This document shows positions 1-37,126 of a stretch of DNA of 37,126 nt, one piece after another. The stretch's first letter is position 1, and each line of letters opens with the position of its first letter. A program made the translations under genes and the position numbers. The notes beneath the pieces are model-generated. The model did not search any database. It had not been told where the DNA came from and worked only from the letters and a program-made list of their open reading frames with translations. The DNA is from a virus, in the IMG/VR virus record IMGVR_UViG_3300031623_001463, positions 1 through 37,126 of that record. One strand, written 5' to 3'.

Positions 1-2
1 TA

Positions 3-293
3 TTACTCCTCATTCTCAATAGAATCCTCATTCATGATAAAACTTAAACTTTTGTAAATCGTGATAATCATTTTAAGCTTTTTTTCTACAGATTTAAATC
101 TCCAGAAAAACGACTTGCTGGATATTTCAACAGATAACTCCAGCATCTTCAAATTATAAGTATCTAAACCATTTTGAAACAAGTCCACAACCAACCTATC
201 TAAAGGAATGCCTTCTTCTCCTTGTGGGATAAAAAACTCCAATTCATCTTCGTCATTATCATTGTCAAAATCGTTAAAAAAATTACGCATCAT
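3..293 (-). CDS. Hypothetical acidic small protein
   Basis: I do not recognise this 96-residue protein. The N-terminus is very rich in Asp, Asn and Glu (residues 6-18), followed by a short Pro/Gly turn and a probably helical, Phe- and Lys-rich C-terminal half. It opens with two adjacent ATG codons. An AGGA lies 3 nt before the first and 6 nt before the second, so the second (position 290) may be the real start. It begins 5 nt after the stop of the gene at 299-925 and is probably co-transcribed with it. No enzyme motif or membrane segment is visible. Confidence 0.65.
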   Translation of the reverse strand: MMRNFFNDFDNDNDEDELEFFIPQGEEGIPLDRLVVDLFQNGLDTYNLKMLELSVEISSKSFFWRFKSVEKKLKMIITIYKSLSFIMNEDSIENEE

Positions 294-298
294 TTATC

Positions 299-925
299 CT
301 AAACAACCGAGAAGGCCCCTCTTGCTTGGCTCCAAATGTCCCAAACTTTCGTTTCATTAAAGTTGCTGGGGCAAACATCTTCATAAAACCCTACTTTATT
401 ACTATGTATCCATTCGTGCGGAACAAAATTTTCTCCAAAAGAAACGAAACAAGAATCCACATCGCTTTCCACATCTGCGGAAAACCTAAAATCTTTAAAT
501 TTTCTATTTAAAAAATCTTTTTTCAAACTTTTATCTTTTAAAAACATAACAAAATCATCAGACAAAATGTTTTCCTCATTAAAACAATCTAAAACAGAAC
601 TAGAAAGTTCGTCTACAACTATAACCCCCTTATCTAAAATCAAAAGAGGAAGATCAAATAAGTTACAATTCTTTCTATCGAACAACTTAATAAAAAAATC
701 ATCAAAATTCTCACACTTAAAAACATTTACGCCAAACTTACCAGTCCACACAAAACAACCGCTGATATTATTCAACTCAGAAACCCCATCGCAAACAATC
801 GCAACATTGGCATCAGGTAAATTCTTTTGAACAGAATACCAACTTCCAAAAGACATCCAATTTGAAGAAAAAGAATATTCAGCCCTAATCAGAACATTCA
901 AACCCTTTCCAGTCGAAGTAACCAT
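299..925 (-). CDS. Hypothetical protein, 208 aa
   Basis: Not recognised. The N-terminal stretch (residues 9-45) alternates beta-like hydrophobic segments and contains WMSFGSWYSVQKNLPDA, a compact aromatic motif that looks conserved. The rest is rich in Phe, Asp, Ser and Val with no classical nucleotide-binding or metal motif. On the minus strand TATAAT (plus positions 931-936) lies 5 nt before the ATG, with an AAGG so close to the start that it is a poor ribosome site; the mRNA may be nearly leaderless. It heads a two-gene leftward unit with the gene at 3-293. Confidence 0.65.
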   Translation of the reverse strand: MVTSTGKGLNVLIRAEYSFSSNWMSFGSWYSVQKNLPDANVAIVCDGVSELNNISGCFVWTGKFGVNVFKCENFDDFFIKLFDRKNCNLFDLPLLILDKGVIVVDELSSSVLDCFNEENILSDDFVMFLKDKSLKKDFLNRKFKDFRFSADVESDVDSCFVSFGENFVPHEWIHSNKVGFYEDVCPSNFNETKVWDIWSQARGAFSVV

Positions 926-956
926 GCCTTATTATAGAAAGCAATTAGATTTTTAC

Positions 957-1148
957 TTATTTTTCAGTTTCTACTTCAACTATTATAAAGTTTTCAGTCA
1001 TTTCAGAAGCGTTTATAGAAACTAAGTATTCATGGCAAGCTTCAAGCATTTCATTTGCCTCATTAATATCAGTAGTAAACCACAAACCAACACTGGGGTG
1101 TTCTAAATTAATTCCTAAATCTTTATTGTGCAAAGTATAAGACTTCAT
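957..1148 (-). CDS. Hypothetical small protein (start at 1148)
   Basis: A 63-residue unknown protein starting MKSYTLHNKDLG. A longer version starting at 1181 would overlap the HNH gene by 32 nt. I prefer the ATG at 1148 because a GGAAG ribosome site lies about 5 nt upstream and the start falls just after the HNH stop codon. The sequence contains a pattern of beta strands and an Asp/Glu-rich helix (DINEANEMLEACHEYL) and is probably a small globular domain. It is likely translated together with the HNH gene upstream. Confidence 0.6.
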   Translation of the reverse strand: MKSYTLHNKDLGINLEHPSVGLWFTTDINEANEMLEACHEYLVSINASEMTENFIIVEVETEK

Positions 1149-1149
1149 A

Positions 1150-1425
1150 CTACTTCCATCTCTCAACATCATTTTCATCAATAAAATTCAAAACATGTTG
1201 CCCAGTTGTAGAAAAGTGCTTGCCAACAATTTTTATCTTATCACTATGTATTTTCCTATGGCATTTGCAACAAACTGTGAGCGAGTTGTGGCGAGTATAT
1301 CTCCCTCCCTCAGATCCTGGCACAATTCTATGTGTGTCAAGAAGGTCATAATCATCTTCCTCACAAAAATAACATTTCCCATCAAAGAGCTTTTTAATCA
1401 TTTTTTTGGAGTACTTCTTAGTCAT
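1150..1425 (-). CDS. HNH endonuclease-like protein
   Basis: A 91-residue stand-alone HNH nuclease. C18-x2-C21 and C52/C53 with C55 form the zinc-binding pairs of the HNH-with-Cys type. H32 (DTHRIVPGSEGG), N47 and H56/H60 (CHRKIH) fit the catalytic His-Asn-His pattern. Such small proteins in phages act as free-standing homing nucleases or as DNA-processing nucleases. No intron or split gene is visible around it. It lies upstream of the 957-1148 gene in the same direction and is divergent, by only 23 nt, from the sulfotransferase-like gene. No clear ribosome site precedes its ATG. Confidence 0.85.
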   Translation of the reverse strand: MTKKYSKKMIKKLFDGKCYFCEEDDYDLLDTHRIVPGSEGGRYTRHNSLTVCCKCHRKIHSDKIKIVGKHFSTTGQHVLNFIDENDVERWK

Positions 1426-1448
1426 ATACTAAAGAGAGAAAGCTACTT

Positions 1449-2225
1449 ATGAAAACCGATAAACAAAAACTTGATTTTTTAGTAACCGGAACAGGGCGAT
1501 GTGGAACCGTCTATATGGCCGAACTGCTGACCAGTCTAGGAATTCCATGCGGACACGAAAGCTTCTTTCAAATGCCAGAAAACTCAAAAGAAGCTTCTCA
1601 TGTAGAAAAAACATTTGAAAAAGTAATAACAAAAAGAATCAAACCACAACTCAGCAAAGTGTCAATGCAGCCATCAAGAGATACCAAGGGAAAGCCTGCT
1701 AAACACCCGCCATGGGTTGAAGAATCAGAAATCATCGCAGATTCTAGTTACTTTTCAGCACCATTTTTAAATCATAATCTATTAAAAAACACAAAAATAA
1801 TCCATGTTGTCCGGCACCCCTTAAACGTCATATCGTCCTTTGTGGAAGACTTTAATTATTTTCATAAAACTTCCGCTCCCACAAAGAGCGATGCAATAGA
1901 CGCACCTCAACAATTCATATATAAAAACCTACCTCTCCTCTCAAAAAAATTAAACCCAATAGATCGAGGGGCAGTGTATTATATTGAATGGAACAGAATG
2001 ATAGAAAAATCCAATAAAATAGATTTATTTGTACAAGTAGAAAAATCTCCAGAAGTTTTAATGAATTTTTTAAACACAAAAAATAAATCCTATTATGATA
2101 ATACAAAAAGAAATTCAAGAAAAAGGAAAGATATAAAAATCCAATTAAATGACTTCCACCCAAGCATAAAAAAAGAATTAATTAAAATAGGAACTCAATA
2201 CGGATATTTCCTAAAACAAACATAA
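1449..2225 (+). CDS. Sulfotransferase-family protein
   Basis: A 258-residue protein with the two signatures of PAPS-dependent sulfotransferases. The 5'-phosphosulfate-binding loop lies near residues 12-19 (VTGTGRCGT) and the 3'-phosphate-binding segment follows (HVVRHPLNVISSF). Members move sulfate from PAPS to carbohydrates, lipids or proteins; the acceptor here is unknown. The next gene downstream is glycosyltransferase-like and an HldE-like gene lies nearby, so a sugar acceptor is likely. The length is normal for the family. The plus strand of this gene is strikingly A-rich and poor in G. Confidence 0.8.
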   Translation: MKTDKQKLDFLVTGTGRCGTVYMAELLTSLGIPCGHESFFQMPENSKEASHVEKTFEKVITKRIKPQLSKVSMQPSRDTKGKPAKHPPWVEESEIIADSSYFSAPFLNHNLLKNTKIIHVVRHPLNVISSFVEDFNYFHKTSAPTKSDAIDAPQQFIYKNLPLLSKKLNPIDRGAVYYIEWNRMIEKSNKIDLFVQVEKSPEVLMNFLNTKNKSYYDNTKRNSRKRKDIKIQLNDFHPSIKKELIKIGTQYGYFLKQT

Positions 2226-2239
2226 TAGAAAGAAATGAA

Positions 2240-3376
2240 ATGCCAAAAAACAAATATGATTTAGAAGTATTAATGCCAATTTCCGGCAAGGGAATATTTG
2301 GCGGAAGATTGTTTCACTTCAAAAAGTATGGTCTTTTAAACTCCGAAAATGTAAAAATAAAGTTGATCCTCTTAACTGGAACGGAACAAATACCAGATAT
2401 AAAAGAGGGATGGGCCGAAAATATAGACATAACCACTGTGCGGCATTTCAACGACCATCCTGCCTCGAAAATATATAATTTCTTTGCAAAGCAAGATCCA
2501 AATGAGTTAAATGCAGATTGGTACATGAGAATAGACGATGATAGTATTACAAACATTGAAGGTCTTATGGCTGAACTATCAAAATTCGACGTGTCCAAAA
2601 GTAATTATTTTACAACATATTTGCACCACCTCTGGGATGGTATCATTGAAAGAAAAATATTAGCAGATTTAAAATACCCCCCAAACGTAATAGAAGAAAT
2701 AAGACATGAACACGAATGCTGTGTAGTTTCTCATGCAACGATGAATAAAATATTATCAAATAAAGAATCAAAAACAATATTTGAAAGCAGGGCAAGCTAC
2801 CCAGTAGAGGTGTGCGACAGATGTTTTGGATGTGGCGCACACATTGCCGGAGAACGTCCACGGGATGTCCCCTGGTTAGACAGAGAAGCTAAGGTATGTA
2901 GATTGTCGTGCTTTGGAGGAGACATACATCACGTACATGAAGTTGCTTATGATAAAAATGAAGCTTCGTATAGCTTTATGAGAGAAAAATTAAAAGCATA
3001 TGATAATCCACCACACATGAAGCATAAAGTAATACAACAATCAGGACTGCTAGGGATGGGATACACCGCACCATTTGAAATCGGAACATTAGACTTAAAC
3101 TCAAATGAATTAAAATTTAATGAAGAATATTCTGCCAGGATGACAGCCACACCAAGTGCCGAAAGAATGTCAGCAATAAATACATGGTTTTGCAATTGGA
3201 TGTACAATAAAGAATTAAAAGAACTAATGTTAGTTGATGAGTGCGGCATTCCCCTTGGACAATTTACAAAAACCAAACAAGGGGAATGGTTAGGAACTCT
3301 ATGGGAAGGATTTAATGTCTATAAACTCACAGGAATCGAAGAGGACAAACCAACAGGATCGACAGGAGATCAATGA
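2240..3376 (+). CDS. Glycosyltransferase-like protein (GT-A type)
   Basis: A 378-residue soluble protein. WYMRIDDDS (residues 95-102) matches the metal-binding DxD region of GT-A glycosyltransferases, preceded by a nucleotide-sugar-like beta/alpha start (EVLMPISGKGIFGG). A Cys cluster, CDRCFGCG (192-199), and a His-rich stretch near 230-235 (GGDIHHVHE) may bind metal. The donor and acceptor cannot be told. It follows the sulfotransferase gene by 14 nt in the same direction and overlaps the convergent methyltransferase gene by 7 nt. The assignment rests on the DDD region alone. Confidence 0.6.
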   Translation: MPKNKYDLEVLMPISGKGIFGGRLFHFKKYGLLNSENVKIKLILLTGTEQIPDIKEGWAENIDITTVRHFNDHPASKIYNFFAKQDPNELNADWYMRIDDDSITNIEGLMAELSKFDVSKSNYFTTYLHHLWDGIIERKILADLKYPPNVIEEIRHEHECCVVSHATMNKILSNKESKTIFESRASYPVEVCDRCFGCGAHIAGERPRDVPWLDREAKVCRLSCFGGDIHHVHEVAYDKNEASYSFMREKLKAYDNPPHMKHKVIQQSGLLGMGYTAPFEIGTLDLNSNELKFNEEYSARMTATPSAERMSAINTWFCNWMYNKELKELMLVDECGIPLGQFTKTKQGEWLGTLWEGFNVYKLTGIEEDKPTGSTGDQ

Positions 3377-4242
3377 CTCAAAATATAATCTAAAAAATCT
3401 TGCGAAACTTGATAATCTGGGAATTTATTCTTGTCTTCTGGCCAATGTGAAACAATTCTTTCCGCAATCAAACCTTCCTTGAAAAAACCTTCTGCTTTAG
3501 TTTGAATTATATCTTGAGAAATAGCCTTCAGCCCAGCATTTTCAATCGCTGCGTCATACGTGGCTCGTGGGAAAGTAACTTTGGCAACACCTTCAACTTC
3601 ATATCCCATATCCTCTAACTCGGATTTAGAGAAAACAACATGAGCAAAAGCCTTATTTAAAGAATTGTACAAATGCCCACCATGACGAGAACACCAAGGA
3701 TGACATCTTAAATATATCTTAGAATTTTCATGGGTAACCAACTTGACTTGAGATAAAACTTTCGCCATGCGATGACCCATCTCAGCATCGTCAACACTAC
3801 TATCAATCCCGTCTAAATGGTCCAAAACATCATACATAAGAACAATATCAAAAGGCCCTTGCTCACGAACTTTTTCAAAGTCATTAGAAAAATAACATTT
3901 ATCGTCTGAGTCAGGCAAAGAAGAATGGGGATCATATCCAACTGATTTCTCAACATTGTTTTTAGCAGCTTGAAACACGACATGGCCTTCACCACATCCA
4001 AAGTCAAGAAACCTTTTATTACTTAAGTCCTCATTAATCATTAAATAAATTATACCCTCTGCTCTCTCCTGTTTGTCCTCTTCCGACTCCGCTTTACATA
4101 TTAACTCCTCAGGTACGGCAGAAGGCCAAAGCGGAGATTTAACTAATTCTTTAATCTCAGAAAAATCCATATGAGCTTTTAATTCATTAATTTCATCTAA
4201 AGAAAGACCATCAACAGCACTTTTAATTTCATTTAATTTCAT
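3370..4242 (-). CDS. Class I SAM-dependent methyltransferase
   Basis: A 290-residue protein with a class I methyltransferase core. Motif I is LDFGCGEGHVVF (residues 79-90), the acidic residue ending strand 2 is in GYDP (102-105), and FDIVLMYDVLDHL (131-143) is the motif IV region. The N-terminal about 75 residues look helical. The substrate is unknown; the HldE and glycosyltransferase neighbours suggest a sugar or lipid. An AAGGAAG ribosome site precedes the ATG, which begins 13 nt after the HldE stop, so the two are probably one leftward unit. Confidence 0.8.
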   Translation of the reverse strand: MKLNEIKSAVDGLSLDEINELKAHMDFSEIKELVKSPLWPSAVPEELICKAESEEDKQERAEGIIYLMINEDLSNKRFLDFGCGEGHVVFQAAKNNVEKSVGYDPHSSLPDSDDKCYFSNDFEKVREQGPFDIVLMYDVLDHLDGIDSSVDDAEMGHRMAKVLSQVKLVTHENSKIYLRCHPWCSRHGGHLYNSLNKAFAHVVFSKSELEDMGYEVEGVAKVTFPRATYDAAIENAGLKAISQDIIQTKAEGFFKEGLIAERIVSHWPEDKNKFPDYQVSQDFLDYILSH

Positions 4243-4255
4243 TATTCTTCCTTTT

Positions 4256-5638
4256 TCAAGAGCTTTTCTTTATTCTATCTATAACTAAAGTTGTCGATAA
4301 ATCTTCCACCAACTTAAATTCCTTAACCTCTGAGACCAGATCCGAACCTACTATATTTCCAGACCAGTCTGACCCCTTTACGAGAATATCAGGAGATATT
4401 TCCTTAATGACCCCATAAGGCGTAATGTCATCAAATGATACAACATAATCTACTACTTCCAAGCCAGATAACACTTCCATTCTATCAATTAAATTGTTAA
4501 TCGGACGAGAGTTTCCCTTTAACTTCTTAACACTTGAGTCACTGTTCACAGCAACAACCAATTTATCTCCCAAAGACTTAGCATATTTTAAAAGCTCTAA
4601 ATGGCCTCTGTGGATTAAATCAAAGCACCCATTAGTAAATACCAATTTAAAATTTCTATCATTCAACTCTTCAATATTAACAAATTTGCCACAAAAATCG
4701 AACCTAGAAAGTGGCTCATTATACTTCCTAGAAACATAAAAAGTACTGGCCTCATAAGCGATAGATGATGATTCTATAACACTTAGTCCGCATGAAATCC
4801 CCATAGCTAAAAAAGCCGTGAAACAATCGCCTGCTCCTATAACACTATTGACCAATGAACATTTTCCAACAATATCAAAATAATCTTTACCCACCAAACC
4901 CTTAACCCCATCGCCACCATGAGTAATCACAACACTCTCGCACCCAAGAATATCCTGAAACCATTTACATTGTTCCTTCCAATCACGAATCCCACTTAAA
5001 TTAAAAGCCTCCTTAGCATTGGGCTTAAAAATAGAACACCCAATCCACTTTTCTATTGGGCCTTTTTTAGGATCAACAATAGTGATCCCCACATCAAGAG
5101 GAACAAAACTCTCCTCCACACCACTAAAAACCCCTTTGTCATAATCTGAAAAAATCACCACCGACTTTGGCACGCCTCTATTAGAATTACAAACATGATG
5201 AAAGATTCTATTTTGGTGATCAACCAACTCTGAACCTGCCAAACTATAATTTTCAGATTCTACATCCCATCTACTTAAAGGAAAATCCCCATCATAAAAT
5301 CTTCTTTTTATAGGGACTTCAACTGATTGGTCGTCAAATTCAATACAATACGACATATCAATATTATAATCCCTAAATATTTCCTTAGAATATCTTCCAA
5401 CTAAACTGAAAAATTTTACATCTACATTAAAATGACTAAATTGATAAACTACATTTGCTGCTCCCCCAGGCAAACTCTTAAAAGAATTAGAATCAGGGGA
5501 TGTCATGACTGGTATTGGGAATTCAGGACTTATCCTGTCCGCTTGCACCTGATAATACTCATCTACAATAGAATCTCCAACTACAGAAATTCTTGGTTTC
5601 TTCTTTTCAACCAATGAGATAAAATCAATAATGTTCAT
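4256..5638 (-). CDS. hldE: HldE-like bifunctional heptose 7-phosphate kinase / nucleotidyltransferase
   Basis: A 460-residue fusion in the same order as bacterial HldE (about 475 residues). Residues 1-315 form a PfkB/ribokinase-type kinase: GDSIVDEY (21-28), LPGGAANV (56-63) and the anion-hole/catalytic GAGD (268-271). Residues 325-460 form a nucleotidyltransferase: TNGCFDLIHRGHLELL (335-350) with the HxGH motif (343-346), then the SV..LKG..RPI segment (369-380). In bacteria HldE makes ADP-heptose for the LPS inner core. In a phage it could modify host LPS, make a phage glycan, or raise ADP-heptose. Both active sites look intact. No strong ribosome site is visible before the ATG. Confidence 0.88.
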   Translation of the reverse strand: MNIIDFISLVEKKKPRISVVGDSIVDEYYQVQADRISPEFPIPVMTSPDSNSFKSLPGGAANVVYQFSHFNVDVKFFSLVGRYSKEIFRDYNIDMSYCIEFDDQSVEVPIKRRFYDGDFPLSRWDVESENYSLAGSELVDHQNRIFHHVCNSNRGVPKSVVIFSDYDKGVFSGVEESFVPLDVGITIVDPKKGPIEKWIGCSIFKPNAKEAFNLSGIRDWKEQCKWFQDILGCESVVITHGGDGVKGLVGKDYFDIVGKCSLVNSVIGAGDCFTAFLAMGISCGLSVIESSSIAYEASTFYVSRKYNEPLSRFDFCGKFVNIEELNDRNFKLVFTNGCFDLIHRGHLELLKYAKSLGDKLVVAVNSDSSVKKLKGNSRPINNLIDRMEVLSGLEVVDYVVSFDDITPYGVIKEISPDILVKGSDWSGNIVGSDLVSEVKEFKLVEDLSTTLVIDRIKKSS

Positions 5639-5654
5639 AAAAATAAGTTAGTAA

Positions 5655-5662
5655 TATAAATA
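5655..5662 (+). promoter_or_regulatory. TATAAATA, match to T4-type late promoter
   Basis: The exact octamer TATAAATA, the consensus of T4 late promoters, lies only 2-8 nt before the run of three ATG codons that opens the HAD-like gene. This spacing would give an almost leaderless transcript starting at the third ATG or later. The region is AT-rich, so chance is possible. Confidence 0.3.
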
Positions 5663-5664
5663 AA

Positions 5665-6063
5665 ATGATGATGAAATTAAAACCAACAATAACATATGAC
5701 TTTGATGGCGTTCTACACAAAAGCATGAAGCCGGTCAAGCAAACTGGTCCAATTAGCTACACAAAATGGGATGAATGGATTCCTTTCAAAGAAATGCATC
5801 AATGTCTAAGAGACGATTCTAAAAAAAATAGAATAATAATAGTTACAAAAAGATATCAAAAACATAAACCACATATTGAAAAATTTATAACAAAATTTAA
5901 CCTCCCAGTAGAAAAAATAATTTGCACAAACATGAAACCAAAATGGCCCACCTTAAAAAAACTTAATTCCAAAAAACACTACGACGACAGCAACAGTGTG
6001 GAAAAAGAATTATTCAACAAACCAATTGCCTTCATAAAAATCGACCCATATGTAGATATATAA
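5665..6063 (+). CDS. HAD-like small phosphatase
   Basis: A 132-residue protein opening with TITYDFDGVLHKS, the HAD-family motif I (DxDGV, nucleophile Asp in DFDGV). A threonine motif II is plausible in IIIVTKRYQ (residues 57-65), followed by Lys-rich helices. HAD proteins hydrolyse phosphate esters; the substrate is unknown. Three ATG codons in a row start the gene (5665, 5668, 5671) and no Shine-Dalgarno precedes them. Its stop codon overlaps the A-run that forms the U-tract of the terminator of the opposing folA operon. Confidence 0.65.
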   Translation: MMMKLKPTITYDFDGVLHKSMKPVKQTGPISYTKWDEWIPFKEMHQCLRDDSKKNRIIIVTKRYQKHKPHIEKFITKFNLPVEKIICTNMKPKWPTLKKLNSKKHYDDSNSVEKELFNKPIAFIKIDPYVDI

Positions 6064-6097
6064 AAAGACCGACATCTAAACATTAGAGATGCCGGTC
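6062..6097 (-). terminator. Rho-independent terminator of the thyA-folA operon
   Basis: Read leftward, arms at 6087-6097 and 6067-6077 pair over 11 bp with one G-T wobble around a 9-nt loop, and five T follow (plus positions 6062-6066). It sits downstream of the dihydrofolate reductase stop, as expected for the end of this leftward operon. On the plus strand there is no T-run, so it is mainly a minus-strand terminator. Confidence 0.8.
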
Positions 6098-6130
6098 CCG
6101 GAGAAAAGAAATGGTGTTACATTATTATAG

Positions 6131-6658
6131 TTAAATCCTACTAAATTCAACAACATCAAATTCCTTGTAACTGGCAACCAGATTTTCTGGTTGCCAGTTA
6201 TCGTTTAACTCAGGGAAATATACGTCTCCTTCATAATTCCCTTTCACCTTAGTGGCAATAATCCTATCCACTATGCCCATTTCAAGAGACTCTTTATAAA
6301 CAAATCCCCCTCCGATTACAAAAACTTCTTTTTGGGGAGCAGATCTCGCCGCTAAATTTCTGGCGAATAAAACAGCTTCTTCCAAATTGCGTTTAACATA
6401 AAGAGGTCGCATTCCATTAAAAAATGCCCCTCCAGAACTAATTTCATCCCCTGCGTCCATAGATTTAGAAACAACTATATTAGTGCGACCTGGCAATGGT
6501 CTAACAGGAAGAGATTCCCATGTCTTCCTGCCCATGATAACCACATTGTTAACTGTTCTTTTTTTAAAAAGCTGCCAGTCTCTGGGAATATCCCACGGGA
6601 TTCCCCCTTTGTTGCCAATAACTCTATTTTGATCATATGCAACTAATATTGTTATCAT
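6131..6658 (-). CDS. folA: Dihydrofolate reductase
   Basis: A 175-residue enzyme reducing dihydrofolate to tetrahydrofolate with NADPH, which restores the cofactor used up by thymidylate synthase. Visible landmarks are VAYDQNRVIGNKGGIPWD (residues 6-23), the catalytic Asp27 at the same position as in E. coli, MGRKTWESLP (42-51) and the NADPH-binding VIGGGFVY. Its ATG overlaps the stop of the preceding gene as ATGA, so translation is coupled. Near its 3' end the coding sequence holds a perfect 14-bp inverted repeat. Phage folA is common in T4-like viruses. Confidence 0.97.
   Translation of the reverse strand: MITILVAYDQNRVIGNKGGIPWDIPRDWQLFKKRTVNNVVIMGRKTWESLPVRPLPGRTNIVVSKSMDAGDEISSGGAFFNGMRPLYVKRNLEEAVLFARNLAARSAPQKEVFVIGGGFVYKESLEMGIVDRIIATKVKGNYEGDVYFPELNDNWQPENLVASYKEFDVVEFSRI
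6169..6199 (-). repeat. Perfect 14-bp inverted repeat inside folA
   Basis: Arms AACTGGCAACCAGA (6169-6182) and its exact reverse complement (6186-6199) flank a 3-nt spacer inside the last 25 codons of folA. In RNA this is a very stable hairpin for such an AT-rich genome. No T-run follows on either strand, so it is not a simple terminator. It may block 3' exonucleases or pause transcription. Confidence 0.85.
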
Positions 6659-6936
6659 TTCTTACGACGGCTCCGTTTTCTTTTCGGTTCGGGTTCAGGA
6701 GCAGGAGCTTTCATTTGCTCTATCCAAGATAGCCTTTTTTTAAAAGAATAATCATCTAATTCTTTATCCGTTGGCTTTCTGGATTTATATTTCGCCTTAT
6801 CCCAATTTTCCTCGTCCCATGAATCAAGATACATAAATTCATCACTATTTGAGCCATCACTTAAATCAGGTTTTCCTTCAGATTCAACAACATAGAATTT
6901 TTTAACGGGGACGATTTCTTCTACAATATAAATCAT
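6655..6936 (-). CDS. Hypothetical protein between thyA and folA
   Basis: A 93-residue unknown protein. The N-terminal half is beta-like (IYIVEEIVPVKKFYVVES), the middle is acidic and aromatic, and the C-terminus is a Pro/Glu linker followed by a very basic tail (KRKRSRRKK), which suggests nucleic-acid binding. I start it at the ATG at 6936, which overlaps the thyA stop by one base (TGATG); a TTG three bases earlier is possible. It ends in an ATGA overlap with folA, so three genes are translated in tandem. Confidence 0.75.
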   Translation of the reverse strand: MIYIVEEIVPVKKFYVVESEGKPDLSDGSNSDEFMYLDSWDEENWDKAKYKSRKPTDKELDDYSFKKRLSWIEQMKAPAPEPEPKRKRSRRKK

Positions 6937-7799
6937 CAAACGGCCACCGGCATTGGGATTTTAGATTCGGGATTATAGTCCACAATACCAAAATCTTCTA
7001 AAGAATAGGAAAAAATATCTTTTGCCTTATTCAACGCCAACCTAGGAGAATGTGGTTTGGTTCTAGACAAATACTCCTCAACAGCAGGAATCTGATCTAC
7101 ATAAATATGACTGTCCACAGTTGAATGGACAAATTCATAAGGCTCAAATCCTGTTTGTTGTGCCAACATATAAATTAAAGCACTGTAAAATTGAATGTTA
7201 GCAGGAACTCCGACAGGGAAATCACAACTCCTTTGAGTTAACATCCCGCTCATTCTGTTTTCATGAGTAAATATTTGAAATGTATAATGACAAGGAGGAA
7301 GTCTCATTCCGCCCATTTGACTTGGGTTCCATAATGAAAATAATATTCTTCTACAATCAGGATTTTCTTTTATTCTATTCACCATCCAACTAAGTTGATC
7401 GAATCCGCCCTTTCCATAATTAGGATTGCCAACATCTCCATTGGCATATTCCCCGCCAAAATGACGTAATTGGAACCCATACACCGGGCCAAATGCTCCT
7501 TCAACATATCCATTTTTTCTTTCAAAATCTTCATCCACCCACGGAGTCCATATGTTAGATTCTAATTTTTGTAGATCGCTATTTAAAGTTGAACCAGAAA
7601 GAAACCAAAGCAACTCAGCGAATATCGACTTGGGCCAAACTTTCCTGCCCGTCAAAAGAGGGAATTGGTCTTTAATTAAATAACGAGATTGCAGGCCAAA
7701 CACTGCGACTGTTTCAATCCCGGTACGGTTAACCTTCTTGACCCCATTACTCAAAATGTTTTCAAGAGCATCGTCATACGATTTTAAAATATAAGACAT
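6936..7799 (-). CDS. thyA: Thymidylate synthase (ThyA type)
   Basis: A 287-residue thymidylate synthase making dTMP from dUMP with methylene-tetrahydrofolate. Key residues are visible: Arg pair 150-151 (CRRILFSLWNP), catalytic Cys170 in LPPCHYTFQ, the QRSCDFPVGVPANI segment (189-202), and the late HIYVDQ stretch. I start at the ATG at 7799, which has GGGAG seven nt upstream and begins with the usual family N-terminus. An in-frame extension to 7859 is hydrophobic and unlikely. It leads an operon with the 93-aa gene and folA. Confidence 0.97.
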   Translation of the reverse strand: MSYILKSYDDALENILSNGVKKVNRTGIETVAVFGLQSRYLIKDQFPLLTGRKVWPKSIFAELLWFLSGSTLNSDLQKLESNIWTPWVDEDFERKNGYVEGAFGPVYGFQLRHFGGEYANGDVGNPNYGKGGFDQLSWMVNRIKENPDCRRILFSLWNPSQMGGMRLPPCHYTFQIFTHENRMSGMLTQRSCDFPVGVPANIQFYSALIYMLAQQTGFEPYEFVHSTVDSHIYVDQIPAVEEYLSRTKPHSPRLALNKAKDIFSYSLEDFGIVDYNPESKIPMPVAV

Positions 7800-7811
7800 C
7801 TCAAGGCTCCC

Positions 7812-7840
7812 GTTATAATTGCCTTGAATGATTTTAACAA
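7812..7840 (-). promoter_or_regulatory. Possible sigma70-like promoter before thyA
   Basis: On the minus strand TTGTTA (plus 7835-7840) and TATAAC (plus 7812-7817) are separated by 17 bp, a good sigma70 spacing. The start site would fall about 6 nt before the thyA ATG, cutting off its GGGAG ribosome site, so the promoter call is uncertain. Confidence 0.35.
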
Positions 7841-7901
7841 AATAAAAATATAAGATCAAGTTTTATTAATATCAAATAACCATTTTTTAAAATTCATTAA
7901 A

Positions 7902-8363
7902 CTAATCTTCGCAAGTTGACTCTGCTGGCATTAATTGATCCATGGTTTTAGTAAGAAGATCGTCTTTTTCCCACAATGGGCCATTATTAGTGCAAGAATA
8001 TGTAGCAGTTTTACCATTGTCCTTAGGAAGAATATTAATTTTTAAAACAATTCCCCGACTTTTATAATGCTTGCATTTAGGGTTGTTATTGACAATCTCA
8101 TCCCCTACAGAAGGCTCATAAGAATTACTTACAAAATTTCCATCAAACTCTTGCAACTGGCAACTCCCGCCCATTCCCTTGGCGGGGGCTTCAGCACCAT
8201 AAGACTTACATCCTTTTTTCTTCTTTTTCTTAAAAAAAGGATCTTCTGTTAGGCCCGGCCACTTTCGTCTTGTCGGAGAACCAACTCTTCTCATAAATCC
8301 AGCAACGCTAGCCGTAGTAGTAGCCACTTCCTCAATGTCGCAAAACCACTTTTTAAAATTCAT
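7902..8363 (-). CDS. Tagged protein: capsid-targeting-like N-terminus (MNFKKWF)
   Basis: A 153-residue unknown protein. It begins MNFKKWFCDIEE, the short aromatic/basic motif shared by several genes in this window that resembles T4 capsid-targeting sequences. The following region is very basic (a run of six Lys near residues 46-51) with many Gly, Ser and Pro, as in T4 internal proteins that bind DNA. The C-terminal half (from about residue 75) looks like a small beta domain. The ATG has a GGAG ribosome site. The call as a packaged protein is inference from the N-terminus and charge. Confidence 0.65.
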   Translation of the reverse strand: MNFKKWFCDIEEVATTTASVAGFMRRVGSPTRRKWPGLTEDPFFKKKKKKGCKSYGAEAPAKGMGGSCQLQEFDGNFVSNSYEPSVGDEIVNNNPKCKHYKSRGIVLKINILPKDNGKTATYSCTNNGPLWEKDDLLTKTMDQLMPAESTCED

Positions 8364-8434
8364 TTCAAATACTCCAATGCCTATCAGGGCCTATGTTTTC
8401 TTTTCCTACCAGCCAATTCGAAAATGATTTCATT

Positions 8435-8770
8435 TCAAACTGGCGCTTCGCCTGCTTGCTCATACCCTTGCATAAGAATTTTCGTGAGGGTGTCTTTGTC
8501 AACAAAGTGCGTATCTTTATCTGGCTGGCTAGTTCGCTTGCCATTTTTCACTATTTTCTGTGCCAAATGAGGATGCTTATCACTATTTATCTTAATCAAT
8601 GCGCCATTCTTAACTAATTCAACATCAATGGAAGCCAAATTATAACTCTTACCATTCAACGTGAAATTAGCAACAATAATATTTTTTAAATCTTTAGGAC
8701 GAATATTAAGCTCATCACTAAGTGATGTGACAAAATCAGCATCTTCTGTAAACCATTCTTTAAATTGCAT
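8435..8770 (-). CDS. Tagged protein: capsid-targeting-like N-terminus (MQFKEWF)
   Basis: A 111-residue unknown protein starting MQFKEWFTEDADF, the second copy of the shared N-terminal motif. The remainder contains a small alpha/beta domain (NIIVANFTLNGKSYNLASIDVEL) and a Lys-rich tail. A GAGG ribosome site precedes the ATG, and TATAAT (plus 8794-8799) lies further upstream. It is the upstream neighbour of the other tagged gene at 7902-8363 and is divergent from 8825-9187. Function unknown. Confidence 0.65.
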   Translation of the reverse strand: MQFKEWFTEDADFVTSLSDELNIRPKDLKNIIVANFTLNGKSYNLASIDVELVKNGALIKINSDKHPHLAQKIVKNGKRTSQPDKDTHFVDKDTLTKILMQGYEQAGEAPV

Positions 8771-8824
8771 TTTTTACCTCGCTCTAAATATATATTATAC
8801 AGATCTTAATAAAGGAAAATCATA

Positions 8825-9187
8825 ATGAAGTCTACACGTTTTTATAGTTTTAGAAATTTTATGGATATATGTCTAAAAGAAAGCAAAATAGACGAACTTG
8901 TAAAGAGCCAAGACTTAATATTCTTTTTCAAAAAAGGCAAAAATATCTATGGCGGAACAGAAGAAAATCGTGTCATGTTTGCAAGAATGAAAGATAAATC
9001 AGATAAAGGCCCTCCATTAAGCCTTGACGAAAAACCTACGTTTTCAGCAATTAACATAAAAAGACTAATTGACAGACATGCGGAAGACGACTCTACGTCA
9101 AAACTAGAAAAGACATTTTCGGAAGAAGATGTTGATAAAATGAAAATAATTGACATTAAAGAAATAAAAGAAAAACTCAGCGAATGA
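8825..9187 (+). CDS. Hypothetical protein, possibly tagged
   Basis: A 120-residue unknown protein. Its N-terminus (FYSFRNFMDICLKES) weakly resembles the tag motif of neighbouring genes but is preceded by extra residues. The rest is Lys/Asp-rich and probably helical, with a possible coiled coil near the end (DVDKMKIIDIKEIKEKL). AAAGGAAAA precedes the ATG. It overlaps the zinc-finger nuclease gene as ATGA, so the two are co-translated and may work together. Confidence 0.6.
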   Translation: MKSTRFYSFRNFMDICLKESKIDELVKSQDLIFFFKKGKNIYGGTEENRVMFARMKDKSDKGPPLSLDEKPTFSAINIKRLIDRHAEDDSTSKLEKTFSEEDVDKMKIIDIKEIKEKLSE

Positions 9188-9855
9188 CCCTCCCCTTCGA
9201 TAATTCCAACAAAGACAAAAGAAAATACCAGTGCTTTGTATGTGGAATAATGTTCCAAGATTTTGATTTATTCAAAACTCACATACTAGAATCGCACGAG
9301 GAAGGAAGAGAGTATGTAATTTGCTCTCTTGAACGATGTAAAGCCCCAGTGAGAGATATAAGAATGCATTTCAAAGCAAAACATCCTCACGAAACTATGC
9401 CCAAAAAAGGCCAAATGAAAGCAATGATATGGAAAGACCATAAGAAAAAAGGAGCAAAGCCCAAAACCAGAAAACCAGTGTTCAGAGAAGGTTTCTTTAC
9501 TTCAAAAAAAATGGGAGGAAAAGAAATGCACTATAGGTCTGGATATGAGTGCGACGTGTATGGATGTCTAGAATTAATCTCAGAAGTTCTAGCATATGAT
9601 GTTGAGCCATTCAAAGTTCCATACGTTCATAAAGGAAAACAAAGAAAGTATACTCCTGATTTATCTGTTAAATTTTCCGATGGCCGAATAGAAATATGGG
9701 AAATTAAACCCGCATCCCAGACAATGCTGGATGTTAATCATTCCAAATGGACCGCATGCAATGATTATTGCAAACATCGTGGATGGGAATTTGTTGTAAT
9801 GACAGAAGTGGGAATCGGAAAATTAAAAAGAAAAATCAAACGGACCAGACATTGA
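9184..9855 (+). CDS. Two C2H2 zinc fingers fused to a PD-(D/E)xK nuclease domain
   Basis: A 223-residue protein. Finger 1 has C17, C20, H33, H38 (C-x2-C-x12-H-x4-H). Finger 2 has C47, C52, H62, H67. A Lys/Arg-rich linker follows. From about residue 115 a PD-(D/E)xK domain is visible: E122 in YRSGYECDVYG, D159 in YTPDLSV and E173-x-K175 in EIWEIKP, with a helix and strand after it. The nuclease part resembles TnsA-type endonucleases and the T4 gp4-like head-completion family, which also read YRS..E...FPDF...EIK. Its role could be end trimming at packaging or DNA cleavage. It overlaps the convergent gene at 9823 by 33 nt. Confidence 0.7.
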   Translation: MTLPFDNSNKDKRKYQCFVCGIMFQDFDLFKTHILESHEEGREYVICSLERCKAPVRDIRMHFKAKHPHETMPKKGQMKAMIWKDHKKKGAKPKTRKPVFREGFFTSKKMGGKEMHYRSGYECDVYGCLELISEVLAYDVEPFKVPYVHKGKQRKYTPDLSVKFSDGRIEIWEIKPASQTMLDVNHSKWTACNDYCKHRGWEFVVMTEVGIGKLKRKIKRTRH

Positions 9856-10953
9856 AATCCCAGTCACCCCCTTCCCATCATCCGATGTGATGTTCCACAA
9901 TCGTCCGATTTCATCTTTTACGTTTACATTAAAAACACCATTTTGATGGAACCAATTAATGTCTATTAAAGAAGGATAAATTTTTGCATCCACATATTCC
10001 GAACATGCTGCAACTAAGGCAGAATCTCGCATATGTCTATGATACTGGCGTATCGGATGATCATAGGTTTTCAAAGGATGCATTATTGCAGACTCAATAA
10101 AATTCTCATTCTCATTTAAGTCTGGTTTCCACCTAACTGGGTATTTTCTATAATTCCCATACCATCCCAAAGAATTATGAGTTGCCGTCTGACTGGTTGT
10201 TGGCATTCCATTGACCCCCGCAACAGAATTGTGGGGATGAGTAGATCCATCCCCCCAAAAAGATAAAGAACCAATTTTGCCCCCTAAATAATAAGCCAAA
10301 GTCGGTATCAATTCTTCTGAAAGATCAAAGACACCTGCCATGTTCTGAGCATCATGCGGGTGCGGTCGTGGGAATTGACCAAGCTTCCCAGATAGTCCTC
10401 CTCCTGCACCCATAGGGAAAAACCCATTAGAAAAATGGTTCGTCAAACTTAAAAATTTATCAAAAAAATTCAAATCATTAAGAGCAGAAAGATAGTCTCT
10501 GTGTAAAAAATAAAAACATCCAAGAATATAAAAAGTTTCATTAAATTTCTTATCAATTATTTTTTCTACAAAAGGGAACTTGCACTTCTTCATCCTAAGA
10601 TCTGTGCCCAGCACCCAATAATTCGATTTTTCAGCTTTTTTCAAATCTGATTCAAAAGAATTAGAAGTGACTAAGCAATCATATTCTAAATAACAATACC
10701 AATCCTTATCAGGCCATTTATCATATACCTGTTTCAAACCAAAAAAAACATTACGATAAGGATTATTAGGAAGACCATGATTAAGCCCCCTAACAAGATG
10801 AGATGAAGAAAATTTATCTTTATCAAGATCATCCCAAGATACACCATCCATCACCGTCAAAATATCCGTGGTCATCCACCTCTTGACAGAGTCTATAGTA
10901 TCCAAGACGACATCATCGTCATTATGTGCTTGTATTATTGCAGCGATTTTCAT
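9823..10953 (-). CDS. Glycosyltransferase-like protein
   Basis: A 376-residue soluble protein starting MKIAAIIQAHNDDDVVLDTIDSVKRW, a typical start for GT-A (GT2-like) glycosyltransferases. It continues with ILTVMDGV and CYLEYDCLV (about residues 87-95), which may hold the metal-binding acidic residues. A Gly-rich segment (MGAGGGLSGK) and many His and Trp follow. Donor and acceptor unknown. It shares one base with the dNMP kinase stop (10953) and is probably co-transcribed with it. It could glycosylate phage DNA, a virion protein or a host surface sugar. Confidence 0.65.
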   Translation of the reverse strand: MKIAAIIQAHNDDDVVLDTIDSVKRWMTTDILTVMDGVSWDDLDKDKFSSSHLVRGLNHGLPNNPYRNVFFGLKQVYDKWPDKDWYCYLEYDCLVTSNSFESDLKKAEKSNYWVLGTDLRMKKCKFPFVEKIIDKKFNETFYILGCFYFLHRDYLSALNDLNFFDKFLSLTNHFSNGFFPMGAGGGLSGKLGQFPRPHPHDAQNMAGVFDLSEELIPTLAYYLGGKIGSLSFWGDGSTHPHNSVAGVNGMPTTSQTATHNSLGWYGNYRKYPVRWKPDLNENENFIESAIMHPLKTYDHPIRQYHRHMRDSALVAACSEYVDAKIYPSLIDINWFHQNGVFNVNVKDEIGRLWNITSDDGKGVTGISMSGPFDFSF

Positions 10954-11546
10954 TATAAACTCAAAACAATATCGTCCACTTTGCTATACAAATCCTCTAT
11001 CGATCCATCATTTACTAAAAAATGGTCAACATACTCAGCACCCTCTGGCGACAGAAAGGGGGCAGGGGTCGAACACGGGTGTAATGCAAACCAATCTACC
11101 AATGGCCTTATTTGAGCTTCAGAACCATTAGGGTCCTCATTCTCGTGACCTGGCCTCCACACCAACACCGTTGTTCCCCCAACTTTTTTAATCTTTTTAA
11201 GCTCATTAATATATCTTACATCAGAAAATATTGCAGATCTTACCCTATCTCTAAAAGCAAGTTCTATCCAAATTTTGCCCTGAATTTTTCTAAACCCATC
11301 ACCGATCTGCTGCAAGCCCTGTCTCACCGGCAAATCAAAACCTTCAGGAATTTCTGACTTTGTTTTCCACTCTTCCACAAAAGAGCGATCTACATTAAAA
11401 GTCTCACAAAATATTCGTTTAACATTGTCAGCAAAAGACGCTCGCTCTACATCCGCCCATTTAAATTTAATTTTTTCAAACAGATAATCTGCCGCTGTAT
11501 CCTTTCCATTCTGCATCTGGCCTGCAAACCCTACAATATTTACCAT
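10953..11546 (-). CDS. Deoxynucleoside monophosphate kinase (T4 gp1-like)
   Basis: A 197-residue P-loop kinase. GFAGQMQNGKDTAADYL (residues 6-22) is the Walker A loop in the form seen in T4 gp1 dNMP kinases. FADNVKR, LQQIGDGFRK and the Arg-containing FSDVRYINEL segment fit the NMP-binding and lid regions. These enzymes phosphorylate dNMPs on the way to dNTPs, which matches the thyA/folA genes nearby. AGGGAG precedes the ATG. The upstream leader is made of two diverged copies of a 40-nt repeat. Confidence 0.85.
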   Translation of the reverse strand: MVNIVGFAGQMQNGKDTAADYLFEKIKFKWADVERASFADNVKRIFCETFNVDRSFVEEWKTKSEIPEGFDLPVRQGLQQIGDGFRKIQGKIWIELAFRDRVRSAIFSDVRYINELKKIKKVGGTTVLVWRPGHENEDPNGSEAQIRPLVDWFALHPCSTPAPFLSPEGAEYVDHFLVNDGSIEDLYSKVDDIVLSL

Positions 11547-11550
11547 AACT

Positions 11551-11635
11551 CATTGCTCCCTATGAAATCAAAAACCATAAAGGATATTAATGTCATTGCT
11601 ACCTATAAAATTAAACCATTGATAAAGGATATTAA
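11551..11635. repeat. Imperfect 40-nt direct repeat upstream of dNMP kinase
   Basis: Copy 1 (11551-11590) and copy 2 (11594-11635) both begin CATTGCT(C/A)CCTAT and end AAAGGATATTAA. The repeat contains the kinase ribosome-binding sequence (AGGGAG on the minus strand; AGGTAG in the second copy), so it looks like a duplication of a leader or start region. It may also bind a regulator of the two divergent genes. Confidence 0.7.
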
Positions 11636-11655
11636 ATATACTATCATTATTCAAG

Positions 11656-11922
11656 ATGAATAAAATTAAGAAAATTTGCGGTAATTGTAGATTATACGAA
11701 TCCTCCGAACAAAGATGCAAAATAACCGTTTTGCACGAAGGAGAGCGATATAATATGCCTGTCTCTCCCGAAGATAAGTGTCACATGGAGGAATTAGGAA
11801 TCGAAATTCAACAAGTAAGATGGTGGACGGAAGATGCTGAAACAGGAGAAAAAACAAATAATAATGGAGTTGTAAAAATGGAATACCCCAAAGGATTTTT
11901 CGGAGAAGAAAAAAATGAATGA
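11656..11922 (+). CDS. Small four-cysteine (zinc-ribbon-like) protein
   Basis: An 88-residue protein with Cys8, Cys11, Cys21 and Cys42 (CGNCRLYESSEQRC...C). This layout resembles small phage proteins that bind one zinc or an Fe-S cluster. The C-terminus is acidic with aromatic pairs (RWWTEDAE). Function unknown. It overlaps the next gene by 8 nt, indicating coupled translation. Confidence 0.65.
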   Translation: MNKIKKICGNCRLYESSEQRCKITVLHEGERYNMPVSPEDKCHMEELGIEIQQVRWWTEDAETGEKTNNNGVVKMEYPKGFFGEEKNE

Positions 11923-12187
11923 AATAAAAGATATAATGGAAGAAATAATGGAAGAAGAAAATCCAGAAGCCTTATTTGCAGACGGATTTGATGATGCCAT
12001 TATAGGCATTTGCAGAAAAGCAGGAGCAGGAAGCTCGCCAGTCGTGACTTATAGTTACGACAAATGCATCCAAACACTAATGAACCAAAGCATGTCACAT
12101 GAAGAGGCTATAGAATGGATGGAGTTTAATGTTGTGTCCGCTTATATGGGAACACATACTCCAATTTTTATTGAAACCCCGATTTAA
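11915..12187 (+). CDS. Conserved phage-type small protein
   Basis: A 90-residue acidic protein. The order of motifs is FADGFDDAIIGI (residues 21-32), SYDKCIQTLM and MSHEEAIEWMEFNVVSAYMG followed by TPIFIE at the end. From memory this resembles a small protein found in many tailed phages whose function is not known; that recognition is not checked. Its last codons form one arm of a hairpin at 12175-12195. Confidence 0.7.
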   Translation: MNEIKDIMEEIMEEENPEALFADGFDDAIIGICRKAGAGSSPVVTYSYDKCIQTLMNQSMSHEEAIEWMEFNVVSAYMGTHTPIFIETPI

Positions 12188-12195
12188 ATGGGGTT
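12175..12195 (-). terminator. Weak hairpin after the Cys-rich microprotein gene
   Basis: Arms AACCCC (12175-12180) and GGGGTT (12190-12195) enclose a 9-nt loop. Read leftward it is followed by TTTCAATAAAAA, only a short T-run. It could end the microprotein transcript and also overlaps the 3' end of the opposing gene. Confidence 0.4.
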
Positions 12196-12219
12196 GCATA
12201 AAAATAAAAATGAATTATT

Positions 12220-12309
12220 CTATTCGCAACAAGTGCACTCATCACAACATGGGTGTTCGTTATTCAAACAACAATCTTCCACACAATGCTCACAACTACA
12301 ATCACACAT
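12220..12309 (-). CDS. 29-residue cysteine-rich microprotein (metallothionein-like)
   Basis: A complete short reading frame, ATG at 12309 to TAG at 12220-12222. It is preceded by AAAGGAGG four bases before the start, the strongest ribosome-binding sequence in this window. The 29-residue product has 11 Cys (positions 2, 4, 6, 9, 13, 14, 21, 22, 25, 27, 28) and His 8 and 19, plus seven Asp/Glu, and no Lys or Arg. The C-x-C and C-C spacing resembles metallothioneins, so metal binding is the best guess; a disulfide-rich peptide is the alternative. It lies alone between two rightward genes and close to the 516-residue Cys-rich protein, whose own N-terminus is similarly Cys-rich. Confidence 0.7.
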   Translation of the reverse strand: MCDCSCEHCVEDCCLNNEHPCCDECTCCE

Positions 12310-12369
12310 AAAACCTCCTTTGTTTTAATTATCTATTAATAATAAAAATATTTTATATAGATTTTAAGA

Positions 12370-12828
12370 ATGTCCGAATACATTATTTTATTTCCAAAGT
12401 CTGTGAATAGTCCAAACTCAATCTTTATGAATAAGGACATGGAACTGCCCACAAAAGAAATTAAAAATTGCGAACTAGAAGATGCAATAGACCTCTTGGA
12501 GACATTAGGGCTACAACGAGCAAAATCATATACTATTGATAACAAAAAAAATAAGCACGAATCGTGCATGCCAGCAATCAAATTAGGGGTCATATTAGGG
12601 TCATGGGGAAAAATACACTGTATCCACGTCCCCGTGATAAATTTTAATGAAAAAAAAGCAACAGAAGATTATCATTCATGGCAAAGTTGGATGGAAATAA
12701 AAGACAATCAGAAAGTAAGCCCATTAATGAAAACAACCATCATGCTTATGAAAAACAAATTTAAAAATTGGAGCATTTATTCAGAGGACTTTTCATCCAG
12801 CAGCATTTGCATGCATTGGAACAATTAA
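12370..12828 (+). CDS. Hypothetical protein, 152 aa
   Basis: Not recognised. Two parts can be seen: an N-terminal region with an acidic helix (LEDAIDLLETLGLQRAKSY) and a C-terminal region rich in Lys, Trp and Ser. There is no signal peptide, membrane segment or enzyme motif. No clear ribosome site precedes the ATG; TATATAG lies about 10 nt upstream. The last 36 nt overlap the convergent C39-like peptidase gene. Confidence 0.55.
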   Translation: MSEYIILFPKSVNSPNSIFMNKDMELPTKEIKNCELEDAIDLLETLGLQRAKSYTIDNKKNKHESCMPAIKLGVILGSWGKIHCIHVPVINFNEKKATEDYHSWQSWMEIKDNQKVSPLMKTTIMLMKNKFKNWSIYSEDFSSSSICMHWNN

Positions 12829-13437
12829 AGTATAATTGCTGACATCTGCCAGTCTCAACAAACATCCAATAAAATCTGGGGGATGTATCTTTCTTCCAAA
12901 CATATCACGATTAAAGCTCCAAGCTTCAACAAAATCATATTGAGACATCATTATTATGTACCCGCCTGCTGGGTCCGCTAAAGAAATGGTACCATCGTCA
13001 TCGTTGTACCCCACAACAATAACATAGTGCCACGTAGTATTGGAACTCCTTATCAGACATATAGGGGGACGATTCTCCGACACATATGATTTAACATGAT
13101 CCAAATCACTCTTTCTAACAACAGAATAAACCCCATAATAACTTAAAGCGGAAGCAATATAGTCTGGCGAGGTCATTCCAACTTCTTCCCCTTTATAACT
13201 AAACCATTTAGTTTTAGTCTTGCTTTTAACTTTAGATACTTTTACTTCTTCCCCATAAAAATTCAATAACATAGTAGCAGCAACCGGACCACAACTTATT
13301 TGATCCAATTGTTTTATTAGGGGAAATTTACTTATAAAACATTTATCAGGGTAAACAGGTTTTGAAATTTCATTATAAATGACAATCCCAGAAATTAAAG
13401 AAAGAACAAAATAAGCCCACCTAATATTTCGACTCAT
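12793..13437 (-). CDS. C39-like cysteine peptidase with N-terminal membrane anchor
   Basis: A 214-residue protein. Residues 7-22 are a hydrophobic segment (YFVLSLISGIVI), a signal anchor or uncleaved signal peptide. The rest fits the papain-like C39 fold: Q46 with Cys49 in QISCGPVAATML, His137 in TWHYVIVVGY and Asp155 in SLADPAGGY. C39 domains cleave leaders after double Gly, usually inside ABC transporters; here there is no ABC part. Its ATG overlaps the stop of the Cys-rich gene (ATGA), so the two products are made together, and the Cys-rich protein is an obvious candidate substrate. Stand-alone C39-like proteins of other function also exist. Confidence 0.75.
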   Translation of the reverse strand: MSRNIRWAYFVLSLISGIVIYNEISKPVYPDKCFISKFPLIKQLDQISCGPVAATMLLNFYGEEVKVSKVKSKTKTKWFSYKGEEVGMTSPDYIASALSYYGVYSVVRKSDLDHVKSYVSENRPPICLIRSSNTTWHYVIVVGYNDDDGTISLADPAGGYIIMMSQYDFVEAWSFNRDMFGRKIHPPDFIGCLLRLADVSNYTLIVPMHANAAG

Positions 13438-14984
13438 CTCATCCTCTGTCTTCTACCGGCTACATTTCGGGCCATCGCTTGCCTTTTTCTTTTAATAGCT
13501 TTTACATTCAAATAAACTTTAGAAACTCCTTTTCTGGTGACCTTAACCACTGAGGAATCCCTGATTCCCTCACGACTATTCCTAATCTGGGGAATCTTAT
13601 TGACAAGCCCAAAAGTCCTATTAGATAACGCCGCAGTAGTAGCGACAGGCATACAAGTCCCGTTGCCTGCTTCGTTATCCACTCCGCCAGGGTAAGTTGG
13701 CTCGTGGCATTCACATAGCACATCTGGATCTTCGCACGCTGCACTGCAAGTGTCCGTATCAACATTCCACGCACCGCCACTCCAGGTATACATGCAATCG
13801 CCGCTTCCACAACAAGAAGCATTAGATGTGTCGCAGTCGCCACCATAGCAAGGAGTTGTCGCTGTTTCTCCATCTTCATAACCAGTAGCATTGGAATCCT
13901 GACAGGGGGCGCTAGTGTCGTAAACGTCGGCAGCATCTGGACAACCACATCCAGGTTCACAGTCGTCGCTGTCTAAGATATAAGTCACTACCGCCGTGTC
14001 GGGGTCGGTCGTGTGTGTATATTCACATGTTCCGGTGCCGCACGAACCGAGAACTGCAATCGGAATATCACAATCGCAATCAACCGTTGGCCCCGCACCC
14101 CCCGATGTACCTGTGCCAGAGCAATGAGTTGTCATCGTCACGACAGGTCCGCCAGGAATAGGAGAACCCTGACCTGACGGTTCGGGGCAATCACAATTAT
14201 CACAACCACAATCACTTGTCTGAGTCCAAGTTGCAGGAGTAATGATTGGATAGCACGTACTGTCGAGTGCCCATGTGCCATAGGTACAATTAGGCCGCCC
14301 GTAGCATGGTGTCCAAACCCATTCGCAACTACCGTCGCACTGACATTCCCCGCCACCACCACATGTTCCGGTAAACGTCTGAACATTGATTTCATTGTTG
14401 ATGATGGGTGCAGGATCAACGCCAGGTGTGCCCCATACCTCTTCGGCAACAGTACATGAGCATTGATGGCACTCTTCCTCAGAAACTTCCCACGTCCATT
14501 CGCATGTTCTGCTGGCACATTGGCAACCGGAATTATTACTTTCCCCACAATCAGATGTAAGCTCCCAATAGCAATCTTCTTCCCCACCGGGAACGTATGG
14601 ATCAGAGTGGGACGTTGCGTGCACGCCTACGTAATATCCACCACCACAACCACCGGCTGATCCGGGTGTTCCGGTATACGTCTGGGGAATGGTCGCAGCA
14701 TCTGGCACATCAACGCCAGGTGTGCCCCATGTATATGAGTCGAACGGTGTACATGAGCATCCAGGGCACTGAGAGCACGTACTGTTTTGTGTCCATGTGC
14801 CATCTTCACACTCACTTAGTAGTCCGATTGACTCTGGGATTGGCTCGCCGCATGGTGTCCAAACCCATTCGCAACTACCGTTGCACTGACATTCCTCGCA
14901 TCGATAAACCCATGTGCACACTCCCTCGCATTCGATGGAACAACAATCACACTCACAACAACTAAAACAATCCTTAATCGGCAT
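13434..14984 (-). CDS. Large cysteine-rich repeat protein
   Basis: A 516-residue protein with dozens of Cys, rich in Gly, Thr, Trp and Asp and almost free of Lys in the first 440 residues. Repeated units of the form C-x-C-x-G-x-C-E-W-x-W-T-P-C and T-W-G-T-P-G-V-D recur. The N-terminus is a Cys cluster (CFSCCECDCCSIEC) with no signal peptide. The last about 65 residues (from TTAALSNRTFG) change to a basic, Cys-free tail ending RRQRMR. The gene is clearly more GC-rich than its neighbours, a sign of separate origin. It could be a disulfide- or metal-stabilised surface or fibre protein. Its stop overlaps the start of the C39-like peptidase. In-frame DNA repeats lie within it. Confidence 0.8.
   Translation of the reverse strand: MPIKDCFSCCECDCCSIECEGVCTWVYRCEECQCNGSCEWVWTPCGEPIPESIGLLSECEDGTWTQNSTCSQCPGCSCTPFDSYTWGTPGVDVPDAATIPQTYTGTPGSAGGCGGGYYVGVHATSHSDPYVPGGEEDCYWELTSDCGESNNSGCQCASRTCEWTWEVSEEECHQCSCTVAEEVWGTPGVDPAPIINNEINVQTFTGTCGGGGECQCDGSCEWVWTPCYGRPNCTYGTWALDSTCYPIITPATWTQTSDCGCDNCDCPEPSGQGSPIPGGPVVTMTTHCSGTGTSGGAGPTVDCDCDIPIAVLGSCGTGTCEYTHTTDPDTAVVTYILDSDDCEPGCGCPDAADVYDTSAPCQDSNATGYEDGETATTPCYGGDCDTSNASCCGSGDCMYTWSGGAWNVDTDTCSAACEDPDVLCECHEPTYPGGVDNEAGNGTCMPVATTAALSNRTFGLVNKIPQIRNSREGIRDSSVVKVTRKGVSKVYLNVKAIKRKRQAMARNVAGRRQRMR
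14304..14895. repeat. In-frame direct repeats within the Cys-rich gene
   Basis: A 46-nt sequence at 14304-14349 recurs at 14850-14895 with a single C/T difference; the offset is 546 nt, exactly 182 codons. A second, exact 22-nt repeat lies at 14415-14436 and 14709-14730 (offset 294 nt, 98 codons). Both encode conserved parts of the protein repeat unit. Recombination between copies would remove or add whole repeat modules without breaking the frame. Confidence 0.9.
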
Positions 14985-14987
14985 ATG

Positions 14988-15034
14988 AAGTCTCTATCTA
15001 TATGTGAAGTATTATTACTTATATAGAGACTTCG
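14988..15034. repeat. Bulged hairpin at the helicase stop codon
   Basis: GAAGTCTC at the left end pairs with GAGACTTC at the right end. TATAT/ATATA and AAGTA/TACTT pair inside, giving a hairpin with two one-sided bulges and a TTAT loop. It spans the last codons and stop of the helicase gene and reaches to just before the ATG of the Cys-rich gene. It has no T-run. It might control or separate expression of the two genes. Confidence 0.55.
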
Positions 15035-17036
15035 CCTTTCGAATAACATCTTCGGTCTTATCATCATCTAATCTAAGAATTTTGCTTACGAGAGAAGATT
15101 TATTAACAATATCTCTATAAGATCTTATGTTGGAATTCCAAAGTTTATTTGCTCTAACTTTTCCAATATGAGGTAGATTGCACAAGCCAACCAAATAATC
15201 GTCTACCCCATAAACAACTCTGGTTTGAAGATCCCCCAACCACTCTTTTTGATCCCATTTTGCACTCATGGAATCAATCGACTTTAAAACCGTTGCCAGA
15301 CGAGGAAAATCCATTTGAAGCCCTCTCATATATGGGTTAAAGGTCTGACTGGGCAAGCCTTTAAGCAAAAGGTGATATGCATAAGCTGCTTTTATGACAG
15401 GCTTTTTAATGTTCCCAAACATTTTCCTTATACGAGCAGAAAAAGAAACCATTTCTTCTTCTTCATTTTTACTAACTATGCCAAGCCTACAAGATTCCAC
15501 ACTAGCAAGAGCCATTGAAATTGCATAATCATTATCCTGTCTATTATTTTCAAATATACTAGAAAAATTCCTTCTAAGATCAGCAACGTCAAAAGGATCA
15601 AAATAAAACATGCTGGATATCTTTCCTACCGCATTGACCTTATATTCTCCTTCATACTCTCTAATAATTCCTTTTTTTAACAACAAATCAACCAATTGAT
15701 CAATAACATCATCATCTAATTGCATCGACTGAAATGCAGCCAGACTTCTGGCGTACCAGTCACGAAAATCATCTTTATTTCTTATATTTCCATGATGGAT
15801 TTCACTTACTACATGAAACGCCATTATTTTATGATGACCACCTAAAGTGTCAAGCATTTGTGATTCAATATTTTGTTTCCTATTTAATTTCTTTACATAA
15901 TGATCCGCCTGACTCTCAGGAATTAAAATATAAACATCCCCTGACGGATCATATTTTGGGCGACCAGCACGACCTGACATTTGTTGAATGTCATAATTTT
16001 CTACTTGGCTCAAACCACGATGAACCCCCAAGATTACAACACGACGAGCCGGTAAGTTTAATCCCCACGCTACTGTTGATGTGGCAACCAAAACTCTAAG
16101 GTCTGGATCTTCCTTAAAGTCCCTCTCTAATTTGAGTCTTTTAGCTTTTGTCAAATCCGCATTATGATACCCACAATTAATCCCTGCACGCTCAAGAGCC
16201 GTCTTCATATGTCGCCCAGTTCGCTTGGTATGAGAAAACACAAGGAACTTGTCATCTGGGTAGTCTTCTACGATCTGTAGGGCATGAGCGACCTTCTGAA
16301 GCTCTCTGTCCTCATATTTTTTATCACCATCATAGCATTTCTCATAATGGATAGTTAAAGGACAAGGCCGATAGGAAGATTCAATTAAATATGTTTCTTT
16401 TTTTGTTAATTCGTAACTTACCCATTCCCCAATTTGATCCACATTTGGCATCGTAGCAGATAAAAACACAAGTCTAATGTTTGGATTGACTTCTGTAAAT
16501 TTCATCAATGCTGCTTCTAAGTGATCCCCTCTGCCATCGACTCCTATAAGATGAAATTCATCAACAACCAAAGTCCCAACTTCAGAAAGAAATCTATTTC
16601 CCTCTGATTTATGGTTGCGACATCTATGACTAAGCATTTCGCTTGTCATCAAGATTAAATTTGCCGCAGCCAACTCTTTTTTGCGATCTTCAGTTATGCG
16701 ATAATCACCTGTGCAAATAGAAATCTTCAAATCTTTAAAATGGTGATCATCAGACGACCAATCATCAATCTTTTCTTGTGCCAATGCCTTCAAAGGACTC
16801 AAATAAAGGCCCTTGCCGCCTCTCTCACGCACTTCGTTGCTAAGAAACATCTCCGCTATCGCCGTTTTGCCAGAAGACGTTGAAGAGGCTATTATGGCGT
16901 TACAATCCCTATTATAAATCTCATAAGCTCTTGATTGAACAGGATTAAATTCATCAAAAGAAAAATTAGCATAATCAGGGAAACTGCTAGCTGGAATTAA
17001 CTCATTTTGGTCTCCAAGTTTAATAATCGCTGGCAT
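15015..17036 (-). CDS. Ski2-type superfamily 2 DNA/RNA helicase
   Basis: A 673-residue helicase. Walker A is ASSTSSGKTAI (residues 50-60), motif Ia SPLKALAQEK, motif II VVDEFHLIG (DEFH in place of DExH/DEAD, 159-162), motif III FLSATMPN, motif V ATSTVAWGLNLPA and motif VI QMSGRAGRP (352-360). The C-terminal third is helical and ends with a helix-hairpin-helix-like stretch (LCNLPHIGKVRANKLW), as in Hel308/Ski2-like proteins that unwind forked DNA. This suggests a role in replication restart or recombination. TATAAT (plus 17048-17053) then GAGGGTG precede the ATG. Confidence 0.92.
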   Translation of the reverse strand: MPAIIKLGDQNELIPASSFPDYANFSFDEFNPVQSRAYEIYNRDCNAIIASSTSSGKTAIAEMFLSNEVRERGGKGLYLSPLKALAQEKIDDWSSDDHHFKDLKISICTGDYRITEDRKKELAAANLILMTSEMLSHRCRNHKSEGNRFLSEVGTLVVDEFHLIGVDGRGDHLEAALMKFTEVNPNIRLVFLSATMPNVDQIGEWVSYELTKKETYLIESSYRPCPLTIHYEKCYDGDKKYEDRELQKVAHALQIVEDYPDDKFLVFSHTKRTGRHMKTALERAGINCGYHNADLTKAKRLKLERDFKEDPDLRVLVATSTVAWGLNLPARRVVILGVHRGLSQVENYDIQQMSGRAGRPKYDPSGDVYILIPESQADHYVKKLNRKQNIESQMLDTLGGHHKIMAFHVVSEIHHGNIRNKDDFRDWYARSLAAFQSMQLDDDVIDQLVDLLLKKGIIREYEGEYKVNAVGKISSMFYFDPFDVADLRRNFSSIFENNRQDNDYAISMALASVESCRLGIVSKNEEEEMVSFSARIRKMFGNIKKPVIKAAYAYHLLLKGLPSQTFNPYMRGLQMDFPRLATVLKSIDSMSAKWDQKEWLGDLQTRVVYGVDDYLVGLCNLPHIGKVRANKLWNSNIRSYRDIVNKSSLVSKILRLDDDKTEDVIRKAKSLYK

Positions 17037-17105
17037 AATACACCCTCATTATACGCCCTCATTTGAAAACAAAATGGGACGACCGCTTTTAATAACAATA
17101 ACAAA

Positions 17106-17372
17106 TTAGGATCTTCTAGAAGATTGAGGCCTTTTAAGCCTATTCAATCCTATGCCAACTTCAATAGATAAAACCTCTAACATTTGATAAAAATCTTCAG
17201 CACCTTCCGCCACCGAAAGCCATTTATCCATTTCTTCATTCTTAGAAACGAAATTAACAGCTTCTCCAAGATCCCCTCCTACTCTTTGAGAAAATCTAGT
17301 TTTTAAAAAAAGCAGTTCCTTATAGGATAAAGATGACACATACTCTTTTAATACACTATTTGAACTTGTCAT
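17106..17372 (-). CDS. Hypothetical small helical protein
   Basis: An 88-residue unknown protein, predominantly helical with heptad-like Leu spacing (LKEYVSSLSYKELLFLKTRF) and a basic C-terminal tail (RLKRPQSSRRS). A GAGGTGA ribosome site precedes the ATG. It lies downstream of nothing obvious, 70 nt upstream of the helicase gene in the same direction, and may be in its operon. Confidence 0.65.
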   Translation of the reverse strand: MTSSNSVLKEYVSSLSYKELLFLKTRFSQRVGGDLGEAVNFVSKNEEMDKWLSVAEGAEDFYQMLEVLSIEVGIGLNRLKRPQSSRRS

Positions 17373-17403
17373 GATTTCACCTCGTTCGTAACTAATGACT
17401 TAA

Positions 17404-17730
17404 ATGATAAACTCCAAAAAACTTGAAGAATTGCTGATCGCAAATTGGACCAGCTTCATAAACTACAGCAAACTTATGGCCCAAATCCTAGAAATAGTTC
17501 GTGACACAGAACTAGCTGTAGTGGAACAATCAACAATTCCAAAAATAGGAATACAAATTAGCCTCTCCAGGTTTGAATTAACACACAACGGATTCTTAAT
17601 ATGGGTAGAATTTAAGGTTCCAAAAGAAGAAAACAAAATCGCAATAGGAACCAGCGAACTAAAATTATTGGCCTCTGGCGATCTCAGTCATATTAAAACC
17701 ATAGGCAACCTTTACTTTATTAACAATTAA
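17404..17730 (+). CDS. Hypothetical protein, 108 aa
   Basis: Not recognised. An N-terminal helix is followed by alternating hydrophobic strands (GIQISLSRFELTHNGFLIWVEFKV), suggesting a small beta-rich domain. No ribosome site is evident before the ATG. It is an isolated rightward gene between leftward ones and shares its stop region (TTAA) with the convergent gene at 17727-18035. Confidence 0.5.
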   Translation: MINSKKLEELLIANWTSFINYSKLMAQILEIVRDTELAVVEQSTIPKIGIQISLSRFELTHNGFLIWVEFKVPKEENKIAIGTSELKLLASGDLSHIKTIGNLYFINN

Positions 17731-18035
17731 ACAACATTTACCAAACGAATGTTTTCACCATCTTCATTAATTATATCTGATTCAAGAAGCATACTATTAT
17801 AGTCTAAGAACCTCAAGCCCAGATTATAAGAATCCAAACTGATCTCTCTCTCATTTTGGCAGGCTGTGATCCAACAGTATTCATCAGCTTTAACTGTCCC
17901 GCTTTTTCCTTCTTGCGTAATTCCAATCTCTAGAACAACCCGATTAGGCAAAAGCAACTCTATAGAACCATGTTCTTCAAGTTGAGAAATAAGTAATCTT
18001 TGAATTTTAGCACTCTGTGCTTTTGAACTTGCCAT
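17727..18035 (-). CDS. Hypothetical protein, 102 aa
   Basis: Not recognised. Beta-like segments (SIELLLPNRVVLEIGITQEG) follow a short basic N-terminal helix; the C-terminal part is acidic. The general pattern (SIEL..P..V.LEIG) resembles the middle of the convergent neighbour at 17404-17730 (GIQISLSRFELT), but I would not claim homology. GGAGG lies about 9 nt before the ATG. Confidence 0.6.
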   Translation of the reverse strand: MASSKAQSAKIQRLLISQLEEHGSIELLLPNRVVLEIGITQEGKSGTVKADEYCWITACQNEREISLDSYNLGLRFLDYNSMLLESDIINEDGENIRLVNVV

Positions 18036-18086
18036 GACTATATGCCTCCAAAACCTATAATAACTGGATTTGGAATTATATAGCCT

Positions 18087-18533
18087 TTAATAAAAATTAA
18101 CCTCACTAGGTTTGATACAGGCATAATTAAAACCTTCGTAAGAACACTCCTTATCCTCTGGTGGGTATAATAAATTACCGACTTTATCAATTGATCGTGT
18201 CCAACAATAAACTTTATTTGAGTCCGAAAAAAATTCTATAAACGATAAAGCTTCGTCGCCTAAAACCCTTCTGGCTATTTTGCAAATAAGAACGAACGGA
18301 AGAAACGGAACGTTTCTTCCCATTATTTGAATGCTTTCTAAATAATGACTTTCATAATCAGCCTTGCTATAGTGAATATCAACATCGTATCCATCGACAC
18401 AAAAAGATGATGTTTTCAATGGGCTTAAGACATCTTCTTCAGAACGACTTCCTAAAGGGTAATTATGAACTATCAACCTTTCGCCTAATCGTTTTAAGTT
18501 AATAATTTCTTTATCAAAATTTCTATCTCTCAT
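18087..18533 (-). CDS. Hypothetical protein, 148 aa
   Basis: Not recognised. The sequence suggests an alpha/beta fold, with VDGYDVDIHYSKADYESHYLESIQI in the middle and a Cys/Tyr-rich end. PFLPFVLICKIARRVLG is the only strongly hydrophobic stretch and is probably a buried helix. A GGAGG ribosome site precedes the ATG, with TATAAT (plus 18545-18550) just upstream of it. It follows the amidoligase-like gene by 33 nt and ends with the words NYACIKPSEVNFY, perhaps a partner of that enzyme. Confidence 0.6.
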   Translation of the reverse strand: MRDRNFDKEIINLKRLGERLIVHNYPLGSRSEEDVLSPLKTSSFCVDGYDVDIHYSKADYESHYLESIQIMGRNVPFLPFVLICKIARRVLGDEALSFIEFFSDSNKVYCWTRSIDKVGNLLYPPEDKECSYEGFNYACIKPSEVNFY

Positions 18534-18566
18534 TATGCCTCCATATTATATATGAAAAAAAAGATG

Positions 18567-19595
18567 CTAAATAAATTTCTTAGAATAAATAAGATCTCCC
18601 CCTACTGGGTATAATAATTTATTAATCTCACCTAATCCTAGTATTAAAAACATCTCAGAAACTTGAGAATTAGAAACAAATCTAGAATGCGTACTCCAAA
18701 ACCCATCACAATCTAATAGAGAACCATTCTTCTTTAATCTTGCTAAAAACCAATCCCTAGTTTGCTTGACCCCTTCTGATAGAGTCTTGTTGCTATCCCA
18801 AAATCCCAATAATCTAAAAACGTCTTTTGCATCTAGCCATAAAAAAGACGACCATGGATCTCCCTCTGCATAATGTCCGGGGATTCCCATTTTGCTGGTG
18901 ACATTGATAAAATGGACAATAAGCCTAACCCAGTTTTTAACCAAAAATGGGTCAAGACACCCCGAATTTCCTATAATCCTAAACTCTATAGTTTCCCGCT
19001 TCCCCTTCTTGAGGTGATAGGTGTTTAAAGAATAATATTTTACATTTCCTAACCTAGAAATAAGAAGAGATGGGGACATTTCCGCATCATGTCCAATTAG
19101 ATCAGTCAAACCTATAAACTGACAATAACGATTGCTCTTTCTCTCGTGAGGAACCGAGTCAAAAAAAACCGGCTCGCATTTGATCCAATAATACAAAACC
19201 GAGGCCAACTCGCTCTCTGACAGGTCCGCCACTTCAACATGAACGTGTAAAGAGCACCTCTCATCCGCCGCAATTGACTCATCATTAGAAAACCCTTCAA
19301 CAACACGGCATATGTCTTTAAGACCTTTCCACCCCTTAGACACGGGAGAACAGACCTCTATGCCACAACTCGAATCAGGTTTGACAATCCAGAATTCGTT
19401 ATTATGAGTATGATGCCACTTGGCTATTTCTACAGTTTTGCTTAAAGATCTAGAAATTAAATTAGCGACATAATCAGAACCAACAGGGTTCTCCCTTGTC
19501 AGCGGTCTGCTGCGTCCGTCCAGCGAATTCAATTCAATCTCAACACCAAAACGTCTGCTGTAATCGAATCCCAAATAATCATCACTCATATCCAT
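18567..19595 (-). CDS. Amidoligase-like enzyme (ATP-grasp-related COOH-NH2 ligase family)
   Basis: A 342-residue protein. RRFGVEIELNSLDGRSRPL (from residue 14), KPDSSCGIEVCSPVSKG, CSLHVHVEVADLS, NRYCQFIGL and the late ETIEFRIIGNSG follow the order of motifs seen in putative amidoligases (the Amidoligase_2 group related to glutamine synthetase and glutamate-cysteine ligase). The conserved E-x-E and the His-x-His-x-E are the expected metal/ATP ligands. Such enzymes join a carboxylate to an amine to make peptide-like bonds, for example in cell-wall or protein modification; the substrate here is unknown. No ribosome site is visible. It is divergent from the gene at 19666, with a palindrome between. 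Confidence 0.72.
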   Translation of the reverse strand: MDMSDDYLGFDYSRRFGVEIELNSLDGRSRPLTRENPVGSDYVANLISRSLSKTVEIAKWHHTHNNEFWIVKPDSSCGIEVCSPVSKGWKGLKDICRVVEGFSNDESIAADERCSLHVHVEVADLSESELASVLYYWIKCEPVFFDSVPHERKSNRYCQFIGLTDLIGHDAEMSPSLLISRLGNVKYYSLNTYHLKKGKRETIEFRIIGNSGCLDPFLVKNWVRLIVHFINVTSKMGIPGHYAEGDPWSSFLWLDAKDVFRLLGFWDSNKTLSEGVKQTRDWFLARLKKNGSLLDCDGFWSTHSRFVSNSQVSEMFLILGLGEINKLLYPVGGDLIYSKKFI

Positions 19596-19619
19596 AAATT
19601 TATTTTAAAAACCTACAAA

Positions 19620-19641
19620 TTTAAATCAAGCTTGATTTAAA
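19620..19641. promoter_or_regulatory. 22-bp perfect palindrome, candidate operator
   Basis: The half-site TTTAAATCAAG is followed directly by its exact reverse complement. It sits in the 70-nt gap between two divergent genes, 25 nt upstream of the start of a putative DNA-binding protein. This is the classic position for an autoregulatory operator. TACAAT and TAATAA lie just downstream as possible -10 elements for the rightward gene. Confidence 0.6.
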
Positions 19642-19665
19642 ACTACAATGTAATAAAATGGTGAT

Positions 19666-20142
19666 ATGAAAAAAATTAAAAATAGACAATGCCTTTTGCT
19701 GAAAACTAAAGACAAAAGAGAATTCCTAACTGAGAAAAGCAATTATTCTTTGCTTTTGGAATTTTCTAAAAAATTTAGTCTCGAAGTGTCTGTCGTAAAA
19801 ATAAAAAAAGCAACACTCCTAGAACTAAGCGAACTTGCCGCTGCTTTCTGTAATCCGAATCATTTAAATGAAGAAATAACTTATGAATTAATTGAAACAA
19901 AAATATCTCAAATTAAAAAACCTCGCAATAACATTATAAAAACTTCAGAAAGATTAGATGAATATATAAAGAAAGAATTTTTAGCAAGTAAAATTGTATC
20001 ATTAAAAAAACTTAAAAGAAGATTTTCAGGATACGAACTGACTGATTCCTGCTTATGCAACCACATAAGAAAAATACGGAAAGAATTAGAAGCGGAAGGA
20101 TATAAAATAAACAAAGATAAATCAGAATATAATATTATTTAA
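19666..20142 (+). CDS. Basic protein with possible winged-helix DNA-binding C-terminus
   Basis: A 158-residue Lys-rich protein. The N-terminal half is alpha/beta. Residues 105-150 (EYIKKEFLASKIVSLKKLKRRF ... LCNHIRKIRKELEAEGYKI) look like a helix-turn-helix or winged helix, with a final strand (YKINKDKSEYNII) as the wing. The gene stands next to a perfect palindrome, which supports a regulator reading. The identification is by pattern only; an RNA-binding protein is also possible. Confidence 0.55.
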   Translation: MKKIKNRQCLLLKTKDKREFLTEKSNYSLLLEFSKKFSLEVSVVKIKKATLLELSELAAAFCNPNHLNEEITYELIETKISQIKKPRNNIIKTSERLDEYIKKEFLASKIVSLKKLKRRFSGYELTDSCLCNHIRKIRKELEAEGYKINKDKSEYNII

Positions 20143-20150
20143 AAAGCATT

Positions 20151-20348
20151 TTATCTACGAGCGACAATAACAAACCAGGCAGGACCATCTGGAGCTACGC
20201 TAAAAACTTCCCACCGACCATTAAGAGAAAGATTATTTAATTCCTCTTCTAAATCCAAAACACTAGAGCGAATAACCTTCCATTCATACTCTGTGTATCT
20301 AGTCGAACTCAACGTGCAACTGTTTCTTACCGATGTATCTTCCGACAT
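20151..20348 (-). CDS. DUF4177-like small protein
   Basis: A 65-residue protein whose middle and end (YEWKVIRSSVLDLEEELNNLSLNGRWEVFSVAPDG) follow the pattern of DUF4177-type small phage/bacterial proteins: a strand, a helix, then a Trp-containing turn and two strands ending in WFVIVARR. The function of that family is unknown. Its ATG overlaps the recA-like stop by one base (TAATG), so it is translated from the same mRNA. Confidence 0.6.
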   Translation of the reverse strand: MSEDTSVRNSCTLSSTRYTEYEWKVIRSSVLDLEEELNNLSLNGRWEVFSVAPDGPAWFVIVARR

Positions 20349-21541
20349 TAGAGATCCTCTTCGCTTTTTAATTCTATTTCTTCTAAATCTTTAGCATCTT
20401 CTCTGTGAATGGCCAACTGATACTCCGACAAGTAATCTTTCACCTGTTCTTTAGACTCCGCATCAATCAAGGAAGGACACCGATATAAAACATCTTCCGG
20501 CACATCATTGCGAGCCATACTGCTTCTAAACTTGATCTCCTCGCCAGCGGCCCAAGGTTCTTTAACAGTAAAACTTCCTTTTCCACTTACATCAATTCTC
20601 TCAGACATAATCAAAGTATTTAAAAGGCCAGAAAGCGGATTTATACCACGATCAAAATAAAGTTGAACATTTTCGGTTTCCATGAAAGGCCGAAAAGTTT
20701 TATTTTTCACATTTTTAATTTTCATATTAATTCCAACAATAGACCCGATCTTGGAATTCTCAATTTTCTTTTGAGTTTGTGTTCTAATACGACATGAAGC
20801 ATAAAAAGGCAACGCATTGCCCCCTCCTCCTGTCGTTTCAGGGCTACCAAACATAACGCCTATTTTTTCACGAGTCTGATTAATCACAACCATAGTTGCA
20901 TTCTGTTCTTCCAATATAGGAGTCAACTTTCTAAACTCCCGACTGCAAATCTTGGCACGCTCGCCAGGTTGTTCCTTGCCACCAACAATCCTCTTCCAAT
21001 CAGCATCTGTGTAGCCTTCAGGAAGGTCAACCTCTCTGTATTCTCTAGCACTAGGCGACACACTAATAGAGTCATATACAATTACTATGGGAACCTCTAT
21101 GCCTTTAACCGATCTAACCTTCTTGATTACCGTGTGTACCTTCGTAAACACCTCCTCCAATGTCTGGGGGGTGTATCTAATAACTTTAGATACATCGACA
21201 TGACTAGCCGATTGAACAAAATCTTTGTTTATAGTATTTTCACAATCTAAATATATTGGGAACCCACCAAGCTTCTGGCAGCCACGAATAACATTAGTAG
21301 CAATAAGAGATTTGCCTGATGAGGCCGGACCATATATCTCTGTAAGTCTACCGCCCGGAACTCCGCCATTTATATATCTGCCGCTGCAAACAAAGTTAAC
21401 TGCCAGATTCCCAGTATCCACAAAATATTTAATACTATCTATATCGTCTAAGACGCTGCCCCCCGTATCGGCAGCAAGATCCGAGAACAGATCGGCTACT
21501 GGGTCGTCGGATGCCGTTGTTTTTTTATTCTTCTTCGCCAT
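20348..21541 (-). CDS. RecA/UvsX-like recombinase
   Basis: A 397-residue recombinase. Walker A is GPASSGKS (residues 71-78), Walker B PIVIVYDSIS (151-160) and the DNA-binding loop L2 region is GVMFGSPETTGGGGNALPFYAS (228-249), close to bacterial RecA. The catalytic Glu region YLDCENT (97-103) is intact. The N-terminus (KKNKKTTASDD) is a disordered basic linker. It should form filaments on ssDNA and promote strand exchange, in phage recombination-dependent replication. Neighbours include the zinc protein overlapping its start (21525-21728) and the SSB gene further upstream. Confidence 0.95.
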   Translation of the reverse strand: MAKKNKKTTASDDPVADLFSDLAADTGGSVLDDIDSIKYFVDTGNLAVNFVCSGRYINGGVPGGRLTEIYGPASSGKSLIATNVIRGCQKLGGFPIYLDCENTINKDFVQSASHVDVSKVIRYTPQTLEEVFTKVHTVIKKVRSVKGIEVPIVIVYDSISVSPSAREYREVDLPEGYTDADWKRIVGGKEQPGERAKICSREFRKLTPILEEQNATMVVINQTREKIGVMFGSPETTGGGGNALPFYASCRIRTQTQKKIENSKIGSIVGINMKIKNVKNKTFRPFMETENVQLYFDRGINPLSGLLNTLIMSERIDVSGKGSFTVKEPWAAGEEIKFRSSMARNDVPEDVLYRCPSLIDAESKEQVKDYLSEYQLAIHREDAKDLEEIELKSEEDL

Positions 21542-21728
21542 TTATTATCTCGCCTAAAGTATCAATGATAGAAATATAACGACTGCAATCAGGGCAAGGT
21601 TTGATTGGATTAAATCCCACGTCATCTATGAACATCCAATATGTTTTATCATGCTGACATATACAACAAAATTTTTCAACAAGACAAAGTCCATTTTGCC
21701 TTGATAAAATAAGATAATCTTTATCCAT
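21525..21728 (-). CDS. Small zinc-ribbon protein upstream of recA-like gene
   Basis: A 67-residue protein with C21, C22, C24 and C45-x2-C48 (KFCCICQHD ... KPCPDCSRY), a probable zinc ribbon, and an acidic C-terminus. It overlaps the recombinase start by 17 nt, which suggests translational coupling. A GGGGAAT ribosome site lies about 8 nt upstream of the ATG. Function unknown; a role with the recombinase is possible from position. Confidence 0.65.
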   Translation of the reverse strand: MDKDYLILSRQNGLCLVEKFCCICQHDKTYWMFIDDVGFNPIKPCPDCSRYISIIDTLGEIINGEEE

Positions 21729-21761
21729 TGTAATTCATTCCCCTACCAATAAGACATTCAA

Positions 21762-21767
21762 ATTATA
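21762..21767 (-). promoter_or_regulatory. Possible -10 element of the recA-like operon
   Basis: TATAAT on the minus strand, 34 nt before the ATG of the zinc protein that leads the operon and just after the SSB terminator. No good -35 sequence is found at 17 bp. Confidence 0.4.
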
Positions 21768-21794
21768 TCTTAATCCAAAAATAAAAACAATATA

Positions 21795-21829
21795 AAAACG
21801 CCTGAGCAGCAGAACCACTCAGGCGTTTT
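21795..21829 (-). terminator. Rho-independent terminator after the gp32-like gene
   Basis: A perfect 12-bp stem, AAAACGCCTGAG (21795-21806) and its reverse complement (21818-21829), with an 11-nt loop. Read leftward it is followed by TTTTTATATTG. It separates the SSB gene from the recA-like operon, which then has its own TATAAT. Confidence 0.92.
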
Positions 21830-21852
21830 CAAGATTGTCAAAAAACTTGTTT

Positions 21853-22878
21853 TTACCCTAAATTTCTTAACTCTTTAAGAAAGTCGTCATCAGCCAAAAC
21901 CTCATCATCCCCGTCATCAGATGACGCTTCTACCTTTTCTGCTGGCGGGGCAGACTCTTCTGGTGTGGTAGACTCTTCTACATCAAAAGGTGCGGTCTCA
22001 CCACTCGCCGCACCTGCGACCTCTTGAGACTTCATTGAATCAGGCACGGGAAGAGTAACAGCCGGTGCGCCTTCAAGTTTAAATTCCGAAGGATCAAACC
22101 CGCCAGAAGCGTTCTCCTGTGCCACTCCAAGGAACATCTTAAGTTCATGCTTAAGCTCCTCTTCTGTCTTTAAGCTTCGAAGAGAAGAAAGGTCATGAAG
22201 TCCCGAAAGCCATTCTTTCGCACTATCTTTAGTGCCAAGAGGGGAAGGTTCAAGGAACTTGGATTCGTTATAATTAGGATAAGATTGAGATCCTGATTTT
22301 CTCATTCTCTTAATTAATTTAAAATCACGACCTTCCACCAAGTCACTAATGTCACCCAACGGAGACTCGCCAAGTTCCTCATCACCCACAATAGCACGAA
22401 TGATCATTTTGTGAACAGTCTTGCCACATGAAAAAATCTTAGGACCAACATTTTCCTCAGTTTCTCCATTAGCACCAATTTGAGAACGTACTATGACGTT
22501 ATAGTAATATCTCTCAATCGGCTTAATAGAACGAGCCTTAGTTTGAAAAGCGTCTGCTTCATCAGCACTAACGCCATCCTTCTCCGACTCTCTCCACAAC
22601 CAATTATAATATTCACAAACCGAACACTGGCCGAGCCATCTGGCGCCTTCAAGTTCTCTCGGACAATGTACGTTACGACCATTCATTCTATGTGTTCTAG
22701 TCGCACAATAAAAACTAGACCCCTTAGAAGGCGGTAGAAATCTCAAGGTGACAGCGCCATTTCCTTCAGGCATGCGAACAAAATTGTTTAAAAAATTATT
22801 ACTATTTTGCCCTGAGTCGGATAGCCGACTCGATTCCTGATTAATGTCACCAATATTTAGTTTTTCATAGTTACTCAC
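21853..22878 (-). CDS. gp32-like single-stranded DNA-binding protein
   Basis: A 341-residue T4 gp32-type protein that coats ssDNA in replication and recombination. The zinc site is visible as H63, C72, C85 and C88 (T4 uses H64, C77, C87, C90), followed by aromatic residues of the OB-fold (YYNWLW, ERYYYNVIV). The N-terminal residues are short and polar. The last 70 residues are acidic, ending DDDFLKELRNLG, the usual partner-binding tail. The start is GTG (22878), with GAGG about 8 nt upstream; no ATG is available nearby. It has its own promoter and terminator, fitting the high dose needed. Confidence 0.92.
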   Translation of the reverse strand: MSNYEKLNIGDINQESSRLSDSGQNSNNFLNNFVRMPEGNGAVTLRFLPPSKGSSFYCATRTHRMNGRNVHCPRELEGARWLGQCSVCEYYNWLWRESEKDGVSADEADAFQTKARSIKPIERYYYNVIVRSQIGANGETEENVGPKIFSCGKTVHKMIIRAIVGDEELGESPLGDISDLVEGRDFKLIKRMRKSGSQSYPNYNESKFLEPSPLGTKDSAKEWLSGLHDLSSLRSLKTEEELKHELKMFLGVAQENASGGFDPSEFKLEGAPAVTLPVPDSMKSQEVAGAASGETAPFDVEESTTPEESAPPAEKVEASSDDGDDEVLADDDFLKELRNLG

Positions 22879-22937
22879 GTTTGTTACCTCGTTTTTAAAA
22901 AGTTAAGAAATTGTTTTCGTTCTTGTCATTCAGTTTA

Positions 22938-22966
22938 ATTATAGTTTTCTTTCAAGTCAAGTTCAA
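22938..22966 (-). promoter_or_regulatory. Sigma70-like promoter of the gp32-like gene
   Basis: On the minus strand TTGAAC (plus 22961-22966) and a perfect TATAAT (plus 22938-22943) are separated by exactly 17 bp. The predicted start is about 50 nt upstream of the GTG, leaving room for a leader with the GAGG ribosome site. It is the best host-type promoter seen in this window. Confidence 0.75.
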
Positions 22967-22978
22967 AGAACTAGGTTT

Positions 22979-23602
22979 TTAGTCACCTCCTTTAAGTTCT
23001 TTTTTTGTAGACTTTTCGTTATCAATCTTTTCATATGTAACATCCACAACTCTGCCGATACCATCCGCACCCGCTTCCATCTTTGCCTTTACCGGCTTTA
23101 TATTGTCACTCAGCATTGGAGGATAATTAGTTGGATCTGTTAAAGATTTCTCGTCATATTCTTTTTTACATTTCTCCTTAAGATACTCCATCTTTTCAGC
23201 CGCAGTTACCACCCCCGCATCTAAAAATTCCTGATTAAGTTCTTCACGACCAGATTCTTCAGCAAAATACTGATCTTGAAGAGCATTGAGGACTTCTAAA
23301 TTATGTTTTAATTTATCTACGATTTTTTCATCTCTTTCTTCAGCAGTCTCCGCCGAAGAATTTGCATTTTCTACCATTTTATCTACTCCATTTGAACCTT
23401 CCAAAACATTCTCCGACTCTACGTGTGCTTTCCTTAAAGGAGTTTGCCTTTCACGATATTTCCATTCAATGTACTCGATTTCTTTTTTCTCTTTAGCGTC
23501 TGCCCGAATTACCTTCCGACGTGAAAGAACACGTTTTTTTGCTTTTTCTTTTCTTTTTATATCTTTTGCAATTTGCTTTTTATTTTTCTGTTTTTTTACC
23601 AT
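22979..23602 (-). CDS. Highly charged, coiled-coil-like hypothetical protein
   Basis: A 207-residue protein with a strongly basic N-terminus (residues 2-40, nearly all Lys/Arg/Ala) then a long helical region with heptad-like spacing (ETAEERDEKIVDKLKHNLEVLNALQDQ). The last part is Asp/Glu/Lys-rich and ends KELKGGD. It probably binds nucleic acid or a scaffold-like partner. AAGGGG precedes the ATG. It follows the gene at 23607 by 4 nt and so belongs to the same leftward unit, upstream of the SSB promoter. Confidence 0.6.
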   Translation of the reverse strand: MVKKQKNKKQIAKDIKRKEKAKKRVLSRRKVIRADAKEKKEIEYIEWKYRERQTPLRKAHVESENVLEGSNGVDKMVENANSSAETAEERDEKIVDKLKHNLEVLNALQDQYFAEESGREELNQEFLDAGVVTAAEKMEYLKEKCKKEYDEKSLTDPTNYPPMLSDNIKPVKAKMEAGADGIGRVVDVTYEKIDNEKSTKKELKGGD

Positions 23603-23606
23603 TAAG

Positions 23607-24329
23607 TTAACCCCTTAAATCAGGCATATCTGAAGAAACTGTGCCCTGCCAATTAAGCCCCGTGCCACCAGCAGACCTTGGTGTGGCAGGATTTTCAAAA
23701 CCTTTTAAGACCGCATCAGATGCGAAATGCTTGTCATTCATCTCTCTCTTCTTCCCATTATCATCTAATACCGTATAAACCATTCCGTGCATTAAGCCTC
23801 TAAAATCTGGGGTTTCTTTATAAATATCATAAAGTTTCCCAAGAGTAAAGGCATAACCACGTCGCTGACACTCCTGTGCTAAACCAGGAATTTCAGGATT
23901 AAAAGACTCCTTCCTCAATGGACGGCCCAAACTCTCTACTACTGGGGGCTTTACCGGCAAAGGAACTGCCGGTGTATCAACTGTGCCTTCGTCAACATCG
24001 TCAACATCCTCAACATCGTCAACATCCTCAACATCCTCATCTTCAACAATGGATTGAGAAATAGAATCAAAATTAAATTTTTTATTCTTTATGACAATGC
24101 CGCCTTTAGACTCTCTAAAACTAATTTCCTTTTTAACAAATTCTACAATTTCAACATTAACGACCCAAATATCCCTTCTGGCCAGTTGTCTTATAATGGC
24201 CGAGGCAACAGCACCCAAAGATGTATCCTCAAAAGATTTTCCAACTCGTTTTGTAAAAATCTTGACATCATCAGTGTCATAGCCTGACTCAGTTTTATCG
24301 TGATAATGATATTTTACTTCGTAACCCAT
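23607..24329 (-). CDS. Hypothetical protein with acidic repeat linker
   Basis: A 240-residue unknown protein. The N-terminal about 85 residues form an alpha/beta domain (GYEVKYHYHDKTESGYDTDDVKIF ... VNVEIVEFVKKEISF). Residues 95-113 are an Asp-Val-Glu repeat (EDVDDVEDVDDVDEG) encoded by tandem 9-nt units. A Pro-rich hinge then leads to a C-terminal domain (ECQRRGYAFTLGKLYDIYKE). It looks like two domains joined by a flexible acidic linker. It starts 3 nt after the stop of the gene at 24333 and is co-transcribed with it. Function unknown. Confidence 0.6.
   Translation of the reverse strand: MGYEVKYHYHDKTESGYDTDDVKIFTKRVGKSFEDTSLGAVASAIIRQLARRDIWVVNVEIVEFVKKEISFRESKGGIVIKNKKFNFDSISQSIVEDEDVEDVDDVEDVDDVDEGTVDTPAVPLPVKPPVVESLGRPLRKESFNPEIPGLAQECQRRGYAFTLGKLYDIYKETPDFRGLMHGMVYTVLDDNGKKREMNDKHFASDAVLKGFENPATPRSAGGTGLNWQGTVSSDMPDLRG
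23991..24035. repeat. Tandem 9-nt repeat (GTCAACATC / CTCAACATC)
   Basis: Five back-to-back 9-nt units encode the Asp-Val-(Asp/Glu) linker of the protein at 23607-24329. Being a multiple of 3, changes in copy number would only lengthen or shorten the linker. Confidence 0.85.
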
Positions 24330-24332
24330 AAT

Positions 24333-24962
24333 TTACTTCTTAACCATCCCAACACCATAGCGTGTTTTAAAAAAAATAGGATCTCTATTATTGCCTTTGC
24401 AAAAATCCACCAAAGCGTCTCTTGCTGGCTTATGCGAGTTTACATAATCCACAACTACTAAACCCTCATGAGAAATGTTTGGCCAAATATAATCAAGATA
24501 AGTTCTGTGAGTATCATAGTTTTCTTCCTCATTGATTATAACTAAATCCCAACTTTTACAAGAAAGTTTATCAACAAAAACATTGTCCAACACTGTTCCT
24601 ACATAAAAATCAATCAAACCCTTATAACTCTGTTTTACATTAGCTCTAGCCAAACGAGGCGAATAAAATGTCTCAGGTTTATTTTGAAAAGCAAAAAAAT
24701 AATCAACGGTAGAACAAGATTTAAAAAATGACCCACTAAACAACCCTAACCTAAACCCCATCTCTACGACTGTCTTTGGCTTAATATATTTCCCTAAATA
24801 ATAATAAAACGGAACAAATAAAGGATCGCTATACGCTGGGGTTTTTCTAGAGGACTCATCGATAAATCGAAAACTATTCATCAACACTCTAGAACTAATC
24901 AACTGTTTCTTGAGATCAGAATTGACATTCTCTTCTAACTTATTTAAATCCACTTTGTCCAT
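24333..24962 (-). CDS. Methyltransferase-like protein (class I fold)
   Basis: A 209-residue protein. VVEMGFRLGLFSGSF (about residues 65-79) resembles motif I of class I SAM methyltransferases in the degenerate form seen in phage proteins (G-x-R-x-G). WDLVIINEEENYDTHRTYLDYIWPNISHEGLVVVDYV fits strands 4 and 5. The N-terminal 45 residues are a charged helical extension. The substrate is unknown. TATAAT (plus 24966-24971) lies 5 nt before the ATG and no ribosome site is visible. A hairpin lies in the presumed leader. Confidence 0.55.
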   Translation of the reverse strand: MDKVDLNKLEENVNSDLKKQLISSRVLMNSFRFIDESSRKTPAYSDPLFVPFYYYLGKYIKPKTVVEMGFRLGLFSGSFFKSCSTVDYFFAFQNKPETFYSPRLARANVKQSYKGLIDFYVGTVLDNVFVDKLSCKSWDLVIINEEENYDTHRTYLDYIWPNISHEGLVVVDYVNSHKPARDALVDFCKGNNRDPIFFKTRYGVGMVKK

Positions 24963-25292
24963 ACCATTATAAAAGTGAGGCTGCGCCGGATTTCTCCAAC
25001 ACAGCCTCTATTATAAACCCAATAAACGATTATTGAGGTTAACCAATCAATCGTTTAATAGATGTTTCTTAATTTCAGGACAACCTTAACAGGTTTATAT
25101 GTCCATTTCAACTCTAATATGCCATTCTTGAGAGTTGGCTCAGGGAATCCTTGTTCATCAAGCATCACCAATTCTCTAAAAAAGATCCGCCGCACGGCAC
25201 GAGATATTACTTAGGCACGTAATGCGACCTAAATCTACACTATATATTGTAATGACAACCATAAATAATTTAAATGTAAATTAAGGATTATC
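24963..25292. other. 330-nt intergenic region: hairpins and a short leftward frame
   Basis: Between a leftward and a rightward gene. It holds a 7-bp stem (24977-24983 with 25002-25008) followed leftward by four T, a second inverted repeat (AAACGATT near 25024 with AATCGTTT near 25048), two minus-strand TATAAT boxes (24966-24971, 25010-25015), the short frame at 25055-25165, and CATAAATA (one mismatch to the T4 late promoter) about 30 nt before the gene at 25293. The stretch 25170-25250 shows nothing I can name. Confidence 0.5.
25055..25165 (-). CDS. Possible 36-residue peptide
   Basis: ATG at 25165 to TAA at 25055. The product (MLDEQGFPEPTLKNGILELK and 16 more residues) has a protein-like alternation of hydrophobic and charged residues and ends KVVLKLRNIY. 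The frame stays open about 50 nt further upstream with GTG and TTG codons but no ATG. The ribosome site is weak (AGAG). It may be a small gene or the remnant of a longer one. Confidence 0.35.
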   Translation of the reverse strand: MLDEQGFPEPTLKNGILELKWTYKPVKVVLKLRNIY

Positions 25293-25880
25293 ATGGAATT
25301 TAAAAACTGGTTTGGCAAACAAGATACAGAAGTAGATGAGGCTGAAATAGATCGATTATACGATAAAGCCCATATATCTGTAGAATTGGTACGTGAATAT
25401 AAACCAGAATTATTAAATAATGTATCTACAATTGCAAATTTAGCCAGCGGAGCTTATGGCCTTTACAACTCAGGTGAAAATAAAAAAGTTCTCCCTACAA
25501 ATGCTAAATTTATTTTTGATCAAAAACATATAGATCCAAAGACCATCGACTTACTTCCTAAGTCTGTTATCAAACAACAGTTCCCTGAGATAGATGAAAA
25601 ACAAATTAAAGAAAGCGACACTATTCACGTCAACATAAGCCGAATAGTTAAAGAGTCAAAAACCGATTTAGATGCTGTTCTGCAAATAGCATCAACCATA
25701 GTTCACGAATGCACACATGAAATGGAACGAGAAGAAACTGGTCAGACCAGCGAAGTAGGCCCCCAAAGAGCCGAAAGAGAATTCATGAACTGGGCCAAAC
25801 AAAATATAAAAAGAATTCAGGACAAACATCCTGAACTAAAAGGACAAGAAGATGGACTTCAAAGAATATCTGTTAATTAG
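25293..25880 (+). CDS. Tagged HExxH putative zinc metallopeptidase
   Basis: A 195-residue protein. It starts MEFKNWFGKQD, one of the clearest copies of the shared capsid-targeting-like N-terminus. Residues 138-142 are HECTH (HExxH) inside a hydrophobic helix (LQIASTIVHECTHEME), typical of zinc metallopeptidases; E161 or E163 downstream could be the third ligand. The first 130 residues are not recognised. If packaged and injected it could cut a host protein. It leads a rightward operon and overlaps the ArfB-like gene by 29 nt. Confidence 0.65.
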   Translation: MEFKNWFGKQDTEVDEAEIDRLYDKAHISVELVREYKPELLNNVSTIANLASGAYGLYNSGENKKVLPTNAKFIFDQKHIDPKTIDLLPKSVIKQQFPEIDEKQIKESDTIHVNISRIVKESKTDLDAVLQIASTIVHECTHEMEREETGQTSEVGPQRAEREFMNWAKQNIKRIQDKHPELKGQEDGLQRISVN

Positions 25881-26298
25881 CGAAAACGCACTTGAAGATA
25901 TAAATTTGCCTGAGGGCGAATTAAACTTTTCATTCGTGCGAAGCAGTGGACCCGGTGGGCAAAAAGTAAATAAGACGGCCTCAAAAGCGGTTCTATCTTG
26001 GCACGTCAAAAGTAGCGTTATCTGGGCGGATAACCAAGAAGCACTAAGCCGATTTTTATCAGCCAACAAAACAAGCAATAAAGGACACTTCCGTGCCGAT
26101 TGCCAAGAACAAAGAAGCCAAGGACAAAATAAAGAAGCATGCATCAATAAACTAAAAAGGGCAATTGAAGAAGCATTAAAAGAACCAGTAGAAAGACGAA
26201 CAACCGCCCCAACCACTAGCTCAGTTGAAAAAAGAATTGGAAAGAAAAAACAGCGGTCACAAAGAAAATCTGAACGAGGGCAAAAGTGGAATTACTAA
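25852..26298 (+). CDS. ArfB/ICT1-like peptidyl-tRNA hydrolase (ribosome rescue factor) with tag-like N-terminus
   Basis: A 148-residue protein. Residues 25-140 match the class I release-factor catalytic domain of ArfB (YaeJ)/ICT1: GELNFSFVRSSGPGGQKVNKTAS with the GGQ at 35-37, FRADCQEQRSQGQNKEAC, and a basic tail (KRIGKKKQRSQRKSERGQ) like the one ArfB inserts in the empty mRNA channel. There is no stop-codon recognition domain. ArfB frees ribosomes stalled on broken mRNA. The N-terminus MDFKEYLLISENA looks like the tag of other genes here and is absent from E. coli ArfB, which starts directly near the catalytic domain. It overlaps both neighbours (29 and 13 nt). Confidence 0.85.
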   Translation: MDFKEYLLISENALEDINLPEGELNFSFVRSSGPGGQKVNKTASKAVLSWHVKSSVIWADNQEALSRFLSANKTSNKGHFRADCQEQRSQGQNKEACINKLKRAIEEALKEPVERRTTAPTTSSVEKRIGKKKQRSQRKSERGQKWNY

Positions 26299-26570
26299 AT
26301 TTCAAACAATACCTAGAAGCCGGATCAAACATAGGCGACACCGGAGGTGGTGCACACTATGACCAAGCCCTTATAAACACGGGCAGCGGAAGTTATATGC
26401 CACCAGAAGAAGCGGCTCGAAGACAAGCACATAACGCAGGCATCCCTTTCCCAACACCTCTGACACCAGATGTTCAACAATTTTATCCTGAGCCAACTAC
26501 AATAGATTTACAAAAAAAAAGAAAGCTCAAGGTCAAGAAAAGGAATAAAGAAATAACGGGAAAATCATGA
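26286..26570 (+). CDS. Tagged small protein with basic tail
   Basis: A 94-residue unknown protein. It starts MELLNFKQYLEAGSN, in which NFKQYLEAG matches the shared tag and holds a possible prohead-protease-type site (LEA/G). The middle is Gly/Pro/Ala-rich and looks unfolded; the last 20 residues are very basic (QKKRKLKVKKRNKEITGKS). This composition fits a small DNA-binding internal head protein. It overlaps the ArfB-like gene by 13 nt and the next gene as ATGA. Confidence 0.6.
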   Translation: MELLNFKQYLEAGSNIGDTGGGAHYDQALINTGSGSYMPPEEAARRQAHNAGIPFPTPLTPDVQQFYPEPTTIDLQKKRKLKVKKRNKEITGKS

Positions 26571-27127
26571 AAACATTTTTAGAATATCATAAAGAACAAG
26601 AAATTAAAGAATTTTCCCAATGGTTGGAATCTCAAGGTTACGATCCACAAACGCTAGATCTAGAATCACTACTAGAAGCTGGTGCGTGGGAAAAAGCTAA
26701 AAAGTGGGGCAAAGGAGCCGCTTTAGCAGGAGTCTTAGGAGCCGCAGCACTTGGAGTAATGCCACAAGGCGATTCAGATGCCCCATCAAAACAACCACAA
26801 ACTCAATCTCAATCTCAAGAACAACAAGCTGAAGATGGAGTCACGGTTAAAGGGAACACTATCACAGTCCGCTTCTCCCATAAAAACATGAAATACAGTC
26901 AAGCCAAAGCTTTTGACATGCTTGCTAAACATCTAAACACAGATCAGATACCTCCTGGCGCTGAACAGGGCACAAAAAAAGGAGATGACGGACTTTGGCA
27001 TACTACAGTTGAATTGTCAAAAAGCGGACAAGCAAATGCCGCACAAGCACGTTCAGGAATGAACCGCCCAAGCAATATCGTAAAACCATTACCCAGCGGA
27101 CAAATTTCTCCTGACTCTGATCTATAA
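26567..27127 (+). CDS. Tagged protein with hydrophobic segment and Gln/Ser linker
   Basis: A 186-residue protein starting MKTFLEYHKEQEIKEFSQWLE, with two overlapping tag-like motifs (MKTFLEY and IKEFSQWLE) and a LLEAG site near residues 35-39. Residues 50-64 are a short hydrophobic stretch (GAALAGVLGAAALGVM), then a Gln/Ser/Pro linker and a C-terminal domain (from about residue 86) with TVRFSHKNMKYSQAKAFDMLAKHL. It could be a tag cleaved in the head plus a membrane-active or soluble domain; function unknown. It starts in an ATGA overlap. Confidence 0.6.
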   Translation: MKTFLEYHKEQEIKEFSQWLESQGYDPQTLDLESLLEAGAWEKAKKWGKGAALAGVLGAAALGVMPQGDSDAPSKQPQTQSQSQEQQAEDGVTVKGNTITVRFSHKNMKYSQAKAFDMLAKHLNTDQIPPGAEQGTKKGDDGLWHTTVELSKSGQANAAQARSGMNRPSNIVKPLPSGQISPDSDL

Positions 27128-27139
27128 AAGGAGAGAATA

Positions 27140-27337
27140 ATGTCCGACTTTATACTGGCGTTACAAAAACTAGCATCTGAAAACGAAAATATATCAGTCA
27201 CTATAGATGAAAACGGTGAGGTCGAGTTTGAAATGGATGAATCATTGTTTATAGAGTTCATACAACTCCAATGGCTTCAAACAATTGAACGAAACTATAT
27301 TGAACGAGACTATAAATGTGCCCCAGACGACCAGTGA
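27140..27337 (+). CDS. Small acidic hypothetical protein
   Basis: A 65-residue acidic protein with an N-terminal helix (FILALQKLASENENIS), a short beta hairpin (VTIDENGEVEFEM) and a second helix (LFIEFIQLQWLQTIERNY). Not recognised. A strong AAGGAGAG ribosome site lies 5 nt before the ATG. It ends the five-gene operon starting at 25293 and lacks the tag. A weak hairpin (GAGTT/AACTC) follows its stop. Confidence 0.6.
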   Translation: MSDFILALQKLASENENISVTIDENGEVEFEMDESLFIEFIQLQWLQTIERNYIERDYKCAPDDQ

Positions 27338-27349
27338 GTTGTTACAAAC

Positions 27350-27667
27350 TCAAACATAATCTTCTTTATTTGGCATATATTCTTCCAGATTGGGCAAATC
27401 AAAGGGGGAATTGATTTCATCCTCATTCACTGGGAACAAGCCATAATTATTACATCTCCCATCACTTGGGTGTTTATATGTCAAAATCCTCTTAAGTTCA
27501 GGTTCATGCTTCTCATAGAGTTCTCTTAACACTTCAACCCTATCTGTAATATACCTTTCTAAATTAGAATGCCTTCTGCCTCTTCCAGAGTAATTCCCTG
27601 GTCTTGGGATTTGATAAAGCTCAAGATCAGCTTTCTTAACAAACAAACCGAAATCTACGTCATTCAT
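27350..27667 (-). CDS. Hypothetical protein, 105 aa
   Basis: Not recognised. A basic Gly/Arg-rich patch (RPGNYSGRGRRHSNLERY, residues 22-39) is followed by an amphipathic helix (DRVEVLRELYEKHEPELKRIL) and a Pro/Asn/Asp-rich C-terminus. It may bind RNA or DNA. An AAGGG ribosome site precedes the ATG. It is the last leftward gene of the replisome block. Confidence 0.55.
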   Translation of the reverse strand: MNDVDFGLFVKKADLELYQIPRPGNYSGRGRRHSNLERYITDRVEVLRELYEKHEPELKRILTYKHPSDGRCNNYGLFPVNEDEINSPFDLPNLEEYMPNKEDYV

Positions 27668-27701
27668 TGACTTTGCCCTTTTTGTTTCCTTCCAAATCGG
27701 A

Positions 27702-28205
27702 TTAAACGTCTGCTTCCTTAATTATCGCACTCACTTTGCTATCAATATCTTCATCAAGCTGTTTGCTTTTATAAATGTCGATATTAAGCTTGTCCATTTC
27801 CTTGCGAATCATATGCCCTCGACTTTGAGCATTATCATGGTTTTTATCCCACGCCCTTAAATGCTGTTGAAGCAATCTTACTTTATGTTTAGAAGCAATT
27901 GATCTTTTTTTAGCTTCTTCTACTTCAGGTTCGCTTTTTGAATAAGCCTCAGCTAATTTATCGCTTGAACCCTGTTCTTTGTAATGTTTGAATTTTTCAG
28001 CATATTTAACATCATACTCTAAATCATGCCTTGCCAAAAACGCTTCGGCATCAGCAAGTCGTTGCCCAAAATAGTCATACCACGAACCTTCACGTTCTAG
28101 GTATATGCTTAAATTTGATTCATTAAATTTCATATTTTCAGGATCAATAATAACTTCCATTGAACCCAATTTAATCACTTGTTTTTTATAGTTTGATTCG
28201 GCCAT
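27702..28205 (-). CDS. Helical protein, possibly a UvsY-like recombination mediator
   Basis: A 167-residue, mostly helical, charged protein. I use the ATG at 28205 because AAGGA lies 7 nt upstream and the start falls after the helicase stop; a start at 28232 would overlap the helicase. The region NLSIYLEREGSWYDYFGQRLADAEAFLARHDLEYDVKYAEKF and LLQQHLRAWDKNHDNAQSRGHMIRKEMDKL resembles a conserved phage protein, seen near recombination genes, but my link to UvsY (T4 recombination mediator) is only a guess. Position next to the helicase supports a replication/recombination role. Confidence 0.6.
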   Translation of the reverse strand: MAESNYKKQVIKLGSMEVIIDPENMKFNESNLSIYLEREGSWYDYFGQRLADAEAFLARHDLEYDVKYAEKFKHYKEQGSSDKLAEAYSKSEPEVEEAKKRSIASKHKVRLLQQHLRAWDKNHDNAQSRGHMIRKEMDKLNIDIYKSKQLDEDIDSKVSAIIKEADV

Positions 28206-28215
28206 TATAACATCC

Positions 28216-29751
28216 TTAATCTGGAAGCCCATTCAGGGCGTCATTTGAAACGCTGCCATCGTCATTAAAGGTGGCAGCAAGAGTTTTGTCAAGTTTAACG
28301 TCGTCCATGTTTTCTTCTTTGTATTCATTCATCTTAGCATGATATACAGAACTATCAATCTCACTCATCTTTAATGTCTGCGGGTCATACTCGACATAAA
28401 AATGATATCTACTTTTCCCATTACGATGCTTAACGACAAACACACGACCAACACCCTGTTTCTTTTCTTGATGACTTTGATTCAAAGACCAAAGGCAATC
28501 AAGAGGGCGAACTTGTGCTTGAGAGTCGGCAATCATATCATCATCGATAAACCCGCCATTTTGCTGCGCTTCCCTTGCCGCCCTACCCGGTTGCATTGCT
28601 GTTAAAATACAAATACTCTCTTCGGTCGCAAATCCTCTTAAATCACGAACAAGCCGATACCTAGATTCATGAGTAGGCAACCCAGCTACGTCTTTCATTT
28701 CGCCAACATAATCGACAATAATCATATCAGGTCGAAATCCATTCATAACACATTGAGAAAAATAGGCTCGCAACGTATTAACATCAGCACCACCAGCAGG
28801 AAATTGCTTAATAACTAAAAGATTGTTGTTGGCCGACTCATCATACCACTCAAAATCTTTCAAATGGCTCTCTAGGCTCGCTATAACAATATCCCGATTT
28901 TCATAAAGATCTTGAATAGGTTGCCCAGTAAATTGGGCATCAAATCTCTGGGCAATCCGATCCTCATCCATTTCTAGAGACACATAAAGCACCTTTTTGC
29001 CCTTGTTGATGTTTTCTACAGCACCAGCCACAAGAGCTAAAGATTTACCAGATCCTGAAATTCCCATCCAAGATCCAAGTTCACCACGACAAATTCCCCC
29101 GCCTGTAATCTCGTTATCAATAGAAGGGAATCCAGAAGTAAATCTTTCTACAGACTTTTGCTCCTCACCCATTTTTTCATAACGAGAAACAGGGTCTTCA
29201 AAATACTCTAAACCAATATTGAAATCACGATCAATGTTCATGGAATCACGAAGTATTCCATACACCTTGGTCCATGTTTCCTCTTTCTCTGGGTTTCTTT
29301 TAATCTCCTGAATGGATTCATTAAAGGCTTTGCGAAGACCTTGCATCTTTGCAAAGTTAACAATCTTATCAAGCAAATACTCTTTAGCGTCTAAACCAGG
29401 AACATAATATTCATAAAGAGCATCTAATTCCCCCAGATAACGAAGTTCAACATCTTCGTTTCGGTCTGAAACTTTGTCTTTTATTTCCTGAATCAAAACA
29501 GATTTAGAAGGCGGCGATTTGTATTTTTTAAAATATGAAAATAAAATCTTGGCAACAACTGAATGCGCATCATTGACGAAATAAGATGGATCAACTAAAT
29601 CTACACTCTGTACTAAAAAGTAACGATCAACCAAAAGCATTCCAAGAATGTTTTTTTGATAATCATCATCCCATCGATACTTCGCTTCCCCCGGACCATC
29701 AGGGTCAATCAAAGATTCAAGCACAGCTTGGTCACTATCGCTTAATTTCAT
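28216..29751 (-). CDS. DnaB-type replicative helicase (T4 gp41-like)
   Basis: A 511-residue hexameric 5'-3' helicase. The N-terminal helical domain (residues 1-180) is followed by the RecA-type core. Walker A is GISGSGKS (230-237), then YVSLEMDEDRIAQRF, Walker B MIIVDYVGEM, ILTAMQPGR and a late HRNGKS segment. The linker and N-terminal domain look normal in size. It should move ahead of the polymerase at the fork. It is followed by the possible UvsY-like gene and preceded directly (1 nt) by the gene at 29752, in one leftward block with the polymerase. Confidence 0.93.
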   Translation of the reverse strand: MKLSDSDQAVLESLIDPDGPGEAKYRWDDDYQKNILGMLLVDRYFLVQSVDLVDPSYFVNDAHSVVAKILFSYFKKYKSPPSKSVLIQEIKDKVSDRNEDVELRYLGELDALYEYYVPGLDAKEYLLDKIVNFAKMQGLRKAFNESIQEIKRNPEKEETWTKVYGILRDSMNIDRDFNIGLEYFEDPVSRYEKMGEEQKSVERFTSGFPSIDNEITGGGICRGELGSWMGISGSGKSLALVAGAVENINKGKKVLYVSLEMDEDRIAQRFDAQFTGQPIQDLYENRDIVIASLESHLKDFEWYDESANNNLLVIKQFPAGGADVNTLRAYFSQCVMNGFRPDMIIVDYVGEMKDVAGLPTHESRYRLVRDLRGFATEESICILTAMQPGRAAREAQQNGGFIDDDMIADSQAQVRPLDCLWSLNQSHQEKKQGVGRVFVVKHRNGKSRYHFYVEYDPQTLKMSEIDSSVYHAKMNEYKEENMDDVKLDKTLAATFNDDGSVSNDALNGLPD

Positions 29752-30318
29752 CTAAAGTGTCTCCCCGGCACCCAAATAACTGAACTCAGATAAACTCACC
29801 TGCCCCGATCTAATTGCCTTTTCTTTAGTTATTTTCTTGCCCATTGACTTTTGAGTATTCCAAGCAATTGCTTTGCAATAAGTTGAAAACTTAGTATCGA
29901 TCTTAAGTTTCTGTGTTTTAGAAGGCCTTACATTAAGTGGGACAACCTCTTTAACAATTTTGTCTAACAATATTTCTTGGAAAGGGCCAAACTTTTGACG
30001 GTTTGCGCCGTGGCGAGTACGATTATCCCACAAATACTGTAATTCCTCAACAACGGTAGAAACAAACCCGTCTTTAACATAATCTTTTGCGCACCTTAAA
30101 CAAGATTCAATATAAACTTGTCTCTTGTAATATGATCCGGCTCGTACCATAGACAATCTTAACTCTTGAGAAATATCATCAACATCATCCGTGTAGTTGT
30201 TATTTAGGTTTTTTTTTACAAGCTGCCATGCCGCATAATGCGCCAAGTTTCCAAATTTCTCATCTAATTCACTATATTCGGTCTCCGTAACAGGAAAACT
30301 TTCAAATATGGACTTCAT
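29752..30318 (-). CDS. Hypothetical, possible sigma-factor-like protein
   Basis: A 188-residue protein. AAWQLVKKNLNNNYTDDVDDISQELRLSMVRAGSYYKRQVYIESCL (residues 30-75) has the look of sigma-70 region 2, with acidic and aromatic residues in place. FSTYCKAIAWNTQKSMGKKITKEK (143-166) could be another DNA-binding part. T4-like phages carry a small sigma factor (gp55) for late genes, so this reading would fit, but the match is weak. GAGGAG precedes the ATG. It sits between polymerase and helicase genes. Confidence 0.4.
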   Translation of the reverse strand: MKSIFESFPVTETEYSELDEKFGNLAHYAAWQLVKKNLNNNYTDDVDDISQELRLSMVRAGSYYKRQVYIESCLRCAKDYVKDGFVSTVVEELQYLWDNRTRHGANRQKFGPFQEILLDKIVKEVVPLNVRPSKTQKLKIDTKFSTYCKAIAWNTQKSMGKKITKEKAIRSGQVSLSEFSYLGAGETL

Positions 30319-30329
30319 ATGTCTCCTCT

Positions 30330-31622
30330 CTAAATTTTTAAATTATTTAACTCTACAAGTCGATTGCCAACTCGACATTCAGTCGTCAATTTTAATCCAT
30401 CATACATTTCACAATTCTCCTCTAAAAGAATTTTAATATCCTTACACAGACTGGTGACGCCTAATGGTCGTGCCAATATAACAAAAGCATCATGTACATG
30501 AAAGACAACTTCCGCATCGGACGATTCTAACAAATCATAAAGCTTTATAAGTTTATCAAGGCAAACTAAAGATGCAGGCGCTTGGATGGCAAAGTTTCTA
30601 GCACGATATTTTTTCTCTTTAAAAATTCGGTTCCGACCAAAATAATCTATTGAGACATCCGCTATACAGGTTTGGCGTTGTTCTACCCAAGATATTGCAG
30701 TTTTGAAATGGCGGCAAATACCATTGTAAATGTGGTCGGCCATGCTTATCGAAACGCCCAGTTTCTTTGACAAAGCATTCTTGGACAAACCATATACAAC
30801 AGGCAAGAAAAAACTTTTACACAGCTTTCTTTGCTTACTGGTTTCGCATTCAACTCCAAATATCTTTTTAAATATAGAACTATACAAATCCTCCCCTGAA
30901 TTAATCATGTCACCAAGCACCGCATCTCCAGATAACCACTGAAGCACACTTACTTCCATATGTCGATAATCAAAATGTAAAAACAGATCATTAGGTTGGC
31001 GTGAGCAAAGATTGAGTTTGTCTTCCTTGCTCAAGGTGTGAGGGTTGAAACTGTCTTCTAGAACTTTCGAACAAAGTAATCGTCCGTTCAATTGGCCTTC
31101 AATTTGGTAGGTGGGAAAAACTTCTCTGCGAAGTTCTTTGTTGATAAGGCCAACAGTCTCTATCCCAGGCAGTGTTTTATTTATTAATGGCAAATGTATT
31201 TTTTTATAGACTTCCTGAAGATTTTGCCACGATTTATTACCCATCATAAATCGGATTCTTGTCTTGCATTCTGCCATGCCTTTGGGAACTTGGCCTTTAC
31301 AATCCAAAAAAGACTCTAAAACCTTCAAATCGAGAATGACTGCTTCCGTACTAAATGCCTTGCCAGAAATAGCTAAAACATAACTAAAAAAGCTCTTTAT
31401 CCCCCAGCAATAAACAAGTTTTTCCGGTTTGAAAATGGACTGCTTCAGGTAGGAAAAAACCGTAAATGCATTTTTCTTATCAACTTTGATTTCAACATAA
31501 TCAGATTTCCCAATAACATAAAAAACAACACCCCCCTTGCTGGTGAAATCCAGATAGCTAGGGGAGAACAAGAACAAGGCTTCCTTGTCTTGAGATATCT
31601 TAGATAATTTTTCTATGTCCAT
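30330..31622 (-). CDS. Family A DNA polymerase, compact form
   Basis: A 430-residue polymerase of the Pol I type. QLNGRLLCSK...NPHTL (177-196) matches the conserved TGR...NPNLQ region. Motif A is FDYRHMEVSVLQW (217-229, catalytic D218), motif B RKLCK...VVYG (265-278, with R265, K269, Y277, G278) and motif C HVHDAF (375-380). Motif C is normally VHDE, but here the Glu is Ala379; D378 remains. The first about 165 residues hold no recognisable 3'-5' exonuclease motifs, so proofreading is probably absent or separate. The whole is shorter than E. coli Klenow (about 605 residues). It starts next to the putative origin. Confidence 0.88.
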   Translation of the reverse strand: MDIEKLSKISQDKEALFLFSPSYLDFTSKGGVVFYVIGKSDYVEIKVDKKNAFTVFSYLKQSIFKPEKLVYCWGIKSFFSYVLAISGKAFSTEAVILDLKVLESFLDCKGQVPKGMAECKTRIRFMMGNKSWQNLQEVYKKIHLPLINKTLPGIETVGLINKELRREVFPTYQIEGQLNGRLLCSKVLEDSFNPHTLSKEDKLNLCSRQPNDLFLHFDYRHMEVSVLQWLSGDAVLGDMINSGEDLYSSIFKKIFGVECETSKQRKLCKSFFLPVVYGLSKNALSKKLGVSISMADHIYNGICRHFKTAISWVEQRQTCIADVSIDYFGRNRIFKEKKYRARNFAIQAPASLVCLDKLIKLYDLLESSDAEVVFHVHDAFVILARPLGVTSLCKDIKILLEENCEMYDGLKLTTECRVGNRLVELNNLKI

Positions 31623-31760
31623 AGACCATCAAATATAAAAACAAGTATTACATCAAGATTGTAGATCAGAACAAAAGACTTTGCAACTATTTAATCCTAT
31701 TTTTTCAGCGCACACAACGCCCCATGGGTTAAATGATTATTTCATTTAATCAATATTAAC

Positions 31761-31794
31761 TAAACAGTAAGAGAATATCTTAAACAGTAAGAGA
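31761..31794 (+). repeat. Iteron-like direct repeat
   Basis: TAAACAGTAAGAGA occurs exactly at 31761-31774 and 31781-31794, spaced 20 bp. A nearby CACTGTTA (from about 31800) contains the core in inverted orientation. This arrangement is typical of initiator or regulator binding sites. Confidence 0.85.
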
Positions 31795-31821
31795 TATAAC
31801 ACTGTTAGAAGAAGAAAAGAT

Positions 31822-31835
31822 AAGATAATTATCTT
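31822..31835. repeat. 14-bp perfect palindrome in the AT-rich part of the gene-free region
   Basis: AAGATAA followed by TTATCTT. Nearby, TTGAATAAC (about 31843) and GTTATTCAA (about 31910) form a further 9-bp inverted pair. These could be protein-binding or unwinding elements. Confidence 0.8.
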
Positions 31836-32040
31836 TTACTATTGAATAACAAGAATAAGAAGAACAAAGATCATTACTCTTCATTCTTTCATTCAATAAG
31901 TTATTCAACATAAACTTTCCTTCAATAATATTGATCAACAATCAAAAAACTTAAATATACTAATTCAGTGCACCTATTGAGAACTTCTAACTATAGCCTT
32001 TAGTCTTCGTACTCATTACTTCAGAAGACAAAATTCACAA

Positions 32041-32300
32041 CAAATTAATGTTGACCCGTTTCGGCTTAATCTCAGACTATAGCGGACTCTTATTCTCGGT
32101 CGGCGGAGGGATCAGGGCCAGTTGAAAGCCCTGTCTGGTTCCGGTTGATAACCGGCCACCTAGAGTTTTTAACAAGAAAGGCATTTAGCGGGTACAGGCC
32201 AAAGTTCTTTCCCTGCCGTCATCGTAAGGACGGCTGTTGGTTGTGTGTTAGTATTCCTTGTTTAGAGCGATAACGCAGTGGGTTTTGTTTTTTATTAGTC
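32041..32300. ncRNA. Candidate structured RNA or structured DNA element
   Basis: A GC-rich stretch in an AT-rich genome with several short perfect hairpins: 32113-32118/32128-32133 (CAGGGC/GCCCTG), 32141-32146/32150-32155 (CCGGTT/AACCGG, 3-nt loop) and 32215-32220/32229-32234 (GCCGTC/GACGGC). A T-rich run (GGTTTTGTTTTTTATT) follows at 32281-32296 on the plus strand. The strand is not determined. No tRNA, tmRNA or RNase P signature was found. It may be a noncoding RNA, a replication primer RNA or a folded origin. Confidence 0.4.
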
Positions 32301-32403
32301 CAGCCTTAGTTTAGTTTGGTTCTCCAAAGTTACATTGACAATATTATAAAATAATTTAAAACATGTCTAGTCAAATAATTTATTTTAAAATGCGAGGCCT
32401 ATT

Positions 32404-33696
32404 ATGTCTGACTGGAACGACTTACATCATAAGACAACAGTTGTCGATCTCCATACTCATCCTGCCCTTAAATCAACTGTATTTCATAGAAATTTAAGTT
32501 CCACGACAGGTAAATTCCTTCAACGATTTTTTAAGGAAAAATTTTGGCCCTTTAGCGGAAGAGTCACTTTCCCAAAGATGGAAGCGGGAGGCATGGATGT
32601 GCTTTTATCTACAGCGTATGTCTTAGAACAAGGTTGGATAGACGATATATCTTTAATTAAATGGTTATTTAAAATAGCCCCTGGTGCTCGTAAAAAAGTA
32701 GTCGATCCCACTTACTTTGATGCCACAAACATTATGCTAGATGAGATGAAGAAACAAATTGACCAATATAATAAAAAAACTAAAGCAATCCAAATAAAGT
32801 GGGAGGATTTTTCAGGAGTAGATGAGAACGACCTACAAAAAACACGTTTAGCAAGACTTGTGACCTCTAGCGATAAACTGCAAGAAGGGATTAACAGTGG
32901 TGATATGTGTGTGGTTCATTCCATCGAAGGAGCACATAGTTTGCAAGATTCACTTGCTGGAAAGATACCCGGCACTAATGGTTGGAATGATTCTCCCGAA
33001 GTTGAAACGGAAATATTATCTAATTTAGAACATTTCTTTAATAGAGGCGTTGCTTATCTAACTCTGGCACATTTTTATCCTAATCAATGTGCCAACCCAG
33101 TTTTCCCATACCCAGAATATGGTGCCAAGCATCTAAAATGGAGAAAAATATTAGGGAAATGGGATGAAACCAAGGGTTTAACTCCCATTGGAATTAAAGT
33201 AGTAGAAAAAATGCTTGAGCTAGGGATGTTAATAGATATTTCCCATTGCACATTGGCAGCAAGAAAACAAATATATGACATAGTCGATTCTAATAATTGT
33301 GAAAATTGTCTTATCGCTACACATGTAGGATGTTTTGAAATAAACAGAGTTACTTATAATATCCAAGATTGGGAATTCAAATGGCTTGCCGATCATGGTT
33401 GCGTGGCAGGAATAATATTTATGAATTATTGGACTTCCCCTGTGGACAGTGGTTTGGGTTTAAAATACATAGAACAGACGCTAAATCACATCATAAATGT
33501 TTGCGGGTCAGAAACACCTGCTCTTGGAACAGATTTAGACGGTTTTACTGACCCTCCAGATGAAATAGTTGATATGTCTGAATTGCCCAGATTAACTTGT
33601 TATTTAAAGGGTTTAGACTATAGTGACGATGTTGTTGAAAAGTTTTTAGGTGGAAATGCCTTGAGAATTTTGTTAGAAGGTTGGAAAAAGAAATAG
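32404..33696 (+). CDS. M19-type (renal dipeptidase-like) metallopeptidase
   Basis: A 430-residue protein with the order of metal-site motifs of membrane dipeptidase family M19: VVDLHTHP (H17, H19), HSIEGAH (E175), DISH (H281), ATHVG (H307) and GTDLDGF (D377, D379). Family members split dipeptides and some beta-lactams. One difference is seen: the first site is His-x-His rather than the His-x-Asp of human DPEP1, as in general amidohydrolases. No signal peptide is seen, so it would act in the cytoplasm. GAGG lies 8 nt before the ATG. Its presence in a phage is unusual; the role may be peptide recycling. Confidence 0.8.
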   Translation: MSDWNDLHHKTTVVDLHTHPALKSTVFHRNLSSTTGKFLQRFFKEKFWPFSGRVTFPKMEAGGMDVLLSTAYVLEQGWIDDISLIKWLFKIAPGARKKVVDPTYFDATNIMLDEMKKQIDQYNKKTKAIQIKWEDFSGVDENDLQKTRLARLVTSSDKLQEGINSGDMCVVHSIEGAHSLQDSLAGKIPGTNGWNDSPEVETEILSNLEHFFNRGVAYLTLAHFYPNQCANPVFPYPEYGAKHLKWRKILGKWDETKGLTPIGIKVVEKMLELGMLIDISHCTLAARKQIYDIVDSNNCENCLIATHVGCFEINRVTYNIQDWEFKWLADHGCVAGIIFMNYWTSPVDSGLGLKYIEQTLNHIINVCGSETPALGTDLDGFTDPPDEIVDMSELPRLTCYLKGLDYSDDVVEKFLGGNALRILLEGWKKK

Positions 33697-33727
33697 ATAA
33701 GTTAAAGGTAAGTTAAAGGAGTGATAT

Positions 33728-34414
33728 ATGTGGCGTTTGGATGCAATTGTAGAACACAACATGACTCCAATTGAGGCTAAAGCAGTTAAAATTGGAATTC
33801 TATGGATGAAACTTTCTAAAGAAATTTTTCCTGACTATAATCATATGCGGGTTAAAAAAGGCGATCCAAGGAAATCAGCATTATTTCGTTATTGCTATAA
33901 GCTCATTAAAGAAACTAAAGGACTTTTAGATGACGATGAGTATAAACTTTATATAAAAGCCCAGCTTGATGTTTTAAAGACAATTACAGACGGTCAAGTC
34001 AATGCGATGATAACTCCAAATGCAATTGTTGGAGAAAAAGCATGGAAAAGATGGTTGGTTTGGAAAAAGAGATACGATAAAAAAGCACTAGCTTCAAACA
34101 CTAAAGAGGCGGGCATAAAATCTCATAAAGATTCGCACACAATAAGAGAATTAGAGAAAACAAAAAACTTCTTATTGAGAATATTTGAAAATGACCTTAA
34201 AAAGGAAGATGTCATTGAAGCAATTGAAAATCGCACAATGACACGATGGCTGATACAGGGGAAAGTAAGTCCGTATTATGCCGTGTTATCTCCTCTGATG
34301 AAGAAATACTTCAAAGACGAATCTAAGGTCAACTTTAACATCCCGTTTTACTCTGGGGGCATTACGGGGACTGTAGATGAAGAGTACAGGTCTTTGTTTA
34401 GTTACGAATTTTAA
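33728..34414 (+). CDS. Hypothetical protein, 228 aa
   Basis: Not recognised. It is mostly helical with many Lys and aromatic residues (SALFRYCYKLIKETKGLLDDDEYKLYIKAQ) and a C-terminal Gly-rich strand region (FNIPFYSGGITGTVDEEY). There is no membrane or catalytic motif. A strong AAAGGAG ribosome site lies 6 nt before the ATG. It follows the dipeptidase by 31 nt and may share its transcript. Its last 17 nt overlap the convergent gene at 34398. Confidence 0.6.
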   Translation: MWRLDAIVEHNMTPIEAKAVKIGILWMKLSKEIFPDYNHMRVKKGDPRKSALFRYCYKLIKETKGLLDDDEYKLYIKAQLDVLKTITDGQVNAMITPNAIVGEKAWKRWLVWKKRYDKKALASNTKEAGIKSHKDSHTIRELEKTKNFLLRIFENDLKKEDVIEAIENRTMTRWLIQGKVSPYYAVLSPLMKKYFKDESKVNFNIPFYSGGITGTVDEEYRSLFSYEF

Positions 34415-34778
34415 TTTTTATATAATCAATTTTTGGCATAAGCGTCATTCCTCCGGGACATCCTGGACAACATGTTTTAATGTCATCTCCGAGAGGTTTC
34501 CCACAACAGCTTGCCACTAATTTACTTTTTTTTTTGGAAGCATGCATTTCTTTCATTGCTTTGCTTCTTTTCAATGATTTTTGACGATGGCCATTCTGAT
34601 TGAGAATTTCATATACATGTTGTTTGCTGATGCTTAATTTTTGTGCAATCTCCAAAGGTTTCAGTCCATCGTCGTGCAAACTGAAAATGTTGACAACGAA
34701 CTTCCCGTGACTGAGTTTGTTTTTGCAAACCCAGCAAGAGTCTTCATTCATCATTTCATTTAATTGGAAAAAGTTCAT
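34398..34778 (-). CDS. Helix-turn-helix protein with flanking zinc-binding cysteines
   Basis: A 126-residue protein. The ATG at 34778 is chosen; a TTG at 34790 overlapping the upstream stop is possible. C15-x2-C18 (SCWVCKNKL) and a C-terminal Cys cluster (ASCCGKPLGDDIKTCCPGCPGG) bracket a helix-turn-helix (GLKPLEIAQKLSISKQHVYEILNQNG), like the DNA-binding part of some recombinases, with a basic segment after it. Cys-rich ends suggest zinc ribbons. It probably binds DNA, as a phage regulator or a nuclease accessory. It lies 8 nt after the gene at 34787. Confidence 0.7.
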   Translation of the reverse strand: MNFFQLNEMMNEDSCWVCKNKLSHGKFVVNIFSLHDDGLKPLEIAQKLSISKQHVYEILNQNGHRQKSLKRSKAMKEMHASKKKSKLVASCCGKPLGDDIKTCCPGCPGGMTLMPKIDYIKIKIRN

Positions 34779-34786
34779 TTCGATTC

Positions 34787-35560
34787 TCAATAATATTTCA
34801 AAACTGTTGCTATAGTCTCTATTATTTCGTCATTGCTTTGAGTTGGGGCAAATCTTGTGATGCTATCTGCGGGCATGATCTCCCACTGGTTCCCCGATCC
34901 TACTCCTACTTCAATATTTGTATTGACAATTTTAAGTAGCCCAGAATCTTCTTCAAACACTACGTCAGTTTGATTTTGTATCACCCTTTTGTGGTCTGGT
35001 GCTTCTACTCCATGACCTCTAACTGAAAAACAAATCACATAATGGTTGTCTTTTAGTTTATGAACCCCTTCGAAGATAAATATTGATCTTGCTACCGACC
35101 TTAGTCTATTTGCCATATCGACAATGAGTTTTTCCATATTCTCCCATTTGTTATTAGGAGCATCTAATTTTTTCTCATTAATTTTTAGCACTTCTGACAT
35201 GAGTTCTTTAGCAACATAAGTTTCAAAACCCCCGTAGCCTTCTCTGTTTATTTGATATACTTTTTTTGCTAACCAATGTGGAGAACCTTGCAGGTCATGG
35301 GATAAACGTTCAATAAACACATTGATTCCTGTGCCTAATCTTATTTTTATAGATCCTTCGCCTTCCCCCCATTGCACGACATCTACAAATTTCAAAGAAG
35401 GAACTTTTTCCCCTAGTTTCTGTTCGGACAGGTATTGACACATACCTTCAACATCAAACTTGCGAGTTGGAGTCTTTGCTTTAGGTTCTTTTTGTTGAAC
35501 TTTTGGCTTAGATTCAAACCCGAATATGTCTTTCCATTCCATAAAGTCTTTATATCTCAT
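34787..35560 (-). CDS. Conserved-looking protein with tag-like N-terminus
   Basis: A 257-residue protein starting MRYKDFMEWKDIFGFESKPKVQQKE. An alternative ATG at 35542 gives MEWKDIFGFE, even closer to the tag motif; neither has a good ribosome site. Next comes a Lys/Pro-rich linker, then an alpha/beta body (SLKFVDVVQWGEGEGSIKIRLGTGINVFIERLSHD; SIFIFEGVHKLKDNHYVICFSVRGHG). It is not recognised. The linker after the tag looks like a site for cleavage, as in T4 internal proteins. Confidence 0.6.
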   Translation of the reverse strand: MRYKDFMEWKDIFGFESKPKVQQKEPKAKTPTRKFDVEGMCQYLSEQKLGEKVPSLKFVDVVQWGEGEGSIKIRLGTGINVFIERLSHDLQGSPHWLAKKVYQINREGYGGFETYVAKELMSEVLKINEKKLDAPNNKWENMEKLIVDMANRLRSVARSIFIFEGVHKLKDNHYVICFSVRGHGVEAPDHKRVIQNQTDVVFEEDSGLLKIVNTNIEVGVGSGNQWEIMPADSITRFAPTQSNDEIIETIATVLKYY

Positions 35561-35593
35561 AACATTATTTATTGTTTGGATCGTATATATTTT

Positions 35594-35875
35594 ATGAAAT
35601 CATTCGAATCTTGGTTAGAAAATAAATTGTGGCTGGAAGATAAAAAGGTGGTAAAAGACACCATTCTTGGATTATTGGACTTTTTAGGTGATTCGGAAAA
35701 GGATAGACTTAATTTTCATGTAAATAATATTGATACTGATACTAAAAGAAAGATTAAGAATTTAGGCATTTTAACTGATATCAAGGATGATGACCTGAAT
35801 AAATATAATGATATTATTGAAATACTCGACAAGGGAAAGCAAACAGTATCTGAATTAATAGATAAAATAATATGA
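35594..35875 (+). CDS. Tagged small protein (MKSFESWL)
   Basis: A 93-residue helical protein starting MKSFESWLENKLWLED, the closest copy to T4's MKTYQEFIAE type. The rest is charged and probably helical (KKVVKDTILGLLDFLGDSEKDRLNFHVNN). The ATG at 35594 is preceded by TATATAT but not by a ribosome site; an in-frame upstream extension would run into the divergent gene. It overlaps the amidinotransferase-like gene as ATGA. Confidence 0.65.
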   Translation: MKSFESWLENKLWLEDKKVVKDTILGLLDFLGDSEKDRLNFHVNNIDTDTKRKIKNLGILTDIKDDDLNKYNDIIEILDKGKQTVSELIDKII

Positions 35876-36660
35876 CAAAATTTCTCCTATGCAAACCAAC
35901 TTTTTATGGGGTTTCTTATGAGATAAACCCATGGATGGATGTTGAAAAACCACCTAGTTTGGCTAAAGCAAATCGCCAATGGGACAAACTTAAAGCAGTC
36001 ATTTCTAAATGTAAGGCCAAGATACATCATTTAAGCCCTTCTTCCATTCTTCCCGACATGGTGTTTACAGCAAATGCAGGCATATTAAAGGGGGATACTT
36101 TTTTACCTTCTAATTTTCGACATAAAGAGAGACAAGGTGAAAAAGAGCACTTTAAAAGGTGGTTTAAAAATGAAGGGTATCAAGTCTACGAAGTACACCC
36201 AGAGATTAGCTGTGAGGGGGCAGGGGATGCTTTGTTTGAAGGGGAAACTCTTTTTGCGGGTTATGGCATAAGAACTGACAAAGAGGCTTATGGCACGATA
36301 TGTAAGGTTTTGGAAATAGACAACTTAGTTTTCTGCCACTTAGTTGATGATTACTTCTATCATTTGGATACTTGTTTTTGTCCTTTGGGAAATGGCCATG
36401 CAATTGTTTATCCCAAAGCTTTCAGTTCAATTTCTTTAGAAGCAATGTCCAAAGAAATTGAACTGCATGAGGTTCCCAAAAAAGATGCAAAGAAATTTGC
36501 TTGCAATGCCGTTGTGATAGATAACCAAGTTATAATCCCATCAGGTTGTAACGAAACTAGAAAGATACTTGAAGATTTAGGGATGATTGTATTTGATGTA
36601 GATATGGATCAATTCATTCTTGCAGGCGGTGCTTGCAAGTGTCTTACTATTAAAATCTAA
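35872..36660 (+). CDS. Amidinotransferase-fold enzyme (DDAH / arginine deiminase-like)
   Basis: A 262-residue guanidine-modifying enzyme. PDMVFTANAG (61-70), NFRHKERQGE, CEGAGDALF (E115 and D119), YHLDTCFCPL (H164, D166) and the C-terminal LAGGACKCLTI (250-260, catalytic Cys probably 257) match the dimethylarginine dimethylaminohydrolase-like group, which converts arginine derivatives to citrulline or ornithine plus amine. The exact substrate cannot be told. All expected catalytic residues are present. It is co-translated with the tagged gene at 35594. A perfect 15-bp inverted repeat lies inside the gene. Confidence 0.85.
   Translation: MTKFLLCKPTFYGVSYEINPWMDVEKPPSLAKANRQWDKLKAVISKCKAKIHHLSPSSILPDMVFTANAGILKGDTFLPSNFRHKERQGEKEHFKRWFKNEGYQVYEVHPEISCEGAGDALFEGETLFAGYGIRTDKEAYGTICKVLEIDNLVFCHLVDDYFYHLDTCFCPLGNGHAIVYPKAFSSISLEAMSKEIELHEVPKKDAKKFACNAVVIDNQVIIPSGCNETRKILEDLGMIVFDVDMDQFILAGGACKCLTIKI
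36423..36465 (+). repeat. Perfect 15-bp inverted repeat inside the DDAH-like gene
   Basis: CAGTTCAATTTCTTT (36423-36437) and its exact reverse complement (36451-36465) flank a 13-nt loop. It would form a stable RNA hairpin in the middle of the coding region. There is no T-run next to it. Confidence 0.9.
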
Positions 36661-37126
36661 ATAAGTTTTTTAAAACTGTTATTGCCAATAATGGATTTTC
36701 TTTAAATCTTCTTAATGAGTACGCATACCAGCTATCCCCAAAAGGAACATAAATTGATGTTTTGTGTTTGTATTTGACTTCATTTATAAATGGTCGCACA
36801 TGCTTTACTCCAAATAAAAATTGATAGTCTACATCTTGACCAAACCATCTTTTAGCTAATCTTAAATCGTGCGTAGCTACCGCAACTTGGCAATTGTTTT
36901 TTATTAATTTTTCAACTACTCTTGCAAAATTTGTAAGTATATTCGTCCCTCTAAAAGCCACATTCTTATTTTCTCTATATGATCCTTTACATACTCGCAC
37001 ATGTATATTTTTAAGATCCCTTGCATCGATTAAACTTCTTTTCAAATTGGCTTGTAAAACACAACCAACTGGATATTTTTCATTTATTTCTTTAATTAAA
37101 ACCAGTGTTCTTTCTGTGTATTTTGT
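36650..37126 (-). CDS. Proline dehydrogenase, C-terminal part (cut by window edge)
   Basis: 158 residues of an FAD-dependent proline dehydrogenase; the frame is open to the window end, so the N-terminal half lies outside. VGCVLQANLKRSLIDARDL, VRVCKGSYRENKNVAFRG, VAVATHDLRLA, QFLFGVK and IYVPFGDSWYAYSLRRFKENP follow the usual order. The last one holds the Y-x3-R-R proline-carboxylate site. It oxidises proline to pyrroline-5-carboxylate. There is no sign of decay. It overlaps the convergent DDAH-like gene by 11 nt. Confidence 0.88.
   Translation of the reverse strand, partial: TKYTERTLVLIKEINEKYPVGCVLQANLKRSLIDARDLKNIHVRVCKGSYRENKNVAFRGTNILTNFARVVEKLIKNNCQVAVATHDLRLAKRWFGQDVDYQFLFGVKHVRPFINEVKYKHKTSIYVPFGDSWYAYSLRRFKENPLLAITVLKNLFRF

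Follow-up and report, generated by a model that had tools for sequence, protein, structure and literature searches.

Does the non-coding DNA at positions 31623-32403 mark the place from which two replication forks set out in opposite directions? The DNA analysed in this study (the window), a linear virus record of 37,126 bases, covers part of the genome of an uncultured phage of very large size. To our knowledge, the start of genome copying in very large phages is largely unknown, and skew curves usually place origins coarsely. Apart from its last base, the window is contained with zero mismatches (100%) in a record of 95,283 bp (G001, IMGVR_UViG_3300031605_001661, reverse orientation). G001 is overlapped on the left by G014 (IMGVR_UViG_3300010883_027406; 56,999 bp at 99.98%) and on the right by G015 (IMGVR_UViG_3300031623_000024; 769 bp at 100%; the overlap falls within a giant repetitive gene, which makes this join less certain), and the three were combined into about 157 kb for skew analysis. 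A relative, G002 (IMGVR_UViG_3300009370_002433, 37,409 bp), shares about 87.5% nucleotide identity beside and across the region. The closest match among named phage records is LR756511.1 (595 kb), whose gene order is collinear around the region. The switch in strand composition described below was tested on G001 (95 kb), on the overlapping records (about 157 kb) and in another five relatives; these records are linear pieces of an incomplete genome. The end of G001 carries a giant repetitive ORF (L034:24-9395, plus strand, 3,123 aa), probably a tail or fibre protein.

Strand composition on either side of the region

Because a surplus of genes in one direction can mimic skew, composition was measured on the plus strand at third codon positions, with rightward and leftward genes analysed apart. 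In the left 66 kb of G001, codon-3 GC and T-A skews were -0.22 and -0.27 in rightward genes and -0.25 and -0.24 in leftward genes, while in the right 28 kb the GC/TA values were +0.10/+0.09 and +0.17/+0.01, respectively. At these sites, A and C prevail on the plus strand to the left of the region, and to the right its composition is G/T-rich or neutral, which bears out two claims of the first-pass annotation, namely that the left is A/C-rich even in rightward genes and that the right is richer in T and G. When composition was regressed on side and gene direction, side gave t=19.0 in G001 and 10.5 in G002, compared to 0.1 and -1.3 for direction. The best change-point for the combined measure (G+T versus A+C) fell exactly at the region in both G001 and G002, a result reached by 0 of 1000 permutations; within the window alone, the combined measure pointed one gene leftward (30,318/30,329) and TA3 exactly to the region. 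The compositional flip is real and independent of gene direction, and its polarity, read by analogy with bacteria, would be that of diverging forks, as at origins recognised by skew. The sign of GC3 is unchanged for ~95 kb to the left and ~62 kb to the right (the left and right extensions adding 28 and 33 kb), and TA3 on the right is near zero beyond about 45 kb. No terminus-type switch was found along about 157 kb, a scan that covers an incomplete genome.

Two earlier expectations held only in part. Genes had been described as mostly leftward on the left and mostly rightward on the right; the first is correct (53 of 63 kb coding), but in the right 28 kb leftward genes occupy 21.2 kb versus 5.9 kb rightward, and only the two nearest genes fit the description. 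A skew extremum had also been expected at about 32 kb, and the raw cumulative GC-skew minimum of the window does lie there (32,097), but the raw minima of G001 lie elsewhere (GC at 51.9 kb, keto at 34.3 kb), its GC-skew curve bending sharply to a plateau at ~32 kb. After correction for gene direction, and over about 157 kb, the break at ~32 kb is present.

Intergenic bases alone place the switch at 32,045 in the window and at 22,336 in G002, which are the same aligned base, with a likelihood gain reached by 1 of 500 shuffles; adding neighbouring codon-3 sites gave the 2-log-unit interval listed in Table 1. The optimum coincides with the boundary where the AT-rich half of the region gives way to a half that is richer in G+C and contains short hairpins. 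With codon-3 sites alone, the switch falls in G002 at 81 bp beyond the region's left edge and in G001 at 30,996, within the 5' part of the adjoining PolA-like gene, which leaves its location open to an error of about 1 kb.

Table 1. Features in and around the proposed origin (window coordinates unless a locus prefix is given)
Feature	Position	Strand	Basis
Non-coding region, proposed bidirectional replication origin	31623-32403 (781 bp)	.	Codon-3 switch in G001/G002; substitution constraint
Best switch-point estimate	31999-32096, optimum 32,045	.	Joint maximum likelihood, intergenic bases and neighbouring codon-3 sites
AT-rich block (78%), candidate unwinding element	31728-31967	.	240-bp maximum 78.3%, 99.98th percentile of the window's 240-bp stretches
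51-nt block identical in G002	31703-31753	.	Alignment; includes 19-bp dyad 31734-31752
Palindrome/hairpin AAAAGATAAGATAATTATCTTTT	31815-31837	.	Identical in G002; 14-bp palindrome 31822-31835
Inverted repeat	31746-31938 (13-nt arms 31746-31758 and 31926-31938)	.	Complementarity kept in G002
14-nt direct repeat	31761-31794 (copies 31761/31781, spacing 20)	.	Alignment, motif count
G+C-richer segment, short hairpins, one terminator-like (32215-32234, +)	32080-32240	.	No significant RNA fold, no Rfam family
DnaB/gp41-type replicative helicase	28216-29751	-	phrog_19 E=5.4e-67
Short PolA-like DNA polymerase, 430 aa, polymerase part only	30330-31622	-	Pfam DNA_pol_A E=1.5e-22, NCBIfam
M19 membrane-dipeptidase-like gene, right neighbour	32404-33696	+	PF01244 E=2.2e-42
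ORF390 loci	L075:8796-9980; L225:5992-7155; L226:6001-7176; L041:18817-19980

Elements of the region and genes around it

The region contains no ORF of 80 aa or more, and it differs from G002 by 12.2% substitutions, compared to 28.8% at four-fold sites of 13 neighbouring genes, which indicates that this intergenic DNA is constrained. It had been described as AT-rich with a palindrome and inverted repeats, and all of these are present (Table 1). The dyad TGATTATTTCATTTAATCA (TGATTA-N7-TAATCA) within the invariant block occurs once in 157 kb; the exact conserved block was found within IMG/VR in G001 and G002 only, and named phages give chance-level matches to the region. In the inverted repeat, G002 differs on both arms (31754, 31930) in a way that preserves pairing, which is a single event, and the repeat is not beyond chance, such repeats being not rare in shuffles. 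The 14-nt repeat noticed earlier does exist with its spacing of 20, but it is absent as a repeat in G002, its motif (up to 3 mismatches) is no commoner in the window than chance, and it is probably not functional. A search for structured RNA in 32040-32340 gave no Rfam family at threshold and folding z-scores of +0.29 (plus strand) and -1.40 (minus strand). A weak full-length match to RAGATH-27 at 31964-32050 (plus strand; 20.8 bits, cut-off 76.1, E=4.9) is probably due to chance.

Several known kinds of origin offer a comparison. At the lambda origin, repeated initiator sites lie beside A+T-rich DNA (PMC5043065); here, likewise, the dyad block adjoins AT-rich DNA, but unlike lambda and iteron origins the region has no significant array of repeated initiator sites, and no initiator gene was identified. 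The motif WCAAKATTR seemed enriched, but it had been picked after comparing two genomes and was dropped after an unbiased 9-mer repeat test, in which 35 of 61 control stretches equalled or beat the region. A DnaE-type polymerase and a keto-rich presumed leading strand recall bacterial oriC systems; unlike DnaA-dependent oriC, however, the region has no DnaA box at up to 1 mismatch, and no gene with a DnaA domain was found in the contigs examined (PF00308 was absent from six records and present in 13 of 14 controls). No beta-clamp gene was found. At the T4 origins oriF and oriG, an A+T-rich unwinding element is used together with a promoter and an R-loop (PMC3016281). The present phage resembles T4 in having UvsX, gp32 and gp41-type proteins and, at 31728-31967, an A+T-rich element of this type. 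No MotA-type promoter was identified in the region; the phage differs in that its replicase is DnaE rather than gp43 and in that the strong skew suggests one dominant origin, compared to the several of T4.

The leftward polymerase that had been annotated beside the region is the PolA-like gene of Table 1, the conserved left neighbour of the switch. It is not the phage's sole polymerase, as G001 also carries DnaE (Pol III alpha); in addition, the phage encodes a UvsX-like recombinase, a gp32-like SSB and thymidylate synthase. DnaE of G001 is split into two genes (L037:7572-8918 and L037:11826-14336, both plus strand) about 40-45 kb left of the region; the break lies immediately ahead of the catalytic PDxDxD motif, and the two halves are separated by other genes and a tmRNA (L037:11396-11752, plus strand; tag peptide DKTNFAMAA). 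No intein was recognised by eye in the split gene, and the frame is intact in LR756511.1 and G016 (1183 and 1195 aa). M19 dipeptidase-like genes are common to many otherwise unlike viral contigs (window 32404-33696 plus 20 IMG/VR loci), and phages having the M19 gene alone in common matched the region no better than chance and lacked PolA. Elsewhere in the window, a 516-aa cysteine-rich protein (13434-14984, minus strand) with a G+C content of about 51%, compared to 37%, lies beside a C39-like peptidase gene (12793-13437) and is perhaps a processed or secreted product.

The same position in distant relatives

For the relatives, the same scan was run over whole contigs with gene direction regressed out. 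In G016 (IMGVR_UViG_3300014202_001521), whose PolA is 33% identical, the top switch of 340 kb scanned lies at 60,719 (t=6.7, 8.0 and 9.0 at three scan widths), and in G020 (IMGVR_UViG_3300036766_002288), with a PolA 36% identical, the top switch of 187 kb lies at 67,145 (t=7.7 to 13.9). Both exceed the permutation maxima (5.2 and 4.4), and both fall at the boundary between PolA and a 390-aa ORF (ORF390), some 1.2 kb away from the divergence of gene directions; by our own arithmetic, random placement within 1.5 kb in both has a probability of about 3/340 x 3/187 = 1.4e-4. In the 38.6-kb G019 (IMGVR_UViG_3300037264_005791), a peak that is not significant alone coincides with this boundary or lies close to it (28,679 at 3 of 4 scan widths). 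For LR756511.1, scanning gave a local peak at 397,044, and site-level mapping placed a local optimum at 395,632, within its ORF387; higher scores at 428.7 kb (40 kb width) and about 430 kb (60 kb width) outdo the syntenic switch, so that this record counts as only compatible. Its skew is also lopsided, most of its length being biased one way, because a strong terminus-type switch lies at ~30-49 kb, with positive GC3 skew before it. Overall, these comparisons, significant in G016 and G020, compatible in G019 and ambiguous in LR756511.1, show a conserved position. In all four relatives there is almost no intergenic DNA at the switch, PolA overlapping ORF390 by a few bases with a divergent gene close behind; the position is therefore conserved though sequence and coding content are not.

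ORF390 is 52-65% identical among the relatives and absent from the lineage of the window, where a search of 31623-32403 for a relic found no similarity. It gave no informative match in Pfam, PHROGs, NCBIfam or PDB sequences and no profile similarity to PolA, and its poor AlphaFold model (mean pLDDT 62.8) gave no significant fold match. By eye, its motifs DIxNSQPLL and TIHDSILTT resemble polymerase motifs A and C, a likeness that no search supports.

There are several potential alternative explanations. The conservation of the region may chiefly reflect control of the divergent PolA and dipeptidase operons, with the true origin no more than about 1 kb away, perhaps in the 5' part of PolA, much as in those relatives in which the place is coding. 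The codon-3 mapping in G001 and the switches at or inside PolA/ORF390 in G016, G019, G020 and LR756511.1 fit such an arrangement; however, joint mapping with intergenic bases prefers 32,045 over 31,000 by 9 log units, and sigma-70-like sites in the region (6 versus 3.4 +/- 1.6 expected) are not clearly above chance, although the phage's own promoter consensus may differ, and we consider this explanation unlikely. It is quite improbable that the place is a genome end or concatemer junction, where replication from both ends of a linear genome followed by joining would imitate diverging forks: the records are indeed linear fragments, but four assemblies and relatives (G001, G002, G016 and G020) continue straight through the place, and the replication genes are of helicase/SSB/DnaE type, with no terminal-protein system noticed among the genes identified. 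An old inversion or recombination joint between two modules of opposite strand bias would also flip skew sharply, and the magnitudes do differ between sides; against this, LR756511.1 has a common gene order around the place, the distant relatives G016 and G020 combine this order with a switch at the same place, and strand bias would presumably have re-equilibrated since an old inversion, which makes the idea very hard to sustain. Finally, that transcription of divergent operons rather than replication biases the coding strands, as the mostly leftward genes on the left might suggest, is scarcely credible, being contradicted for the sites tested by the indifference of codon-3 composition in G001 to gene direction and by the positive GC3 of the right side, where coding DNA is mostly leftward.

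A proposed bidirectional origin

In bacteria, an excess of G and T on the leading strand is the general trend, most Firmicutes, which also have PolC, being excepted (PMC2031905), and as this phage encodes DnaE a keto-rich leading strand is the natural expectation. Given that the plus strand is C/A-rich on the left and G/T-rich on the right, forks would be leaving 31623-32403 rather than meeting there. We consider it probable that the region is, or contains, the main fixed origin, with two forks departing in opposite directions, as the first-pass annotation had proposed; this reading draws on the direction-corrected switch over about 157 kb and on the strongest origin-type switches of G016 and G020 at the syntenic place. 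A phage protein, a transcript or both may engage the invariant dyad block and the inverted repeats at 31.70-31.94 kb, whereupon the AT-rich block would open and the phage's DnaB/gp41-type helicase would be loaded on both strands. Forks copied by the phage DnaE polymerase would then diverge from about 32.05 kb, and the leading strand of each would have accumulated G and T, leaving the plus strand A/C-rich on the left and G/T-rich on the right.

It is also conceivable, if rather doubtful, that the origin of this clade has stayed fixed beside the short PolA-like gene while its own DNA was exchanged, being PolA/ORF390 in the relatives and a dedicated non-coding origin here in place of ORF390; the PolA-like enzyme would then be an origin-specific polymerase additional to the DnaE replicase, and ORF390 an initiator or primer-making enzyme.

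Of the very large uncultured phage genomes described by Al-Shayeb et al. 2020 (PMC7162821), about 30% have a skew that points to bidirectional replication. The present phage is likewise very large and uncultured, and LR756511.1 is a collinear relative; unlike those skew origins, the switch described here, in a genome that is not closed, was disentangled from gene direction, placed to within about 100 bp (conservatively 1 kb) and followed across relatives. What is proposed thus belongs to a known kind of element, the bidirectional replication origin; its location is unusually sharp, and its position is conserved within a little-known clade of huge phages. The result supplies a specific, conserved element of 0.8 kb that can be cloned and is pinned to about 100 bp (conservatively 1 kb), beside a conserved gene whose product is a candidate partner enzyme. 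This puts the question of the origin within reach of plasmid replication assays and of sequencing depth in metagenomes that already exist.
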